A program made the translations under genes and the position numbers. Source: Gemmatimonas aurantiaca T-27 (GTDB lineage Bacteria; Gemmatimonadota; Gemmatimonadetes; Gemmatimonadales; Gemmatimonadaceae). Taken from it: 64,000 bases of DNA. The notes under the pieces were generated by a model that was given only the letters and a program-made list of their open reading frames with translations, was not told the origin of the DNA and did not search any database. Numbering within the stretch: the first letter of the stretch is position 1; each line of letters begins with the position of its first letter. Positions 1-64,000 of this stretch are shown here, piece after piece. Where the stretch lies: the NCBI RefSeq assembly GCF_000010305.1, contig NC_012489.1, positions 3,665,646 through 3,729,645 of the forward strand, read 5' to 3'.

Positions 1-1002
1 ATCTACGAAGGCGCGAGTCCCGCCACGGCCCTGCGCAAACATCAGGGCCTCGAGATCCGCACGCTCGACGACTATCGCCGTCGGTATGCGCAGTACAAGA
101 GCGATCCCAATCTGCGCGCCGCACACGAGCGATGCCCGTGGCTCGTCACGTGGGATGATCACGAGGTCGACAACAACTACGCCGGTCTCGTGGGCGAAAA
201 CGTCATGGAGTCGACGGAGCAGATGCAGCAGCGTCGTGCGGCGGCCTATCAAGGCTGGTGGGAACACCAGGCCGTGCGCGTACCACGGGTGAAATCCTGG
301 GCCGATCTCAACATCACGCGCACCGTGAACTGGGGATCGCTGTCGCGCTTCTACATGCTCGATACCCGGCAATACCGCGACGACCAAGCCTGCGGTGACA
401 TGATCAAGCCCGTCTGCGCCGATTCGCTCGATCCCAAGCGCACCATGCTCGGTGCCGCGCAGGAACAATGGCTGTACAACGGACTGGGCTCGTCCAAGGC
501 GCACTGGCAGGTCATCGCCAACCAGGTGATGATGGCACAGTACGATGCTGCTGCAGGGCCCGACTTCCGTGTCTCGATGGACCAGTGGGGTGGCTATCCG
601 GTCGCACGTGATCGCCTGCTCGGCGAGATCGGCAAGCGCGCCCCCAATCGGACCGTGGTCATCACCGGCGACATCCACACCAATTGGGTGCACGACCTGC
701 ACAACGGCTTCTCGCGCCCAGACCGACCGGTGATCGCCACGGAATTTGTGGGCACCAGCATCGCCTCCGACGGCGATGGCCGAGACATCGATGCCGCGCG
801 CCTGTCGACCATGCAGAGTGAAAACCCGCATCTCAAGTGGTACTCCGCGCGTCGCGGTTACGTACGTTGCCGCATCGACGAGCAGGCCTGGAACGTGGAC
901 TATCGCACCGTGCCGTTTGTCTCGCGTCCCGATGCGCCGATCAGCACCGCGACGTCGTGGCGGTTGCAGCATGGGAAGGCCGGGGCCGAACGCACCGCGT
1001 GA
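1..1002 (+). CDS. phoD: PhoD-like alkaline phosphatase/phosphodiesterase, C-terminal part (5' end outside window)
   Basis: The reading frame is open from the first base, so the start lies to the left of the window; 333 codons are visible. The protein carries the PhoD metallophosphatase signatures WDDHEVDNNYAG (about residues 44-55 of the visible part) and TGDIHTNWV near the C-terminal half, both of which supply metal-binding Asp and His residues in this family. PhoD enzymes are exported phosphomonoesterases/phosphodiesterases that usually leave through the Tat pathway, but the signal peptide would be in the missing part. The gene converges on an antiporter gene, with a perfect hairpin between the two ends. 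Confidence 0.9.
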   Translation: MYEGASPATALRKHQGLEIRTLDDYRRRYAQYKSDPNLRAAHERCPWLVTWDDHEVDNNYAGLVGENVMESTEQMQQRRAAAYQGWWEHQAVRVPRVKSWADLNITRTVNWGSLSRFYMLDTRQYRDDQACGDMIKPVCADSLDPKRTMLGAAQEQWLYNGLGSSKAHWQVIANQVMMAQYDAAAGPDFRVSMDQWGGYPVARDRLLGEIGKRAPNRTVVITGDIHTNWVHDLHNGFSRPDRPVIATEFVGTSIASDGDGRDIDAARLSTMQSENPHLKWYSARRGYVRCRIDEQAWNVDYRTVPFVSRPDAPISTATSWRLQHGKAGAERTA

Positions 1003-1010
1003 GCGGCGGG

Positions 1011-1045
1011 GATGTAGGGGACGAGTAGAGGCTGTCCCCTACATC
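1011..1045. terminator. Perfect 12-bp hairpin at a convergent gene end
   Basis: GATGTAGGGGAC (1011-1022) and GTCCCCTACATC (1034-1045) are exact inverted repeats around an 11-nt loop. The right arm overlaps the antiporter stop codon. There is no T-run on either side, so it would be a bidirectional hairpin without a U-tract rather than a classical intrinsic terminator. A related hairpin lies at 9008-9034. Confidence 0.6.
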
Positions 1046-2874
1046 CGTGACTGTGCCGGAAAGATCGTGCTGAACTCCCGCGTCGGCATGCGAGCGCCGC
1101 CACGCAGTGTCTGAACGATGTCGTCGGCTCGATCATCATCGCAGCCGATGGAGCGCAGGCTGTGGTAGGCCATGCCAAACGCCAACTCGCGCTCCCCCAT
1201 GAGCGCCTTGCTCACCCCCAGGCGCTCGAAGTGCTCCTGCTCCTGGTCGTTGTGGGTGCGCACGATGATGTCGATGTCGGGATTTTTTGCGCGCACCAGC
1301 TCGATCACATGTCGCGCGTGGTACGGATCGGGCGTCGCGACCACCAGCAGTCGCGCAAACTCCGGCTTGGCGTGTTCCAGAATGCCCGGACGCGTCGCGT
1401 CACCATATACTGCCGTCACGCCCAGCGTGCGCATCGCGTCCACCACACGGCGATCCTGGTCGATGGCGATGAAAGGCACCCCCACTCGCTGCAGTGCGTC
1501 GCCGATGGTGCGGCCCACACGACCATAACCAATCAGGATGGCGTGATTGGCCGGCGTGGCCATCCAGAGATCGGTGCTGTAAAGGCGCGGAGCCTTCTGT
1601 CGCTCGAGGCGATCGAGCAGGCGTGGATAGCGCGCCAGAAACTCGGCCAGACGATCCATGGCCAGGAACAGCAGCGGATTGAGGACGATCGTGACCAGAG
1701 CGGCAGCCAGAATGAGACTGCGCGCTTCTTCCGTGAGCACACCCAGTGTCACGCCGATGCCGGCCAGAATGAATGAGAACTCGCCGATCTGCCCAAAACT
1801 CGCCCCCAGTCGGAGCGAGGCACCCAAGGGGTGTCGCAAGAGCACCATCACCACTGCCGCGACCAGCGTATTGCCCACGATGATGACGGCCGACGTGAGC
1901 GCCACCCGCCCCGGTTCATGCAGCAGTACCGCCGGGTCGATGAGCATGCCGGCCGCCACGAAGAAGATCACGGCGAAGGCATCCTGCATGGGCAATGCGT
2001 CGGCACCGGCGCGATAGCTCAGGTCGGACTCGCTGATCACCACGCCGGCGACAAAGGCGCCCAGTGCGAAGGACACGCCAAACAATGCCGCGGCGCCGAC
2101 CGCCACCCCCAGCGACACCGCCAGCACGGCCAACGTGAACAGCTCGCGCGATCCCATGCGCGCCACATGCGTGAGCAACCATGGCACCGCACGGCGACCC
2201 ACCAATGCCATCAGGCCGATGAACGCACCGACCTTGAGCACGGTGATGATCACCACTTTGGCCAACCCGAAACCCACACCGGCCGACGCACCCGCCGCCG
2301 CGCTGCCCGGGGCCGCGCCATGCGCCGCATCGGCCACACCAGCGGCACCCAACGTCTCCAGCACCGCCGGCAGCATCACCAGCGCGATCACCACGACCAG
2401 ATCTTCGACCACCAGCCAACCCACGGCGATGCGCCCGTCGAGCGAATCGAGCAGGCCGCGGTCTTCCAGCACACGCAAGACCACCACGGTGGACGCCACC
2501 GACAACGACAGGCCAAACACCACGGCAGCCGGTGCGTCCCACCCCCAACTGAACGCCAGCACGGAACCAAGCCCCAGCGCGATCAGCATCTGGATGCACG
2601 CACCGGGCAGCGCGATGCGACGCACACGCAGCAGATCGCCGGGTGAGAAGTGCAGTCCCACGCCAAACATCAGCAGGATGACGCCGATCTCGGCGAGCTG
2701 ACTCGCCAGCGAGATATCGGAGACGTAGCCGGGGGAATGTGGGCCGAGCGCGATACCGGCGAGCAGATAGCCCACCAGTGGCGGCATCTTCAGCTTGGCC
2801 GCGATGAGCCCGAAGAGGAACGCCACGCCAAACGCCGCGGCAAGCGTGACGAGAAGACCAGTCTGCACATGCAT
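1039..2874 (-). CDS. CPA2-family cation:proton antiporter with RCK (TrkA-N) domain, KefB/YbaL-like
   Basis: This 611-residue protein has about a dozen hydrophobic segments over residues 1-410, followed by a cytoplasmic Rossmann domain from about residue 443 with the nucleotide-binding motif GYGRVG (449-454). The membrane part keeps the Kef-type patches VASTVVVLRVLEDRG and GWLVVEDLVVV. An Ala/Gly-rich loop near residues 175-200 looks like a lineage insertion. The family exchanges K+ or Na+ for protons in the inner membrane and is gated by nucleotide or glutathione adduct binding to the RCK domain. No KefF/KefG-type accessory gene is adjacent, so the ligand cannot be predicted. The ATG start lies directly before the first membrane helix. 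Confidence 0.93.
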   Translation of the reverse strand: MHVQTGLLVTLAAAFGVAFLFGLIAAKLKMPPLVGYLLAGIALGPHSPGYVSDISLASQLAEIGVILLMFGVGLHFSPGDLLRVRRIALPGACIQMLIALGLGSVLAFSWGWDAPAAVVFGLSLSVASTVVVLRVLEDRGLLDSLDGRIAVGWLVVEDLVVVIALVMLPAVLETLGAAGVADAAHGAAPGSAAAGASAGVGFGLAKVVIITVLKVGAFIGLMALVGRRAVPWLLTHVARMGSRELFTLAVLAVSLGVAVGAAALFGVSFALGAFVAGVVISESDLSYRAGADALPMQDAFAVIFFVAAGMLIDPAVLLHEPGRVALTSAVIIVGNTLVAAVVMVLLRHPLGASLRLGASFGQIGEFSFILAGIGVTLGVLTEEARSLILAAALVTIVLNPLLFLAMDRLAEFLARYPRLLDRLERQKAPRLYSTDLWMATPANHAILIGYGRVGRTIGDALQRVGVPFIAIDQDRRVVDAMRTLGVTAVYGDATRPGILEHAKPEFARLLVVATPDPYHARHVIELVRAKNPDIDIIVRTHNDQEQEHFERLGVSKALMGERELAFGMAYHSLRSIGCDDDRADDIVQTLRGGARMPTREFSTIFPAQSRM

Positions 2875-2927
2875 GCGGATAACCTAGTGGGGCGAGGGAA
2901 GCCCCCTCCCCCAGGGCGCGGATGCCG

Positions 2928-4019
2928 TCAGTGCTGAACGCCGTCGGACCGAGCGCCATCCCGCGCCGGGTCGAGTGCGAGCAAGGCGAAGGTGGCCAAC
3001 CAGTGCTCGCCCATGTAGTCCCCGGCCACCCACGGCAAACTGGCGGCGAGGTGACGGTCCACCGCCTGCATGGCCTGCGCGCGCCGCATATCACCCACCG
3101 CCATCGTGCCGGCAAGCGCACGCCAGCACCAACCGCGGCTCAGGTTCAACCCATCCAGGTGGGCGATCTTGTCGTCGGATCGATCGCTCACCTCGGCCGG
3201 CTGCAACAGCGTGGACGGTTCGCCCTGCGAAAGACGCGGCAGGAATTCCGCGAACCAATCGTGAAAGGCCTCCGGTGACAGCACCCACCGCATGCACTCG
3301 GCCTCGATCAAAGCCGACGAAAGGAAATCGTCACCACTCGGCTCCCAGGCCTGACAATCGTGATCACCCGCATACCAGCGCCGCGCGGTCGCACGCACCA
3401 GCAGGCCCAGCTCTCGTGCTGCGGGCAGTGACGAGGCGTCAGCGTATTCCAGCGCCAGCCGCAGCGCGAACGCGGTGTTGTAGTGCGTGCCCACGCGCAC
3501 CGGGTACGTGGCCTTGGGCAGGAACGCCAGAAACCGATCGACAAAACACGCAGTGAGTGGCGCCAGCGTGGCCGCCCATCGTTGTCCGGCCTCGGTGTCA
3601 TGCCGCTCCAGCTCTGCCGCCAGCATCAGCAACCACGCCCACCCGTACGGTCGTTCAAACGCGCCACGCGCCGCATGACGGGCATAGTCGACTTCCACGG
3701 CCATGCGCGCCTCGGTGAAGTACGTATCGAAACACGCCGCAATGCGCGCCGATTCGTCGAGCCTCGGAAATTTCCGTGCCACCGTCGCCATCAGCCAATA
3801 GCCGTGCACACACGAATGCCAGTCGAAGCTGCCGAAAAACACCGGATGCAACGACGCGGGGGACTGCACGTCCTCGTCATCCAGCAGAATATGATCGAGC
3901 TTGTTCGGGTACTCGCGCGCAACGTGCGCGAGCGCCAGACGCGCAAAATGCGCGGCCGTATCGGCATCGAGTGTGTTGACGGAACGACCTGCGGAAGATG
4001 GAGAGACGCTCTGGGTCAC
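2928..4019 (-). CDS. DUF2891-family protein
   Basis: The sequence resembles the DUF2891 family, soluble proteins of about 350 residues rich in Trp and His with motifs such as SFDWHSCVHGYW near the N-terminus. The pattern of paired helices with aromatic and acidic residues recalls alpha/alpha-barrel enzymes, but no biochemical role is known to me. A TTG codon at 4025 is also in frame; the GTG at 4019 is preferred because AGGA lies 8 nt upstream. The gene is 29 bp downstream of the DUF979 gene on the same strand, so it probably belongs to the DUF969-DUF979 operon and may act on the transported compound. That last point is inference from position. Confidence 0.8.
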   Translation of the reverse strand: MTQSVSPSSAGRSVNTLDADTAAHFARLALAHVAREYPNKLDHILLDDEDVQSPASLHPVFFGSFDWHSCVHGYWLMATVARKFPRLDESARIAACFDTYFTEARMAVEVDYARHAARGAFERPYGWAWLLMLAAELERHDTEAGQRWAATLAPLTACFVDRFLAFLPKATYPVRVGTHYNTAFALRLALEYADASSLPAARELGLLVRATARRWYAGDHDCQAWEPSGDDFLSSALIEAECMRWVLSPEAFHDWFAEFLPRLSQGEPSTLLQPAEVSDRSDDKIAHLDGLNLSRGWCWRALAGTMAVGDMRRAQAMQAVDRHLAASLPWVAGDYMGEHWLATFALLALDPARDGARSDGVQH

Positions 4020-4048
4020 CGGCAAGGTCCTGGAAACACGCGGCCGCG

Positions 4049-5002
4049 TCAGCGCGGAAACGCGAAGTACGCAAGCAGCACAATGTTGGCAGCCAGCAGC
4101 ATGAGGGCCGTCGGCACCTGTGCCTTGATGACGCCGTACCGATCACGTAACTCCAGCAACGCGGCGGGCACGATGTTGAAGTTCGCGGCCATCGGTGTCA
4201 TGAGCGTGCCACAAAACCCCGACAGCATACCGATCGCCGTCACGATCACCACATCTCCCTGATACTGCTGCACCACCAGCGGCAGACCGATACCTGCGGT
4301 CATCACGGGAAACGCGGCGAACGCATTGCCCATGATGATCGTGAAAAGCGCCATGCCCACCGCATAGGCCACCACGGCGGCGGTCGGCGTGCCCAATGGC
4401 AGGTACGTAGTGGCGAGTTCGGCGATGATCTTGCCCACGCCGGCGGCGGCAAACAGGGCGCCGAGCGCGGCGAGCGCCTGCGGCAACACGGCCGCCCATC
4501 CCACCGAGTCCATGAGCCGTCGCGCCTCGGTGATCGGGGCGAAAATGGGCGGTCGCAACATCACCAGGGCTGTGATCAACGCCAGCACCGTGGCCAGCCC
4601 GAGTGCCACCTGCGTGACCTGCTTCGGGTCGACCAGCGGTGTACCTCCAATCACGAGGCGACCGAGCAACAGACTGCCCAGGAAGGTGGCCACCGGCACC
4701 ACCAGCACGGGCACAAACAGGCGATTCCCCCAACGCGCTGCGGACTCCGCGCGCGCATCCGGTGTGGAGGCGTCTCGGGAGCTGGTGGCCAGCCCACGTG
4801 AGGCCGTCAGCACCATCAGCAGCACCAGGATGCCGTTGGTGAAGTCACCCAGATGTGAGCCGAGCAGAAAAATCACCGCATACAGCGCCCAGAACACCGT
4901 ATTGCGCACCGGCATGTGGCTCCGCCTGTCGCGGAAATTCACAATGGCGATGCCGGCCAGCATGAGCCCCATCAGCACATAGATCGCTTCCAGACGGATC
5001 AT
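4049..5002 (-). CDS. DUF979-family membrane protein, putative permease subunit
   Basis: This is a 317-residue, very hydrophobic protein with about nine membrane segments, starting MIRLEAIYVLMGLMLAGIA, which matches DUF979. The start is fixed by an ATGA overlap with the stop codon of the upstream DUF969 gene; longer versions read back through that gene and are not credible. DUF969 and DUF979 are nearly always neighbours and are thought to form a two-part permease. In other genomes they often sit near pyroglutamyl-peptidase or 5-oxoproline genes, but neither is present here, so the substrate is unknown. Confidence 0.85.
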   Translation of the reverse strand: MIRLEAIYVLMGLMLAGIAIVNFRDRRSHMPVRNTVFWALYAVIFLLGSHLGDFTNGILVLLMVLTASRGLATSSRDASTPDARAESAARWGNRLFVPVLVVPVATFLGSLLLGRLVIGGTPLVDPKQVTQVALGLATVLALITALVMLRPPIFAPITEARRLMDSVGWAAVLPQALAALGALFAAAGVGKIIAELATTYLPLGTPTAAVVAYAVGMALFTIIMGNAFAAFPVMTAGIGLPLVVQQYQGDVVIVTAIGMLSGFCGTLMTPMAANFNIVPAALLELRDRYGVIKAQVPTALMLLAANIVLLAYFAFPR

Positions 5003-5715
5003 GAGTGCGAGCCCTCGGGCGACGCACCCAGCGATTCCTGTTCGGCAAATTCGCGCGACTCCCGGCGCAGTTGTCGATCGAGCAACAGCAGACGGGTGCC
5101 GTGAATGAGGAACGCGATGATCGCGGTGGGAATTGCCCATCGGGCGAGGTGCAACGGCTCCACGAGGATCCCATTCTGCTCGAGGAACCCACGAATGAGC
5201 AGAATCGATCCGATGGCGACAAACACATCCTCGCCGAAGAACATGCCCACATTGTCCGCGGCCGCCGACATCGCCTTGATGCGTTCGCGCGTGGATTCGG
5301 GCAACGGGCCGTGTGCGTGTTCCGCCGCGGCTTCGGCCATCGGCGCCACGAGCGGACGCACCATCTGCGCATGACCGCCGAGTGATACGAGTCCGAGCGC
5401 CGACGTCACCTGGCGAAGCGTGAGATAGACCAGCAACACCCGACCGGCCGTGGCGGCGTGGATTTGCCCGATCACTTCACGCGCACGCTCCTTCAGGCCC
5501 GAGCGCTCCACTACACCGATCACCGGCAACACCAGCCACACGATGGCCACATAGCGGCTTTCCACGAACGCGTGGCCAAACGCCGCGATCACGTCGTGCA
5601 ACGATTGGCCGCTGGCCAGACCGGTGGCGAGACCGGCAACCGTCACCACCAGCAGCGCATTCAGTCGGAACGCAAAACCGAGGATGACGATGAGAATGCC
5701 AATGAGGGGAAGCAT
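4999..5715 (-). CDS. DUF969-family membrane protein, putative permease subunit
   Basis: The protein has 238 residues and several membrane helices. It begins MLPLIGILIVILGFAFRLN and contains the conserved stretch around VESRYVAIVWLVLPVIGVVERSGL and the soluble loop with SAAADNVGMFFGEDVF that typify DUF969. It is the first gene of the probable operon DUF969-DUF979-DUF2891 and overlaps the next gene by 4 bp, which implies translational coupling. GAGGGGAAGC lies directly upstream of the ATG and can serve as ribosome binding site. The likely role is one half of a small-molecule transporter in the inner membrane. Confidence 0.85.
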   Translation of the reverse strand: MLPLIGILIVILGFAFRLNALLVVTVAGLATGLASGQSLHDVIAAFGHAFVESRYVAIVWLVLPVIGVVERSGLKERAREVIGQIHAATAGRVLLVYLTLRQVTSALGLVSLGGHAQMVRPLVAPMAEAAAEHAHGPLPESTRERIKAMSAAADNVGMFFGEDVFVAIGSILLIRGFLEQNGILVEPLHLARWAIPTAIIAFLIHGTRLLLLDRQLRRESREFAEQESLGASPEGSHS

Positions 5716-5770
5716 GGCGGCGAAGATGCACCCCGAAAGGGCCGGCCACCATGCTCCCCCACGATCAGAC

Positions 5771-6526
5771 TCACCCTGGTCCGCCGCCGATCTTCTTGAA
5801 GACCTCGCCCATGTAGGCGAACATCGCCGGATCGGGGGTATTGGCCTGCACTGCGTTGATCTGCGTATGCTCCTGCTGGTACATGGCCCGCACGTTGGCG
5901 GCGATCTCGCGATTGCCGCCGGTGAACGCGTTCACGAGTTCCCGCCAGCGCACAGCCAGTGCCTGCAGGTCCGGGTCATCGGCGCTGGTGCCCTTGGCCA
6001 TGTGTGCACGCACGGCGGGGATCACCTCGCCCCAGGCCTGCTCGACCTCGCGCACCTTCTCGGTGCCCAGTGCCGCGCCCCGCGCCTGGATGTCCTGCAA
6101 CTGCTCGGGGGTGAAGTACTTCTCCATCATGATGGTCGCCTCGATGATGCGACACAGCTCCGTGAGGGGAACGTGTGTCGCGGTGTCCAAATGGCGCGCC
6201 AGTTGCTGCAACCGCTCGGTGAGTCGCTGCGTCTGCGCGAGTTGCGCCTGCAGCCGATCGAGATGCAGTTGAATGACACGCTGGGCAGAGAAGGCGCCGT
6301 GCAGCAGGCGCCTGATCTCGTCCAGAGGAAAACCCGTGGCGCGCAACGACTGGATCTGCTGGAGTCGCTGGACGTCTTCGTAGGTGTACAACCGGTGGCC
6401 GGCCGGCGTGCGCTGCGAAGGGACCAACAATCCGATCTCGTCGTAATGATGCAGGGTGCGCACCGAGAGCCCTGTCTGCGACGCCAGCGCGCCAACCTTG
6501 AGTGGTGGAGTACTGGCCTGCAGCAT
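5771..6526 (-). CDS. MerR-family transcriptional regulator with TipAS-like ligand domain
   Basis: The N-terminal part, LKVGALASQTGLSVRTLHHYDEIGLL, is a MerR winged helix-turn-helix, followed by a coiled-coil dimerisation helix rich in Gln and Leu. The C-terminal half ends AMFAYMGEVFKKIGGG, which resembles the TipAS antibiotic- or peptide-recognition domain. Such proteins bend a promoter with a long -35/-10 spacer and switch it on when ligand binds. The start MLQAS at 6526 is preferred over upstream in-frame ATG and GTG codons because GAGGTG sits 4 nt before it. It diverges from the exported M20 amidohydrolase at 6671 across 144 bp, so that gene is a plausible target, though this is inference. 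Confidence 0.88.
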   Translation of the reverse strand: MLQASTPPLKVGALASQTGLSVRTLHHYDEIGLLVPSQRTPAGHRLYTYEDVQRLQQIQSLRATGFPLDEIRRLLHGAFSAQRVIQLHLDRLQAQLAQTQRLTERLQQLARHLDTATHVPLTELCRIIEATIMMEKYFTPEQLQDIQARGAALGTEKVREVEQAWGEVIPAVRAHMAKGTSADDPDLQALAVRWRELVNAFTGGNREIAANVRAMYQQEHTQINAVQANTPDPAMFAYMGEVFKKIGGGPG

Positions 6527-6670
6527 GGGACACCTCGGGAAACGGGAACTGGACATGGCCACCAGCCCGGATGGGGCAGCCACAGCACACAGGCTAGGCC
6601 CTCACGTTACGTGAGGAGCAAGGGGTCCGCGAAAAATCCCTCCGCCCGGACCGGATGATATTCTTGAGGG

Positions 6671-8041
6671 ATGCCAGTTCCCCTGCCCCGCTCCCCGCGC
6701 CGTTCCCTCGGCACGCCCCTGACCGTCGGCCTGCTCGTTCTCTGTATGGCTGCGACACCCGCTGCGACCCGTGCGCAGGGGCAGACGTCGGCGGGTAAGC
6801 CGTCCCCGCTGATCCTCGACGTGGAGCGTCGCCTCCCGGCCGTCATGCCCAAAGTGGTCACCTGGCGCCGTGACCTGCATGAACATCCCGAGCTCTCCGG
6901 CAACGAGGTGCGCACCGCCAAGCTCGTGGCCGATCACCTGCGCGCCCTGGGCATCGACGTGCGTACCGGGGTGGGCGGTCACGGTGTGGTGGGCTTGCTC
7001 AAGGGCGGCAAACCCGGCCCCGTGGTGGCGCTGCGCGCCGACATGGACGCGCTGCCGGTGGCCGAACAGGTGGAGCTGCCATTCAAATCGAAGGTGACCG
7101 CCGAGTACCGCGGGCAGACCGTGGGGGTGATGCACGCCTGCGGACACGACACCCACGTGGCGATGCTGATGGGCGCCGCCGAAATTCTCGTTGGCATGAA
7201 GGCGCAACTGCCCGGTACGGTGAAGTTCATCTTCCAGCCCGCCGAGGAAGGACTGGGCAACGGCCGCACGGGCTCGAAGCTCATGATCGCCGATGGCGTG
7301 CTCGAGAATCCGAAAGTGGATGCGATTTTTGGCCTGCACGTGGGCAATGCACCCGTCGGGCAGATCAGCTATCGCCCAGGCCCGATGATGGCCGCGTCGA
7401 ACAACGTGTCCATCATCGTGAACGGCAAGCAGTCGCACGGCGCCATGCCGTGGGCCGGTACCGATCCCATCGTGATCGGTTCGCAGATCGTGGGGGCGCT
7501 CCAGACCATCGTCTCGCGGCAGACCGACATCAGCACGGTGCCGGCCATCATCACCATCGGCGCGTTCCAGAGTGGCGTGCGAGGCAACATCATCCCCGAC
7601 AGCGTGGTGATGTTGGGCACCATCCGCACATTCGACCTGGGCATCCGCAAAGAGATCTTTGCGCGGGTGACCCGTACGGCCGAACAGATCGCGTCGGCAT
7701 CGGGTGCGACGGCCCGTGTGGTGATCGACAGTGGCAACATCGTCACACGCAACGACAGCACGCTGACGCTGCGCATGATCCCCACCCTGCAGCGCGCGGC
7801 TGGTGAAGCGGGTGCGTTTCCGGCGCCACTGTGGACCGCGTCGGAAGATTTTTCGTGGTATCAGGAACGGGTGCCGGGATTTTTCTTCAACCTCGGTGTC
7901 ACCCCCAAGGGTACGGACTGGCGCACGGCGCCGGCCAATCACTCACCGCTGTTTTTCTCCGATGAAGCGGCACTCCCCACCGGCGTGCGGGCGCTGGCCA
8001 GCCTGGCGGTGGACTACCTCATGAACCCGGTTCGCCCATGA
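6671..8041 (+). CDS. Exported M20-family metallo-amidohydrolase
   Basis: This 456-residue protein has an N-terminal signal peptide (hydrophobic TVGLLVLCMAATPAATRAQ) and then an M20/amidohydrolase fold. Metal-site motifs are HACGHDTHVAM and QPAEEG, and the lid/dimerisation domain is visible in the middle (NNVSIIVNGKQSHGAMPW). Members hydrolyse N-acyl amino acids, hippurate-like amides or IAA conjugates; the exact substrate cannot be told. The export signal implies a periplasmic or surface role. A possible extended -10 (TGATATTCT) ends 6 nt before the ATG, with GAGGG directly before it, so the leader may be very short. The stop codon overlaps the next gene by ATGA. Confidence 0.92.
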   Translation: MPVPLPRSPRRSLGTPLTVGLLVLCMAATPAATRAQGQTSAGKPSPLILDVERRLPAVMPKVVTWRRDLHEHPELSGNEVRTAKLVADHLRALGIDVRTGVGGHGVVGLLKGGKPGPVVALRADMDALPVAEQVELPFKSKVTAEYRGQTVGVMHACGHDTHVAMLMGAAEILVGMKAQLPGTVKFIFQPAEEGLGNGRTGSKLMIADGVLENPKVDAIFGLHVGNAPVGQISYRPGPMMAASNNVSIIVNGKQSHGAMPWAGTDPIVIGSQIVGALQTIVSRQTDISTVPAIITIGAFQSGVRGNIIPDSVVMLGTIRTFDLGIRKEIFARVTRTAEQIASASGATARVVIDSGNIVTRNDSTLTLRMIPTLQRAAGEAGAFPAPLWTASEDFSWYQERVPGFFFNLGVTPKGTDWRTAPANHSPLFFSDEAALPTGVRALASLAVDYLMNPVRP

Positions 8042-8994
8042 ACGTGCGTCTTCGTGCTTCCCGGCGTGTGCATCACCTGTTGACCGGCGCCCTGTTGCTG
8101 CTCACGGCGGCCTGCGCTGGACGTCCTTCCACCACGTCAGCCAGCGGTTCGCCCGCGGCGCTACGGGTGTATGACAGCAAGGCGGGCAAGTTCGTGGGCT
8201 TCTCGCAGCTCATCGACGCGGCAGCGCAGCGTGACTTTGTGTTCTTCGGCGAGCAGCACGACGACCCAGCCACACACGCGGCGGAACATGCCGTGCTGGC
8301 CGCCCTCGGCGAACGACGCCCCCGCGTGATCGTGTCGCTGGAAATGTTCGAACGCGACGTGCAGCCGCTGCTCGATCAGTACCTGGCCGGGACAATCTCC
8401 GAAGCCAATTTCCTGGCCGGCTCACGTCCGTGGGATCGTTACACCACCGACTACCGACCCATGGTGGAACTCGCGCGGGTGCACGGCTGGCCGGTCGTTG
8501 CGTCGAATATTCCGCGCCCATTGGCCAGTGGCGTGAGCCGCCGCGGTCTGGCGACGTTCGATACGCTGAACGCCCGCGACAAGCGCTACGTGGCCCGTGA
8601 GCACAACTGTCCACGCGATCGGTACTACGACCTGTTCGCCGAGGCCATGGGTGGTCATGGCGCCGGCGGCGGCCCGCCCACGGCCTCGGACGTCGCGGCG
8701 ATGCAGGCCATGACGATGCGTTTTTACGAGGCGCAGTGCACGAAGGATGAGGCCATGGGTGAAGCCATCGCTGACGCCTGGAAGACTGCACCCAAGGGCA
8801 CGCTGATCTACCACGTGGATGGGGCATTCCACAGCGACTACGGGCTTGGCACCGTGGAACGCGCGAAACGACGCGCACCGTCAGCGTCGTCGATCATCCT
8901 CACAGCCATTCCGGTGCCGGATCTGGCGAAGATCGACCCCGCCACGCATCGCGAGAAAGCAGACTACGTGCTCTTCACGCGGGCACCTAAATAG
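8038..8994 (+). CDS. ChaN/DUF399-family haem-binding-type lipoprotein
   Basis: A lipoprotein signal peptide ends in LLLLTAACAG. The rest matches the ChaN family (Tiki/EreA-like fold): FVFFGEQHDDPATHAAEHAVL is the first conserved patch, followed by VSLEMFERDVQPLLDQYL and SRPWDRYTTDYRPMVELA, and near the end IYHVDGAFHSDYGLG. Campylobacter ChaN binds haem pairs and helps iron uptake, but the fold is also shared with putative hydrolases, so a role in haem uptake is only one option. The start codon overlaps the stop of the M20 amidohydrolase gene, so the two are co-translated. Confidence 0.87.
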   Translation: MNVRLRASRRVHHLLTGALLLLTAACAGRPSTTSASGSPAALRVYDSKAGKFVGFSQLIDAAAQRDFVFFGEQHDDPATHAAEHAVLAALGERRPRVIVSLEMFERDVQPLLDQYLAGTISEANFLAGSRPWDRYTTDYRPMVELARVHGWPVVASNIPRPLASGVSRRGLATFDTLNARDKRYVAREHNCPRDRYYDLFAEAMGGHGAGGGPPTASDVAAMQAMTMRFYEAQCTKDEAMGEAIADAWKTAPKGTLIYHVDGAFHSDYGLGTVERAKRRAPSASSIILTAIPVPDLAKIDPATHREKADYVLFTRAPK

Positions 8995-9007
8995 CGGCGG
9001 GTCGTCG

Positions 9008-9034
9008 CGGGGGACGGACTACTGCTGTCCCCCG
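9008..9034. terminator. 8-bp hairpin between convergent genes, same design as 1011-1045
   Basis: CGGGGGAC (9008-9015) pairs with GTCCCCCG (9027-9034) around an 11-nt loop that contains the stop codon of the minus-strand gene. Read on the minus strand, this hairpin and the one at 1011-1045 both fit GGGGACAGC-N7-CGTCCCC, so they look like two members of one sequence family. No T-run follows. Confidence 0.55.
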
Positions 9035-9480
9035 TATCCACGTTCGACGAGAAACGCCCGCACTTTTTCGGGGTTCTGCTCCACTTCGAGCGAGCCAGGA
9101 CGCAGCCCCACCCGAATGAGCAGGCCCGTGCCATCGGGTGATGCCACGACCACCCCGTCCGTCGTGATGCACACCACCTCCGCCGTCTCCGAGAGCTGCA
9201 TCGGATGACCGGAGAAGTGCATCGTCGAGGCCTCGGACAATCCCTCGCCTGTCATTCCACCGTGCGGTTCACTCCACGACACCCCGGTGAACAGCACGAT
9301 GTCGTTTCCGCCATCGCCAAAGGCGTCCTGCGGCACACCGAACACGCCGGGCGTCGGCTCGATCTCCGCGCGCAGCCGGTAGGCGTCGAACAGTGATTCC
9401 ACGTCGGCCGTGTCGATGCCAATGCGCACCGCCTCACCGTCCTGCAGGACGACGGTCACTTCGTGTTCGGCGATCGCCAT
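9019..9480 (-). CDS. Uncharacterised protein
   Basis: This 153-residue, acidic, soluble-looking protein was not assigned to a family. It is rich in beta-prone stretches (EHEVTVVLQDGEAVRIGI, TAEVVCITTDGVVVASPDG) and ends in a short helix with VRAFLVERGYGGQQ. An in-frame TTG at 9510 would add ten residues; the ATG at 9480 is preferred although its Shine-Dalgarno is weak (GCGAGG only 1 nt away). It lies downstream of a small lipoprotein gene on the same strand and converges on the ChaN gene. Confidence 0.6.
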   Translation of the reverse strand: MAIAEHEVTVVLQDGEAVRIGIDTADVESLFDAYRLRAEIEPTPGVFGVPQDAFGDGGNDIVLFTGVSWSEPHGGMTGEGLSEASTMHFSGHPMQLSETAEVVCITTDGVVVASPDGTGLLIRVGLRPGSLEVEQNPEKVRAFLVERGYGGQQ

Positions 9481-9636
9481 GCCTCGCCACGCGCCCCGCA
9501 AACGGCGCAATGCTTCAACCGTTTCGGTCGTCGCCTGAAATCGATACTCGCGCAGAACACACCCCAGCGTAGAACCCGCACCTGCGGCCGTTGTGGCGGC
9601 CGTCCCGGACCCGCTCAGGCCCGTGCGGAAATCTCG

Positions 9637-10206
9637 CTACTCGGCCCGCCGCAGCACATAGGCGTGCCGGAAGGTGAACGTGTCCTCGTCGACCTGCTGT
9701 TCGGTGACCATACGCACCTCACCAGCACTCACCACGAAGGTCTCACGTTGACGCGCCACCGGCGTGTCCATGCTGAGACTGTCCGACTCCTCCGTCGTTT
9801 CGAGCACCAGGCGCAGCGGGGCCGCTCCCTCACCACCGCCGCGGGAAATCACGTCGAACGCCTGGTGCCATCGGGCAGAACTGTTGCCCCAGCGCGCCGT
9901 TTCCATGGCCCCATCGAAATGCAGCCGGTCGGTGCGCGTGGCCACATGGCCGTGCGCGTCTTCGTACTGGAACTGCAACTCGAGGCCGTCCCGATCCGGC
10001 GATGGCACCACCTTCAGCTTGGTGTGCCGCGTCACCCGCACACCGAGCAAGCTGTCCGGCGTTTCGAGGGTACCCTGCCACTCGCCCACCAGCCGGCTGT
10101 AGAGCTGGTCACGTTCGAGCGGACGCGTCAGCTTCGCCGGGCGCATGCAGGCAGCAGCGACCGACAGGACCAACAGGGCAATTGTGAGGACGGATGTGCG
10201 GCGCAT
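9637..10206 (-). CDS. Uncharacterised lipoprotein, 189 residues
   Basis: The signal peptide MRRTSVLTIALLVLSVAAAC ends in a clear lipobox. The mature part has the pattern LVGEWQGTLETPDSLLGVRVTRH followed by alternating strands, which resembles the small beta-barrel lipoproteins often annotated only as hypothetical. The start at 10206 has AGAGG 8 nt upstream; longer in-frame versions lack a signal peptide. It is probably anchored in the periplasm or outer membrane. No function can be given. Confidence 0.7.
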   Translation of the reverse strand: MRRTSVLTIALLVLSVAAACMRPAKLTRPLERDQLYSRLVGEWQGTLETPDSLLGVRVTRHTKLKVVPSPDRDGLELQFQYEDAHGHVATRTDRLHFDGAMETARWGNSSARWHQAFDVISRGGGEGAAPLRLVLETTEESDSLSMDTPVARQRETFVVSAGEVRMVTEQQVDEDTFTFRHAYVLRRAE

Positions 10207-10339
10207 GGCGGGGACCTCTGGAGACAACTGGCGCACCGGTATGCCCATTTGACGCAGTGACGGGCCAAAGGGTTGTATGGCTGCCAACAGTCGATCGGAT
10301 GTGCACCCTACCCCTGGGACGAAGCGCGCCTGTTTCCCG

Positions 10340-10376
10340 AAAAAGACAAGAGGCGCCGATCGCTCGACGCCTCTTG
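10340..10376 (-). terminator. Rho-independent terminator of the sortilin-like gene
   Basis: On the minus strand a 9-bp stem CAAGAGGCG/CGCCTCTTG with a 12-nt loop is followed by TCTTTTTC. It begins about 50 bp after the stop codon at 10424 and is a good intrinsic terminator for that gene. Confidence 0.8.
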
Positions 10377-10423
10377 GTACTGCGCAATGATTCCCCTGGC
10401 CCGATCAGCGACCAAGCAGGGCC

Positions 10424-13400
10424 TTACCGACGATCGCGATCCTCGTCCCGATCTTCGTCATCGGAGAATCCGAACGGATTGGCGCCGCCGGCCGCTCCCA
10501 TGTTCTCCACGCGCAGCCGCTGCTTCATGACGGTCCCGCCGACCTGCAGCACCACCGCGAAGTCACCGGTGTTGGCCATGCCACCGCCCGCCAGCGCGCC
10601 GCCGAAACCACCGCGGCCGCCCGTGGCCGGCACCGGCAAGCCAATCAGGTCGAACACCCGGCGCACGGCCGGATTGCTGCTGGCGTTCTGCAACTGCGTG
10701 GCCCGTTCCTGCAGCGCCGCCGCACCTTCACCACCGCCGGCCGGAGCCCCGACACGCAGCGTGGTCGCTTCGGCCGGACGCGCGCAGAACGCTTCCCACT
10801 GCGTGAGCGGACGCTCACAGGCGCCGGCTCCCGCGCGGCCACCACCACCACGGCCGGCGTTGAAGCCACCGGCGGGCGGGTTGAGCAGTTGACGCGCCAG
10901 CGAGAGCGCCACACTGTCGTACTTCGCCGCGACCAGTGAGTCGAGCACCTGCGGCATGCGCACGGCGCGCAGAATGCTGTCCCGCTTCTCACTCGGCGTC
11001 AGCGCCGCACGCGCAGCAGGCCGCGCGTTGAGCGCAAAATTCCACGTCACCGTGTGAAGACCTGTCGTGGCCGGACCCGTCATGCTGCTCACCGTGTCAC
11101 CGGTGGCGTTCACGATGGAAATGCGCGCCTGGCCGGTCGACCCCTGTGCGATGCGATAGCTGATCGATGCACCGTACGCCGGGTTCTGCGTAGCAAAGAA
11201 GTTCTGCCCGTTGCCGTTGCCGCTCGCGCCACGCAACGGCTCTTCACCCCACTGCTGCGCCGGACGCGGTTCGAACAGGTGTACCGGCTTCGCGGCAATC
11301 TCCTTCGACATCTGCTGCAGCGGCGCCACGTCGAGAATCCAGATGCCACGGCCATGCGTCGCCGCAATCAGTTCACGATCGCGCGGATGAATCTGCAGAT
11401 CGTACACCGGCGTGCTGGGCCAGTTGCCCGTGAGCTTGGTCCAGGTGGCACCACGATCGATGGACGCGTACACACCGATCGACGAACCCACGTACAGCAC
11501 ATCCGGATTGGTGGGGTCTTCGCGCACCACGTGCAGGTAGTCACCCACACCGCCCGTGGGCAGGTTGCTGACCAGCGACGAGAACGACTTGCCACCATCG
11601 CGCGACACGAACAGGTACGGCTTGAAATCACCCCAGCGGTGGTTGTCGAATGCCACGTACACCACGTTGGTGTCGAACTTCGACGCCTCCACGCGCGTCA
11701 CGTACACTTCCCCGCCATTCGGCAGTCCGGGAATACGCGACGACAGGTTCTCCCACGAGCCGCCGTCGTTGGCCGACTTCCACACGTGGCCGTCATCGGT
11801 GCCGGCGTACAGCAGGCCCGCACGCGCCGGGCTTTCTTCCAGCGCCACCACCGTGCCGTACGTCTCGGCACCTGTGGCATCGAGCGTGATGCCGCCTGTG
11901 AGGCGCAGCGAGGTGTCGAGCTTGGCCGTCAGCTTGCGCGACAGGTCCGGAGAAATGAGCTGCAGGTCCTCACCACGCTTCACCGACTTGAGCACACGAT
12001 TGCCCGCGAAGTAGATGACGGCGGGATTGTGCGGTGAGATGAAGAACGGGGAGTTCCAGTTGAAGCGCAGCGACTGGTCTGCCGAATCGGCCTTCTGCTG
12101 AGTGCGCAGGGCATTGATGGCCGTGGTCTGCGCGCGCGTGGCGGGCGTGAGCGGGTTGCCACGGATGACCGCGATGGAGTCTTCCCACGCCTTGTACTTC
12201 GCCTGCCAGCTCGGCTTCACGAACGCCATGCGTTCGCCCGACTTGAGGTTCACGCGCGAGGCGTTGCCGCCCTGCGACTCGCCGTACACGATGTTCGGGT
12301 CGGTGGGGTCCATAGCGGCATAGAAGCCGTCACCGCCGGCAATCGTGAACCAGTAGCCGAGGCTGGTCGTGCCCGTGCGACGACGCGACGGTCCGCACCA
12401 GGTGCCATTGTCCTGCGCGCCGGTGCAGATGTTGTAGGGCACACTCATGTCGTAGGCCACTTCGTAAAACTGCGCGACGGGGATGTTCTGCCCCTGCGAG
12501 AAGTTGCCGCCCTTGTCGTACGTGAATGCCACGCCGCCGTCGTTGGCGAGCACCCAGCGCTCGGGGTCGTTCGGGTCGATCCAGATACCGTGATCGTCCA
12601 CGTGCACACCCTGCGCCGTGTTGCGCGAGGTCTTGCCACCATCGTCGGACACCTGCAGGTCGGTGCTCGAGAAGTACACCCGATCGGCATTCTTCGGATC
12701 GCTGCGCACCTGCGAGTAATAGAACGGACGCACGTTGTAGTTGTTCATCTGCGTCCACGTGGTGCCGCCATCCGTGCTGCGCCAGAGGCCATTCAGCTTC
12801 GGATTGCGCTCACCCACGATGGGCAGCGTGGTCTTCTCCGACGCCTCGATCATCATGTAGATGATGTTCGGGTTGCCGAGGTTGATGTCGAGGCTCATGC
12901 GGCCCTTGATACCGGCCGGGAAACCACCGCCCTTCACTTCATTCCACGTCACACCCGCATCGGTGCTCTTCCAGAGCGCCGAACCCGGGCCACCGCTCCA
13001 CAACGAGTAGGGCGTGCGGAAACGCTCCCAGCTCGTGGCGAAGACGATGTTCGGATCCTTGGGATGCATGGCCACATCCACGAACCCCGCCTTGTCGCTG
13101 ACATGCTTCACGAGCGTCCACGTGTTGCCGCCATCCGTGGTGCGATAGAGGCCACGTTCCGGATTGGAACGCCACGCCGCGCCCAGTGCGGCCACGATCA
13201 CGATATTCGGGTTGGTCGGATGCACCGCGATGCGTCCGATGTGCTCCGTCTTCTCGAGCCCCTTGGCCTGCCACGTGAGGCCACCGTCGGTGCTCTTGAA
13301 GATGCCACCGCCGGGTTCGATGGAATTGCGCGAGTTCACTTCACCCGTGCCGGCCCACACCTGCTGCGTGTCACTCGGCGCGATCGCCAGCGCACCCATC

Positions 13401-13681
13401 GACACGACGCGCTTGTCGTCGAACGTGGGACGCCAGGTGATGCCGTTGTTGGTCGTCTTCCAGATGCCACCGGCCGCGGATGCCGCGATGATGGTCTTGG
13501 AAGGGCCGGGAATGCCGACCACATCGGAGAAGCGGCCCATGAAGTTGGCCGGACCGATGGTGCGCCAGCGCATGCCGGCGATGGTTGCGGAGTCGATGGC
13601 TTGTGCCGCTGCCGTGCTCACGCACAGCAACGACCCGACCATCGTCACCGCAGCACGCGGGACGAAACGGGAGATTCTCAT
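10424..13681 (-). CDS. Exported BNR/VPS10 (sortilin-like) beta-propeller protein, 1085 residues
   Basis: A signal peptide (MRISRFVPRAAVTMVGSLLC..., cleavage near TAAAQA) is followed by a long chain of Asp-box/BNR repeats: STDGGLTWQ, TTDGGNTWT, STDAGVTWN, STDGGTTWT, SANDGGSWE, SRDGGKSFS and SIDRGATWT. These form two beta-propellers, as in exported VPS10/sortilin-like 'glycosyl hydrolase' proteins that Gemmatimonadota and Acidobacteriota carry in many copies. The last 250 residues form a separate C-terminal region with a Gly-rich part (GGFNAGRGGGGRAGAG). Despite the usual name, no sialidase RIP motif was found, so catalysis is doubtful; a binding or peptidase-support role is as likely. The start at 13681 gives the signal peptide at the N-terminus; the in-frame extension to 13825 runs into the divergent gene. 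Confidence 0.9.
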   Translation of the reverse strand: MRISRFVPRAAVTMVGSLLCVSTAAAQAIDSATIAGMRWRTIGPANFMGRFSDVVGIPGPSKTIIAASAAGGIWKTTNNGITWRPTFDDKRVVSMGALAIAPSDTQQVWAGTGEVNSRNSIEPGGGIFKSTDGGLTWQAKGLEKTEHIGRIAVHPTNPNIVIVAALGAAWRSNPERGLYRTTDGGNTWTLVKHVSDKAGFVDVAMHPKDPNIVFATSWERFRTPYSLWSGGPGSALWKSTDAGVTWNEVKGGGFPAGIKGRMSLDINLGNPNIIYMMIEASEKTTLPIVGERNPKLNGLWRSTDGGTTWTQMNNYNVRPFYYSQVRSDPKNADRVYFSSTDLQVSDDGGKTSRNTAQGVHVDDHGIWIDPNDPERWVLANDGGVAFTYDKGGNFSQGQNIPVAQFYEVAYDMSVPYNICTGAQDNGTWCGPSRRRTGTTSLGYWFTIAGGDGFYAAMDPTDPNIVYGESQGGNASRVNLKSGERMAFVKPSWQAKYKAWEDSIAVIRGNPLTPATRAQTTAINALRTQQKADSADQSLRFNWNSPFFISPHNPAVIYFAGNRVLKSVKRGEDLQLISPDLSRKLTAKLDTSLRLTGGITLDATGAETYGTVVALEESPARAGLLYAGTDDGHVWKSANDGGSWENLSSRIPGLPNGGEVYVTRVEASKFDTNVVYVAFDNHRWGDFKPYLFVSRDGGKSFSSLVSNLPTGGVGDYLHVVREDPTNPDVLYVGSSIGVYASIDRGATWTKLTGNWPSTPVYDLQIHPRDRELIAATHGRGIWILDVAPLQQMSKEIAAKPVHLFEPRPAQQWGEEPLRGASGNGNGQNFFATQNPAYGASISYRIAQGSTGQARISIVNATGDTVSSMTGPATTGLHTVTWNFALNARPAARAALTPSEKRDSILRAVRMPQVLDSLVAAKYDSVALSLARQLLNPPAGGFNAGRGGGGRAGAGACERPLTQWEAFCARPAEATTLRVGAPAGGGEGAAALQERATQLQNASSNPAVRRVFDLIGLPVPATGGRGGFGGALAGGGMANTGDFAVVLQVGGTVMKQRLRVENMGAAGGANPFGFSDDEDRDEDRDRR

Positions 13682-13751
13682 GATTGGGGCGGGATGGTTG
13701 GGACCAGTGGAACGGTGGAAAAGGTACGTCACCGGCGCCAGCTTTACAGCC

Positions 13752-14813
13752 ATGATCCCCACAATCGGCATTGCCGCGTTCGACGCGGTCGGTCCCCTGG
13801 CCCCCTGGCGCTTCGAGCGCCGCACCCCGGGCGCCCATGATGTCCAGATCCAGATCGAGTACTGCGGGATCTGTCACTCCGACCTGCACACGGTGCGTGG
13901 TGAATGGGGCGGCATTGCCTATCCCCAGGTGCCCGGCCACGAGATTGTCGGGCGCGTGGTGGCGGTTGGCCCGAACGTGTCCAAGTGGGCCGTGGGTGAC
14001 CGGGTGGGCGTGGGGTGCATGGTGGACAGTTGCCAGAGCTGCGACCCCTGCCGCGACGGCCTCGAGCAGTACTGCGAAGCGGGCAACACCGGGACCTACG
14101 GCGGCACCGAGAAGGAGACCGGCCGGCCTACGCAGGGCGGCTACTCCACCGCCATCGTGGTGAACGAGGACTTCGTACTGCGCATCCCCGCCAATCTCGA
14201 TCCGGCCGCCACGGCGCCGCTGCTCTGCGCCGGAGTCACCACCTGGTCGCCACTGCGCCACTGGAAGATCGGCCCGGGCAAGCGCGTGGGCGTGGTGGGC
14301 ATCGGCGGACTCGGGCACATGGCCGTCAAACTCGCCGCGGCCATGGGCGCGGAAGTGGTGGTGCTGACCACCTCACCGTCCAAGGTGGAAGACGCCAAGC
14401 GCCTGGGTGCGCATCACGTGATCGTCTCGGGTGATGCGACCGCCATGCGCGCGCATCGCAACACCCTCGACCTCATCATCGATTCGGTGAGTGCGCCACA
14501 CGATATCGAAGCCGAAATGCGGCTCCTGCGCCTCGATGGCACGTTGTGCATCGTGGGCGTGTCCCCCGAGACCCATCCCATGCCGGCGGCGTTCACGTTC
14601 ATCGGCAAGCGCCGCTCGTTGGCCGGCTCGCTCATCGGCGGCATCGCCGAAACGCAGGAGATGCTCGACTTCTGCGGAGAACACGGCATCACCGCCGACA
14701 TCGAACGTATCGCGGCCGCCGAGGTGAACACGGCCTATGAGCGCATGCTCAAGTCCGACGTGAAGTACCGCTTCGTGATCGACCTGGCCACGCTGAGCGC
14801 GCCGACCGCGTAA
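13752..14813 (+). CDS. Zinc-dependent NAD(P) alcohol dehydrogenase, YahK/CAD-like
   Basis: The 353-residue protein is a medium-chain dehydrogenase. Catalytic zinc ligands are in CGICHSDLHTVRGEWG and GHEIVGRV; the structural zinc cysteines are in CQSCDPCRDGLEQYC; and the cofactor motif is GIGGLGHMAVKLA. The spacing and the motif GTYGGTEKETGRPTQGGYS fit the cinnamyl-alcohol/aldehyde reductase group that includes E. coli YahK, which prefers NADPH and reduces aldehydes. It is transcribed away from the sortilin-like gene across a 70-bp shared region. No ribosome binding site is clear before the ATG. Confidence 0.93.
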   Translation: MIPTIGIAAFDAVGPLAPWRFERRTPGAHDVQIQIEYCGICHSDLHTVRGEWGGIAYPQVPGHEIVGRVVAVGPNVSKWAVGDRVGVGCMVDSCQSCDPCRDGLEQYCEAGNTGTYGGTEKETGRPTQGGYSTAIVVNEDFVLRIPANLDPAATAPLLCAGVTTWSPLRHWKIGPGKRVGVVGIGGLGHMAVKLAAAMGAEVVVLTTSPSKVEDAKRLGAHHVIVSGDATAMRAHRNTLDLIIDSVSAPHDIEAEMRLLRLDGTLCIVGVSPETHPMPAAFTFIGKRRSLAGSLIGGIAETQEMLDFCGEHGITADIERIAAAEVNTAYERMLKSDVKYRFVIDLATLSAPTA

Positions 14814-14841
14814 GCCGTGCGCTCAGTCAGCGAACGGCGCC

Positions 14842-15543
14842 TCAGGGTGCCTGTGGTGCCATCCGGAATGTGCTGCCGGGTGGCACCATCGCTTTCACGG
14901 TCCAGCGCACATCACGGACGTTGGTGATGGTCACGCGGTCGAGCGTCGTGTAGCGGGCATCGAGTGCCGTCCAGAGGGCGTCATTGCGTTCCTTGCCGTG
15001 CATCGAGATGAGCAATACGCCGTCCGGCGCCAGCATCGACTCGTAGCGCTGCACACCAGCCAGGGTGTCGTGCAGGTAGTAGATGCTTTCGTTGAACACG
15101 ATGACATCGAAGCGTTCATCGACGACAAATTCGTTCATGTCGCCCACGACGAAACGGGTGGTGGCATTCGCCTTGTGCTGCGCGCGTTGAATGGGTTGCT
15201 CGAAGTCCACACCCACATAGCGGCCGGCTGCCCCGCGCAGCTCCTCCTGAAACACTCCTTCGCCGCATCCCACATCGAGCAGCGAGCCGCCGGGCTTGAG
15301 ATAGGCCGCGTAGCCGGCCAGCACACTGTGGTGCGCACGTTCGTCGATGTTGCGCAGCCAATCCCACCCGCCCGCCGCATATTCGCTGTTCCAGCGCCGT
15401 TCGCGGTCCAGGCGCAGTGCGCGACGCACCGAGCGCACGAGGCGCGCACTCCACGGAAGGGCAGAAGAATCTGCGCCGATGCGGGCATCAGCGACCGGTG
15501 TAGCTGGACGAGACGACATGGCAGGAACGGACAGAGTGGGCAT
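14842..15543 (-). CDS. Class I SAM-dependent methyltransferase
   Basis: The glycine-rich SAM loop LLDVGCGEGVFQEEL is at about residues 88-102, followed by YVGVDFEQPI (motif II) and FDVIVFNESIYYLHD (motif IV). The protein is 233 residues with an N-terminal basic segment. It is the third gene of a same-strand cluster after a GT2 glycosyltransferase and a polysaccharide deacetylase, so methylation of a cell-surface glycan or its lipid precursor is likely. The actual substrate is not visible in the sequence. Confidence 0.88.
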   Translation of the reverse strand: MPTLSVPAMSSRPATPVADARIGADSSALPWSARLVRSVRRALRLDRERRWNSEYAAGGWDWLRNIDERAHHSVLAGYAAYLKPGGSLLDVGCGEGVFQEELRGAAGRYVGVDFEQPIQRAQHKANATTRFVVGDMNEFVVDERFDVIVFNESIYYLHDTLAGVQRYESMLAPDGVLLISMHGKERNDALWTALDARYTTLDRVTITNVRDVRWTVKAMVPPGSTFRMAPQAP

Positions 15544-15564
15544 TGATCTGACGGGGCAGCCGCG

Positions 15565-16284
15565 TCAGATCACGGACGGGGTGAACTGGAGTTTTGCGAG
15601 CTTGAGTGCGAACAAGGCATGGGACAGCGGCCCGCCCACGCTCATGCGGCCAAGACGGAACGGGTCCCCTCCTTTCCGGATGGTACGACGCTTGAGCGTC
15701 ACCGCACCGGCATAGCCCGCGTCGCGCACACGCTGCACGGTGAGTCGGTCGTGTGAGCCATAGGGAAACGCGAAACTCGTGCACGCCGCGCCCAGTGACT
15801 GCTCCAGGTCTTCTCGGCAGCCCGCCAACTCTTCGCGCGCCGTGTCACCATTCAAGCCGCGTACACGTCGATGGTGACGTGTGTGTGCGCCCACATCGTG
15901 CCCGGCCTGCAACATCGCGCGCAGGGCAGCGGCATCGAGGAGCCTCGCCGGTGGCGCCGAAGGATCCCAGCGATTGCGGTCGCCAAGGTACGCGCTCACA
16001 GCGTACACCGTGCACGGCCAGCCGAGCGCAGACAGACGGGGCAACGCCTGCGATACCACACTGTCGTATGCATCATCGAAGGTGATGGCTATCGGACGCG
16101 TCGGCAGCGAGGCCACACCGCGCTGCCAGGCGAGCACCTGACCGATGGTCACACCGGTGTAACCCAGGCGCTTCATCCAGTCGAGCTGACCAGCGAACAT
16201 GTCCGGAGTGACGAAGTTGGTGTCATCTCGTGCGACATGTGGTGGTACTTCAATGCGGTGATAGCACAGGGCCGGAATCCACAT
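15565..16284 (-). CDS. Polysaccharide deacetylase (NodB homology, CE4)
   Basis: The 239-residue protein has the CE4 motif 1 AITFDDAYDSV (catalytic base Asp and metal Asp) and motif 2 GAHTRHHRRV (metal His pair). It starts MWIPALCYHRIEVPP, which is typical of short cytoplasmic or peripheral deacetylases in surface-glycan clusters, and it has no signal peptide. The gene starts 7 bp after the stop of the upstream glycosyltransferase gene and is followed 21 bp later by the methyltransferase, so the three are likely one operon. It probably removes acetyl groups from an amino sugar in a glycan precursor. Confidence 0.9.
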   Translation of the reverse strand: MWIPALCYHRIEVPPHVARDDTNFVTPDMFAGQLDWMKRLGYTGVTIGQVLAWQRGVASLPTRPIAITFDDAYDSVVSQALPRLSALGWPCTVYAVSAYLGDRNRWDPSAPPARLLDAAALRAMLQAGHDVGAHTRHHRRVRGLNGDTAREELAGCREDLEQSLGAACTSFAFPYGSHDRLTVQRVRDAGYAGAVTLKRRTIRKGGDPFRLGRMSVGGPLSHALFALKLAKLQFTPSVI

Positions 16285-16291
16285 GACCGGC

Positions 16292-17146
16292 TCAATGCGC
16301 CGACGACATCGGAGCTTCGAGCGATGTCTCCATCATCAGGTGTGCCTGCTCGGCCACCATGCTCGCATGCTGCTTGCGCTGCTCATCCCAGAGCAGGGCG
16401 TACTTCGTGAAACCGCACCAGGCATGTACCGCCGCAAACACGAACCCGCGCACACCTTCACGCCACATGCCTTCCAGCAAGTAGGTCTTCATGAAACGCC
16501 ATGCCGGGCGAAATACCATGTCCGACACCCGCACGGTACGACCTTTGGCGAACAAGTCCTGCGCGCCCCACACCGAGTAACGATGTCCTTTCTCGAGTTG
16601 GTGGGCGAGATCGCGGTACGATTCGTGTTCGAGCCGGGCGCGAAGATCGGCAACCGGTCCCTCCACCTCGAGCCGCTCGTGCACCCGCTGCGACGTCCAT
16701 CGCGCAGAGGAGGGATAGAGCCGGATATGCCAATCGCGTGACCAGCCCCCGAGTTCATACGGCCCACCCAGGTAGCGGTTGCGCATCTGAATGCGATAGG
16801 CCTGTGCGGTGGGTGCGGCCACGATGACGGCGACTTCCGATCCGAGCTCCTCTGCGGCACGCTCATCGGCATCCACGGAAAGCACCCAGCGGTGCTTTGC
16901 GCGAGCAATCGCCGCATTCTTCTGGTCCGCGATGGTAGGGCCGCAACCTTCGAGGACCTGCGCCCCGAAACGTCGTGCGATATCGCGGGTACCGTCCGTG
17001 GAGTTGGCATCAGCCACGATGATTTCCGATGCCCACCAGAGTGAGGCCAAACAGCCCGGCAGACGGTCTTCTTCGTTCAACGTCGGGATAACAACCGTCA
17101 CGGGAACCGGGGTCGGCCCCGGCAAGGTCGCGATGGTGCGTGTCAT
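16292..17146 (-). CDS. GT2 glycosyltransferase, WaaE/KdtX-like
   Basis: The 284-residue protein starts with a GT-A domain: TVVIPTLNEEDRLPGCLAS, then IIVADANSTDGT, then the DxD-like SVDADERAAEEL. The motif GGWSRDWHIRLYPS and the C-terminal region with AWRFMKTYLLEGMWREG resemble the WaaE/KdtX lipopolysaccharide-core glucosyltransferase family. It is the first gene of the glycan cluster 17146-14842. The promoter probably lies in the 120 bp shared with the divergent response-regulator gene. Confidence 0.9.
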   Translation of the reverse strand: MTRTIATLPGPTPVPVTVVIPTLNEEDRLPGCLASLWWASEIIVADANSTDGTRDIARRFGAQVLEGCGPTIADQKNAAIARAKHRWVLSVDADERAAEELGSEVAVIVAAPTAQAYRIQMRNRYLGGPYELGGWSRDWHIRLYPSSARWTSQRVHERLEVEGPVADLRARLEHESYRDLAHQLEKGHRYSVWGAQDLFAKGRTVRVSDMVFRPAWRFMKTYLLEGMWREGVRGFVFAAVHAWCGFTKYALLWDEQRKQHASMVAEQAHLMMETSLEAPMSSAH

Positions 17147-17230
17147 GGTGGGGGTGAGAGCGTTACGTTGCGATTGTTCGCCTCCATGCTCAGCAGTTTC
17201 ATCCCCATCTGACAGCGTTTTCGCAGCGCT

Positions 17231-17252
17231 TTAACACCTCCTTAACACCGCC
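17231..17252 (+). promoter_or_regulatory. PHO-box-like tandem direct repeat upstream of response regulator
   Basis: TTAACACCTCC (17231-17241) is followed directly by TTAACACCGCC (17242-17252). Direct repeats with an 11-bp period are the usual target of OmpR/PhoB/KdpE-type regulators, and TTAACA with 5-bp spacing is the form of the Bacillus PhoP box. The site ends 14 bp before the ATG of the regulator, so self-regulation is likely. A divergent glycosyltransferase gene shares the region. Confidence 0.5.
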
Positions 17253-17266
17253 CTTCCCCAGACTGC

Positions 17267-17989
17267 ATGGCCCGTTCGCCCATTGCCGAGTGGCCAGATC
17301 CGGACACTCTGCTCGTTGTAGAAGACGACGACGCCCTCCGGGAAACCCTCGCGCAAACGCTGGGGACCATGTGCCGTCAGGTACGCACGGCGAGTTCGCT
17401 GGCCGAAGCCGTGCGTGAGTGCGCGCAGGTCTCTCCGCAACTGGTGTTGCTCGACCTCGGTCTGCCGGATGGCGACGGATCGGAGTTGCTTCGGCAGCTC
17501 CGAGGGGTGACCGACGTGCCGATCATCGTGCTCTCGGGCCGCGATGACGAAGACGAGAAGGTGGCCATTCTCGATGCGGGCGCCGACGACTTCATCAGCA
17601 AGCCCTGCGGGGCGGCGGAACTGCAGGCCCGAGTGCGTGGGCAGATACGACGCGCCGCCATATCACACGCCTCGCGCGCCTGGTCGGTGCTCACGGTGGA
17701 CGGCGTGGAGATCGACCTACAGCAACAGCGCGTGGTACGTCGTGGGGAACTGCAGCGGCTCACCCCCACGGAGTGGTCGCTGTTGCGCGCGCTGGTGCTG
17801 CATGCCGGCCGGCCCATGTCGCCACGCCAGCTCTGGGATATCGTGTGGGACCGAGAGTTCGGTGACTTCGCCACACATGTGCGTGTGCACATCACGCATC
17901 TGCGCCGCAAGATCGAACCGGATGCCTCGATGCCACGCCTGATCATCACCGAACCTGGCGTGGGTTACCGGTTCAACGCGCCCTCATGA
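17267..17989 (+). CDS. OmpR-family response regulator, KdpE-like
   Basis: The 240-residue protein has a receiver domain with acidic pocket EDDD near residue 22, phosphoacceptor Asp in LVLLDLGLPDGDG, and the conserved Lys in DDFISKPCG. A C-terminal winged-helix DNA-binding domain follows, with RRGELQRLTPTEWSLLRAL and the recognition-helix region THVRVHITHLRRKIEPD. The gene overlaps its histidine kinase by ATGA. The pairing with a DUF4118 kinase points to the KdpDE type, but no kdpFABC potassium pump genes are present nearby, so the regulon must be elsewhere or different. Confidence 0.92.
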   Translation: MARSPIAEWPDPDTLLVVEDDDALRETLAQTLGTMCRQVRTASSLAEAVRECAQVSPQLVLLDLGLPDGDGSELLRQLRGVTDVPIIVLSGRDDEDEKVAILDAGADDFISKPCGAAELQARVRGQIRRAAISHASRAWSVLTVDGVEIDLQQQRVVRRGELQRLTPTEWSLLRALVLHAGRPMSPRQLWDIVWDREFGDFATHVRVHITHLRRKIEPDASMPRLIITEPGVGYRFNAPS

Positions 17990-19137
17990 ATACCGGCGCA
18001 CCCCACGCGCAGGTGCGCTGGGTGGATCCGTCCAGACGCTGGCAAGTGTGGGCGCGATGGCTCACGCTGTATGTGTTGCTCACGGCGCTCGTCGGCCAGG
18101 TGGCGGGGCAACCCGAAGTCAGAGTGGCACACGGTGTGCTCGCATATCTGCTGCTGATCATCGGTGCCAGTCGCGAAGGTGGGCGCGCGTTGTCGATCGT
18201 CCTGGTGATTCTCTGTCACCTGACCATCGACTGGTTCTTCGTGCCGCCGCTATACCAGTTCGGCAGCACCCGTGAACTGGACTGGCTCATTCTCGTGGGA
18301 TTTGCGACAGCGGGATTGCTGGTGTCGCAACTCTTCGTGAACCTGCAACAGGCCGCACGACTGGCGCACGAGCGCACGGCGGAAGTGGAGCGTCTCAGCC
18401 AAGAACGATTGCAGCTCGAGCGTGAAGCGTCGGCCGCCCGCGTGCTCGTGGAAGCAGACCGTCTCAAGAATGCGCTGCTCAATTCCGTGGCCCATGATCT
18501 CCGCTCGCCAGTGGCCACATTGGCGCTGTTGTCCGATCCCGCGTCCGGGTTCCAGAGCCAGGATGCACTACTGCGTGTGAATGGAGAGGCACGACGGCTC
18601 AACGACTTCCTCGTCACGCTGCAGCGATTCGCCAAGGCAGGTGAAGCACCGGCCCTGCAAATGCAGCCTCACGACGCCGAACTGGTGCTGCAGACGGCGC
18701 TGCGGTCGTCCACCGGATTGTTGGCTTCGCGTACCGTGCACCTGCCTTCGCCGGTCGAGGATGCCGTCGTCACCTGCGACTCGACGCTCGTGAGCCAGGT
18801 CCTCGGCAACCTGCTGCAGAATGCCGCCCGTCATGCCCCGGCCGACCAACCCATCGACCTGATGATTCGCGCGGGAGACTCGACCGTGGACCTGATCGTC
18901 GCCGACCGCGGCCCCGGACTGCCGGCCGATCAGGTAGATCGCATCTTCGCCCCCCTGCGGCGCCCCCTGCGCGCCACCGGCGCCCCGTCGACCGATGGAC
19001 GCATGGGGATGGGACTGTCGATCGCCCGCACGTTCGCGAGGGCACAGGGGGGCGACGTGCTTTACCGGCCGCGCGACGGCGGTGGATCGGAGTTCATCCT
19101 GCGCCTGCCTCGTGCGCAGGTCACGACGCGCCCGTGA
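17986..19137 (+). CDS. Sensor histidine kinase, KdpD-type without the N-terminal KdpD/USP domains
   Basis: The 383-residue protein starts with a four-helix DUF4118 membrane module (about residues 20-115) that contains TIDWFFVPPLYQF, the hallmark of KdpD. A coiled coil follows, then a HisKA domain with LNSVAHDLRSPVATL (phosphoacceptor His near residue 167), then the HATPase domain with NLLQNAARHA, DRGPGLP and GMGLSIA. Full-length KdpD is about 900 residues; the N-terminal ATP-binding and universal-stress domains that sense K+ and ligands are missing. This short form may answer to membrane or turgor cues only. The 3' end overlaps the convergent YCII gene by 17 bp. Confidence 0.9.
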   Translation: MNTGAPHAQVRWVDPSRRWQVWARWLTLYVLLTALVGQVAGQPEVRVAHGVLAYLLLIIGASREGGRALSIVLVILCHLTIDWFFVPPLYQFGSTRELDWLILVGFATAGLLVSQLFVNLQQAARLAHERTAEVERLSQERLQLEREASAARVLVEADRLKNALLNSVAHDLRSPVATLALLSDPASGFQSQDALLRVNGEARRLNDFLVTLQRFAKAGEAPALQMQPHDAELVLQTALRSSTGLLASRTVHLPSPVEDAVVTCDSTLVSQVLGNLLQNAARHAPADQPIDLMIRAGDSTVDLIVADRGPGLPADQVDRIFAPLRRPLRATGAPSTDGRMGMGLSIARTFARAQGGDVLYRPRDGGGSEFILRLPRAQVTTRP

Positions 19138-19480
19138 ACTCGATCTCACGAATCGTGATCGATCCGCGTGACTGGGCGTGCGGACAACTGCGCGCGATCG
19201 CCTCGGCCTCTGCATAACCGTCGGCCTCGATCAGAAAATACCCGGACACGACCTCACGGAGCTCCGCGTACGGCCCATCACGGACAATCACGGCCGCCCC
19301 TTCCCGACGGAGAATGCGACCACCTTCGTCGGTGAGCTTGTGGCCACCTCGCAGGCGACCCTTGGCCCCCATCTCCTGCGACCAGGCGCTGTAGCGGGCC
19401 ACGATCTCCTGAAGTTCTGCCGGGGACATGTCCGCATATTCGGTGGGATCGTCGGCCAGCAGCAGCATGAACAGCGACAT
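19121..19480 (-). CDS. YCII/DGPF-domain protein
   Basis: This 119-residue protein begins MSLFMLLLADDPTEYADMSP and has the DGPF-like motif VRDGPYAELREVVSGYFLIEA that defines YCII-related proteins of the PF03795 type. Such genes are conserved partners of ECF42 sigma factors, and the sigma gene starts 64 bp away on the other strand. The pair is divergent here rather than co-directional. GGAG lies 7 nt before the ATG. The biochemical role of DGPF proteins is unknown; they are not anti-sigma factors in the cases studied. Confidence 0.88.
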   Translation of the reverse strand: MSLFMLLLADDPTEYADMSPAELQEIVARYSAWSQEMGAKGRLRGGHKLTDEGGRILRREGAAVIVRDGPYAELREVVSGYFLIEADGYAEAEAIARSCPHAQSRGSITIREIEFTGAS

Positions 19481-19543
19481 GGAATTCTCCGCATGAGAAA
19501 GAAAGACGGCACACGCCCCTCCGTGGGGGTCGAAGTCCCCCCG

Positions 19544-20863
19544 ATGGCGCCGTCGCATGTCGAGGACGCAGGATCGTCATCGGAATCGACATCGGCCTCG
19601 CCGGGCAGTGCCGAGCATATGCTGACGGACCCTCGCGGCTTCCGCGAGGCGGCGGCGCGCGTGACCGCGATCCTGGTCCGACATCACGGGTCACAACAAC
19701 TCGATCGCATTGAAGATGCGGTACAGGACGCCTTTGCGGCGGCGGCGCGGAGCTGGCCCGTAGCCGGCGCGCCGCGTGATGCGATGGCCTGGCTCGTCCA
19801 GGTGGCCCGCCGCCGATATCTCGACCGCGTGCGCGGTGCGCGGCGGTGGGTGGACGACACGGAGGCGATCGATGCTGCCGTCAGTGCGCACCACGTGGAC
19901 GATGACGCCATGTCCGAACCGGCACCGCTGGCCGACGATCAACTGCGGCTGCTGTTCCTCTGCTGCCATTCCGCTTTGAGCGCCGAATCACGCGTCGCAC
20001 TCACGCTCAAGTGTGTCGCGCAATTCAGCGTGCCGGAGATCGCGCGGTTGCTGCGCGCCGATGTCCCCACCGTCGCACAGCGTCTGGTGCGAGCCAAGCG
20101 CACGCTGCGTGAAACCCGTGTGCCCTTCATCGTGCCGGCGCCCTCGGCCCTGCCGGAGCGGCTCGACGATGTGCTCGCCGTCTGCTACGCGATCTTCACC
20201 GAAGGACACCTGGCCACCCACGGCGAGATGCTGGTACGGCCCGAGTTGTGCCGCGAAGCCATCCATCTGGTGCAGCAACTGCTGCGTTGGCCGGACACCG
20301 ATACACCGGCAGCACGGGCGTTGCTCGCGCTGATGCTGCTCACCGCAGCACGACTGCCAGCGCGGGATGCCGATGGCGCGCCCGTCCCGCTGGCCGAGCA
20401 GGACCGCACCCTTTGGGACCGGTCGCTGATCGCACGCGGCATGCGGATCTTTGCCACGTCCATCGCGGGTCCCACGATCACGCGCTATCACGTCGAGGCG
20501 GACATCGCGGCGGCGCATGTCACGGCAAGCGACTACGCCGGCACGCCCTGGTTGCGCATCGTGAACGCCTACGACCTGCTGCGTCGTATCGCCCCTTCAC
20601 CGATGGTGGAACTGGCGAGCGCGATGGCGATCGCCGAGTCCGGCGATGACACACGAGCACTGGCCGAGGTGCAAGCGATGTCCGCCGCGATGCAGCGTTG
20701 GCCCGAATGGCACGCCACACTGGCCACACTGTTGGCGCGACTGGGGCGCCACGATGAAGCCGCCCCACATTGGAAGGCCGCGATTCGTGAGACAGAATCG
20801 CGGCCAGTCCGAGAACACTATGAACGACAGTTGCGAGTCGCACCGGATGGGTTCGGGGGGTGA
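19544..20863 (+). CDS. ECF42-type RNA polymerase sigma factor with C-terminal DUF6596/TPR-like extension
   Basis: Region sigma2 is visible as IEDAVQDAFAAAARSWP followed by AWLVQVARRRYLDRVR, and sigma4 as LRLLFLCCHSALSAESRVALTLKCVAQFSVPEIARLLR. The long C-terminal extension, about residues 200-439, has paired helices (YAIFTEGHLATHGEMLVRPELCREAI ...), which is the DUF6596/TPR-like part typical of ECF42. Its adjacency to a DGPF (YCII) gene supports this group. Two starts are possible, 19544 and 19619; both lack a strong Shine-Dalgarno, so the first 25 residues are uncertain. ECF42 members have no anti-sigma partner and are thought to be controlled through the extension. Confidence 0.88.
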   Translation: MAPSHVEDAGSSSESTSASPGSAEHMLTDPRGFREAAARVTAILVRHHGSQQLDRIEDAVQDAFAAAARSWPVAGAPRDAMAWLVQVARRRYLDRVRGARRWVDDTEAIDAAVSAHHVDDDAMSEPAPLADDQLRLLFLCCHSALSAESRVALTLKCVAQFSVPEIARLLRADVPTVAQRLVRAKRTLRETRVPFIVPAPSALPERLDDVLAVCYAIFTEGHLATHGEMLVRPELCREAIHLVQQLLRWPDTDTPAARALLALMLLTAARLPARDADGAPVPLAEQDRTLWDRSLIARGMRIFATSIAGPTITRYHVEADIAAAHVTASDYAGTPWLRIVNAYDLLRRIAPSPMVELASAMAIAESGDDTRALAEVQAMSAAMQRWPEWHATLATLLARLGRHDEAAPHWKAAIRETESRPVREHYERQLRVAPDGFGG

Positions 20864-20878
20864 ACATGCCCCCCCGAA
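20852..20878. terminator. Hairpin at convergent gene end, stop codon in loop
   Basis: TTCGGGGGG (20852-20860) pairs with CCCCCCGAA (20870-20878). The sigma-factor stop codon TGA (20861-20863) is in the loop. There is no T-run. It separates the sigma gene from the convergent aminotransferase gene. Confidence 0.55.
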
Positions 20879-20899
20879 ACCCGAAACCGTTGGCTCCGA

Positions 20900-22069
20900 C
20901 TATCGCCCGGCGTTGGCTCTGACCGCCAGCGCCCCCAGTCGTTCGCCCGCTGCGCGCAGGGTCTCTTCCCGCTTTGCGAAGTGGAATCGAATCAAATTCT
21001 TCACCGGCTCGCGGAAGAAACTCGAACCGGGCACACCGGCCACGCCGATCTCCTTGATCAGCCACTCGGATGCGGCCGTATCGTCGGGGAAGCCCAGTTC
21101 GGTGATGTCGACCATCACGTAGTACGCGCCCTGTGGCTCGGTGAACGGCAGGCCGGTGCCACGCAAGATCTCGAGGAAGAGATCGCGCTTCTTCGTGTAG
21201 ATCGTGGTGAGCTCTTCGTAGTACGACATCGGCAGTTCGAGCGCGCCCACGGCGGCGTCCTGCAGCGGGGCCGCAGCGCCCACCGTGAGGAAGTCGTGCA
21301 CTTTGCGCGCCTGCGCGATCACCGACGCCGGCGCATGCACATATCCCAACCGCCACCCCGTGATCGAATAGGTCTTCGACAGTGAATTGCAGGTGATCGT
21401 GCGCTCGAACGCCCCCGGCAGCGTGTTGAAGTACACATGCTCGTGCGGCGCGTACACGATGTGCTCGTACGGTTCGTCGGTGATGACCCACGTATCGTAC
21501 TGCTCGGCGTACTTGAGAATGGTGAGCAGTTCCTCGCGCGTGAACACCTTGCCACTCGGGTTCGACGGGTTGCACACCACAATTGCCTTGGGCTTCTGTG
21601 CGAACGCCTTCGCCAGATCGTCTTCATCGAACCCGAAGCCGGGCGGATGCAGCGGCACGTAGATGGGTTCTGCGCCGGAGAGAATGGCATCGGCCGCATA
21701 GTTCTCGTAGAACGGCGAGAACACGATCACCTTGTCGCCCGGATTGCAGGCCGTCATCATGGCGACCATCATCGCCTCCGTGCTGCCGCAGGTGACCACG
21801 AGATGCTGGTCTGCATCCACGTCGAGCCCGGTGAAGCGCGAGATCTTGCCGGCCAGTGCCTTCCGGAAAGCTGGCGCGCCCCAGGTCACCGCGTACTGAT
21901 GGTTCGGTCCGCGTGCCGCCCGTTCGAGGCCGGACAACAGCGTTTCCGGCGGATCAAAATCCGGAAATCCCTGCGAGAGATTGATGGCGCCGTACTGATT
22001 GGCGAGGCGCGTGGTCCCACGGATGACGGATTCCGTGAAGACGGAGAGGCGTGCGGCTGTGGTAGGCAT
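20900..22069 (-). CDS. PLP-dependent class I/II aminotransferase
   Basis: The 389-residue protein has the fold-type I signatures INLSQGFPDFDPPE at the N-terminus, NPSNPSGKVFTREEL, the aldimine Asp in WVITDEPYEHIVY, the Schiff-base lysine in SLSKTYSITGWRLGY, and the carboxylate-binding Arg in NLIRFHFAK. The pattern is closest to the aspartate/kynurenine/methionine (YbdL-like) aminotransferases. The ATG at 22069 gives the standard short N-terminus; the longer reading frame to 22129 adds only unlikely residues. It is apparently a single-gene unit. Confidence 0.92.
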   Translation of the reverse strand: MPTTAARLSVFTESVIRGTTRLANQYGAINLSQGFPDFDPPETLLSGLERAARGPNHQYAVTWGAPAFRKALAGKISRFTGLDVDADQHLVVTCGSTEAMMVAMMTACNPGDKVIVFSPFYENYAADAILSGAEPIYVPLHPPGFGFDEDDLAKAFAQKPKAIVVCNPSNPSGKVFTREELLTILKYAEQYDTWVITDEPYEHIVYAPHEHVYFNTLPGAFERTITCNSLSKTYSITGWRLGYVHAPASVIAQARKVHDFLTVGAAAPLQDAAVGALELPMSYYEELTTIYTKKRDLFLEILRGTGLPFTEPQGAYYVMVDITELGFPDDTAASEWLIKEIGVAGVPGSSFFREPVKNLIRFHFAKREETLRAAGERLGALAVRANAGR

Positions 22070-22125
22070 ACGGCGACATATATCGCCGGGCAGGGGAGCC
22101 CGCCACTGCGCGCGGCGACACGCCA

Positions 22126-22929
22126 TCACCCCATGGCCGGCACGGCCTCTGAGGTGATGCGCGCCTCTGCAGGACGGGCAGCGCCGGATGCGGGGTGATC
22201 CGTGGCAGAGGGGCCATCAGTGCGCCGCCGCGTGAGCACTGACGCGCTGATCATGAGCGCGACAAAAGTCACGTCGAGCGCGCCAAACGCGATCGCCGCG
22301 GTGGCCGCCTTGCCATGCCCCTCGGCCACCAACACCCCGCCAATGGTCGCCCACACCGGTGCTCCACGCCATGTCCACAGCAGGCGTTCGCGGGCGATAT
22401 GCCGCCACCAGCGCACCGAGAGCAACGCGAAGGCGATGGTGAGCCAGCATTGCAGCGCATCGTGCAGAGGTGCCTCGCCGCCAAGATGGGGCACCGGGGT
22501 GCGTAACACCGGCAGCCATGGCACCAGCCAGCCACTGTGATTGCCATGCGTGATGCCATCGAGCACCACATGACTCACGCCACCAATCCAGGCCGACCAT
22601 GCCACGGAGACCCAGTCCCACCATGTCGCCGGCGCGCGCAGGGCCAGCAAATCGTGCAGACGCCACTCCGGATGATCGCGGAGGTATGGCACCAGCGCCG
22701 GCAGCAGCCGGGTGGTGAGCAGCCACACCAACGCCATCGTCAGCGGCACCGTGAACCAGATCTGCGCCGACAGCGTGTGACTGAACAGCCAGTCGTGTGA
22801 CATGCGACCGATGAACTCGAGATCGGGCGCCATGCTGCCGATGCACAGCGCCAGCCCGGAGAAGCGATGCGGCCAGCGCATCTTGAGCGGCAATACGAGG
22901 GCCTGATGGGACAGGATCGTCGCAGGCAT
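22126..22929 (-). CDS. DUF4184-family membrane protein
   Basis: The 267-residue protein starts MPATILSHQALVLPLKMRW and contains LALCIGSMAPDLEFIGRMSHDWLFSHTL, the hallmark of DUF4184. About six membrane helices and conserved His and Asp residues (SHQ, APDLE, SHVVLDGITHGNH) suggest an integral-membrane metal-dependent hydrolase, distantly like the YdjM/LexA-regulated family, but no activity is proven. ATG at 22929 is chosen because the family motif starts a few residues later. Confidence 0.83.
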   Translation of the reverse strand: MPATILSHQALVLPLKMRWPHRFSGLALCIGSMAPDLEFIGRMSHDWLFSHTLSAQIWFTVPLTMALVWLLTTRLLPALVPYLRDHPEWRLHDLLALRAPATWWDWVSVAWSAWIGGVSHVVLDGITHGNHSGWLVPWLPVLRTPVPHLGGEAPLHDALQCWLTIAFALLSVRWWRHIARERLLWTWRGAPVWATIGGVLVAEGHGKAATAAIAFGALDVTFVALMISASVLTRRRTDGPSATDHPASGAARPAEARITSEAVPAMG

Positions 22930-23215
22930 GTCTTTTTCGGAAAGGCGACCAGGCCAATGCACCGTGAACGCCCCCTAGTCTCCGCTGGCCATGCCACAGC
23001 GACGGTATCGACGTGTCGCCTCCCGGGCTCGGTTCAGCAACAAATCGCACACCAGAGGGGTGCCCCCATCTGACCACGACGCGTCGGCCCACGGACAGCA
23101 ATACGTGCCCGAAGCAGGGGTTCGCTCGTCCTTCCCTCGACCCGTCGCGGGGTGCCGGTTGCAAAACAGCCGTCCCCCGTGGACTTTCGGGGACTCTTGC
23201 CACCGGTGTGATAGC

Positions 23216-24712
23216 GTGCCACAACTCGACCGTGTACTGACCCGCCTCGAAGCCGGCGCCGCCTCGGCGATCCTGCTCGAAGCGGATACCCCCATTCGCT
23301 GCGTCACGCCCAACGGCCCGCAGCCGGTCAGCACACAGGTGCTCACACGCGCGCAGGCGCTGGCGCTGGTGAACGAGATGGCGGGCGCAGACGACAAGCC
23401 AGCGGTCGCGGCTGGCGCCGGCATTCGTTTTCTGTACGCCTGGAACGACAAACAGTGGTTGGTGCAGCAGGAGAGCGACGCGCCGCTGCGCATTCGCATC
23501 CGGCAGTGGGTCGACAAGCCCGGTCCGGCCGACCCTACTGTGCCCACCGGCACGGGCCACATGCGCCGTCGTGCGTCGGACAAACCGCTGGGTTCGTTCG
23601 AGAACGAGGCCGCAGCCCGCGAAGCCATTGATCGCCTCCTGCGAGAGCAGGTCCGCCGGGGTGCGGCCGATCTGCACCTGCGAGTTGGCGAGCCGCCCAT
23701 CCTGCGCATGGGGGGAGACCTCCTGCGCATCGAGGGCGAGCCGGTGCTCGATGACCCCACCGTATCGGGCATGCTGTGGTCGATCATGCCCGACAAGAAC
23801 AAGGCGGAATTCGACGGTAGCTGGGACACCGATTTTGCCCATGAGATTCAGGGCCTTTCACGTTTCCGCGTGAATGTCCTGCGGGACCGGAACGGCGTCG
23901 CCTCCGTGATCCGCACCATCGCCACGGGTACGGTCACCGTGGAGCAGATGGGCATTTCAGCGGAAGTCCAGCAGCTCTGTCACCTCACCAAGGGACTGGT
24001 GCTGGTGACCGGCCCCACCGGCTCCGGCAAATCGACGACCCTGTGTGCGCTGGTGGACCTCATCAATCGCACACGCTCCGATCACATCATCACGATCGAA
24101 GATCCGATCGAGTTCGTGCACCAGAGCAAGAAGTGTCTGATCACGCAGCGTCAGGTGGGCGTGCACACGCAGTCGTTCAAGAGCGCTCTGCGCGCGGCGC
24201 TGCGTGAGGATCCGGACATCGTCCTCGTGGGCGAACTACGCGACCTGGAAACCATTGCCATAGCGCTCGAGACGGCCGAAACAGGCCACCTGGTGTTCGG
24301 CACACTGCACACCAGCACCGCCGCGTCGACCATCAATCGCATCGTGGACCAGTTTCCGGCCGACCGGCAGGATCAGATCCGCGTGATGCTCTCCGAGTCG
24401 CTCAAGGGTGTGGTATCGCAGACACTGTGCCGCAAGATCGGCGGTGGGCGTGTGGCCGCACGTGAGATTCTGCTCGTCAACAAGGCGGTCAGTTCGCTCA
24501 TCCGCGAAGGCAAGACGGTGCAGATCCCCAACATCATCCAGACCAACCGCCGACTGGGCATGGAAACGCTCAACGACGCCCTGCTCACGCTGGTCCGCAA
24601 CAAGACCATCGAGGCGGAAGAAGCGTTCGTGAAGTCGGTCGAAAAGAAGGAAATGGCGGGCAAACTCAAGGCGATGGGCTACAACCTCGACGGGCTGACG
24701 TCCGAGGAGTAG
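23216..24712 (+). CDS. PilT/PilU-like type IV pilus retraction ATPase with extra N-terminal domain
   Basis: The core from about residue 120 matches PilT: RRGAADLHLRVGEPPILRMGGDL, Walker A GPTGSGKST (266-274), Asp box IITIEDPIEFVH, Walker B DPDIVLVGELRD, and the His box GHLVFGTLHTSTAASTINRI. At 498 residues it exceeds the usual 340-380. The additional N-terminal 110 residues look like a degenerate copy of the PilT N-terminal domain. The frame is open back to 22991, but residues before the GTG at 23216 do not look coded. The 286-bp spacer 22930-23215 shows no other gene. No other pilus genes are in the window. Confidence 0.87.
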   Translation: MPQLDRVLTRLEAGAASAILLEADTPIRCVTPNGPQPVSTQVLTRAQALALVNEMAGADDKPAVAAGAGIRFLYAWNDKQWLVQQESDAPLRIRIRQWVDKPGPADPTVPTGTGHMRRRASDKPLGSFENEAAAREAIDRLLREQVRRGAADLHLRVGEPPILRMGGDLLRIEGEPVLDDPTVSGMLWSIMPDKNKAEFDGSWDTDFAHEIQGLSRFRVNVLRDRNGVASVIRTIATGTVTVEQMGISAEVQQLCHLTKGLVLVTGPTGSGKSTTLCALVDLINRTRSDHIITIEDPIEFVHQSKKCLITQRQVGVHTQSFKSALRAALREDPDIVLVGELRDLETIAIALETAETGHLVFGTLHTSTAASTINRIVDQFPADRQDQIRVMLSESLKGVVSQTLCRKIGGGRVAAREILLVNKAVSSLIREGKTVQIPNIIQTNRRLGMETLNDALLTLVRNKTIEAEEAFVKSVEKKEMAGKLKAMGYNLDGLTSEE

Positions 24713-24721
24713 CAGCGCCCG

Positions 24722-25579
24722 TCAGTCCGTCGTTGCCGGTCCGGCATCGGGAGCGGCGCCCGTGAGAATAGCGGCCGTATCCCGCGCGATCCGATCGGCG
24801 ATCTGATCCAGCGGCAGATCGTTGCGATCGGTGCCGAACGGCTCTTCGATTTCGGTGGCCAGCAGTTCCAGGCCCATCGTCGCAAAAAACGTGAACATGC
24901 TCGCGATGATCGTCCCGTAGCCGAACTCGCGGGCGAGACCGAACGGCAGTACCAGCGCGTACAGAATCACGAACTGCTTCACGTACGAACTGTACGAAAA
25001 GGGGATGGGCGTGTTGCGGATACGCTCGCAGGCGCCCGTGACATCATCGAATTGCACCACCAGCGGCGTGAGGGCCACCGTTGCTTCGCGCGGTAGCTGC
25101 CCTGCGGCGATATCGGCGTGCAGCCGCCGCGACAGTCGCTGCACAATATCGTTTGGCACATGAGGGCCGAGTGTGCCGCGCGGTGCACGCAGGTGCGCCG
25201 CCAACGCGACCGGGAACTCCTCGAACAATCGAACGTACTCCGCCCGCTGCGGCGCCTGCACCGGCAACAGCGCGTCGAGTTGATGCGCCAGCCCCCGTGA
25301 GATGTTCACCAACTGGCCCCACAACCGACGGCCCTCCCACCAGCGATCGTAGGAGGTGTTGGTCCGGAATACCAACAGCAGACCGAGAATGATGCCCAGG
25401 ATGGACAACAACGACGGCCCCAGCGGCACGGCCACGCGGAAATAGTCGGTTTCCACCCACACCACGAGCGCGGCATACAAACCGGCCCCCACCACATCCA
25501 GCGCCAGCGTGCGAAACACCGGGCTGTGCGGAAAGTCCAGCAGGATGCGCAGCCAGTTTTTCGGATCGTACGTGATCAT
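24722..25579 (-). CDS. Bestrophin-family (UPF0187) anion channel
   Basis: The 285-residue protein begins MITYDPKNWLRILLDFPHSPVF and has the bestrophin patches GIILGLLLVFRTNTSYDRWWEGRRLWGQLVN and IPFSYSSYVKQFVILYALVLPFGL. Bacterial bestrophins form pentameric channels in the inner membrane, selective for either cations or anions. The C-terminal EIEEPFGTDRNDLPLD is the conserved family end. Longer in-frame starts up to 25729 would read through a low-complexity Arg-rich stretch. It converges tightly (9 bp) on the pilT-like gene. Confidence 0.92.
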   Translation of the reverse strand: MITYDPKNWLRILLDFPHSPVFRTLALDVVGAGLYAALVVWVETDYFRVAVPLGPSLLSILGIILGLLLVFRTNTSYDRWWEGRRLWGQLVNISRGLAHQLDALLPVQAPQRAEYVRLFEEFPVALAAHLRAPRGTLGPHVPNDIVQRLSRRLHADIAAGQLPREATVALTPLVVQFDDVTGACERIRNTPIPFSYSSYVKQFVILYALVLPFGLAREFGYGTIIASMFTFFATMGLELLATEIEEPFGTDRNDLPLDQIADRIARDTAAILTGAAPDAGPATTD

Positions 25580-25613
25580 GACCGCGTGTACCGACAGAGA
25601 GGCATGTAGGGAT

Positions 25614-26141
25614 CTACTTGGCCGCGGCCACGCATTCCATCTCGACCCGGGCGCCAAACAGCAGCGTCGCCTGCACCGCCGCGCGGGCCGGATACTTCCC
25701 GTTCGTGAAATACGATCGGTAGATCTCATTCATCGCCGGCCACTCGGCGAGATCCGCCATGTACACCGTGCAGCGCGCCACCCGCTCCATGCCCACTCCG
25801 ACGGCACCCAGCGTGCCCTTGATGTTCTCGAGCAACTGCTTGGTCTCCGCCTGAATCCCGCCCGGAGCCAGCTTGCCGTCTGGCAAGGTGCCCAGCGTCC
25901 CCGACACGAAGATCAGATTCCCCACCCGCACCGCCGGCGAGAATGGATTGGCCGGTGGTCCGTCGGGCTGGATGAACTCGGGATCGGCGGCCGCGGAGGC
26001 GGGGCTGGCAGCAGCCGGCGCAGCGGCATCCTTGGGAGCGGCGCAGCCCGCCTGCAGGAGCACGGCGATCGCAGCGGTGCTCGCCGCCACGACAGCGGCC
26101 CGGGCCAGACGGAGGTGGTTCGGCGTGTTGGTGTTTTCCAT
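25614..26141 (-). CDS. RidA/YjgF-family protein with lipoprotein signal peptide
   Basis: The first 33 residues are a lipoprotein signal peptide ending AIAVLLQAGC, followed by an Ala/Pro-rich linker of about 20 residues. The remaining 120 residues are a full RidA domain (VRVGNLIFVSGTLGTLPDG..., GVGMERVARCTVYMADLAEWPAMNEIYRSYF, and the C-terminal VEMECVAA). The conserved Arg in PARAAVQATLL, which binds the carboxylate of imines, is kept. Cytoplasmic RidA deaminates reactive enamines/imines; a lipid-anchored periplasmic version implies a different substrate. Likely promoter region: 26142-26326, shared with the GMC gene. Confidence 0.9.
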   Translation of the reverse strand: MENTNTPNHLRLARAAVVAASTAAIAVLLQAGCAAPKDAAAPAAASPASAAADPEFIQPDGPPANPFSPAVRVGNLIFVSGTLGTLPDGKLAPGGIQAETKQLLENIKGTLGAVGVGMERVARCTVYMADLAEWPAMNEIYRSYFTNGKYPARAAVQATLLFGARVEMECVAAAK

Positions 26142-26326
26142 TCCACCGAACCTGAACGGGAATCGGGCGGCGTCAAGCGGTACACCGTTCTTCGTCAATT
26201 CGGCCCTCATGCGTGCACCGCGCGGTTTCCGGCCGCATACTTGGAAGAGACGCGGCTCGCGCCTTCCTCGAGCCGTCCGCATGCACCGAGCGAGCACGCC
26301 CCCTGTGCTCGCGCCGAGGAGACCAC

Positions 26327-28015
26327 GTGCAGACACCACAGACGACTGAGTTCGACGCGATCGTCGTTGGCTCCGGGATCTCGGGCGGTTGGGCCGCCAA
26401 AGAACTGACCGAGAAGGGCCTCAAGGTCCTGATGCTCGAACGGGGACGCAACGTCGAGCATATCAAGGACTACCCCAACGCCACCAAAGGCCCGTGGGAA
26501 TACCCGCACCGCGGCGGGCGCACGCAGCAGATGATCGCCGACTATCCGGTGCTGCGCCGTGACTATCCGCTCAACGAGAAGAATCTCGACTTCTGGGTGA
26601 ACGAGAAGGAATCCCCATACACCGAAGCGAAGCGCTTCGACTGGTATCGCGGCTACCATGTTGGTGGCCGGTCGCTGATGTGGGGACGTCAGTCATACCG
26701 CTGGAGCGATTTCGATTTCGAAGCCAATGCCCGCGAAGGCATCGCCATCGACTGGCCTATTCGGTACAACGACATCGCGTCGTGGTACTCGTATGTAGAG
26801 AAACACGCCGGCATTCAAGGTACCCGGGAAGGACTGCCGCACCTGCCGGACAGTGAGTTTTTGCCGGGCTTTCCGCTCAATTGCGGCGAGGAACACGTCG
26901 CGGCGCAGATCAAGAAGAACTACGGCGGCAAGCGGCACCTCATCATCGGACGCAGCGCCAACCTGACGCAACCACTGCCGGGTCGCGGGCAGTGTCAGAC
27001 CCGCAACGCCTGCTGGTTGGGGTGCACGTTCGGCGCCTACTTCAGCACCCAGTCGTCCACGCTGCCGGCGGCCGTGAAAACCGGCAATCTCACACTCAAG
27101 ACACACGCCATCGTGCACGAACTCGTGTACGACAAGGACCGCAAACGGGTGTCCGGTGTGCGTGTCGTGGATGCGCTCACCAACGAGGCCACGGAGTATC
27201 GTGCGAAGATCTTCTTCGTATGTGCCTCGACGCTCAACAGCACCTGGCTGCTCATGCGTTCGGCGCGCGACATCTGGCCTGGCGGTTTGGGCAGTGCGAG
27301 TGGCGCCCTCGGGCACAACCTGATGGATCACCACTTCCGCCTGGGCGCGAGCGGGTCACTCGAGGGATTCGACGACAAGTACTACAATGGGCGTCGTCCC
27401 ACGGGCTACTACATCCCGCGCTTCCAGAACCTCTTCGGTGACAAACGGCCCTATCTGCGTGGGTTCGGCTATCAGGGCAGCGCCAGCCGACAGGGGTGGG
27501 AACGTGCGGTGGCGGAACTGGGCATTGGCGGCGCGTTCAAGGACAGCATGGCGCAGCCGGGTAGCTGGACCATCGGCGGCACCGCGTTTGGCGAGATGTT
27601 GCCCGACCATCGCAACATGATCAGCATCGATGAAAACACGCGCGACAAGTGGGGCTTGCCGGTGCTCAAGATCGACTGTGAGATCGGTGAAAACGAGCGC
27701 ATGATGCGCAAGGACATGACCACCGAACTGGCCGAGATGTTCGAAAGCAGCGGGGCCAAGAATGTCCGCACTTTCGACAACGGCTACACACCCGGGCAGG
27801 GTATTCACGAGATGGGGACGGCGCGCATGGGCCGCGACCCCAAGACCTCGGTGTTGAATGCCAACAATCAGGTGTGGGACGCGCTGAACGTGTTTGTCAC
27901 CGATGGATCGTGCATGACATCGGCCGCCGCCGTGAATCCCTCGCTCACGTACATGGCACTCACTGCACGCGCCGCCGATTTCGCGGTGAACGAACTCAAT
28001 CGCCGCAACCTGTAG
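26327..28015 (+). CDS. GMC-family FAD-dependent oxidoreductase
   Basis: The 562-residue protein has the N-terminal dinucleotide-binding motif FDAIVVGSGISGGWAAKELTEKGLKV, the GMC motif around HVGGRSLMWGRQSYRW, and the C-terminal catalytic region GYTPGQGIHEMGTARMG and VNPSLTYMALTARAA. The GTG start has GAGGAG 5 nt upstream and is preferred over upstream in-frame codons. Related proteins oxidise gluconate, sorbitol or other polyols and pass electrons to a cytochrome. The next gene, 8 bp downstream, encodes the small (subunit 3) partner, so the two form a complex. No cytochrome c subunit is present here. Confidence 0.92.
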   Translation: MQTPQTTEFDAIVVGSGISGGWAAKELTEKGLKVLMLERGRNVEHIKDYPNATKGPWEYPHRGGRTQQMIADYPVLRRDYPLNEKNLDFWVNEKESPYTEAKRFDWYRGYHVGGRSLMWGRQSYRWSDFDFEANAREGIAIDWPIRYNDIASWYSYVEKHAGIQGTREGLPHLPDSEFLPGFPLNCGEEHVAAQIKKNYGGKRHLIIGRSANLTQPLPGRGQCQTRNACWLGCTFGAYFSTQSSTLPAAVKTGNLTLKTHAIVHELVYDKDRKRVSGVRVVDALTNEATEYRAKIFFVCASTLNSTWLLMRSARDIWPGGLGSASGALGHNLMDHHFRLGASGSLEGFDDKYYNGRRPTGYYIPRFQNLFGDKRPYLRGFGYQGSASRQGWERAVAELGIGGAFKDSMAQPGSWTIGGTAFGEMLPDHRNMISIDENTRDKWGLPVLKIDCEIGENERMMRKDMTTELAEMFESSGAKNVRTFDNGYTPGQGIHEMGTARMGRDPKTSVLNANNQVWDALNVFVTDGSCMTSAAAVNPSLTYMALTARAADFAVNELNRRNL

Positions 28016-28023
28016 GAGCGCCC

Positions 28024-28668
28024 ATGTCGAGCGATGCAGACACCACCATCTCCCCCCTCGGCCTCCACCGCCGCGAAGCGATCCGACGTGTGAGCCTGCT
28101 GCTTGGCGGCGTGGCCTTTGTCGGTGGCACTTCACTGCTTGAAGCCTGCGCCGGTGATGCGCCCGCGGGCGCGCGCACCGCGGGCGGCAGCAAGCCGATC
28201 GGCACATTCAGTGTGCAGGATCAGGCATATCTCGACGAGATCGCCGATACGATCCTGCCTACGACCGACAAGTCTCCCGGTGCCAAGGCGGCCGCGACCG
28301 GTGCGTTCATGGCGCTGATGGTCACGGACACCTACACAGCGGAAGATCAGGCCATTTTCCGATCCGGCATGTCGTCAGTGGATCACGCCTGCCGTACGGC
28401 ACACCAGACATCGTTCATGGATGCCACCCCTGAACAGCGCGTGGCGGTGCTCACACAGCTCGATCAGGAACAACATGGTTACATGCGTAGCCGGAAATCC
28501 GGTGAACCCACGCATTATTTTCGCATGATGAAGGAACTGAGCCTGCTGGGTTTCTTCACCTCCGAAATCGGCTACAACCAGGCCATGCGCTACAAGGAAA
28601 CCCCGGGTGCGTACGAGCCGTGCGTGCCGTACACCCCAGGCGAAACCATCTGGGCCTCACACGCGTGA
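28024..28668 (+). CDS. Gluconate 2-dehydrogenase subunit 3 family protein
   Basis: The 214-residue protein has a twin-arginine-like N-terminus (HRREAIRRVSLLLGG) and a lipobox-like LLEACAG, so it is probably exported by Tat together with its GMC partner, which lacks a signal of its own. The body, from DQAYLDEIADTILPTTDKSPGAKAA, matches the subunit 3 family. AGGAGC precedes the ATG. The small subunit is thought to act as export chaperone and stabiliser of the flavoprotein. Co-transcribed with the GMC gene. Confidence 0.9.
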   Translation: MSSDADTTISPLGLHRREAIRRVSLLLGGVAFVGGTSLLEACAGDAPAGARTAGGSKPIGTFSVQDQAYLDEIADTILPTTDKSPGAKAAATGAFMALMVTDTYTAEDQAIFRSGMSSVDHACRTAHQTSFMDATPEQRVAVLTQLDQEQHGYMRSRKSGEPTHYFRMMKELSLLGFFTSEIGYNQAMRYKETPGAYEPCVPYTPGETIWASHA

Positions 28669-28709
28669 GGCCACGCAGCGCAAACCGTTCCACTTCCCCT
28701 ACCTGACCA

Positions 28710-29213
28710 ATGTTTCACACCATCGACGAATTCCGCACGCAGTGGGCCTGGGAGTCCGAGCAGACACAGAATGTGCTCGACGCACTCACCGATGCCTCGC
28801 TGGCGCAACCCATCGACGCCCAGAGCCGCACCCTGGGCCGTCTGGCCTGGCACGTGGCACAGACTGTTCCGGAGATGATGAACAAGACGGGCCTCGCCGT
28901 TGGTGGACTGAGCGAGCACGATCCCGTCCCCGCCACCGCTGCCGCGATCAGCGCAGCGTATCGTGCCGCCTGCGTGTCGTTGCTGGAAGAGCTGGCATCC
29001 AAGTGGACGGATGCATCGCTCACCACGGAAGACGACATGTACGACATGCGCTGGACAAAGGCGCAAACACTTGGCGCACTCATCGGCCACCAGAATCATC
29101 ATCGTGGCCAGATGACGGTGCTCATGCGTCAGGCCGGACTCCGCGTGCCAGGCATCTACGGTCCTGCACGGGAAGACTGGGCCGCATGGGGCATGGAGCC
29201 TCCCGTCATCTGA
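28710..29213 (+). CDS. DinB-family protein
   Basis: The 167-residue four-helix protein shows the DinB metal-binding pattern with three histidines: LAWHVAQTV, then GHQNHHRGQMTVLMRQAG. The motif LIGHQNHHRGQ is the best-kept part of the family. DinB/YfiT-like proteins include bacillithiol- and mycothiol-dependent transferases and many members of unknown role. It starts 41 bp after the oxidoreductase pair. A hairpin (GGTGGTGAG/CTCACCACC, 29226-29261) without T-run follows it. Confidence 0.88.
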   Translation: MFHTIDEFRTQWAWESEQTQNVLDALTDASLAQPIDAQSRTLGRLAWHVAQTVPEMMNKTGLAVGGLSEHDPVPATAAAISAAYRAACVSLLEELASKWTDASLTTEDDMYDMRWTKAQTLGALIGHQNHHRGQMTVLMRQAGLRVPGIYGPAREDWAAWGMEPPVI

Positions 29214-29330
29214 GTGGCGGAACCGGGTGGTGAGCGAGCGATCATGAGCTCTCTCACCACCTCCAGTCACCAGTGACGCGTCATCGTGCTACATGGTTGT
29301 CATGGTGAGACGACCCACTGGAGGTATGAC

Positions 29331-29780
29331 GTGAGAAATCGAATGGCGGCACTATTGCTGCTGGCAGCTTGCCATGGCGATGCTGCTGGACCGGCGGCAG
29401 GTGTACAACTCACACTGGTGTCGCCCCCTGCTGAAGTAACGCTGGGCGATATACGCCGCCTGGAGGCGCTCGTGACGAACACAAGCCCCGATCCGGTGGT
29501 CGTCGAGACCAATTGTGCATTGTTCATCGAGACCTTCCTTCAAAGACGTTTCATGACTGCCGGCCCTCGTGTCTGCGCCGCGTACTCACGACCCGTTGTG
29601 GTACCGCCTGGAGAATCGACGCGACTCGTCGCCGGCTGGCACATCGGCACCATGGAGAACGAGACAGGCGAACGCACGCTCTTGCCGCCTGGTCGCTACG
29701 TCATGCGCGGCAGACTGCACATTGATGATGCCACCGTGTATACCACACCGCATGCCATGGACATCCGCCCCGCGCAGTAA
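29331..29780 (+). CDS. Uncharacterised lipoprotein, 149 residues
   Basis: A GTG start with GGAGGT 7 nt upstream gives MRNRMAALLLLAAC, a lipoprotein signal. The mature part has an immunoglobulin-like strand pattern (VQLTLVSPPAEVTLGDIRRLEALVTNTSPDPVVVE) and ends PPGRYVMRGRLHIDDA. This kind of fold occurs in small exported inhibitors such as the BsuPI type, but similarity is only general. Two cysteines (CALF and RVCAAY) could form a disulphide. No function assigned. Confidence 0.72.
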   Translation: MRNRMAALLLLAACHGDAAGPAAGVQLTLVSPPAEVTLGDIRRLEALVTNTSPDPVVVETNCALFIETFLQRRFMTAGPRVCAAYSRPVVVPPGESTRLVAGWHIGTMENETGERTLLPPGRYVMRGRLHIDDATVYTTPHAMDIRPAQ

Positions 29781-29874
29781 CAAGCACGTGGCGCATGACA
29801 TGCCGCATCCTGTCGGGCACCGACGTTCGTGCCATACGCTGCGAACCACGGCTTCGATCGTCAAACCGGATCAG

Positions 29875-29913
29875 TCGCAAAAAACAAAACGGGCTCCCGT
29901 ACAGGAGCCCGTT
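29875..29913 (-). terminator. Rho-independent terminator of the sugar-dehydrogenase gene
   Basis: On the minus strand, AACGGGCTCC pairs with GGAGCCCGTT over 10 bp with a 6-nt loop, followed by TTTGTTTTTT. This is a strong classical terminator just after the stop codon at 29935. On the plus strand it lacks a T-run. Confidence 0.92.
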
Positions 29914-29934
29914 CGTCGTACTGGTGCGGAGCGT

Positions 29935-31143
29935 TTACTTCCGCGCGACCGGCTCGAGGCGCACGATCGGCGTCGGCTTGCCGGCCTGATCGTCGATGGC
30001 CAGATAGATCAGACCATCCGGTCCCTGACGCACGTCACGGATGCGCCCCTGACCCTTCACGAGATTGTCGGCCACTTCCGCCTTCTGTCCGTCGAGCGTC
30101 ACACGCACCAGACGCATGCCGGCCAATCCGCCCACAAACAGGCTGTTGCGCCATTCCGGGAAACGTGTGCCGGTGTAGAGCAACAAGCCCGACACCGCGA
30201 TGGACGGCACCCACACGTTCTTTGCGTTCTCCATGCCCGGTGCCATCGTGCCCGCGTGAATGGCTTTGCCCGGGCCGTAATTCACGCCGAAGCCCACCAC
30301 CGGCCAGCCATAGTTCTTGCCGGCCTGTGAGAGATTGAGTTCATCGCCGCCCTGCGGACCATGCTCCGTCTCCCACACATCGCCCGTGGTGGGATGCACC
30401 ACCAGTCCCTGCATGTTGCGATGACCGTAGCTCCAGATCTCCGGCTTCGCGCCCGCCTGCTTCACGAACGGATTGTCGGGCGGCACACGACCATCGTCCA
30501 TCAGGCGCAGCACCTTACCGTGATGGTTGCTGAGATCCTGCGCGGGATGCTTCGTCAGATCACCCTCGGGCGGGATCTGACGATCACCCACGGTCATGAA
30601 CAGGTGACCGCTCTTGTCGAACGCCACGCGTGAACCGAAGTGGCCCGGACGTCCACGCGTTTCCGCCACGAAGATGTCCTTGCCGTCCACCAGCGCGTCG
30701 TTCTCGAAACGCGCCCGGAACAGCGCAGTGGTGGAACCACCCTCGACCTGCTTGCTGTAGGTGAGGTACACGAAGTGGTTCTGCGCGAAGTTGGGATGCA
30801 CCACCACATCGAGCAAACCACCCTGCCCCGCTGCCACCACGGCCGGCACACCCGCCACCGGCGTCGCGACCAGCGCACCGCGGCGCACAATACGCAGACG
30901 GCCCGGACGCTCGGTCACCAGCATGTCACCCGAAGGCAGGAAGGCGATGGCCCACGGATTCACGAAACCATCCGCGACCTTCACCACGCGGTAGTCCTGC
31001 AAGGACGACTTTTGCACGCCCGTCAGGATCACCGGCGATGGCGCGGTTTGCGCCTGCGCCTGCAACGCGGTCTGCGGCACGGCGGACAACAGGCTCGACA
31101 GCGACGCGGCCAGGGCAACACGTCCTGCGGAGGGGCGAATCAT
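29935..31143 (-). CDS. Exported PQQ-dependent aldose/soluble glucose dehydrogenase-like protein
   Basis: A signal peptide (MIRPSAGRVALAASLSSLL..., cleavage after ALQAQA) precedes a six-bladed propeller of the GSDH/sorbosone dehydrogenase family (YliI-like). Visible motifs are NPWAIAFLPSGDMLVTERPGRL, FVYLTYS, GHLFMTVGDR, YGHRNMQGLVVHP, and ETEHGPQGGDELN. The His, Arg and Glu-Gly residues in these patches bind PQQ and sugar in relatives. It would oxidise aldoses in the periplasm and feed electrons to the respiratory chain. The chosen ATG has GGAGC 7 nt upstream. Confidence 0.9.
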   Translation of the reverse strand: MIRPSAGRVALAASLSSLLSAVPQTALQAQAQTAPSPVILTGVQKSSLQDYRVVKVADGFVNPWAIAFLPSGDMLVTERPGRLRIVRRGALVATPVAGVPAVVAAGQGGLLDVVVHPNFAQNHFVYLTYSKQVEGGSTTALFRARFENDALVDGKDIFVAETRGRPGHFGSRVAFDKSGHLFMTVGDRQIPPEGDLTKHPAQDLSNHHGKVLRLMDDGRVPPDNPFVKQAGAKPEIWSYGHRNMQGLVVHPTTGDVWETEHGPQGGDELNLSQAGKNYGWPVVGFGVNYGPGKAIHAGTMAPGMENAKNVWVPSIAVSGLLLYTGTRFPEWRNSLFVGGLAGMRLVRVTLDGQKAEVADNLVKGQGRIRDVRQGPDGLIYLAIDDQAGKPTPIVRLEPVARK

Positions 31144-31204
31144 GCAATGCTCCAGTGAACGGGGGAAACGGACCCGCGAAAGGTACGTGCGAAACGGTGT
31201 GATT

Positions 31205-32140
31205 TCACGCCAACAGGCCGCGCGATCCGGCGAATGGCTCGTCGGCGTAGGCGGACAGCACCCGGACCGTGTTGACATGGACCGCCACGGTGTCATCGAT
31301 GTTCCGACCGTACCCGCCCGACATCGTCACACACACGGGAATGCCCACCTCACGGCAGCTCGCAATCACATACCGGTCGCGTGTCATCAGTCCGTCGAAG
31401 GTCAGGGCCAGACGACCCAGCCGGTCCCCTTCGTGCGGATCGGCACCAGCCAGATACACCACCAGATCGGGCCGGGAAATCCGCAGCACCCGGGGCAGAT
31501 GCGTCTGCAGCAGCGCGAGATAGGCCTCATCGCCCGTGCCATCCTCCAGCTCCACATCCAGGGTGCCGGGCACCTTGTGGAACGGAAAGTTCTTCGCGCC
31601 ATGCATGCTGAACGTGAACACCTGCTCGTCGCCGGCGAAACAGCCGTGCGTGCCGTTGCCCTGATGCACATCGAGATCCACGATCGCCACCCGCTGCACC
31701 GCCCCCTCGGCCTGCAAACGGCGCACCGCCACGGCCACATCGTTGAAGGTGCAGAAGCCTTCTCCCCGATCCGGAAAGGCGTGATGTGTGCCTCCGGCCA
31801 GGTTCATGGCCAGCCCTTCACGCAGAGCGCACGCACTGGCTTCGATCGTGCCCTGCACCACACGAAAGGCCCGTTCCACAAAAGACGGGCTCCAGGGCAA
31901 GCCAATCCGTCGCTGTTCGGCCGCCGGCAGGGTACCATCGCGAATCTGCGCCACATAGTCGACCGTGTGGACGCGCCGCAGATCCTCCTCCAACGCCCGC
32001 TGTGGGTCGTGTACACGATCCGGCGCGACCAGCCCCTCGGCCAGCACGGCCTCGCGCAACAGGCGGTACTTGTCCATCGGAAACCGGTGCCCCTCGGGCA
32101 GGTCGATGGCATAGCTGGCGGAAGACCAGAGGTGCAGCAT
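31205..32140 (-). CDS. Histone deacetylase/AcuC-family amidohydrolase
   Basis: The 311-residue protein carries the zinc-hydrolase motifs of the family: GGTHHAFPDRGEGFCTFNDVAVA with the tandem histidines, VAIVDLDVHQGNGT with Asp and His zinc ligands, and YLAGADPHEGDRLG with the third ligand. In bacteria these enzymes deacetylate acetylpolyamines or small molecules, or reverse lysine acetylation as AcuC does. It has no signal peptide. It lies 61 bp upstream of the sugar-dehydrogenase gene on the same strand, so they may be co-transcribed. Confidence 0.92.
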   Translation of the reverse strand: MLHLWSSASYAIDLPEGHRFPMDKYRLLREAVLAEGLVAPDRVHDPQRALEEDLRRVHTVDYVAQIRDGTLPAAEQRRIGLPWSPSFVERAFRVVQGTIEASACALREGLAMNLAGGTHHAFPDRGEGFCTFNDVAVAVRRLQAEGAVQRVAIVDLDVHQGNGTHGCFAGDEQVFTFSMHGAKNFPFHKVPGTLDVELEDGTGDEAYLALLQTHLPRVLRISRPDLVVYLAGADPHEGDRLGRLALTFDGLMTRDRYVIASCREVGIPVCVTMSGGYGRNIDDTVAVHVNTVRVLSAYADEPFAGSRGLLA

Positions 32141-32238
32141 GCCGCAAGCTATGCGCAGACCCAGCAGGGGGTGGCCGCGTCGCGTAATTTCAGGGGTGGC
32201 GGGCGACGGACGTCCGCCGTCATACGACTTCCCTCCCG

Positions 32239-34152
32239 GTGATCCCTGTGTCCCGAGTCCTTTTGGCGACGGTGCTACTGACCGTCACCACCGGCGCCGC
32301 CAGTGCAGCCCTGCCCGCGCAGAACAGTCCGACGCGTGCGACCTCTGTGCCCTCCAAAGGCACTCCCACGAAGTCCGCTCGTCCCGTGTGGTCCGACGAA
32401 GGGCCGGCCAAGTGGGCCCCACGCCCGACCGAGTCGGCCATCACGGCCAACGACCTGCGTACCCGTCTCTATCAGTTTGCCGACGACTCCATGTCGGGGC
32501 GTCGCATCGGCGAACGTGGCAACTGGGTGGGCACTGAATACATCGCGCGCGAGTTCAAGCGCATGGGGCTCAAGCCGGCCGGCGACAGCGGCACCTACTT
32601 CCAGACGCTCCCCTTCGGCCCGATCGGCATCGACAGCAGCAGCGCCACGCTAACAGTGGGTGGCAAGGCACTCACCCAGCGTTCGCAGTGGGTGCCCACG
32701 GTCCCGTCGGCCGCCAACGGTGTGGGCTCGTCGGTCTCCATTCAGAATGTGCCGGCGGTGTTTGCTGGCCAGTGGGGCGACACCACGGTGATGCTCGACG
32801 CCGCAGCCATGCGCGGCAAGGTGCTGGTGTTCACGGCCTCCCCGGCCATGCGTGCGGTGGCCGCCAGCAGCGGCGCTCCGGCCAGCTTCGTGAGCTGCAT
32901 GGACGTGCCCGACAAGTTCGGTGCCAATGCCGCCATCGCCGAAGAAGCGCGGCAGCGGGCCAATCCAAGCGCGCCGCCGGCTCGCCGTCCGGCCATCGCG
33001 ACGGCGGTACGTGACGCCCGCGCACAGGCTGCGGGTGCGGCAGCGGTCCTGATCATCGGTCTCGACGACATGCAGCAGACCGCGATCAACGCCGCGTTCG
33101 CGCAGCCCATGGGCATGCGTCCGGCTTCTCCGCTCAACGCCGCGGCACCGGCCGGCGCCTCCATCTCACGCGCGGTGGCCGAGCAGTTGTTCGGCAAGCC
33201 CATCGATCAGGTGGCCGTTGGCACCACCGGCCAACCGGTGACCGCGTCGTGGCAGCACCGCTGGCGCGTGTCTCCGCATCCCGCCCGCAATGTGGTCGCC
33301 GTGCTGCCGGGGTCGGATCCGACCATCGGCGCCGAATATGTGCTGGTGGGCGCACACAACGATCATGTGGGCGTGAACCCGGTCGTGGTGGACCACGATT
33401 CGGTGCGCGCCTACAACACGGTGGTGCGGCGTCAGGGCGCCAACGATCCGGTGTGCACGCCAAGCCCCGAGCAGCAGAAGAAAATCGACTCGCTCATCGC
33501 GCACGCGCGCAGCATTCGCGCGCCGCGTCGCGACTCCATCATGAATGGCGCCGACGATGACGGCTCGGGCACGGTGGTGCTGCTCGAGATCGCCGAAAAG
33601 TTCGCGAAGGAGAAGCCGAAGCGCTCCATCATCTTCGTGTCACATCAGGGTGAAGAAGGCGGCCTGCTCGGCTCGCGCTGGTTCACCGACAATCCGACCA
33701 TCCCACTCGACAAGATCGTTGCCGCCCACAACATGGACATGGTGGGCAAGGGCAAGAACTGGCAGGTGAAGTACGGCGGCCCCAACTCCGTACAGATGCT
33801 CGGCGCACGCCGCCTGTCACGGGAATTCGGCGATATGATCGACTCGGTGAATTCCAACAGCAAGGAGCCGATGGCGATCGACAAGAGCTGGGACGTGCCC
33901 GCGAATCCGCTCAACCGTTTCTGCCGCAGCGATCAGGTGAACTATGTCCGCAAGGACATTCCCACCGTGTACATGTCGCTGGGGTACGCCATCGACTATC
34001 ACCAGCACACCGACGAGCCGCAGTACATCGACTACGACCACTCGGCGCGCCTTGGTCGTTTTGTGCACGAAGTCATGACGGCCATTGCGAACCGGCCCAA
34101 CAAGCCGGCCATCGCCGGTCCCGATCCGACCATGCCCACCTGCGGGCGCTGA
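32239..34152 (+). CDS. Exported M28-family zinc aminopeptidase with PA domain
   Basis: The 637-residue protein has a signal peptide (VSRVLLATVLLTVTTGAASA) and a PA domain roughly over residues 150-310. The M28 catalytic domain follows: VGAHNDHVGVN (metal His and Asp), NGADDDGSGTVVLLEIAEKF (bridging Asp), FVSHQGEEGGLLGSRWF (catalytic Glu pair), NMDMVGKG, and YHQHTDEPQYID (His metal ligand). Members remove N-terminal residues or cleave glutamyl peptides in the periplasm or outside. GTG at 32239 or 32248 may be the start; neither has a good ribosome binding site. It diverges from the HDAC-like gene across 98 bp. Confidence 0.92.
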   Translation: MIPVSRVLLATVLLTVTTGAASAALPAQNSPTRATSVPSKGTPTKSARPVWSDEGPAKWAPRPTESAITANDLRTRLYQFADDSMSGRRIGERGNWVGTEYIAREFKRMGLKPAGDSGTYFQTLPFGPIGIDSSSATLTVGGKALTQRSQWVPTVPSAANGVGSSVSIQNVPAVFAGQWGDTTVMLDAAAMRGKVLVFTASPAMRAVAASSGAPASFVSCMDVPDKFGANAAIAEEARQRANPSAPPARRPAIATAVRDARAQAAGAAAVLIIGLDDMQQTAINAAFAQPMGMRPASPLNAAAPAGASISRAVAEQLFGKPIDQVAVGTTGQPVTASWQHRWRVSPHPARNVVAVLPGSDPTIGAEYVLVGAHNDHVGVNPVVVDHDSVRAYNTVVRRQGANDPVCTPSPEQQKKIDSLIAHARSIRAPRRDSIMNGADDDGSGTVVLLEIAEKFAKEKPKRSIIFVSHQGEEGGLLGSRWFTDNPTIPLDKIVAAHNMDMVGKGKNWQVKYGGPNSVQMLGARRLSREFGDMIDSVNSNSKEPMAIDKSWDVPANPLNRFCRSDQVNYVRKDIPTVYMSLGYAIDYHQHTDEPQYIDYDHSARLGRFVHEVMTAIANRPNKPAIAGPDPTMPTCGR

Positions 34153-34174
34153 TTTCGCAGGCAGTGAAGATTTG

Positions 34175-34216
34175 TCGGCCCATCGGACCTTGTGGTTCGG
34201 TGGGCCGATTTCTTTC
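34175..34216 (+). terminator. Rho-independent terminator of the M28 peptidase gene
   Basis: A 15-bp stem (TCGGCCCATCGGACC with GGTTCGGTGGGCCGA, one G-U-type and one mismatched pair) with loop TTGT is followed by TTTCTTTC. It starts 23 bp after the stop codon. Confidence 0.88.
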
Positions 34217-34227
34217 AACATCGGTGG

Positions 34228-34370
34228 GAACGCAGATCGCACAGAAACTGAGCAGATTTACACAGATACCACCAAAGAAATCAAAACCATCAAATTGAAC
34301 AGTTTTGGCGTTGATGGTTGGCTCGCCGTATCTGTGCCCTATCTGTTCTGTTTCGGTGTGATCTGTGTTC
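34228..34370. repeat. Long imperfect palindrome rich in CACAGAT units (MITE/REP-like element)
   Basis: The arms 34228-34269 and 34328-34370 are about 80% identical when one is reverse-complemented, and each contains repeated CACAGAT/CAGAT units. Inside, ACCATCAA (34286-34293) and TTGATGGT (34311-34318) form a second inverted repeat. The element is clearly AT-richer than its surroundings and sits exactly between two convergent genes. No coding potential and no clear target-site duplication are visible. The layout fits a small hairpin-forming mobile or REP-type sequence. Confidence 0.75.
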
Positions 34371-34391
34371 CCCCCGCTGTACCCCAGGGCA

Positions 34392-35897
34392 CTACGCCAA
34401 TCTCCCCGGAAGCGTAAGCTCGAATACACTGCCCGAGTCATCGCTGCGCACGAGCTGCAACGAACCACCATGTGCCTGCGCAATCCACGCCGCGATCGGC
34501 AGGCCCAGACCGGCGCCGGATGCGTCGGCAAGCCCCGAACGATCGGTGGTGTGCTGCACCCGGTAGAACCGCTCGAAGATGCGCGGCTGATGTTCAGCCG
34601 GAATGCCGACACCAGTGTCAGACACTCGCACCACCGCGCCTTCATGCGGACGTGGCTGGGCTTCCACACGCACACGACCACCCGCTGGTGTGTACTTGAT
34701 GGCATTGTCGAGCAGGTTCATGACCACGCGTCGCAGCATGGCGTCATCACCCGTATACGGCACCTCGCTCATGGGGGAGAACTCCAGCGTAAGCCCTTTG
34801 GAGCGGGCAATGCCGCCGATCGCATCGACACAGTCGCCGACCAGTTCCTCGAGGAACAAGGGCACGGGGGCGATGGCCTGCTCCGCTCCATCGCGACGGG
34901 CAAGCAGGAACAGGTCACCCACAATGGATGCCAACCGGCGTGCCTCGCCGTGAATGATGCGCAGCGCCGAACGGTACTGATCAGCCGAACGATCGCTGCT
35001 CAGTGCCAGTTCACTTTCGCCGATCACAATGGCCACCGGCGTACGCAACTCGTGTGACGCATCGGCCGTGAAGCGACGACGTTGCTCGAAGGCGTCCTCC
35101 ACCCGATCGAGCAGGGCGTTGAAGGTGCGCGAAAGACGAGAAAGCTCGTCCTCCGTGGACGGCACCGGCAATCGTTCGTGCAGATTGCTGGCCGTGATCT
35201 GCTCGGCTTGCGCGCGCATGGCATCCACCGGCCGCAGGCTCGCCGCCGCCAGCCCCAGTCCACCGGCCATGGCCAGCAGCAAGGCAATCGGTACTCCGAT
35301 CCACATGGTTTCGCGCACACGGGCAAACAGCACGTCGCGTGCGGCCAGCGATTGACTCACCGCCACCACATACAACCCCCGACGTGTGGACACGGGTAGA
35401 GACACCACCCGTTCACGATGTGGATCGAGTGTCACGAGATCGGTGTCCATCAGCGCCAGCGCACGCACCGCCGATGTGCTGGCGATCTGCCATCCGGCCG
35501 CACCGCCGAAGTACCGCGTGGCGCTCGACGTGGTGTCCACCGCCAGCAGATGCAACACCGGTCCGTCGGCATTGGAGGTCCGCGCCTGAAAGATCGCCAC
35601 GCCGATGTCTCGAAACCGATGATTCTCCAGTGTGCGATCTGCCGCCCACCGCGGCGCCAGGGAATCCTGCGCAAACGCCGGCGGCACACCGGCCAATGCC
35701 AACTGCAGCGACGCAGCAACCGCATCCGCCGTGTCGGTGAGATACGCATCACTGTCGGCACGGGTGACCCGCTTGAGCACCGCGTAGGTGGCACTGCCCA
35801 TGATGAGCAGCAGGACACCGAGTGCGGCAGTGTACCACAGCGTGAGCCGCGTGCGGATGGACCAGCCGCGCGACGCCGGCATCTCAGTCGGTGACAT
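34392..35897 (-). CDS. Sensor histidine kinase (HAMP, HisKA, HATPase), CusS/QseC-like
   Basis: The protein of about 501 residues has a first membrane helix (LWYTAALGVLLLIMGSATY), a periplasmic sensor loop of about 140 residues, a second helix (MWIGVPIALLLAMAGGLGL), a HAMP linker (SLRPVDAMRAQAEQI), and HisKA with FTADASHELRTPVAIV. The ATPase domain shows NLLDNAIKYTP, DTGVGIP and GAGLGLPIA. The start is 35897 (14-bp overlap with the regulator gene) or 35882. It is the second gene of the two-component operon and faces the mprF island, which hints at envelope stress as signal; that link is inference. Confidence 0.92.
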   Translation of the reverse strand: MSPTEMPASRGWSIRTRLTLWYTAALGVLLLIMGSATYAVLKRVTRADSDAYLTDTADAVAASLQLALAGVPPAFAQDSLAPRWAADRTLENHRFRDIGVAIFQARTSNADGPVLHLLAVDTTSSATRYFGGAAGWQIASTSAVRALALMDTDLVTLDPHRERVVSLPVSTRRGLYVVAVSQSLAARDVLFARVRETMWIGVPIALLLAMAGGLGLAAASLRPVDAMRAQAEQITASNLHERLPVPSTEDELSRLSRTFNALLDRVEDAFEQRRRFTADASHELRTPVAIVIGESELALSSDRSADQYRSALRIIHGEARRLASIVGDLFLLARRDGAEQAIAPVPLFLEELVGDCVDAIGGIARSKGLTLEFSPMSEVPYTGDDAMLRRVVMNLLDNAIKYTPAGGRVRVEAQPRPHEGAVVRVSDTGVGIPAEHQPRIFERFYRVQHTTDRSGLADASGAGLGLPIAAWIAQAHGGSLQLVRSDDSGSVFELTLPGRLA

Positions 35898-36564
35898 CCG
35901 CCGACAGCAGGTACCCCGCCCCACGTCGTGTGTGCAGCAGTGGTGTATCGCTCACGCTTTCGAGCTTCTTGCGCACCCGTCCGACATAGACCTCGAGAGC
36001 ATTGGATGCGGGATCATGATTCGCGTCCCAGACATGGTCGGTCAGTTCGGCGCGCCCAATCACCCGACCCGCCTGACGGGCGAGGTACGCGAGCAGCGTG
36101 TACTCGCGTGTCGTGAGGTTGAGCGGCACACCGGCACGCGTGGCCTGCTGCGCGCGGGTATCCACGACCAGATCGCCCACCACGATGCGTTCGTCCTGCA
36201 GCACTGGCCCTCGCCGCATGATGGCTCGCAGACGGGCCAGCAACTCGTCCAGCTCGAACGGCTTCACGAGATAGTCGTCGGCCCCGGCGTCCAGTCCCGC
36301 CACGCGATCAGTGAGTGCATCACGCGCGGTCAACATCAGGATAGGTGTGCGCTTGCCGCGCTTGCGCAATTCGGCGCACACCTCGAGCCCCGACCGACGC
36401 GGCATGGTCACATCGAGAATGATGGCGTCGTAGTCGTTGACCGCCGCCTCGATGATGGCCGCCTCGCCATCGGCGACGACGTCCACGGCAAATGCACGCT
36501 CGCGCAGAGCCCGGGCGAGCAGATCGTGGAGTCGGGTATCGTCTTCCGCAAGCAGGATGCGCAT
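35884..36564 (-). CDS. OmpR-family response regulator
   Basis: The 226-residue protein has acidic pocket residues in MRILLAEDDTRL, the phosphoacceptor Asp in AIILDVTMPRRSG, the Lys in DDYLVKPFELDEL, and a winged-helix effector domain ending LEVYVGRVRKKLESVSDTPLLHTRRGAGYLL. It is first in the operon with the histidine kinase, whose start overlaps its end. A palindrome CCTG-N5-CAGG lies 17 bp upstream of its start in the region shared with the small cationic-protein gene. Confidence 0.93.
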   Translation of the reverse strand: MRILLAEDDTRLHDLLARALRERAFAVDVVADGEAAIIEAAVNDYDAIILDVTMPRRSGLEVCAELRKRGKRTPILMLTARDALTDRVAGLDAGADDYLVKPFELDELLARLRAIMRRGPVLQDERIVVGDLVVDTRAQQATRAGVPLNLTTREYTLLAYLARQAGRVIGRAELTDHVWDANHDPASNALEVYVGRVRKKLESVSDTPLLHTRRGAGYLLSADVTD

Positions 36565-36580
36565 GGGACGAACGTCGTTA

Positions 36581-36593
36581 CCTGTCGTTCAGG
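36581..36593. promoter_or_regulatory. Short palindrome in the divergent promoter of the two-component system
   Basis: CCTGTCGTTCAGG is a CCTG-N5-CAGG palindrome, and GTCGTT is directly repeated with a 10-bp period (36574 and 36584). It is placed between the response-regulator gene and the small exported-protein gene at 36688, so it could bind the regulator and control both. Evidence is positional only. Confidence 0.3.
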
Positions 36594-36687
36594 TTGAGGA
36601 ACGCAGCTTTCGGTCGCACCATCTGCGGAGCCCGGCCGGTTGACCGATTGCCCTGCGGGAGTGCCATCGAAGACTTCAGGAGATCAT

Positions 36688-36933
36688 ATGTCGGCCATCC
36701 GCGCAACTGCATCCCTCGTCGCACTCGCGTTTGCCACCGTCGCCGGCGCACAGCAGCCCGCGAAGCATGAGCCTCAGGCCGCCAAGCCACCCGCGAAGGC
36801 CGCTCCAGCCAAGCCGGTCGCGCATGACTCGACCAAGCATGCCGCGCCTGGCACCGCCGCAACGCCGGCCGGCAAGACCAGCCACGACAGCACGAAGCAC
36901 GCACCGGCCAAGCCGGCTGGCAAGAAGCCGTAA
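36688..36933 (+). CDS. Small exported Lys/Ala/Pro-rich cationic protein with HDSTKHA repeats
   Basis: The 81-residue protein has a clear signal peptide (MSAIRATASLVALAFATVAGA, cleaved before QQ) and a mature part of 60 residues. This part has ten Lys, five His, one Glu and two Asp, and contains two copies of HDSTKHA joined by Ala/Pro/Lys-rich linkers, with no predicted fold. AGGAG lies 6 nt before the ATG. It sits between a two-component operon (divergent) and mprF (convergent). Its strongly positive charge suggests binding to anionic lipids, LPS or DNA outside the cell, but this is inference. Confidence 0.78.
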   Translation: MSAIRATASLVALAFATVAGAQQPAKHEPQAAKPPAKAAPAKPVAHDSTKHAAPGTAATPAGKTSHDSTKHAPAKPAGKKP

Positions 36934-36938
36934 ACGCG

Positions 36939-36958
36939 GACGGCGCTCCGACGCCGTC
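36939..36958. terminator. Short GC-rich hairpin between convergent genes
   Basis: GACGGCG (36939-36945) pairs with CGCCGTC (36952-36958) around a 6-nt loop, 3 bp after the stop codon of the small exported protein. There is no T-run, so termination would be weak or Rho-assisted. Confidence 0.45.
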
Positions 36959-37016
36959 AGGCCCATGGCGAGTCAATCGGTCCCCCCACCGGTCGGCTCG
37001 CCGTGGTGCTTGTACG

Positions 37017-39725
37017 CTACTTGTGCACGATGCCACCGACACCGCCGGCGATCAGAGTCGCAACGTTCGCCAGCACACGTGGCAACGCGATCCCACCGGG
37101 TGACGCCAGATACCGCGGCTCCCACACGGGCGAGAACTTCTCTTTGAACGCACGCAGTCCCTGGAAGTTGTACAGCGACTCACCACGACCGTAGAGAAAC
37201 GTGCCCGCACGCGCCCACAAGGGCGCCAGTTCAGGCCGCGCCAACGCCGGATCCATGAGACCGGCGAGTGGAGTCATGCCCAGATTCGCCGCGCGATAGC
37301 CCTGCGCCTGACCCCAGAGCAACAAATGGACGAAGAGCAGGTCCATCGTACCGCGTGGGGCATCGGCCGTGCGCCGCATCAGATCCGGCGAGACTTCTCC
37401 GCCGCTGGCACCCGCCCAGATATTCGCAAACGCCACAATGCGCGTACTGCTCGGACCATGCTCGCGAATGAGCGCCATGGGAAAGTGAGACAGGTATCGC
37501 TCGTCGAAACGCCCCAGGGAGAAGCCCTTTTCGCGTGCCGTCTTGCCACCCAGCCATTCGTCGGAAATACGGCGCAGTTCCGGCAGCAGCGGAGGCACCT
37601 CCGATGCCGGCACCACCACGAACTCGAGTCCCGCCTTGTCGGCGTCCTTGAGCACGCGGCGCATCCACTTGCGTTCACCACCTTCGAGTGTGAACCCCTC
37701 GAGTGGTACCACGGCCTCTTCACCCAACTTGAGCAGCGTCAGTCCAAGGTCGATGTACAGTGGCAGTCGTTGCGGTGTCACCTGGTAGAACACCGGCCAC
37801 GCACCATGCGCATCGGCCTCCTCACGAAAGCGCCACGCCACATCGGATTGCCGCGTACCCACTCCCACCGGATCACCCATCGCAATCCAACTGCGTCCTG
37901 ACACGCCATACATCACGAACGCTTCGGCATCATCGGCAAACAGCAATGCCTTGTCGCCCAGGAGAGCGAGTGCCGGCGTGCACTCCGGCACCTGGTGGAT
38001 GACCGTATGCGCCTGTGCCAACTCCACGTCCGTGGGCAGGACCGCGTGATGCGAGGCGGGTCGAAAGAGTCGCCACAACCCCACCGTGAGCACCGCGACA
38101 ATGGTGCCGGCACTCGCCCGCAGGAAACGCGGCGCATTGCCTCGCACCGCAAACTCCCACCAGAGGTCATTCGAAAAGTCGACCCGGCGATAGGCGAAGA
38201 ACCCCAGCCAGATGCTCGCCCCTACCACACCGATCACGGCCACCATCCATCCCGGCGTGAGCAGGTTGGTGGTGAGTGCCGTGGGACGATAGAACGCGCG
38301 CCGTGACGCGACGACCGCCAGCAACACAATGCCCAGCAGCGTCGCTTCTTCCCAGTCGAGGCCTTTGAGCAGAGAGGTCGCAATGCCGAGTGTCAGCACC
38401 ACCACGGTGGCGCCCCACGCAGCATCGAGCCGCCGTCGCAGAGCCGCCCCCAACACCATCAACCCCACGCCCGCCAGACTAGCCGTGAAATGGCTGAACT
38501 CGACAAGACCAAGTGGTAGCACCGCCGTCAGGGCACGCACCCGACCATGTGCCGCCGGAGTGGCGCCGGAGAACAGCAGCATCGCGCCGCCCACGAAGGT
38601 GCTGAACCCGATCGCGGTGGGCAGCAATGGCTGCAGCATCACCGCCACACGCGTCGCACCGCCGAGCACTGTGGCGGCCGTGGACGACACCGTGCCCAGA
38701 AACTCCGGCACCCGCGCACGATGCTGCCGGAGTTCCATCGTGGCCAGCGTGATCAGGCCCATCGTGAACGGCACGAAGTAGTACACCACCCGATAGGCCA
38801 CCAGCATGGCCAGCAACTGCGCCGGGGGCGCCACACCACGCAGTGCCACGAGCATCACCGACTCGAACACACCCAGTCCGCCGGGCACGTGGCTCACGAC
38901 GGCCACGAACTGCGCCAGCACGAACACACCAAGAAACGCCAGCAGCGGCAAATCGTGACCGACTGGCAGGAGTGCATACAACACCAGTCCTGCGACCCCC
39001 CAGTCGAGCAGCGCCAACAGCACCTGCGCCACCGCCAGCTTTGGGGCCGGCACGGCAATGCGCCACCCACGCACTTCGATGCTGGTGTTCGCCCGCAGTG
39101 TGGCCCAGCCGATGTAAGCCCCAACCGACGCCAGCAGACACACGCCGAGCACCCGGGCCAGCACCACCGGCACACCCAACACGCCCAGCATGGCGTGACT
39201 TTCCAGCGACAACGCAAACCCACACACCGCCAGCACACCCACAACAAATGTGGCACTCACGAATCCCGCGGCCTGCGCGATCTGCTGCGTGGACAATCCC
39301 CACATGCTCCAGAAACGCACACGAACCGCACCACCCGTCAGCAGCGCAAACCCCAGCGTCTGGCTGAGCGCATAGGCCAACAACGAAGTGAGCGCCGCAC
39401 GTGCGATGCCCAGCGGTGTGCCCACATACCGCAGCGCCAACAGGTCGTATCCACACAACAACAGATAGGACAGCGCCGTAAGCAGTGCTGCCCGCTGCAG
39501 CGCGGCCCCGGGAATCTCCTGCAGCGACGCCCGCAGATGTGCGTACCCAGTGCCCGCGAGCTCGTGATGGACCACGAGCATGGCGCCGGCCAGCAACAGC
39601 AGCATCGCCACTGGAGGCAGCCACGCGCGCCACACCGCCGGCTGCTCTCGAGTCACGCTCGCAGAAGCGCCCGGTGCGGCTGGCGTGGATGCGGGATCGA
39701 TGGAACTCACGGATGGATTGGGCAT
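37017..39725 (-). CDS. mprF: Bifunctional aminoacyl-phosphatidylglycerol synthase/flippase MprF
   Basis: The 902-residue protein has about 13-14 membrane helices in the first 540 residues (flippase part, with GFALLTGGAVRVRFWSMWGLS and VVSHVPGGLGVFESVML). The C-terminal DUF2156 synthase domain shows SGRSWIAMGDPVG, FYQVTPQRLPLYIDLGL, RKWMRRVLKDADKAG and NFQGLRAFKEKFSPVWEPRYLA. MprF moves lysine or alanine from aminoacyl-tRNA to phosphatidylglycerol and flips the product outward, lowering surface negative charge and giving resistance to cationic peptides. The start at 39725 removes an unlikely N-terminal tail. It diverges from the gene whose product ends in an AcvB/VirJ hydrolase domain. Confidence 0.93.
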   Translation of the reverse strand: MPNPSVSSIDPASTPAAPGASASVTREQPAVWRAWLPPVAMLLLLAGAMLVVHHELAGTGYAHLRASLQEIPGAALQRAALLTALSYLLLCGYDLLALRYVGTPLGIARAALTSLLAYALSQTLGFALLTGGAVRVRFWSMWGLSTQQIAQAAGFVSATFVVGVLAVCGFALSLESHAMLGVLGVPVVLARVLGVCLLASVGAYIGWATLRANTSIEVRGWRIAVPAPKLAVAQVLLALLDWGVAGLVLYALLPVGHDLPLLAFLGVFVLAQFVAVVSHVPGGLGVFESVMLVALRGVAPPAQLLAMLVAYRVVYYFVPFTMGLITLATMELRQHRARVPEFLGTVSSTAATVLGGATRVAVMLQPLLPTAIGFSTFVGGAMLLFSGATPAAHGRVRALTAVLPLGLVEFSHFTASLAGVGLMVLGAALRRRLDAAWGATVVVLTLGIATSLLKGLDWEEATLLGIVLLAVVASRRAFYRPTALTTNLLTPGWMVAVIGVVGASIWLGFFAYRRVDFSNDLWWEFAVRGNAPRFLRASAGTIVAVLTVGLWRLFRPASHHAVLPTDVELAQAHTVIHQVPECTPALALLGDKALLFADDAEAFVMYGVSGRSWIAMGDPVGVGTRQSDVAWRFREEADAHGAWPVFYQVTPQRLPLYIDLGLTLLKLGEEAVVPLEGFTLEGGERKWMRRVLKDADKAGLEFVVVPASEVPPLLPELRRISDEWLGGKTAREKGFSLGRFDERYLSHFPMALIREHGPSSTRIVAFANIWAGASGGEVSPDLMRRTADAPRGTMDLLFVHLLLWGQAQGYRAANLGMTPLAGLMDPALARPELAPLWARAGTFLYGRGESLYNFQGLRAFKEKFSPVWEPRYLASPGGIALPRVLANVATLIAGGVGGIVHK

Positions 39726-39817
39726 TGCCACAAAGAGTCGTTGACGATCAGGAATGTACGGGCGAATGCACGACTCTGGCGCATGACCGAGGCCGTCCCT
39801 GCAAACAAGGCGGCGAA

Positions 39818-39868
39818 CCTGACAGCACCATGACACACGCGTGTGTCACGTGTTACCGCCGTGTCAGG
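39818..39868. promoter_or_regulatory. Nested operator-like palindromes between mprF and the fusion gene
   Basis: TGACACACGCGTGTGTCA (39831-39848) is a perfect 18-bp palindrome. It is enclosed by a second inverted repeat, CCTGACA (39818-39824) and TGTCAGG (39862-39868), which repeats the TGACA half-site. The location in the middle of a divergent promoter region fits a binding site for a dimeric or tetrameric regulator acting on both genes. A further inverted repeat AGAGTCGT/ACGACTCT (39734-39741, 39770-39777) lies in the mprF leader. Confidence 0.6.
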
Positions 39869-39938
39869 CGCGCCGCGGTTGTTTGCGGGCGAGCCCCGTG
39901 CCACCGATTCTCCTGCTCTGCGCTAGTCGAGGTGCGTC

Positions 39939-42900
39939 ATGTCGCAGCCCGTCAACCTGCTTCCGGTCTTTCTCGACCCCACCGGTCGTCGGTGGCGACG
40001 CATGCGGTACGCGGGCCTCGCCCTCCTGTTACTCGCCACCGTGGGCCTGTTCTACCTCGCGGTGGGCGTGCTCGTGCCGCCTGCACTCCCGGGATGGACA
40101 GGAGGTGACTCCACCATGCCGCCGACCCATCGTCGTCACCCTTCGTGGTCGACCAGACTGGCCTGGCTTCGGCATGCGGGACGTGCCGCATACTCCGGCA
40201 CGGCGACGCGTCCCTCCCGTGTCCATCATTCACACGATCCGGTGCGCCGGGCGGCACCCATCCGCGCAGGTTTTTATGTGAACTGGGACGACGATGCCTG
40301 GCAGTCGCTCACCCAACATGTGCAGCAACTCGACTGGCTCATCGCCGAGTGGGGATTTCTCCGCGCCGACACAGGCGCGCTCGAAATGCGTCCGGACCCA
40401 CGCGTGCAAACCCTATTGGCACAACAACCCGCGGATCGACGTCCACGGTTGCTCACCATGATCACCAACGTCGACAGTGGAGGCCGTGCGTTTTCCGGAG
40501 CCCGGGTCGCGACACTGGTGGCCTCGCCCCATGCACGTGCGGCATTTGTCCATAGTGTCGCACGCATGGTACAGCAGTACCATCTGGGTGGTGTGGTGAT
40601 CGATTTCGAGATGGTGCCTGCTGACGCCCATCGAGGTGTCACCACATTGCTTCGTGAGTTACGACAGACGCTCGCTCCGGCACACGCATTGGTGGCCGTC
40701 ACCGTGGCAGCCGACGCCGAACCCGCCATGCTGCAGCAGTGGTCCGCCGCCAGCGATATGGTCATCGCCATGCTGTATGACGAACACAGCAGCCGCGATG
40801 AGCCCGGCCCTGTGGCCAGTCAGGCGTGGTTCGAACGCAGTGCACGTCGCATGCTGCAGGTGATCCCGGCCAATCGCCTCATGCTCGCATTCGGTGCATT
40901 TGGCTATGAGTGGAATGATGCGGATGGTGCACCGCAGGCCACCGCCATGACGTACGCCGAGGCCATCGCGGCCGCACGGCAACACCATGTGCTGCCACAG
41001 TGGAATGCCGATCTCATGCAGCCCAGTATCCAGTGGATCGATGCCGATTCCACGGACCATGTGCTCTGGTACCTCGATGCGGTCACCAGTTGGAATGCGC
41101 TGCAATCGGCATCGTCGTTGGGCGTGGCCGGTGAGGCCGTGTGGAGGCTCGGTGCAGAAGACCCCTCGTTGTGGCGGATATTCGGCCGCAATACCAGCCC
41201 CATGGCGTGGCCGGAACTCGGACCGCTTCCGCCGGGATACGGCGTGGAGATTCAGGGCAACGGGGAGTTGTTGCGCGTCACATCGCACCCCTCAGCGGGT
41301 GAACGACAGCTCGTACACGATTCCGTGAGCGGCATGCTCACCAACGAACGATGGCTTTCACTGCCCAGTGCCTGGACCGTGGAGCGCACCGGCGCATCTC
41401 ATCCGCATCGGGTGGCACTGACCTTCGATGATGGACCGGACGACCGGTGGACGCCGATGCTGCTCGATACGCTCCGCGCCAGACACGCACAGGCCACGTT
41501 TTTTGTCATCGGAGAGCAGGTCCAGCAGCACATCGCGCTCACACGTCGCATGGCGGCCGAGGGACACGCGTTGGGCAGTCACACGTTCACACATCCCGAT
41601 CTGTCGCGTGTTTCGCCCTTTGCCACCCGGCTCGAGCTCGACGCCACCGCGCGTCTGCTGGAAGCGGTCGTGGGGCGGCACACCATGCTTTTTCGTCCAC
41701 CGTACTTCGGCGACGCGGAGCCCAGCACGATCGACGAACTTGAACCGGTGGAAGCCGCCACTGCACTGGGCTACCTCACGGCCGGTGTGCACATCGACAG
41801 CGACGACTGGAAGCGCCCCGGCGTGACAGCGATCATTGCCCGCACCCTGCATCAGCGGGAACGCGGCAACATCGTGCTGCTGCACGACGGAGGTGGCGAC
41901 CGGGCGCAAACCGTGGCCGCCGTGGGGCCTCTCATCGACTCGCTGCGCGCACGCGGCGACACCATCGTACCACTCGAAGCACTGGTAGACGCGCCCATGC
42001 AGACGTTCATGCCGCCGCTTTCCCCGGAAAGTGCTCGGCATCGTTGGCTGGCCTTGGGCGGCTACAGCGCGGTCAGTGCCTTGGAATGGCTGATCGTCAC
42101 CACGCTGACCGTGGCCGTGTCGATGGGTGTCGTGCGCATGCTGTTGCTCACCGCACTGGCCATTCGGCAACGCTGGCAGTCGGCACACCATCCATTGCCC
42201 ATCACCTTCGCGCCATCGGTGAGTGTGATCGTCCCGGCCTACCGGGAACAGTCGGTGATTGTCGCCACCGTGCACAGTCTGCTGCAGCAACAGTATGCCG
42301 GCGCACTCGAGATCATCGTGGTGGATGATGGCTCTCCCGATGATACCTATGCCATCGCGCGCAATACCTTTGCGGCCGACAAGCGGGTGATGGTGCTGAC
42401 CAAGCCGAACGGCGGTAAGGCGTCAGCGCTCAACCTCGGCATTGCCCGTGCGCATGGCGAGGTCATCGTGGGGCTCGATGCCGACACGGTCTTTGCCCCC
42501 GACGCCATCGCAGAGCTGGTGCAACCATTGCGTGATCCGCAGGTGGGAGCGGTCGCGGGCAATGCTAAGGTCGGAAATCGGATCAATCTCGTGACCCGTT
42601 GGCAGGCGGTGGAATACATCACCAGCCAGAACCTCGACCGTCGCGCCTTCACCAACCTGAATGCCATCACGGTGGTACCCGGCGCTATCGGTGCCTGGCG
42701 CGCTTCGGCCGTGCGCGAGGCGGGGGGATTCACGCAAGACACGCTGGCCGAAGATCAGGATCTCACGATCACGCTGCGGCGACGCGGCTGGCGCATCGCC
42801 TACGCCGATGCCGCCGTGGCGTACACCGAAGCGCCAGACTCGCTGCGCACACTCGCACGGCAGCGTTTCCGCTGGGCATTCGGCACACTGCAGTGCGCCT

Positions 42901-44066
42901 GGAAACATCGCGACACACTGCTGCGCCCCACCTATGGCTCGCTGGGGCTGATCGCCATGCCCAACACCTGGCTGTTCCAGTTGGCGTTCACCGCACTTTC
43001 ACCGCTGGCCGACCTGCTGTTTGTACTCAGCCTGACCCGCGTGGCAATCGTCTGGCAGCAACATGGTGCCACCTACGCCGGCACCGATGTCAGGCACATC
43101 ATCAGTCTCTATCTGCTCTTCCTGCTCACCGATGTGGGATCGGCCGTCATCGCACTGCTCATGGAACCCCTCGAATCTCATCGCCTCGCCTGGCTCGTGC
43201 CGCTGCAGCGCTTCGCCTATCGCCAGGTCATGTACTGGGTGGTGTTGCGATCTCTGGCTGCCGCAGCACGCGGCCGTGTGGTAGGCTGGGGCAATCTCGA
43301 ACGCAAAGCCACCGTTTCACCACTGTTGCCGGCGATCGTGCTGGTGTGTTGCCTGACCAGCATCGCACCGGTCGTCGGTCGTGCCCAACCCGTCACCACC
43401 TCCGCTGTCACGGCCGTCGCACCTGCGGCGCAGCTCACGCCCGCGCAGTTGCGCCGCTTCCCCCTCACCGAAATGCCGGCGGCCAACGGACGCACACTGG
43501 CGCTCTTCTGGAGTGGTGACGGCGGATGGAAAGAACTGGTGGATGGCGTGTCGCAGGAGCTCGTGCGGCAAGGCGTTGCGGTCGTGGGCATGAATTCGCG
43601 GTCCTGGCTCACATCGGCCACGCGCACGCCCGACTCCCTGAGCCATGACAGCGTGCTGCTGTTGCGGCACTATCTCGCCGCCTGGCAACGCGATCGCATC
43701 CTGCTCATCGGCTATTCACGCGGGGCAGGCTTCTCCGCCCTGCTGGCAGAACAATTGCCACCGGACTTGCGCGCGAAGGTGATCGGTGTGGCTCTCCTGG
43801 GCATGGAGCACACCGCCAGTTTCGAGTTCCATCTCCTCGATCTCGTACGCACCGTGAGTCGACCCACCGACATCCTGGTGAAGCCGTTCATCGAGCGCAT
43901 CACGTGGACGCCCGTGCTGTGCATATACGGCAAGACGGAAGACGACACCGTCTGCCCGGAACTGGATGCCACCCGCGCACACATCCTGCCACGCGACGGT
44001 GACCATCATTTTGACCGCAATTACCCGCAGATCGCACACGACATCCTGACCAGAGTGGCGCACTGA
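39939..44066 (+). CDS. Four-domain membrane protein: GH18-like, NodB deacetylase, GT2 polymer synthase, AcvB/VirJ-type hydrolase
   Basis: This 1375-residue protein has an N-terminal anchor helix (about 24-49). A GH18-like domain follows (about 105-410) with GGVVIDFE, keeping D222 and E224 but not the first two Asp of DxxDxDxE. A CE4/NodB domain (about 485-690) has TFDDGPDD (D497, D498) and SHTFTH (H548, H552). After a helix (708-742) comes a GT2 domain with VDDG (795-798), DAD (847-849), EDQDL (938-942) and QRFRW (975-979), then further helices. A signal-peptide-like segment (1129-1149, VVGRAQP) precedes an AcvB/VirJ-like hydrolase with SGDGGW (1192-1197), GYSRGA (nucleophile S1260), D1335/D1336 and H1356. 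Predicted topology puts all hydrolases in the periplasm and GT2 in the cytoplasm. GAGGTG lies 5 nt upstream of the ATG. Confidence 0.9.
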   Translation: MSQPVNLLPVFLDPTGRRWRRMRYAGLALLLLATVGLFYLAVGVLVPPALPGWTGGDSTMPPTHRRHPSWSTRLAWLRHAGRAAYSGTATRPSRVHHSHDPVRRAAPIRAGFYVNWDDDAWQSLTQHVQQLDWLIAEWGFLRADTGALEMRPDPRVQTLLAQQPADRRPRLLTMITNVDSGGRAFSGARVATLVASPHARAAFVHSVARMVQQYHLGGVVIDFEMVPADAHRGVTTLLRELRQTLAPAHALVAVTVAADAEPAMLQQWSAASDMVIAMLYDEHSSRDEPGPVASQAWFERSARRMLQVIPANRLMLAFGAFGYEWNDADGAPQATAMTYAEAIAAARQHHVLPQWNADLMQPSIQWIDADSTDHVLWYLDAVTSWNALQSASSLGVAGEAVWRLGAEDPSLWRIFGRNTSPMAWPELGPLPPGYGVEIQGNGELLRVTSHPSAGERQLVHDSVSGMLTNERWLSLPSAWTVERTGASHPHRVALTFDDGPDDRWTPMLLDTLRARHAQATFFVIGEQVQQHIALTRRMAAEGHALGSHTFTHPDLSRVSPFATRLELDATARLLEAVVGRHTMLFRPPYFGDAEPSTIDELEPVEAATALGYLTAGVHIDSDDWKRPGVTAIIARTLHQRERGNIVLLHDGGGDRAQTVAAVGPLIDSLRARGDTIVPLEALVDAPMQTFMPPLSPESARHRWLALGGYSAVSALEWLIVTTLTVAVSMGVVRMLLLTALAIRQRWQSAHHPLPITFAPSVSVIVPAYREQSVIVATVHSLLQQQYAGALEIIVVDDGSPDDTYAIARNTFAADKRVMVLTKPNGGKASALNLGIARAHGEVIVGLDADTVFAPDAIAELVQPLRDPQVGAVAGNAKVGNRINLVTRWQAVEYITSQNLDRRAFTNLNAITVVPGAIGAWRASAVREAGGFTQDTLAEDQDLTITLRRRGWRIAYADAAVAYTEAPDSLRTLARQRFRWAFGTLQCAWKHRDTLLRPTYGSLGLIAMPNTWLFQLAFTALSPLADLLFVLSLTRVAIVWQQHGATYAGTDVRHIISLYLLFLLTDVGSAVIALLMEPLESHRLAWLVPLQRFAYRQVMYWVVLRSLAAAARGRVVGWGNLERKATVSPLLPAIVLVCCLTSIAPVVGRAQPVTTSAVTAVAPAAQLTPAQLRRFPLTEMPAANGRTLALFWSGDGGWKELVDGVSQELVRQGVAVVGMNSRSWLTSATRTPDSLSHDSVLLLRHYLAAWQRDRILLIGYSRGAGFSALLAEQLPPDLRAKVIGVALLGMEHTASFEFHLLDLVRTVSRPTDILVKPFIERITWTPVLCIYGKTEDDTVCPELDATRAHILPRDGDHHFDRNYPQIAHDILTRVAH

Positions 44067-44084
44067 TTCCCCCCAGTGCGCCAC
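44055..44084. terminator. Perfect 11-bp hairpin overlapping the stop codon, convergent gene end
   Basis: GTGGCGCACTG (44055-44065) pairs exactly with CAGTGCGCCAC (44074-44084) around an 8-nt loop. The stop codon TGA (44064-44066) is at the loop edge. No T-run follows on either strand. It is of the same type as the hairpins at 1011 and 20852. Confidence 0.6.
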
Positions 44085-44097
44085 GCCATTCCCGCAA

Positions 44098-44589
44098 CTA
44101 CTTCGTCCACATCTCGCAGTTCGTCATGCGACGCGTATCGGCCAGCTCCAGAATCTTCCACGCCCCGTCGGACTTCACGAGCAGGAAGTGATCGATGCCG
44201 CAGTGTGAAAACTTGGGACCGATGAAGAGACCGTAGTCCACCCACACCGACGCCAGGTCGCCATCGATGTGCACACGCTCATTGCGAATACGCTCATCGA
44301 TCTTCTCGGGCCGCGGTGTACCCACCGATTTCACGAAACCGTCGGCCCCCTGCTGCACCGAGAGTGTCGGCGCGCCGTTGCGGGAAGCCGACGTGATCAT
44401 GCGGACGCGGGCATCGAACACCGAACGCAGCATCGTGGAATCACCGGCGCGCATGCCATCGAACAGACGATTCACCACCGCCATCACGGCCTTCTGGTCT
44501 TCGGCGGGGCCAAAGGACTGAGCAGAAGCCGCTGGGGCGCTGGCCGCCATCAGGCCGGCGACAAGGAGTGTACGGAATGCGTGAGTCAT
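44098..44589 (-). CDS. Exported NTF2-like (DUF4440/SnoaL-type) protein
   Basis: A signal peptide (MTHAFRTLLVAGLMAASAPAASA) precedes an NTF2-like cone fold: DQKAVMAVVNRLFDGMRAGDSTMLRSVFDARVRMI ... VHIDGDLASVWVDYGLFIG ... HCGIDHFLLVKSDGAWKILELADTRR. Bacterial DUF4440 proteins bind small molecules or have hydrolase activity, but no catalytic residues stand out. It starts by ATGA overlap with the stop of the upstream methyltransferase gene, so the two are co-translated. Confidence 0.87.
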   Translation of the reverse strand: MTHAFRTLLVAGLMAASAPAASAQSFGPAEDQKAVMAVVNRLFDGMRAGDSTMLRSVFDARVRMITSASRNGAPTLSVQQGADGFVKSVGTPRPEKIDERIRNERVHIDGDLASVWVDYGLFIGPKFSHCGIDHFLLVKSDGAWKILELADTRRMTNCEMWTK

Positions 44590-46220
44590 GACGCCATCGT
44601 GCGATTGGGGAACGGCAGGAGATCCGTCTCCAGCACGCCTTTGGCCACCAGTGACACCATGGTGTGCATGAACTGCAAGGGTGGGAGATCGGGCGGAAGT
44701 GCGCCTTCAGCCTGAAGTTGGTGGAAAATCTCCGCAAACGTGCGTCCGCCGGTACAGGAGGCGTAAAACGCCGCATCGGCGGCATTCGCGGAGATCCGAT
44801 CCGGAAACGGATGCGTGACCGATATCGCGCCTTCGGCCGGCGTCCATGCCTCTTCGGCGCCAGGGGTGGCCGTGTAGGTGAGTGACAGCCGCGCCGTTGC
44901 CGCCAGTCGGGGACGCGCTTCCAACATCGCCGCGAGTGCGCGCTCACCTTCGCCGAGAAAGTCCTGCATGCGCAGCAGCCACAGCACCTCTGCCCATCTC
45001 GTGCCGCCGTCCCGCTCCACAGCAACCGTTCCTCCCACACGCGGTTTGCCATGTCGTCGCATGACGATGGTGCAGAACTGCAACTGTTCGACCTCGAGGT
45101 CCCGGAGGCGCCGCATCTGCGTCACCACACCCGGGATGGCCTCGTCGGTGGCAGCCGCCAGTTCCTTGCCGTAGTGCTGCATGAAGTCCGAGAAGCCGTT
45201 GCTGAGCACCACGAGATCGAACTCGTCGGCCTGCGCGCCCAGGATATCCCGCAAGCGACGAGCAATGGGCTTGTTCTTGCGCGAACTGAAGAGGCAGGTG
45301 CAGTGGAAGATGCCTTCCGGTGCCAGAAAATCGGGCAATCGCGCCATGATCGCCCGAGAGATCTGTTCCCCGTCTTCCCCACCATCGCGGTAGATGAGCG
45401 CGGTCGATGTGGCGGGCACATACGGCGGGTGCGCCGAGATCACGTCGAACTGCTGTCCTTCCACCGGCGCATACAGATCGCCCTGAAGGGCGGTCACATT
45501 CGGTAGAGCGTTCATGCGGGCATTGAACGCCGCGAAATGCGTGGAGCGGGCCGTGATGTCGATGGCCCACGCATGCTCGGCGCCACGGTGCGCCGCATCG
45601 AGCGCAGCGATGCCCGTGCCCGAGCACAGTTCGAGATATCGCTTGCCGCGTGACGGCGGCAGCGTCGACACAAAAACGCGCACCGAGTTGGTGATGGCCG
45701 GATACACCAGGTCGGTTGCCCCGTCTTCCGGCCGCACGCCCTTTTCTCCGAACGTCGGCCGATCGGAGATCAGGTACAGTCCCGACGTGGGGTACAAAAG
45801 CACCGTGCCGACGATCGTGTCGCCGACTGCCTCGACCAACCCAAGGCGGCCGAGCAGTGCCGCGCTCCCGGAACCAAGCAGCGCATCGGCTTCCCCGGCC
45901 GGCATGGCGTGACAATCCAGGAACAGCCAGATCAAGGCATCGAGACCGTGCTCCGGCGTCGCCGTGCCGCGCTTGTGGTTCTGGCTGTGGAAGTCGTACA
46001 GCGACGGACTCTCAGTTCGGGCGCAGATCGTGGGCTCGTCGAACCGATGGGTCGCCAGCAGGGTCCTCAGCGCGGCGTAGTCCTCCTCGGGAGCGTCGAG
46101 ACGGGGAGGGGCGGCCTGTGCCAAGGACCGGGGGGAAGAGCCAGCCGACGGGCCGGTCCGCGTGGAGACCGACGGATGATCACCGGCCACGTCGTTTTCT
46201 GGGAGCATTTCAGATGACAT
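44586..46220 (-). CDS. Two-part class I methyltransferase with HPPY motif, paralogue 1
   Basis: The 544-residue protein has an N-terminal domain of about 150 residues (DYAALRTLLATHRFDEPTICART ...) and a central MTS-type methyltransferase with SAM loop YLELCSGTGIAALDAA and catalytic-site motif ISAHPPYVPAT, which stands in for the N/DPPY of HemK/RsmC-type enzymes. A 200-residue C-terminal region of unknown role follows. The first HPPY residue His in place of Asn or Asp is unusual and is shared with the paralogue. N/DPPY enzymes methylate amide or exocyclic nitrogens, so protein or nucleic acid N-methylation is likely. The start follows from a conserved promoter that ends 7 nt upstream. Confidence 0.82.
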   Translation of the reverse strand: MSSEMLPENDVAGDHPSVSTRTGPSAGSSPRSLAQAAPPRLDAPEEDYAALRTLLATHRFDEPTICARTESPSLYDFHSQNHKRGTATPEHGLDALIWLFLDCHAMPAGEADALLGSGSAALLGRLGLVEAVGDTIVGTVLLYPTSGLYLISDRPTFGEKGVRPEDGATDLVYPAITNSVRVFVSTLPPSRGKRYLELCSGTGIAALDAAHRGAEHAWAIDITARSTHFAAFNARMNALPNVTALQGDLYAPVEGQQFDVISAHPPYVPATSTALIYRDGGEDGEQISRAIMARLPDFLAPEGIFHCTCLFSSRKNKPIARRLRDILGAQADEFDLVVLSNGFSDFMQHYGKELAAATDEAIPGVVTQMRRLRDLEVEQLQFCTIVMRRHGKPRVGGTVAVERDGGTRWAEVLWLLRMQDFLGEGERALAAMLEARPRLAATARLSLTYTATPGAEEAWTPAEGAISVTHPFPDRISANAADAAFYASCTGGRTFAEIFHQLQAEGALPPDLPPLQFMHTMVSLVAKGVLETDLLPFPNRTMAS

Positions 46221-46227
46221 GCGCCAT

Positions 46228-46256
46228 ATCGTATCGTGCGTTGTGCACAACGACAA
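46228..46256 (-). promoter_or_regulatory. Leaderless-type promoter of methyltransferase paralogue 1
   Basis: On the minus strand TTGTCG (46256-46251), a 17-bp spacer and TACGAT (46233-46228) are followed by 7 nt and the ATG. Transcription should start at or next to the start codon. The same arrangement occurs before paralogue 2, which is why it is judged functional. Confidence 0.65.
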
Positions 46257-46315
46257 TTCTGGTGCCGACGCGAACCGTCACGCTTCGCAGGAGAACAACA
46301 CTCGACAGGCGCACT

Positions 46316-47920
46316 TCACCGCACCGAAGGCACAAAGGGAATCGGCAGCGCATCGGTCTCCAGCACACCGCTGAGTACCAGGGGCAGCATCGTGTGCATG
46401 AACTCATGGGGCGTGAGCGTCGGTGGCATCGTGCCCTCCGCCTGCAGGTCGCGAAGAATGTGTGCGAAGGTGCGATCGCCGGCGCAGGACGAGAGAAATG
46501 CCGCATCGGCGCCGTTGGCCGATATCCGCGCGGGGACCGGCTGCTCCACCGAAAGGAAACCCTCGGCTGCCCGCCACGGATCCTCGGGATTCCCACTGAT
46601 CTGGTAGTTCAGCGAGAACTTCGCGACCGGGGACAGTCGGGGCCGCGACGCCAGCAACACGTCCAGTGCGTTCGTACCATCCGCGAGCAGCTCTTGCATC
46701 GCCAACAGCCAGGCCACCTGTCCCCACGTACCATCCAGATGACGCGTCACGGCCATCGCGGTACCTCTGCGCGGCATGCCGTGGCGACGGATGATGATCG
46801 TGCCGTACTCCATCTGCCGCACTTTGAGCGTCGTGAATCGCCTCATCAGGGCCACCACCCCCGGCTCGGTTTCGACGTCCGCGTTGAGCAACTGCTTCAC
46901 AAAATGACTCTTCACATCCGTGACGCCCCTGCCGAACAGAATCAGATCGAATTCGTCAGCGGCATCACCCAGCATGGCACGCACACGATCCAATGCCGGT
47001 GCCCCTTCACGCGCCGTGATCTGACAGGTGCAGTGAAAGATGCCGTCCAGCGCCAGATATTCGGGCAGCTTGCCGATGATGGCGCGGGTGATCTGTTCTC
47101 CGTCCTCGCCACCATCCCGGTAGATGATTTCGGTGGATGTCGAGGGGATGTACGGCGGATGCGCGACGATGCAGTCGAACTGCTGGCCTTCGAGCGGTGC
47201 GTAGAGGTCACCTTGCAGCGAGGTTACGTGCTCGAGGTCATTGAGACGCGCGTTGAAGGCGGCGAAGTGCGTGCACCGTTCCGTGATGTCCACGGCCCAT
47301 GCATGCGTCGCGCCGGCCTTGGCGGCCATGAGCGTTGCCACGCCCGTGCCGGAGCACAGTTCCAGAACACGCTTCCCGCGGCTGGGAGGCAATGTCGCCA
47401 GAAACACCCGAACAGATTTTGTGTTTGAGGGATACACAAAATCGGAGACAGCTTCGTAGCTGATGCTTCCTGCAGCGGAGAAGACGGGGCGGTCGGACAC
47501 GAGCCACAATGCTTCCGTGGGGTACATGAGCACGGTGCCCATGATCTCGCCTTCATGCAGCGAGGCGAGTCCCAGACGAAGCAGCAAATCGCCACTCCCC
47601 TCACCCAGCAGCCGGTCACATACCCCACGATCCAGGGTGTGGCAGTCGTAGTAAAGATGGATCAGCGCATCGAGCCCCGTCTCCGGCGCCTGGCCATGAC
47701 GCGCATGGGTGCGGGGTGTGAAGTCGTACAGATCCCCCCGCTCCGTGCGCGCACAGACACCCGGCACATCGTACCGGTGCCCGGTCAGCAGCGTGCGCAG
47801 CGCCACAAAATCTGCCGCCGACACGTCGAGGTTCGGACGAGGCAAGGCGAGCGCGGGATCGAGCGCAGAGGACGGTGCAGCCGTCGCCGACTGGGCGGTG
47901 GGTGGCATTGTCAGTGTCAT
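46316..47920 (-). CDS. Two-part class I methyltransferase with HPPY motif, paralogue 2
   Basis: This 534-residue protein is a tandem paralogue of the product of 44586-46220. Shared patches are ADFVALRTLLTGHRYDVPGVCART, VLELCSGTGVATLMAAKAGATHAWAVDITERCTHFAAFNARLN, CIVAHPPYIPSTSTEIIYRDGGEDGEQITRAIIGKLPEYLA, and the C-terminal PARISANGADAAFLSSCAGDRTFAHILRDLQAEG. The catalytic HPPY is kept. The two copies have diverged clearly, so the duplication is old and both are probably active. It is the upstream gene of the pair, but each copy has its own promoter. An in-frame ATG at 47941 is also possible. Confidence 0.83.
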   Translation of the reverse strand: MTLTMPPTAQSATAAPSSALDPALALPRPNLDVSAADFVALRTLLTGHRYDVPGVCARTERGDLYDFTPRTHARHGQAPETGLDALIHLYYDCHTLDRGVCDRLLGEGSGDLLLRLGLASLHEGEIMGTVLMYPTEALWLVSDRPVFSAAGSISYEAVSDFVYPSNTKSVRVFLATLPPSRGKRVLELCSGTGVATLMAAKAGATHAWAVDITERCTHFAAFNARLNDLEHVTSLQGDLYAPLEGQQFDCIVAHPPYIPSTSTEIIYRDGGEDGEQITRAIIGKLPEYLALDGIFHCTCQITAREGAPALDRVRAMLGDAADEFDLILFGRGVTDVKSHFVKQLLNADVETEPGVVALMRRFTTLKVRQMEYGTIIIRRHGMPRRGTAMAVTRHLDGTWGQVAWLLAMQELLADGTNALDVLLASRPRLSPVAKFSLNYQISGNPEDPWRAAEGFLSVEQPVPARISANGADAAFLSSCAGDRTFAHILRDLQAEGTMPPTLTPHEFMHTMLPLVLSGVLETDALPIPFVPSVR

Positions 47921-47927
47921 AGGCCAT

Positions 47928-47956
47928 ATCGTACTCCTCATCGCAGGCACTGACAA
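47928..47956 (-). promoter_or_regulatory. Leaderless-type promoter of methyltransferase paralogue 2
   Basis: On the minus strand TTGTCA (47956-47951), a 17-bp spacer and TACGAT (47933-47928) are followed by ATGGCCT and the ATG. The -35, spacing, -10 and the 7-nt distance equal those of paralogue 1 although the spacers differ in sequence. Confidence 0.7.
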
Positions 47957-47983
47957 TTTCCCTGCCCCTCGCCCGGATCACCG

Positions 47984-48448
47984 ATGCACATCGCTCCGCG
48001 TTCCGTCACGTCCATTGCGCGCCCCAGCGTCCCGATCACCGGTGCGACGATTTTGTCGGCGATCGCGCTGCTCTTGGCCATGCCATCGACCGCATGGGCA
48101 CAGTCCACCGCGATGCCTCAGATCGGCACGATTTCCGGAGGCAACACCGTCCTGCTCGAAAGTCGCACGGTGAAACGCACACCGCAGGAGATCACAGCCA
48201 CTCTGCGCGTGCCCTTCCTCAAACCGGCCAAAGTGCCGGGCGGCGAATGGTTCGGTTCACGCACGCTGGTGGCGGTGCGTTGCGCAGAGGGAACGGTGGC
48301 CGTGAAGGAAAATCGCTACTACGCCGATGCCAAGTTTGCGAAGGTGGCCAACGAGCGCATCGTGAAGATTCCAGGCTATGCCGCACCGGTGCCGGGTTCA
48401 GTGCCCGCCGTGGCCATGGCGCATCTGTGCAAACCCGCGAAACCCTGA
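47984..48448 (+). CDS. Uncharacterised exported protein
   Basis: The 154-residue protein has an N-terminal signal peptide (GATILSAIALLLAMPSTAWA, cleaved before QST). The mature part is about 115 residues with predicted strands (NTVLLESRTVKRTPQEITATLRVPFL) and is basic, with several Lys and two Cys (VRCAEG, HLCKP). No family was recognised. It diverges from methyltransferase paralogue 2 across 63 bp, so the promoters overlap. Confidence 0.7.
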   Translation: MHIAPRSVTSIARPSVPITGATILSAIALLLAMPSTAWAQSTAMPQIGTISGGNTVLLESRTVKRTPQEITATLRVPFLKPAKVPGGEWFGSRTLVAVRCAEGTVAVKENRYYADAKFAKVANERIVKIPGYAAPVPGSVPAVAMAHLCKPAKP

Positions 48449-48455
48449 TCGCCCC

Positions 48456-49322
48456 TTACGCCAATCGATCCTGCACCACGAGCAGGGCCCCCAGTGCCGT
48501 GGCCGCGCCGCCATGTTCGGGCATAAGCAGCGACGCGCCATAAAATTGTGCCACCAGCTCGAAGACATGTCGCACACTCGGCATGTCTGCCAAATGGCCG
48601 ACAATCACGGCGTCGGTCATCTGCTCGGCGCGCGTGGCGTTGATCGCAATCACGGCGATCACCTGCCCCACCATGTTCACGAGTGCCGCGGCCGTGTCTT
48701 CGCGCGACGCACTCACCGCGTGCCGAGCAACGCGACCGAAATTCACGGCCGTGGTGTCCACCGGCAGGCTGCCAATGGCCTCACCCAGCACTTCGTGCAG
48801 CATCAGGTTGTGCGTCGTGTCGGTACCGGCGCGGGACAGGGCATCGATCTCCGTCGGGTCAACAGTACCAATCAGCAGGCGCGACAGCCCCAGCAACGTC
48901 CCCCCGCCGACACCCGTGCCGGTGACATGACGTGCACGGTCTCGTGTGGCTGCAATCACCGCCGTGCCGGAACCCGCGCTCACCACCACGGCGGCGTCGC
49001 GTTGCGCCATCGCCAGTCCGCCACGACCAATGCCCTGCACTTCTTCGACACGATGCAGCGTACATCCATCGATGATGGACGGCACCAGCGCACGATTGCC
49101 GCCCGTGACGGCGATCCATGCCACGTACTGCGGGTCCAGATCCACCGCCGCCAATGCGCGGCGCACACGGGTTTCGTCGGGCTGCCCTTCGCTCGGAATA
49201 CTCTCGTGCCGCGTCACGGCACCAGCCCGCCACACGATGTCGGTATTGCTGACCCCAAAATCAACCGCCACGACCGGAGTACTCTCCAGCCGTGGCGGTA
49301 GAAGGACATGCAGTGCGTTCAC
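48456..49322 (-). CDS. coaW: Type II pantothenate kinase (Fumble/CoaW-like)
   Basis: The protein of about 288 residues is an ASKHA-fold kinase. The phosphate-1 motif is VVAVDFGVSNTDIV, the phosphate-2/adenosine region is VVVSAGSGTAVIAA, and TGTGVGGGTLLGLSRLL is the signature of type II PanK (eukaryotic-like and staphylococcal CoaW). It would phosphorylate pantothenate, the first step of coenzyme A synthesis. The GTG start overlaps the stop of the acylase gene as GTGA, so it is translated through coupling. Type II enzymes are rare in bacteria compared with CoaA and CoaX, so confidence in the exact substrate is moderate. Confidence 0.8.
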   Translation of the reverse strand: MNALHVLLPPRLESTPVVAVDFGVSNTDIVWRAGAVTRHESIPSEGQPDETRVRRALAAVDLDPQYVAWIAVTGGNRALVPSIIDGCTLHRVEEVQGIGRGGLAMAQRDAAVVVSAGSGTAVIAATRDRARHVTGTGVGGGTLLGLSRLLIGTVDPTEIDALSRAGTDTTHNLMLHEVLGEAIGSLPVDTTAVNFGRVARHAVSASREDTAAALVNMVGQVIAVIAINATRAEQMTDAVIVGHLADMPSVRHVFELVAQFYGASLLMPEHGGAATALGALLVVQDRLA

Positions 49323-51529
49323 TTGCCCGGCTTGTATGTCCGCGTGGCGTTCTTCTCGACGTCCGCACGATAGTAGTTGACGTCCTTGAAATTGCCCGCG
49401 GCGTAGCGCTCGGCCTGATTGAAGAAGTACGGCGAGGACGGGCTGCTGTTCACACCACCAGCCAGCACACTCTTCGCACGCACCTTGGGGCCGAACTCGA
49501 CCGCCGCCACGAAGCTGTTGCCGCGATTGCCGTACATGCGCTTGGTGGTGCGAGCGCCCGTTTGACCAAATGCCGCCAGCGAACCCCAGTTGGCGGAGGC
49601 AAACGGCACCGCGATGCTCGGCTTGTTGTCGTCGAACGCGGCACCGATGTCACCACTGAGGCGCTGGTAGCGATTGATCTCCCCCCACGGTGTCTTCCAC
49701 GTGCCGAAATCCCGCGTCAGGCGATCCGATGCCCGGGACAGCGCCCCCAGCACCAGTGAAGCCGGTGCCTTGGTCTTCACGAACTCCAAGGTCAGCGTGC
49801 CACTCGCGCGCGCCGGTGCAGCGGCCGCCTGCGACACTTCTTCGCCGTAGGCATTGGCCAACGCCATCGGCACCGAATTGGCCGCAAAGCGATAGTCCCA
49901 GCTTCTCAACTGCGCCACCTGTTCGGCCAGCTTGGTCTTGAGCGAGTCACCGGCCGGCAACGCATCGTAGGCCGCCAGCAGTGGCGGCATGAGCTGCTCG
50001 AACGCGGGCAGGTAACTGTCGTACGCCGCACCGATCAGGCCATCGAGCGTGAAGTCCTTGCGATTCTGCAGCACCCGCACCGCGTGCACACCGCGCGGAT
50101 TGTCATCGCGCTGCTCCGACATGTACACCGGCCAGTCCCCGATCTTCGGGCTGTCGGCGCCAGACGCCGTGAACGGCCAGTTGTTGGTGTTCATGAGCCA
50201 GCCGCTCTTCGGGTTGTGCACCGTGATCATCTCGTTGAGCGCGTGCAGTCCCTGCCAGTCGTTCTTCGCATCGCTGCCATCCACCGGCTTGCTGAAGTCG
50301 ATGCCGGCGTTGCGCTTGGGGATGAAGTTGCCGTGGAAATACGAGATCACCCCATCCGCGTCGGCATACACGGTGTTGTTCGACGAGTTCGTGCGCAGCT
50401 CCATGATCTTGCGGAACGACGCATAGTCCTTGGCCTTGGTGCGCAGGTAGCTCTGCTGCAGCGCCTTGAGCGGCTCCTGCATCATGGCCACGGCCACCCA
50501 CTTGCCATCCTGAGAGCGGATGACCGGGCCGTGGTGCGTGAAGTAGGCCGTCACGGTACGACGCTGCATGCCCGACGCGGTCTTGTACGGCAACACGATG
50601 GTCCGCACGCGCACCGGCTTCTCCACGCCACCATGGCGATAGGTGAAACCACTGCCCTTGGGCGTCACCGTCTCGAGATACTCATCGATGACGTCGCCAC
50701 CGCCCGACGTGTGCATCCAGCCCAACCGGCTGTTGAAGCCCTGGTAGATGAAGAACTGCCCCCAGGTCACCGCGCCGTACGCATCCAACCCTTCTTCACT
50801 CGCCATGTGGATCTCGGGGCGAAAGTAGAAAGACGTGTGCGGATTGATCATCAGCAGCGCGTGGCCATTGGTCGTGTTGCCCGGCGCGATCGCAAAGCCA
50901 TTGGAACCACCGGGTTCCTGACCGAACGGCGACAACGCGGCGTCAGCACCCGCCTCGACATCACCACCGGCACCGGCGCCACCGCGCGCGCCATAGAACT
51001 GCTCGATGCCGCGCAGGTTCACCGATTCGATATCACCACCGATGCTGCCTTCGCTGAAGGACAACGCCATCCAGGGCTGGAAGCGCGTGATCAGACGCGG
51101 CTTCACCTCGGGGTGCGTGTGCAGATAGTAGTTGAGGCCATCGGCAAAACCATTCATCAGCGCCTTGAGCCACGCCGGGCTGGCGGCGTACTGCTTCTTC
51201 ATGTCCAGCGTATCGATGAACATCTTCATGCGCAGGTCGCGCCAGATCTCCTTCTCGCCCTCCACTTCGGCGAGACGCCCCATCGCGTTGATGTAGTTCG
51301 TCTCCACGCGATTGAAGTCGTCCTCCGCCTGCGCGTACACCATGCCGAACACGGCATCGGCGTCGGTCTTGCCGTAGACATGCGCAATACCCCACTGATC
51401 GCGCATGATCGTGACGCGCTGCGCCTGCTGGGTCCAGCGGGCCGGCTGTGCAGGGAGCGACGACGCAGCGAGTGACGGAGCAGCGAGCAACAGACTCGCC
51501 GCCAGGAGGCGACGGAAGCGTGTCTTCAT
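49319..51529 (-). CDS. Exported penicillin-acylase-family (Ntn) amidase
   Basis: The 736-residue precursor has a signal peptide (RRLLAASLLLAAPSLAASS) and then an alpha-chain start with VTIMRDQWGIAHVYGKTDADAVFGMVYAQAEDD. The autocatalytic cleavage point and N-terminal nucleophile Ser of the beta chain are in QEPGGSNGFAIAP (about residue 208). Such enzymes cleave N-acyl groups from homoserine lactones, beta-lactams or other amides in the periplasm. The gene overlaps rsmD upstream (ATGA) and the pantothenate kinase downstream (GTGA). Confidence 0.92.
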   Translation of the reverse strand: MKTRFRRLLAASLLLAAPSLAASSLPAQPARWTQQAQRVTIMRDQWGIAHVYGKTDADAVFGMVYAQAEDDFNRVETNYINAMGRLAEVEGEKEIWRDLRMKMFIDTLDMKKQYAASPAWLKALMNGFADGLNYYLHTHPEVKPRLITRFQPWMALSFSEGSIGGDIESVNLRGIEQFYGARGGAGAGGDVEAGADAALSPFGQEPGGSNGFAIAPGNTTNGHALLMINPHTSFYFRPEIHMASEEGLDAYGAVTWGQFFIYQGFNSRLGWMHTSGGGDVIDEYLETVTPKGSGFTYRHGGVEKPVRVRTIVLPYKTASGMQRRTVTAYFTHHGPVIRSQDGKWVAVAMMQEPLKALQQSYLRTKAKDYASFRKIMELRTNSSNNTVYADADGVISYFHGNFIPKRNAGIDFSKPVDGSDAKNDWQGLHALNEMITVHNPKSGWLMNTNNWPFTASGADSPKIGDWPVYMSEQRDDNPRGVHAVRVLQNRKDFTLDGLIGAAYDSYLPAFEQLMPPLLAAYDALPAGDSLKTKLAEQVAQLRSWDYRFAANSVPMALANAYGEEVSQAAAAPARASGTLTLEFVKTKAPASLVLGALSRASDRLTRDFGTWKTPWGEINRYQRLSGDIGAAFDDNKPSIAVPFASANWGSLAAFGQTGARTTKRMYGNRGNSFVAAVEFGPKVRAKSVLAGGVNSSPSSPYFFNQAERYAAGNFKDVNYYRADVEKNATRTYKPGK

Positions 51530-52104
51530 GACGAGGCGGGGGCTGGAGCGAGGGGAGGAGCGGACACCGGGAGCTGATGGCGGTATACGGAGATCGCGCT
51601 GTCATCCACGATCACCTGCTGCATCGTGACGTAGCGGACCGTCCGTGGAAGCTTGTGCGTGCTCGCATGTTCGGCCACCAGAATGGGTGACCACGGCGCC
51701 TCCAGCCAGCGTTCGATGAGCCGATCGAGCATCCGGGATTCGTAGGGCGGATCCACAAAGGCCAGATCATATCGGCCAGCGATCAGGGCGTTGGCAAACG
51801 GCAACGCATCCTTCTTGTAGACGCGCGCCTTCGTCGTCACCCGCAGCGCGGCGATGTTGGCCTTGAGTGCGTGCAAACTGGACGGACGGAACTCCACGAA
51901 GTCCACGTACTTCGCCCCACGCGACAGCGCTTCGAGTCCGATCGCACCGGTGCCGGCGAACAGGTCGATGACCCGGGCACCTTCGAGATCGGCGCGCACC
52001 AGCTTCATCATCTCCACCCGCACCGCTTCGGCCGTGGGCCGCACGCGGAAGTCCTTCGGCGAGGTGAGGTTACGCCCGGCGTACTTGCCTCCCACAATGC
52101 GCAT
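51526..52104 (-). CDS. rsmD: 16S rRNA guanine(966)-N2 methyltransferase RsmD
   Basis: The 192-residue protein starts MRIVGGKYAGRNLTSP and shows RPTAEAVRVEMM, the SAM loop VIDLFAGTGAIGLEALSRGA and the catalytic FVDPPYE, all as in RsmD. It methylates G966 of 16S rRNA in the assembled 30S subunit. The C-terminus has an extra Pro/Ala tail. It lies 3 bp after the truncated-haemoglobin gene and overlaps the acylase gene by 4 bp. Confidence 0.94.
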   Translation of the reverse strand: MRIVGGKYAGRNLTSPKDFRVRPTAEAVRVEMMKLVRADLEGARVIDLFAGTGAIGLEALSRGAKYVDFVEFRPSSLHALKANIAALRVTTKARVYKKDALPFANALIAGRYDLAFVDPPYESRMLDRLIERWLEAPWSPILVAEHASTHKLPRTVRYVTMQQVIVDDSAISVYRHQLPVSAPPLAPAPASS

Positions 52105-52107
52105 CGG

Positions 52108-52497
52108 TCAGCCCTCCTGGTTGCGCATGTGATCGGCCAGGGCATGCAGGCGCTGACGCAAATAGTCCTTGAGCTCTTGGGGAGCTTCATGTTCCGCCAG
52201 TGCGCGGTCCATGCACCACAGCCATTCATCGCGCTCACGCTCGCCGATGGCGAACGGGAAATGCCGCATGCGCAGGCGGGGGTGGCCGAACTTCTCGACG
52301 TATAGCTGCGGACCACCGGTCCACCCTGTCATGAAGAGGTACAGCTTTTCGCGCGAGGCCTTGAGGCTCGCCGCATGCAGCGCCCGGACGTTGGTGGCCT
52401 CGGGCGCGGTGTCCATCAGGTCGTAGAAGCGGTCCACCAGCGAGCGGATCCCCGTCTCGCCACCCAACTGCTCGTATTGCGTCTGCTCATGGGTCAT
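52108..52497 (-). CDS. Group II truncated haemoglobin
   Basis: The 129-residue protein shows the trHb2 pattern: YEQLGGETGIRSLVDRFYDLM with the B10 Tyr, YLFMTGWTGGPQLYVEKFGHPRLRMRHFPF with the proximal His, and the G8 Trp in DEWLWCMDRAL. Group II globins bind O2 or detoxify NO and peroxynitrite. First gene of the operon trHb-rsmD-acylase-coaW, with no obvious functional link to the others. Confidence 0.94.
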   Translation of the reverse strand: MTHEQTQYEQLGGETGIRSLVDRFYDLMDTAPEATNVRALHAASLKASREKLYLFMTGWTGGPQLYVEKFGHPRLRMRHFPFAIGERERDEWLWCMDRALAEHEAPQELKDYLRQRLHALADHMRNQEG

Positions 52498-52575
52498 CGT
52501 GAGGAAAGCCTAGTCCCCCGCGCCCGCACGAAGCAAGGCACAGCAGGCCCTGACCCTCACCGGGCAAACCGCCGA

Positions 52576-53301
52576 TCAGTACCTCGGGTACCGTCCACGG
52601 GGCATGTTGCCGCCGATCGTGCCGCCAATGACTCCACCGATCACGCCGCCAATCACACCGCCCATGCCCGTGCCCGGCATGCCAACCGGTGGCATGCCAC
52701 GACGCCCGCCACGCCGGCGATCATGCTCTTCACAGTGGTCCTCACCCGCCCCACCGCCCCGAATGATCACGCCGCCGCCACGGCCACGGCCCATGCCCTC
52801 CGTACCCCGACGCCCCTCACCTTCATCGGAGGCGCTGCCGGCCGAAGGCCCGCCGTCCGTCGGATACGAAATGCCCACCGGGGCTGGAGCACGCGTTTCC
52901 GGTTCCGGAACCGGGGCTGGCGTGGGCTCGACCTGCTCTGCCACGACCATCGCCGGAGCGGGCGCCTCGTCGACCACCGGTGCCACCGCCACTTCCTGCT
53001 CTTCGGCCTGTGGGGCAGGCCGCGGGGCCTGACGTCGGGTGGCCACCGCCTCCCGTCGCCCGCGCTGATCCCCACTCGGGGAGCCTGGACGCCCTCCCTC
53101 GAGCGCCGACACAATGCCGGTGCGTGGCCGCTGGGCGTTGACCGCCATCTGGAGATCACGCTCCAGGTCAGCGGTCATCGCCCCGGACTCCTCCCCCCCA
53201 CAGCCCGCCATCCCCAGCGCGGCCGTCGCACCGAAGAGCGCAACCCAGGCACGACGACGTGTCGGAAGCCGAAAGCTCTGACTTTGCCACAGTGCTCGCA
53301 T
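52576..53301 (-). CDS. Uncharacterised lipoprotein with Gly-rich VIGG-repeat C-terminus
   Basis: The 241-residue protein has a lipoprotein signal (RRRAWVALFGATAALGMAGC), a basic and Pro/Ala-rich middle part (APAPAMVVAEQVEPTPAPVPEPE, typical of a periplasm-spanning linker), and a C-terminal Gly/Arg region with GGVIGGVIGGVIGGTIGG. The ending resembles glycine-zipper or TonB-like sequences: a Pro-rich spanner after an inner-membrane or lipid anchor, then a glycine zipper. No TonB domain is visible. GAGG lies 6 nt before the ATG. The 250-bp gap upstream (53302-53551) has only two small hairpins, 53334-53349 and 53483-53501. Confidence 0.68.
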   Translation of the reverse strand: MRALWQSQSFRLPTRRRAWVALFGATAALGMAGCGGEESGAMTADLERDLQMAVNAQRPRTGIVSALEGGRPGSPSGDQRGRREAVATRRQAPRPAPQAEEQEVAVAPVVDEAPAPAMVVAEQVEPTPAPVPEPETRAPAPVGISYPTDGGPSAGSASDEGEGRRGTEGMGRGRGGGVIIRGGGAGEDHCEEHDRRRGGRRGMPPVGMPGTGMGGVIGGVIGGVIGGTIGGNMPRGRYPRY

Positions 53302-53551
53302 GCGAACCTCGGGCCGATCTGGCCGTGGGCGGTGTGTCCGGGCGGACACGGGAGATGATGCGCTTCGTCACCGAGAAAGGGTGCCGTGCAACAAGTCTAG
53401 CCCTGCAATTCCCGCACCAGTCGGTGAATTGCTCGTGGCGCAGGTGGAACCGCGCCAAGTGCCAGTTGCGCCGTCCCCAGCAGAGGACGAGAGGCGTCCT
53501 CCTTTGATGTCATTGATGTCGTCATCCGAACTCAGCATTACCGCCGCCGAG

Positions 53552-54184
53552 CTACCGCACCGCCCCCATCGTACCCGGAATTGTGAGGCTGTGGCGGTCG
53601 AGGATCGCCCGAATCGGCGCCTGCCGTTCGAGCACCTCGCGATAGACCCAGGGGTAGTGCTGCCAGGCGGCGAGGGTCCGGCGAGCCACCGCCTCGCCGA
53701 ACAACTGACGAACCACGTCGAACTCCCCCAGACACACGAGTAAATGCAAATAGGTGCTCTGTCGATCCCGGGCGCCCAGCGGCGGTCCGTCCGGTGCGTC
53801 GGGGTACAGTTGCTGCAGTTCTCCCATCGCCGCATCGGTGGCAGCCTGCCGGCCGGCGAACCACCAGTGCAGTTGTTCGTGCAGGAAAGTCGCCAGTTGC
53901 GCCGTATCATTCGCCAGGTAGGCGGTGTTGACCGTCAGTACCGGATGGCTGTGGGGCACCACCCGCGACTGAATCCGCACCGTACGGGTGAATAGCCATG
54001 GGGAAAGGTCGTACGCCACCAGCAGTCGATCGAGCTGCTCCCGACCGCGCTGTTCGAAGGACGAGCCACCAGCCAATTCAATAGTCAACGACGCAGGTGA
54101 AACCGGCGGTGCCGCTTGTGCGAGGAGTTCCGCGTTGGAAACGCCGAGTGTCAGAAACAATCCCGCGATCACAGAGTTCGTCAT
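53552..54184 (-). CDS. Exported HEXXH-motif protein, putative metallopeptidase
   Basis: The 210-residue protein has a signal peptide (MTNSVIAGLFLTLGVSNAELLAQA). In the middle, NDTAQLATFLHEQLHWWFAGRQAATDAA contains a zincin HEXXH site (HEQLH). Downstream Glu/Asp candidates for the third ligand lie in AAMGELQQLYPDAP. The family is not recognised. A periplasmic or secreted zinc protease is possible. The start at 54184 has the signal peptide at its N-terminus; longer frames do not. It overlaps the divergent promoter of the NTF2-like lipoprotein gene. Confidence 0.65.
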   Translation of the reverse strand: MTNSVIAGLFLTLGVSNAELLAQAAPPVSPASLTIELAGGSSFEQRGREQLDRLLVAYDLSPWLFTRTVRIQSRVVPHSHPVLTVNTAYLANDTAQLATFLHEQLHWWFAGRQAATDAAMGELQQLYPDAPDGPPLGARDRQSTYLHLLVCLGEFDVVRQLFGEAVARRTLAAWQHYPWVYREVLERQAPIRAILDRHSLTIPGTMGAVR

Positions 54185-54242
54185 GATGCATTCGTCCGAT
54201 GAAAAGTCGCGTCGACAGCGGCCAATTCCCCACCCTGTGGTG

Positions 54243-54845
54243 ATGACAGCCACACCGTCGTCACGGTTGGCTCCGACATCGTGGTGCACGGCTCTGCGAT
54301 GGCCGTGGCTGCTGCTGCTCCTCGTGACCACGGCCTGCGCAGACCAGTCACAGGTCTCCGCATCTGCACGTCGCACCATCGCCGACAGCCTCAGCGGGCT
54401 CATCACGCGCGCCTACGACTTCTCGGCACCGGGGGCTGCCGATCGGTTGCTGGCACTCTACCCCGACAGCGGACGTGTCATTTCCGGCGTCGCGGGACAC
54501 GTGACGACCACGCGCGACACGCTCGCGGGCGAAATCCGCGGCTTCTGGGAACGTGTGGGGCAGAACATGCGCGCGCCGCAATTTGTCCTGGGCTCCACAT
54601 ACGTGGATGTGATCACACGCGACGCGGTCGTGATGACATTGACGTACAGCATTCCACACACCACGCCGCGGAACACACCACACACCGTGAGTGGCGCATG
54701 GACCATGTTGTGGCGCAATCAGAACGGGCGGTGGATGATCGTACAGGAGCACCTCTCGGACACCCCTGAAAGCACGGCCCCGGGACCATCGCCAGCCGCA
54801 TCACGACCAGCGGACACGGCTGCGGCGATGGTCCACCGTCATTGA
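54243..54845 (+). CDS. NTF2-like (SnoaL/DUF4440) lipoprotein
   Basis: The signal peptide ends in WLLLLLVTTAC, a lipobox. The mature part is an NTF2-like fold: RTIADSLSGLITRAYDFSAPGAADRLLALYPDSGRVISG ... LAGEIRGFWERVGQNM ... VSGAWTMLWRNQNGRWMIVQEHLSD. It resembles the exported NTF2-like protein at 44098. A longer start at 54183 is in frame but would overlap the divergent protease start. Function unknown. Confidence 0.75.
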   Translation: MTATPSSRLAPTSWCTALRWPWLLLLLVTTACADQSQVSASARRTIADSLSGLITRAYDFSAPGAADRLLALYPDSGRVISGVAGHVTTTRDTLAGEIRGFWERVGQNMRAPQFVLGSTYVDVITRDAVVMTLTYSIPHTTPRNTPHTVSGAWTMLWRNQNGRWMIVQEHLSDTPESTAPGPSPAASRPADTAAAMVHRH

Positions 54846-54855
54846 TGGTCCGTCA

Positions 54856-56430
54856 TCAGAACTGCGCCACGCTCGCCTGCGCCCACGCGCGCGACATGCC
54901 CGTCGTCTCGGGATTCCGGAACAACTGACCAGGTTCGAGGTGAGGATAGATGTCCGCGTAGCTGCGGATTTCCATCGCGCTCACCCGCTTCATGATGAAC
55001 CAGGGCTTGAGGTCGCGCGGGCGTGCCAATCCTGTCGCCCCCAGCACCTCCATGAAGCTCTTCACGGTTTCACGGTGATAGCGCGCCACACGCTGCGACT
55101 TGTCGCCCACATGCAGACCGTTCACCAGAGCCGCATCCTGTGTGGCCACACCCGTGGGACAGGCATTGCTGTTGCAGCGCAGCGCCTGGATGCATCCCAG
55201 TGCGATCATCATCGCCCGCGCCGCGTTACAGGCATCCGCGCCCAGCGCCACCTTCGTGGCCAGGGCAAAACCGGTATTCACCTTGCCCGAGGCAATCACC
55301 TTGATGTGATCACGCAGCTCGGTACCCACGAGAGCGTTGTGCACGAACGACAACCCTTCGTTGAGCGGTGTGCCCACTGAATCGGAAAACTCGATCGGGG
55401 CCGCGCCGGTGCCACCTTCACCGCCGTCCACGGTGATGAAGTCGGGGAGAATGCCGGTATCGAGCATGGCCTTCACGATGCCCAGGAACTCGTGACGCTT
55501 GCCCACACACAGCTTGAAGCCGATGGGTTTTCCACCCGACAGATCGCGCAGCTTCTTGATGAAGTGCACCATCTCGAGCGGTGTGCGGAACGACGAATGT
55601 GCCGGCGGTGAAATCACGTCATGGCCAGGCTCCACGCCACGAATATCCACGATCTCTTGCGTGAGCTTCGCTGCAGGCAGGATGCCACCGTGCCCAGGCT
55701 TGGCGCCTTGCGAGAGCTTGATCTCGATCATCTTCACGTTCGGCAGCGCCGCACGTTCCGCAAATGCATCCGGATTGAAGCGCCCCTGCTTGTCACGGCA
55801 ACTGAAGTACCCGGTGCCGATCTGCCAGACGAGATCACCACCAGGCTCGAGATGGTACGGACTCAATCCCCCTTCACCGGTGCTGTGGGCGAAGTTGCCC
55901 ATCTTGGCACCCGCGTTGAGTGCCAGCACGGCATTTTTGCTGAGCGAGCCATAGCTCATCCCCGACACGTTGAAAATCGAGGCCGAGTACGGCTGCTTGC
56001 AGTCGGCACCACCGATCAGGACACGAGCTTCCGCCGGATCGGGATGCACCGGTGCGAGCGAGTGGTTGATCCACTCGTAGCCGGTTTCGTACACGTCCTT
56101 CTGCGTGCCAAAGGGCAGCGTGTCCAGATCACCCTTCGCGCGCTGATAGATCACCGAGCGATCGTTGCGACTGAACGGTTTGCCGTCGCTGTTGGATTCG
56201 ACGAAGTACTGGTTGATCTCGGGACGGATCATTTCCATCAGGTATCGCGCATTCCCGATCAGCGGAAAGTTACGACGGATGGCCTGCTTGGTCTGCAGCA
56301 TGTCGACGACGCCACGACCGATGGCCGGCAGGATGATCACATAGGACCAGAGGATCGGCTGCCACAGGAACGACAGCCCGGCGACAAGCGCCACGACCAG
56401 CGCGGACAGGGAGAGAAAGAGTATGCGCAT
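54856..56430 (-). CDS. FMN-binding glutamate-synthase-like protein (GltS/GltB2 domain), membrane-anchored
   Basis: The 524-residue protein starts with a membrane anchor of two helices (LSLSALVVALVAGLSFL; LWSYVIILPAIGR). The FMN-barrel glutamate-synthase core follows, with FNVSGMSYGSLSKNAVLALN, GLSPYHLEPGGDLVWQIGTGYFSCR, KPGHGGILPAAKLT, FITVDGGEGGTGAAP, and the 3Fe-4S cysteines CIQALRCNSNACPTG. It lacks the glutaminase domain, as do archaeal-type GltB-like proteins. It would transfer electrons to 2-oxoglutarate plus ammonia or to another substrate. A TAGAAT hexamer 5 nt before the ATG suggests a nearly leaderless transcript. Confidence 0.9.
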   Translation of the reverse strand: MRILFLSLSALVVALVAGLSFLWQPILWSYVIILPAIGRGVVDMLQTKQAIRRNFPLIGNARYLMEMIRPEINQYFVESNSDGKPFSRNDRSVIYQRAKGDLDTLPFGTQKDVYETGYEWINHSLAPVHPDPAEARVLIGGADCKQPYSASIFNVSGMSYGSLSKNAVLALNAGAKMGNFAHSTGEGGLSPYHLEPGGDLVWQIGTGYFSCRDKQGRFNPDAFAERAALPNVKMIEIKLSQGAKPGHGGILPAAKLTQEIVDIRGVEPGHDVISPPAHSSFRTPLEMVHFIKKLRDLSGGKPIGFKLCVGKRHEFLGIVKAMLDTGILPDFITVDGGEGGTGAAPIEFSDSVGTPLNEGLSFVHNALVGTELRDHIKVIASGKVNTGFALATKVALGADACNAARAMMIALGCIQALRCNSNACPTGVATQDAALVNGLHVGDKSQRVARYHRETVKSFMEVLGATGLARPRDLKPWFIMKRVSAMEIRSYADIYPHLEPGQLFRNPETTGMSRAWAQASVAQF

Positions 56431-56457
56431 GGTCTATTCTACACATTCGGCTCGCCA

Positions 56458-56487
56458 TTGACCCGATCCGGCACACTCCACTACAGT
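56458..56487 (+). promoter_or_regulatory. Candidate sigma-70-type promoter pointing into the 551-bp spacer
   Basis: TTGACC (56458-56463), an 18-bp spacer and TACAGT (56482-56487) face the SusC gene. The next strong signal on this strand is the terminator at 56663-56698, so the promoter could drive a short RNA of about 200 nt or the susC leader. Confidence 0.5.
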
Positions 56488-56493
56488 TCCCTG

Positions 56494-56698
56494 CATGTTC
56501 GCGTCCCTGCGCACCTCCATCTCCCTGCTCCCGGCCCCACACTGTCCGTGTGTCGCCGTGCGTGCCGCGTGTTGTCGCCGCGGTGCCGTTGCAGGCGGAG
56601 TGTGCTGACCCAGGTTATTTCCCACTGACGGATTGTTTCCGTCACCGGTGATCCTGGCATGCCGCCCGTCTCGTTTCCGAGTCGGGCGTTTTTGTTTT
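56494..56698 (+). ncRNA. Candidate small RNA or terminated leader upstream of susC
   Basis: Between the candidate promoter and a strong terminator there is no open reading frame of note. A hairpin TGACGGA/TCCGTCA encloses a 5-nt loop near 56624-56642 and is embraced by CCAGG/CCTGG. The terminator has stem CGCCCGTCTCG/CGAGTCGGGCG (one mismatch), loop TTTC and TTTTTGTTTT. No known riboswitch core was recognised. Boundaries are inferred from promoter and terminator only. Confidence 0.4.
56663..56698 (+). terminator. Rho-independent terminator in the susC upstream spacer
   Basis: Stem CGCCCGTCTCG (56663-56673) and CGAGTCGGGCG (56678-56688), loop TTTC, followed by TTTTTGTTTT (56689-56698). It points away from the glutamate-synthase-like gene and lies about 285 bp before the SusC start, so it ends some short transcript or attenuates the susCD message. 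Confidence 0.85.
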
Positions 56699-56868
56699 GC
56701 GGTGCGGTCATCCCGAACGCACATGTCCCCCTTTGAGCCCCGTTCATGTCGCTGACCCCGGTCCTGTTCACGTGTTGCTGTCCCTCGTGCTGTAAGCACC
56801 GGGGGAGGCACCTGCACGACCGGAACACTCGCCGTCACTGACGGACAGATCATTCGGCTTCGTTCTCC

Positions 56869-56903
56869 AAGGTCCACCCCCACGTACCCCGGGGGTGGAC
56901 CTT
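56869..56903 (+). other. Perfect 13-bp hairpin in the susC leader
   Basis: AAGGTCCACCCCC (56869-56881) and GGGGGTGGACCTT (56891-56903) pair exactly around a 9-nt loop, 78 bp before the SusC start codon. No T-run follows, so it is not an intrinsic terminator. It may stabilise the leader or be a regulator-binding site. Just upstream, CCGTCACTGACGG (about 56832-56844) repeats the CACTGACGGA sequence of the RNA candidate. Confidence 0.6.
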
Positions 56904-56981
56904 CGTGCATTGCGGTTCCCGCACGTCCGACGTCCTTCACGTCACCCCCGGATCTCCCCTCCATTCTCTGCTGGAGTTCCG

Positions 56982-59900
56982 ATGGGCCTGCAGGATCCTG
57001 TTCTTTCACGTCGGTTGGCGCTGTTGGCCGCCGGCTTGCTGACATTCACACCTCACGCGGCACTGACGGCACAATCGCCCCGGGGTGGCGCTGCTGCCAG
57101 CACGACCGGCGCACAGGCACAACGCCGCGTGACCGGCGTCGTGAAGGATGGCACCGGCCGTCCGATCACCTTCGCGACCATCGCCGTCACGGGCGGCGGC
57201 ACGTCTCGCGTCGACGAAGCGGGGCGCTATACCGTGACGCTGCCTGCATCGGCCGCCACGATTCTCGTACGCGCCATCGGTTTCTCCGCACGCGAACTCC
57301 GTGTCGCGGCCGAAGTCTCCACACTCGATGTGGTGCTCGAACCGCAGGCGCTGTCCCTTGGCGAAATCACCATCGTGGGCTCCGCCTCCGATGTCGCCCG
57401 TCAACGCGCCACCACCGCCACGGCCAACGTATCCGCCGAGCAAGTCACCCGTGCGCCCGCGCAGTCCATCGAACAGGCGCTGCAGGGCAAGATCGTGGGC
57501 GCCAGCGTGAACATGAACACCGGCGCCCCCGGTGGTGGTGGTCAGATCCAGATCCGCGGCACGAGTTCCATTCTCGGGAGTGGTGAGCCCCTGGTGGTCA
57601 TCGACGGCGTGATCTCGTCGAATGACGCCTACTCGGCCGGCGCCTCCACCGTGACACGCGGCGGCACCAGCCAGGACCAGAACGTGAATCGCCTGGCCGA
57701 CATCAATCCCGCCGAAATCGAAAGCATCGAAATCGTGAAGGACGCATCGGCGACCGCCATTTACGGCTCACGCGCCAGCAATGGCGTGGTCGTGATCCGC
57801 ACCAAACGCGGCAGCGCGGGCGCGCCACGCATTGCGGTGCGTCAGTCGGTGGGCACGGCGAGTCCGCTGCGATATCTCGGTGCCCGCAACTACAGCAACG
57901 TGAGCGAAGTGCTCGCGCTGCGGTACGGCGCCACGACCAACGCGGCGTCGCAGGCGTATCTCAACAGCCGTTTCCCCACGGGCGTGATTCCCGCCGAGGC
58001 CAATATCGATCTCGAGCGCGAATTTTTCCGCAACCGGCAGCCGTCGTACGAAACCACCATCTCGGTGTCGGGTGGTACCTCGGCCACCAAGTACTTCGCC
58101 TCGGCCACGCAGCGCAACGAAGAAGGCATCGCGGTGAACAATGCCGCGCGACTGCAGTCGTTGCGTCTCAATCTCGATCAGACCATTTCGCCGGACGTGA
58201 ACCTCACGGTGAGCTTGGGCGTGATCCGCAACTTCCTCCGGCGCGGCCTCGCCAACAACGACAATTCGTTCACTAGCCCGGTGTATGCGTTTGCCTACAC
58301 GCCGGGGGTGTTCGATCTGCGTGAGCGCACGGCATCGGGTGGCTATGTGCGCAATCCCATCTTCGGTGGTGGGTTTGCGGCATCCAATCCGTTCGAGACC
58401 TACGAGTATCTCGACTACTCGCAGGACGTATGGCGACAGATCGGCAGCGCCAACCTCACCTACACGCCGGTGCAGTCGGCGCGCCATCGTGTGACGCTTG
58501 GTGTGCTGTCGGGCTTTGACCGTTACCAGCAGGCCGGCCGCCTCTATTCGCCGGGCTTCCTGCAGTACGAAGGGCGCAACAACCTGTTCGGTACGTCGGA
58601 ACAGACCACGGTGGATGGACTCAACTACAACCTGCAACCCACGGCGTCGTGGACCTTCGCGCCTGGTGGTGTGACGTTCAATACCTCGGTGGGTGGCAGC
58701 GTCGAACAGCAGTCGGTGAACAACTATGCACTGATCGGCCGCGGTCTCACGCCGGGGTCCGAGCTGGCCAGCCAGGGCACGCTCTCGGCGTCACACGGCA
58801 TGACCCGCTTCCGCGATCAAGCCGTATTCGTCAGTGAACAGTTGCTCGCCTTCGACGAACGACTGGTGCTGAACGCCGGCCTGCGTGCCGATCGCTCCAG
58901 CGCCAACGGTGACACGGAGCGGTTCTTCGTTTTCCCACGGGCGTCGGCCGCCTATCGTTTCCTCGCGCCGGTGTCGGGCGTGGACGAACTCAAGCTGCGC
59001 GCCGGGTGGGGGCAGACCGGCAATCGTCCACGTTTCGGCGATCGAAACCAGACGCTCGATGCCGGCGGCATCGTGCAGGGGCAGCCGAGTGTCCAGGCGT
59101 CATCGATCATCGGCAACCCGGATATCACGCCTGAGACGCTGACGGAAGTCAGCGGTGGACTCGATCTGCGGGCGTTTGGCGGCCGTCTCGGATTTGAAGG
59201 CACACTGTACCGTCGCACCATCACCGACCTGCTGCTGCAGCCGCCAGCCAGGCCGTCTTCGGGCTACGGCACGTTGGTCATCAATGCCGGTGCGCTGCGC
59301 AATCAGGGTGTCGAACTGGCGCTCAATGGCACGCCCCTGCAGACCCGCTCGTTTTCACTCGACTCGCGCGTGACGTTCCAGCGCAAGAACGAATTGGTGA
59401 CCAACCTGCCCGAGTCGGTGCCACCCTTCTCGCCGGCGAGCAGCTTCAATGCTTCGTTCGGCCGCAATCGCATCACGCAGGGCCATCAGAGCAGTGAGAT
59501 CTGGGGCAACGTGCCCGTTGACGCCTCAGGACGCATTCTGCCCGTGGGATCGTACGTCACCAATCCCACCGCCATCGCGGCGCGTGTGGACACGGTGATC
59601 GGTAATGCGAACCCCGACTTCCAGATGTTCTTCGAGAACTCGCTGCGCTGGCGCCGCGTGCGTCTGAGCGCCACGGCCGACTGGCGTCACGGCGGTGATG
59701 TGGCCAACACCACCACCAAGCTGTACGACGAAGGGGGCAACAGCCGCGACTTCACCACGGGCATCACGTCGTCCAACGTGCCACGCGGCACGCCGGCATC
59801 GACGCTGGGCAACGTGCCGTCCACCGTGCTGGGGCTTGGCGATTTCCGTTTCCGCTCATGGAGTGGCGGCTCGGATGCGCGTGTGTACCTGCAGGACGGC

Positions 59901-60143
59901 TCGTACTTCCGCGTGCGTGAAGTCGCGCTCACGCTGGATGCACCGGAGCGCCTGGCCAAGGTCTTCCGTGCCTCGACTCTGAATGTGGCCGTGCGCGCCC
60001 GCAACCTGCTGCTGATCTCGGACTACTGGGGTTACGACCCCGAGTTCAACAACTTCGGCAACCAGAACCTCAATCGTTTCATCGACACCGCTCCGTATCC
60101 CGGCGCGCGTTCGTTCCACCTGACCTTCGATCTCACGTACTGA
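56982..60143 (+). CDS. SusC/RagA-family TonB-dependent outer-membrane transporter
   Basis: The 1053-residue protein has a signal peptide (LALLAAGLLTFTPHAALTA), a CarboxypepD-like N-terminal domain (RRVTGVVKDGTGRPITFATIAVTGGG...), a plug domain with QALQGKIVGASVNMNTGAPGGG and IRGTSSI...PLVVIDGV, and the family signature SATAIYGSRASNGVVVIRTKRG. A 22-strand barrel fills the rest up to the C-terminal aromatic residue (FHLTFDLTY). It takes up oligosaccharides or peptides with the SusD-like lipoprotein encoded 2 bp downstream, driven by TonB. GGAG lies 7 nt before the ATG. Confidence 0.95.
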   Translation: MGLQDPVLSRRLALLAAGLLTFTPHAALTAQSPRGGAAASTTGAQAQRRVTGVVKDGTGRPITFATIAVTGGGTSRVDEAGRYTVTLPASAATILVRAIGFSARELRVAAEVSTLDVVLEPQALSLGEITIVGSASDVARQRATTATANVSAEQVTRAPAQSIEQALQGKIVGASVNMNTGAPGGGGQIQIRGTSSILGSGEPLVVIDGVISSNDAYSAGASTVTRGGTSQDQNVNRLADINPAEIESIEIVKDASATAIYGSRASNGVVVIRTKRGSAGAPRIAVRQSVGTASPLRYLGARNYSNVSEVLALRYGATTNAASQAYLNSRFPTGVIPAEANIDLEREFFRNRQPSYETTISVSGGTSATKYFASATQRNEEGIAVNNAARLQSLRLNLDQTISPDVNLTVSLGVIRNFLRRGLANNDNSFTSPVYAFAYTPGVFDLRERTASGGYVRNPIFGGGFAASNPFETYEYLDYSQDVWRQIGSANLTYTPVQSARHRVTLGVLSGFDRYQQAGRLYSPGFLQYEGRNNLFGTSEQTTVDGLNYNLQPTASWTFAPGGVTFNTSVGGSVEQQSVNNYALIGRGLTPGSELASQGTLSASHGMTRFRDQAVFVSEQLLAFDERLVLNAGLRADRSSANGDTERFFVFPRASAAYRFLAPVSGVDELKLRAGWGQTGNRPRFGDRNQTLDAGGIVQGQPSVQASSIIGNPDITPETLTEVSGGLDLRAFGGRLGFEGTLYRRTITDLLLQPPARPSSGYGTLVINAGALRNQGVELALNGTPLQTRSFSLDSRVTFQRKNELVTNLPESVPPFSPASSFNASFGRNRITQGHQSSEIWGNVPVDASGRILPVGSYVTNPTAIAARVDTVIGNANPDFQMFFENSLRWRRVRLSATADWRHGGDVANTTTKLYDEGGNSRDFTTGITSSNVPRGTPASTLGNVPSTVLGLGDFRFRSWSGGSDARVYLQDGSYFRVREVALTLDAPERLAKVFRASTLNVAVRARNLLLISDYWGYDPEFNNFGNQNLNRFIDTAPYPGARSFHLTFDLTY

Positions 60144-60145
60144 TC

Positions 60146-61582
60146 ATGCGCACGCTTTCAACACCGAAGCGTCGCTTCGGTCACGCTCTTTCGCTGTTCC
60201 CGATTGCGCTCACCGCCGCACTGGCGGCCTGCAGCGCCAGTGAACTCACCAACCCCAACAAGCCCACGCCGGGTGCACTGGCCACCGACCCGGCGCAGGC
60301 ACTGCGTCTGGGGGCCACGGGACTCGTGGCCGGTGAACGGAGCAGCATTTCCGGTTTCATCAGTGGCAGTGGTCAGTTCGGACGCGAGCTGTTCAGCATC
60401 TCACCCACGGAAAGCCGCTCGGTCACGTCGTTTTATCTCAACTTCAGTGATCCGTCCGGGCAGTCCACTGGCGGCTGGTCCGATCGTTACGCCAATCTGC
60501 GCAACGTCAACATCTTCCTGCAGACGGCCTCGCAAGCCACCTCGCTGACACCAGCGCAGCAAGCGGCGGCGAAGGGATTTGGCCTGACCACCGAATCACT
60601 CAACCTGCTGTACATCATCCTGTCGCGGCACAACCTCGGCGCGGTGATCGAGATCCTGCCGGCGGCCAACGATCTGGCACCGTTTGTATCGCGAGATTCG
60701 GTGTACACCTACGTCGCCGCGCGCCTGGATGAAGGGTTCGCGCAGCTCCGGCAGGCCGGCAGCACGGCGTTCCCGTTCACGCTGCCGACGGGCACCGGTA
60801 TCGGGTACGGTGGTTTCGACAACCCTGCGACCTACGCCACGTACAACCGGGCGCTCAAGGCCCGCGTGCAGGTGTACCGGGCCTCGCTGGCGTCGCGCAA
60901 TCCGGCGCTGTACCAGAGTGCGCTCGACGCATTGGAGGGATCGTTCCTGCAACCCCTCGCCGCCGATCGCAGCAACCTCAAGCGGGGGCCACAGTACTTC
61001 TACGGCAATGTGAGCGGTGATGCATCGAATGGTCTGTCATCGAACAACGCGAACCTGTATGCCCATCCGTCCATCCGTGACGATGGCACGGTCAGCCTCA
61101 CCGACCGTCGGTATGTGACCAAGATTCTCACCGGGCAGCCGCTGCGTGTGCCTGCCGAATCGAACACACCCACCGATTTGCGATTCCAGGCATACCCGGC
61201 GCTGACCAGTGGCATCCCGATCATCGACAACGAAGAACTCATCCTGCTGCGTGCGGAGGCGCGGTACTTCACCGGCAACACCACTGGGGCGCTCGAAGAC
61301 ATCAACGCGGTGCGCACGATCAGTGGCGGCCTCGCGGCACGTGGCGCGTTTGCATCGACGGATGATTTCATCACCGAGTTGCTGCAGCAGCGGCGTCTCT
61401 CACTACTGTTGCAGGGGCATCGTTGGGTGGATGTGCGCCGTTTCGGCCGACTGACCACGCTGCCGCTCAGCGGTGTGAACTTCCAGCTCACCAACAATCA
61501 GGTGGTGCCACAGGCCGAGTGCCTCGCCCGTATTCGGGCCGGCGTGACGTCGCTTGCGTGCCCCGCGTACACCGCGAACTGA
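60146..61582 (+). CDS. SusD/RagB-family surface lipoprotein
   Basis: The 478-residue protein starts 2 bp after the SusC stop. A lipoprotein signal ends in ALTAALAAC, followed by SASELTNPNKPTPG. The TPR-like alpha-helical body is seen in LAAAKGFGLTTESLNLLYIIL and ends with the conserved RRLSLLLQGHRWVDVRRFGRLTTLPLSG. It binds the substrate and acts as lid over the SusC pore. No polysaccharide-degrading enzyme follows, only an esterase, so the ligand may be a small peptide or ester rather than a polymer. Confidence 0.93.
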   Translation: MRTLSTPKRRFGHALSLFPIALTAALAACSASELTNPNKPTPGALATDPAQALRLGATGLVAGERSSISGFISGSGQFGRELFSISPTESRSVTSFYLNFSDPSGQSTGGWSDRYANLRNVNIFLQTASQATSLTPAQQAAAKGFGLTTESLNLLYIILSRHNLGAVIEILPAANDLAPFVSRDSVYTYVAARLDEGFAQLRQAGSTAFPFTLPTGTGIGYGGFDNPATYATYNRALKARVQVYRASLASRNPALYQSALDALEGSFLQPLAADRSNLKRGPQYFYGNVSGDASNGLSSNNANLYAHPSIRDDGTVSLTDRRYVTKILTGQPLRVPAESNTPTDLRFQAYPALTSGIPIIDNEELILLRAEARYFTGNTTGALEDINAVRTISGGLAARGAFASTDDFITELLQQRRLSLLLQGHRWVDVRRFGRLTTLPLSGVNFQLTNNQVVPQAECLARIRAGVTSLACPAYTAN

Positions 61583-61629
61583 GTGGTGTTAGTCCGGTAT
61601 TGAGGCAGCGCTGACGAGCGGGCCGCGCA

Positions 61630-61676
61630 AAAGGAGGGAGGTCGCATAGATTCGTCACATGCGACTTCCCTCCTTT
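61630..61676 (+). promoter_or_regulatory. 18-bp hairpin that captures the start codon of the esterase gene
   Basis: The arm 61630-61647 pairs with 61659-61676 over 18 positions, one of them G-U, around an 11-nt loop. The first bases of the right arm are the ATG of the esterase gene. The GGAGGGAGG of the left arm, the best Shine-Dalgarno in the region, pairs with codons 3-6. The messenger would therefore hold its own start site in a very stable stem. Confidence 0.75.
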
Positions 61677-63332
61677 CGTGTACTCGCCGCGGTCACGGGC
61701 CTCCTGCTGACGCCGAGCTTCACACACGCCCAGACGTTTGCCATTTCGTTTCCGGCGACTGCCAGCGCCACGCCCATCACCGGACGTGCGTTTGTCTACA
61801 TCGCCCGTACCGATCGCACCGAGCCGCGTCTGCAGGCCGGCGCCCGCCGCGGCAGTGAACAGTTCCTTGGCGTCGACGTAGAGCAGTTGGCACCCGGTGC
61901 CTCGGCCACGATCGATCAGAGCACGCTGGGGTTTCCCTTTGCGTCGCTCAAGGAGCTGCCAGCCGGCGAGTACTTCGTGCAGGGCATTGTCGTGCCCTAC
62001 ACCCGGTTTGCTCGGGCCGATGGCCACACCATCTGGGCACATATGGACCAATGGGAAGGCCAGCGCTACAACGACGCACCGGGGACCATCGTGAGCGCGG
62101 TACAGAAGGTGCGCGTTGATGGCGCCGCCCGCATCACATTGTCGGCCGACCGGGTGTTGCCGCCAGTGAAGAAGACCGCTGACACGGAATGGGTGCAGCG
62201 CTTCACGATGAAGTCGAAACTCGTCAGCGCGTTCTGGAATCATGACATGACAGTGGGCGCCGTGGTGCTGCTGCCCAAGGGGTACGCGCAGAACACCGCC
62301 AAGCGTTATCCGGTGGTGTACACCATCGGCCACTTCAACGACCGTGCGCCCTTTGGCTTCACGTTCGAGGGCTGCGATCGCCCGGAAACCGCCGAAGCCC
62401 GCACCATCCGTCTCGCGCGCAGTGCCCGTGAACCGGGATGTGAATTCCAGCAGGCGTGGACCACCGGCAAGGTGCCAGAGTTCATCGCCGTGTTCATCCA
62501 GCACCCCACGCCGTTTTACGACGACAGCTACGCACTCAATTCCGCCAACAACGGCCCCTACGGCGACGCCATCACCAAGGAACTCATCCCCGAGATCGAT
62601 CGCCGCTATCGTACCGTCGCCTCGGGACATGCGCGTATGCTCACCGGTGGCTCGACGGGTGGCTGGGATGTGCTCGGCCTACAGATCCACTACCCCGATG
62701 TGTTCGGCGGCGCGTGGTCGCTGTATCCCGATCAGCTCGATTTCCGGAACTACCAGTTCGGCAACATCTACGCCGACTCCAATGCCTTCGAGCGCCGTGA
62801 CGGGGCGTGGCTGTCGCGGGAAATTCCCTCGAGCCGAAGCCCGGAAGGCATGATGGAGCTGAGCATGCGCGAAGAGAATCAGGCCGAAATGGTGGTCGCG
62901 TCACGCGGCCGCTCTGGTGGCCAGTGGGATGGGTGGCAGGCGGCGTGGGCCCCAGTGGGCGCCGACGGATATCCCAAGCCGCTCTGGGACAAGCGTACCG
63001 GCGTGATCGATCACAGCGTGGCCGAAGCCATGCGCGCCAAGGGCTACGACCTGCGCGACTACGTGGAGAGGAACTGGTCGACCATTGGCCCCAAGCTGGT
63101 GGGCAAGCTGCACGTGGCCGTCGGTGACATGGACAACTACTTCCTCAACCTCGGCGTGTATCGCTTCGAGACATTCCTCGAGAGCACGAAGCAGCCAGGC
63201 AAGGGGCCGTATTACGGTGGCAAGTTCGAGTATGGTCGACCGCTCAAGCCACACGGCTGGCAGCCATGGAGCAACCAGGAGCTGCTGCGCATGATGGACG
63301 CGCAGGTGAAGAAGGGCGCGACGCGGCAGTAA
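61659..63332 (+). CDS. Exported esterase-D/enterochelin-esterase-like hydrolase
   Basis: The 557-residue protein has a signal peptide (FRVLAAVTGLLLTPSFTHA, cleavage before QTF). A beta-rich N-terminal part of about 170 residues is followed by an alpha/beta-hydrolase of the PF00756 type, with VVLLPKGYAQNTAKRYPVVYTIGHF and nucleophile Ser in MLTGGSTGGWDVLGLQIHYPDVF. Catalytic Asp and His candidates are in VAVGDMDNYFLN and KPHGWQPWSNQ. Relatives are carbohydrate esterases or siderophore esterases. It follows susCD by 76 bp and is likely in the same uptake unit. The start is ATG 61659, which lies inside the hairpin at 61630-61676. Confidence 0.85.
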   Translation: MRLPSFRVLAAVTGLLLTPSFTHAQTFAISFPATASATPITGRAFVYIARTDRTEPRLQAGARRGSEQFLGVDVEQLAPGASATIDQSTLGFPFASLKELPAGEYFVQGIVVPYTRFARADGHTIWAHMDQWEGQRYNDAPGTIVSAVQKVRVDGAARITLSADRVLPPVKKTADTEWVQRFTMKSKLVSAFWNHDMTVGAVVLLPKGYAQNTAKRYPVVYTIGHFNDRAPFGFTFEGCDRPETAEARTIRLARSAREPGCEFQQAWTTGKVPEFIAVFIQHPTPFYDDSYALNSANNGPYGDAITKELIPEIDRRYRTVASGHARMLTGGSTGGWDVLGLQIHYPDVFGGAWSLYPDQLDFRNYQFGNIYADSNAFERRDGAWLSREIPSSRSPEGMMELSMREENQAEMVVASRGRSGGQWDGWQAAWAPVGADGYPKPLWDKRTGVIDHSVAEAMRAKGYDLRDYVERNWSTIGPKLVGKLHVAVGDMDNYFLNLGVYRFETFLESTKQPGKGPYYGGKFEYGRPLKPHGWQPWSNQELLRMMDAQVKKGATRQ

Positions 63333-63376
63333 CAACCATCGGGGAACGGCACCGGATGGAGTGGCGGCGATTGCTG

Positions 63377-64000
63377 CTACAACTGCCCGGTGCCACCCCA
63401 CGTGGCAACCCGCGCACGATAGGCCGGATCCTCATATCGGTCGGGACGGAATGCGGCCGCATGTGAGGGCACCGCTTCACCAGCCATGAGTTGCGCGAGT
63501 ATTTCACCCGCTGCGGGTGCGGCCATGAGGCCAAACCCCGAAAAGCCAGCACACACATAGGCGCCTTGTGCACCTGACGCACCAATCAGCGGCCTGTTCT
63601 CGGCGGTCTTGGTGTAGTAGCCACCGTCGACATACATCGACGGCAGGCGATCGACATACTGCGCGAATCCCGGCACTAGTGCGGCCATGCCTCGGAGCAC
63701 GATTTCGGCATAACTGAGATCATCCGGCATCGGAAACTCCGGTTCATCGAATCGGTGATCGCCGTGATAGTCCCACAGCATCAGCACGGTCTTCGACGCA
63801 CCGTACCCCTCGGGGCGCAGATGAATGCCTGCCGGCATGACCTCGATGAAGCGGCGCGTTTCGTCAGATGCCGCAAGCTCCTCGCGCTCGTCATCAGCCC
63901 ACCGGAGTTGTTGCACATCGTCCAGAATGACGAGTCCCGTATCTCGATCCAGCGCGCCGTGCACATCCTCGATGGCCACCTTGTAATGCGCTTCCGAGAA
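63377..64000 (-). CDS. DadA-like FAD-dependent oxidoreductase, C-terminal part (5' end outside window)
   Basis: The frame is open to the right edge; about 207 codons are visible and the N-terminal FAD-binding fold lies outside. The visible part has a DAO-type substrate domain (PAGIHLRPEG..., MLWDYHG) and the conserved C-terminal FAD patch YYTKTAENRPLIGASGAQGAYVCAGFSGFGLMAAPAAGEILAQLM. Such proteins oxidise D-amino acids, sarcosine, glycine betaine derivatives or similar amines. An internal GTG at 63979 is unlikely to be the real start because the coding pattern continues upstream (FSEAHYK). Confidence 0.88.
   Translation of the reverse strand, partial: FSEAHYKVAIEDVHGALDRDTGLVILDDVQQLRWADDEREELAASDETRRFIEVMPAGIHLRPEGYGASKTVLMLWDYHGDHRFDEPEFPMPDDLSYAEIVLRGMAALVPGFAQYVDRLPSMYVDGGYYTKTAENRPLIGASGAQGAYVCAGFSGFGLMAAPAAGEILAQLMAGEAVPSHAAAFRPDRYEDPAYRARVATWGGTGQL

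Follow-up and report, generated by a model that had tools for sequence, protein, structure and literature searches.

A polysaccharide synthase joined to an AcvB/VirJ-type hydrolase beside mprF in Gemmatimonas aurantiaca T-27 and three relatives

Polysaccharide synthesis and aminoacyl-phospholipid turnover are, as systems that set cell-surface charge, known only separately to our knowledge. AcvB/VirJ of Agrobacterium and PA0919 of Pseudomonas are periplasmic aminoacyl-phosphatidylglycerol (aminoacyl-PG) hydrolases of family PF06057. The catalytic residues of AcvB are Ser336 and His433 (PMC13197417, PMC13135905), and AcvB acts with its MprF (LpiA), which it binds via the same domain (PMC13197417). 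On the polysaccharide side, the hydrolase of PgaB belongs to GH153 and is without the GH18 motif (PMC5933820). A search of a paper library for single-chain GH18-CE4-GT2 synthases found none, the closest precedent being the GT-deacetylase fusions of divergent pgaB clades (PMC7112194), and no paper describing a join of such a synthase to VirJ was found. Here we analyse a 64,000-nt stretch (the window) of the genome of the soil bacterium T-27, for which an original prediction had proposed one protein combining polymer synthesis, deacetylation and hydrolysis with an AcvB/VirJ-type lipid hydrolase; overall, that interpretation is partly supported. We consider it fairly probable that two genes were joined end to end, giving an amino-sugar polymer synthase that carries its own periplasmic aminoacyl-PG hydrolase. 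The proposal starts from four intact domains, the fusion in four genomes, the seam, the neighbours and purifying selection; from these we infer the polymer, the enzyme activities, the membrane topology and the lipid turnover.

Domains of the fusion protein

The fusion gene (39939-44066, + strand) has an ATG start and encodes 1375 aa with zero internal stops. A Pfam search found all four predicted domains above cut-off: GH18 (residues 181-405, 53 bits, cut-off 29.6), the NodB-type Polysacc_deac_1 (residues 488-589, 102 bits), GT2 (residues 759-982, 131 bits) and VirJ PF06057 (residues 1186-1373, 140 bits, cut-off 22, profile positions 2-187 of 191). This confirms the four-domain ORF as a genuine observation. 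We looked for a match of the C-terminal domain to another hydrolase family and for a frameshift or stop before the hydrolase, and found neither. A sequencing artefact is ruled out, given that the same ORF recurs in three other genomes, is free of stops and frameshifts, and is under selection.

All parts of the synthase lie on the + strand. Its first transmembrane segment (residues 27-45, 40017-40073, by hydropathy) would keep the GH18 and CE4 domains on the outer side of the inner membrane. The GH18 domain (residues ~109-430, 40263-41228) is YdhD/SleL-like, and its DxE motif (D222/E224) is invariant across the four fusions. The CE4/NodB deacetylase domain (residues ~485-690, 41391-42008) carries the motifs TFDDGP, HxxxH (HTFTHP), RxPY (RPPYF) and LxHD (LLHDGG), with D497-D498, H548/H552, R586-Y589 and H649-D650 equally invariant. 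The GT2 module with its transmembrane channel helices (residues ~702-1126, 42042-43316, C-terminal LERKATV) has the features of a processive synthase, namely DDG, DxD (DAD), (E)D (ED) and QxxRW (QRFRW), and D796-D797, D847/D849, E938-D939 and Q975-R978-W979 do not vary among the fusions. Its fold is hyaluronan-synthase-like (structure comparison, Z 31.8). Single-chain GH18-CE4-GT2 synthases are widespread, occurring in Acidobacteriota, Pseudomonadota, cyanobacteria and others. Hence this part is an already known architecture, and the predicted new arrangement narrows to the VirJ join, which is conserved in relatives.

GH18, NodB and GT2 had also been proposed to repeat PgaB plus PgaC. This holds for the functional logic but not for family membership: the PgaC equivalog TIGR03937 scores 176.9 bits (cut-off 422.3), the NodC model 133 bits (cut-off 550) and the NodB model 136 bits (cut-off 240), the hydrolase is an N-terminal GH18 and not the C-terminal GH153 of PgaB, and a search for the PgaA porin across the genome gave no match reaching cut-off. 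A PNAG synthase by family membership was rejected on these profile scores, and as neither the PgaC nor the NodC model reaches its cut-off, the identity of the polymer is a guess.

The C-terminal domain (residues 1184-1375, 43488-44063, +) is a member of the AcvB/VirJ family, as predicted from SGDGGW (residues 1192-1197), GYSRGA containing S1260, and H1356. S1260 and H1356 align with the catalytic Ser336 and His433 of AcvB, and AcvB Asp271 is also kept; D1194, S1260 and H1356 are invariant in the four fusions and invariant or near-invariant among 49 homologues. A structure model (AF2, pLDDT 95) has the anticipated alpha/beta hydrolase fold, with Brucella VirJ domain 1 as the best Foldseek match among those listed (E 7e-10). 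AcvB is not among the listed fold matches, which says nothing, its entry possibly lying outside the structure library; the sequence match to AcvB (9xhm) has an E of 2e-27. Of the three acidic residues with which AcvB recognises lysine, two are absent, Asp340 being replaced by Gly1264 and Asp370 by Ser1294, so of the predicted lysyl- or alanyl-PG cleavage the lysyl version is doubtful. Asp340 is conserved among characterised homologues, Gly at this position is also found in mprF-linked VirJ of other Gemmatimonadaceae, and alanyl-PG-producing Pseudomonas have homologues with Ser or Thr in place of Asp370 (PMC13197417). Judged by these residues, alanyl-PG or another ester is a plausible substrate.

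The seam, its distribution and the mprF locus

The whole synthase, ending LERKATV, is followed by a signal-peptide-like segment (residues 1127-1150, 43317-43388, +), a linker (residues 1151-1183, 43389-43487, +) and the hydrolase. As anticipated, a hydrophobic stretch (residues 1129-1147, the second strongest in the protein by hydropathy) precedes the hydrolase and leads into GRA/QP (slash, putative cleavage site). The structure model has low confidence at residues 1116-1163. On sequence grounds the join is exact, two complete parts standing end to end, and the hydrolase would be exported to the periplasm via the predicted segment.

The same four-domain ORF is present in T-27 and three relatives (G073, G269 and G236), with an overall identity of 62-66%. 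No further case was seen in 395 Gemmatimonadota genomes, in 42 VirJ-bearing Pseudomonadota genomes or among 80 synthase loci from several phyla. Long VirJ frames in two Gemmatimonadota (G174, G244) and five Pseudomonadota (G531, G760, G707, G633, G823) are not fusions but open frames overlapping the neighbouring mprF. Selection is seen on both halves of the fusion; VirJ is under purifying selection (dN/dS ~0.2-0.5 in most pairs), while the linker evolves about neutrally (near 1 in several). In the synthase tree the fusions group as one clade (SH-aLRT 99), as they do in the VirJ tree (98/86). The VirJ clade contains a stand-alone copy (L046 in G366), so the join is apparently reversible, and its sister group consists of VirJ genes divergent from mprF (L059, L069, L074).

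The predicted mprF neighbour is the adjacent, divergent and full-length gene for an aminoacyl-PG synthase/flippase (37017-39836, -; NF033480 866 bits, cut-off 600), the true start of which is probably a Met ~111 nt inside this frame. It adjoins the fusion in all four fused loci. Next to it lie an OmpR-type response regulator gene (35884-36564, -) and a sensor histidine kinase gene (34392-35924, -). The regulator is conserved in all four loci (79-84% identical in G073 and G269; in G236, 78% across a fragment at the end of a contig). The kinase is conserved wherever the sequence reaches far enough, in the window and in two other loci (71-72% identical in those two). MprF is similar to the alanyl-PG synthase 4v34 (276.5 bits), LpiA 6lv0 (272) and the lysyl-PG synthase 4v36 (202), a weak lean only when read as specificity. 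Alignment of the mprF/fusion intergenic region for a shared promoter or operator was uninformative.

Separate-gene operons in the order synthase, mprF, virJ occur in nine genomes, and those of other Gemmatimonadaceae support a functional link. Across 57 VirJ loci, mprF lies within 5 kb in 33, a synthase within 6 kb in 13, and both in 12. The coupling is not universal, given that the majority of the family's synthases occur by themselves, distant from mprF, and that mprF is missing from the neighbourhood of many VirJ genes.

A proposed pathway and its alternatives

In the reading that we favour, an inner-membrane GH18-CE4-GT2 synthase gene would have been precisely joined to that of an exported hydrolase already divergent from mprF. 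GT2 would link amino-sugar units, N-acetylglucosamine being the likeliest, into a chain that leaves through the enzyme's own membrane channel, and CE4 and GH18, placed outside by the first helix, would partly deacetylate and trim this chain into a cationic polymer. The protein chain would re-enter the membrane by the former VirJ signal peptide, and the periplasmic hydrolase would strip the amino acid, alanyl likelier than lysyl, from aminoacyl-PG made and flipped by MprF. The production of a positively charged polymer would thus be tied, by translation of a single chain, to the turnover of lipid that is likewise positively charged, and the locus includes a two-component system as well. The hydrolase would either be freed by signal peptidase or remain tethered.

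A serious competitor, to which we give somewhat less than an even chance, differs from this in mechanism: signal peptidase I would cut a polyprotein after the internal x-A/Q, leaving a soluble periplasmic VirJ and a synthase with an extra membrane helix, equimolar but working as separate proteins. The x-A-Q ends the hydrophobic stretch in all four fusions (GRA/QP, LTA/QS, LSA/QP, LRA/QQ) and in the nearest stand-alone VirJ precursors (LSA/QR, LSA/QT, LAA/QT, GDA/QG), despite a linker identity among fusions of only 20-41%, and the synthase tail ahead of the segment is basic, as for a cytosolic end. However, A-Q arises easily in Ala-rich sequence, and three of the four segments are somewhat more hydrophobic (1.7-2.0) than the stand-alone signal-peptide average (1.21 +/- 0.84), yet within range. 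The retained signal-peptidase-type site may split the parts after synthesis, which weakens the predicted 'combined enzyme'. More tentatively, the C-terminus of the synthase may export the hydrolase and release it by cleavage, so that cationic exopolysaccharide and lipid are tuned in fixed proportion from a two-component-linked locus. That the hydrolase is also made alone from an internal start is very improbable: in-frame GTG/TTG codons occur at seam residues 1130, 1134 and 1136 and an ATG at 1179, but the seam valine (GTT in T-27, otherwise GTC, GTC and GTA) is no start codon, no ribosome-binding site is evident ahead of the T-27 candidates, and no ATG lies upstream of the signal segment.

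The loss of AcvB Asp340 and Asp370, the fusion to a polymer synthase, and one VirJ gene (L054) that adjoins a synthase with no mprF within the 15 kb examined would fit a substrate other than aminoacyl-PG, such as a different lipid, or the polymer itself if it bears O-acyl or aminoacyl esters. We judge this unlikely, given the adjacent mprF in all four fusions and 33 of 57 VirJ loci, the retained Asp271, Ser336 and His433 equivalents, the Ser/Thr of the alanyl-PG-producing Pseudomonas homologues (PMC13197417) and the Gly of mprF-linked relatives. Just as doubtful is a chance fusion without functional coupling, in which loss of a stop codon merged two neighbours merely sharing a locus. The narrow clade and the apparent reversal in G366 would suit it, although the fusion has been kept in four genomes that share 62-66% overall identity in it, with both halves selected, and the same three genes form differently ordered operons in other lineages.

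When the same genes occur both as a fusion and in operons assembled independently, the genomic case for joint pathway function is good. The fusion suggests that polysaccharide synthesis and aminoacyl-phospholipid turnover, both of which tune surface charge, are run together, and, T-27 being a cultured strain, the case is concrete and open to testing. A signal peptide that lies within a protein, follows a multi-pass membrane enzyme and is perhaps cleaved would be unusual in its own right.

Comparison with known systems

The single-chain GH18-CE4-GT2 synthases of Gemmatimonadaceae, Acidobacteriota, Rhodanobacter, Accumulibacter and Calothrix are ~40-60% identical to the whole of residues 1-1126 but, unlike the fusion, mostly stop a few residues past ...ERKATV, without a VirJ domain. 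With PgaB plus PgaC and IcaA plus IcaB the fusion shares a processive GT2, a CE4 deacetylase and, for PgaB only, a glycoside hydrolase; it differs in having GH18 instead of GH153, sub-cut-off equivalog scores and no PgaA porin found. AcvB/VirJ and PA0919 have the Ser/His pair, the Asp271 equivalent, a signal peptide (a signal-peptide-like segment here) and mprF/lpiA linkage in common with the fusion, in which L1302 and V1303 occupy the place of the AcvB hydrophobic loop residues W378 and L379. In contrast to these proteins, the hydrolase forms the C-terminal part of a membrane synthase of 1375 aa and lacks the N-terminal domain of AcvB. The lpiA-acvB operon of Agrobacterium and the mprF-virJ pairs of Pseudomonadota likewise place genes for the synthase and hydrolase of aminoacyl-PG next to each other, but in the fused locus mprF reads divergently and the predicted hydrolase shares one chain with a polysaccharide synthase.

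A four-domain fusion and its occurrence

The gene at 39939-44066 (+) encodes 1,375 aa in a stop-free frame, and all four domains predicted to share this protein were matched by Pfam search: GH18 (residues 181-405), polysaccharide deacetylase (488-589), GT2 (759-982) and VirJ (PF06057; 1186-1373; 140 bits against a cut-off of 22). VirJ was searched for in 395 Gemmatimonadota genomes, and reading the neighbourhoods of matches in 63 revealed the true four-domain ORF in four: the window's genome, G073 (a single 5.2-Mb contig), G269 and G236. Given the absence of an in-frame stop and the same ORF in three other genomes (62-66% identical overall to the window's protein), the fusion is genuine and not a sequencing artefact. 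Two more long VirJ frames in the phylum were rejected as open frames overlapping mprF. VirJ was found in 42 of 398 Pseudomonadota genomes and in none of the 42 is it joined to a GT, the suspiciously long frames again overlapping mprF. Among the 80 loci listed in a synthase scan of other phyla and Gemmatimonadota, the only record with VirJ in-chain is G236; the lack of the fusion elsewhere refers to these loci and the sampled genomes.

Invariant across the four fusions are the CE4 motifs TFDDGP, HxxxH, RPPY and LLHD, the processive GT2 motifs DDG, DAD, ED and QRFRW, and the VirJ residues D1194, S1260 and H1356. The GH18 part retains the DxE pair D222 and E224 and is similar to YdhD/SleL-type GH18, with the DFE form in both. 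Among the fusions, dN/dS is roughly 0.2-0.5 in the VirJ part and around 1 in the linker (residues 1151-1183) for several pairs, ratios that are rough because synonymous sites are close to saturation. In an AF2 model of residues 690-1375, confident GT and VirJ modules are separated by a low-confidence stretch (1116-1163), and the GT module superposes on hyaluronan synthase at 3.3 A across 383 residues (Z 31.8). Modelled alone, the VirJ domain is an alpha/beta hydrolase (pLDDT 95) with Brucella VirJ domain 1 as best Foldseek match, which bears out the C-terminal AcvB/VirJ-type assignment.

Linkage of synthase, mprF and virJ

The window's genome (one contig, 4,636,964 bases) holds one VirJ and two PF09924 proteins, by far the stronger being the mprF (37017-39836, -) that adjoins the fusion. 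The weaker LPG_synthase_C protein lies at G000:C1:4629328-4630104 (-; 89.5 bits, 502-aa frame). A second GH18-CE4-GT2 synthase without VirJ (G000:C1:3899350-3901254; L140:7300-10716, -; 1138 aa) is approximately 45-51% identical, and the majority of other Gemmatimonas copies fall in its clade. Two tandem, similar-looking proteins of ~550 aa at 44586-46256 and 46316-47956 (-) have a central small-methyltransferase domain (PF05175) with long parts on either side.

The synthase is widespread, with matches in 78 of 179 Gemmatimonadaceae genomes and, among the 80 loci listed, in Acidobacteriota, Pseudomonadota, cyanobacteria and others. Its linkage with mprF and virJ recurs within Gemmatimonadaceae: separate genes in the order synthase>mprF>virJ occur at nine loci, and mprF lies within 5 kb of virJ in 33 of 57 VirJ loci, the synthase within 6 kb in 13, and both in 12. 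Each of the four fused loci keeps the response regulator next to mprF, and each one with sequence reaching far enough also keeps the kinase. At L054:642-5357 (G283), VirJ lies directly upstream, on the same strand, of a distantly related GH18-CE4-GT2 synthase (45% in GT2); the 15 kb retrieved contain no mprF, which hints that virJ and synthase can pair up in its absence. In the Pyrinomonadaceae locus L203, a GH18-CE4-GT2 synthase is accompanied at the contig end (1-435) by sequence resembling the MprF C-terminus (33%); synthase-LPG synthase linkage may thus extend outside Gemmatimonadota.

Origin of the join

Most stand-alone synthases stop a few residues past '...WGxLERKATV'. In the fusions this end passes straight into a hydrophobic stretch finishing x-A|Q, just as the signal peptides of the closest unfused VirJ proteins finish, in agreement with the signal-peptide-like segment predicted just before the hydrolase. 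The seam valine is encoded by GTT, GTC, GTC and GTA; the four fusions thus share no start codon at this position. The fusion therefore amounts to an entire synthase plus an entire VirJ precursor minus its start Met.

The synthase halves group in a single clade (SH-aLRT 99). The VirJ halves likewise group together (98/86), with one stand-alone VirJ, L046:9122-10039 (G366:C112), nested among them. L046 adjoins counterparts of the window's regulator and kinase genes, with mprF and synthase absent, so the locus looks as if it once held the fusion and afterwards shed its central part. The VirJ genes sister to the fused clade (L059, L069 and L074) stand divergent from mprF without an intervening synthase, from which we infer that a synthase gene was inserted into a pre-existing mprF|virJ locus and then joined to virJ.

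Proposed working and comparison with known systems

The prediction of a PgaB plus PgaC-like set stood for its GH18, deacetylase and GT2 domains and failed at the level of named families, the synthase scoring below the equivalog cut-offs for PgaC, NodC and NodB. Since, in addition, no PgaA porin reaches cut-off anywhere in the window's genome, the name 'PNAG' was dropped for the polymer. The protein would be an inner-membrane synthase of an amino-sugar polymer with external deacetylase and hydrolase domains, and would place a lipid hydrolase in the periplasm as well; each half would bear on positive surface charge. The protein may be cleaved at the internal x-A|Q site, the hydrophobic stretches lying inside the range of stand-alone signal peptides.

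AcvB of Agrobacterium is a periplasmic lysyl-phosphatidylglycerol (PG) hydrolase that requires Ser336 and Asp271 and is assisted by Asp340 and Asp370. W378/L379 mediate its association with the membrane, and its hydrolase domain also binds LpiA, an MprF homologue (PMC13197417; for the VirJ counterpart, PMC13135905). The fused VirJ domain retains the Ser, the His and Asp271, and its loop is likewise hydrophobic (L1302/V1303); unlike AcvB, it carries Gly at the Asp340 position and Ser at the Asp370 position. Pseudomonas that produce alanyl-PG have Ser/Thr at the latter position, and the MprF of the window scores slightly higher against the Pseudomonas alanyl-PG synthase (276.5 bits) than against LpiA (272 bits), which makes alanyl-PG a reasonable but weak first guess for the substrate.
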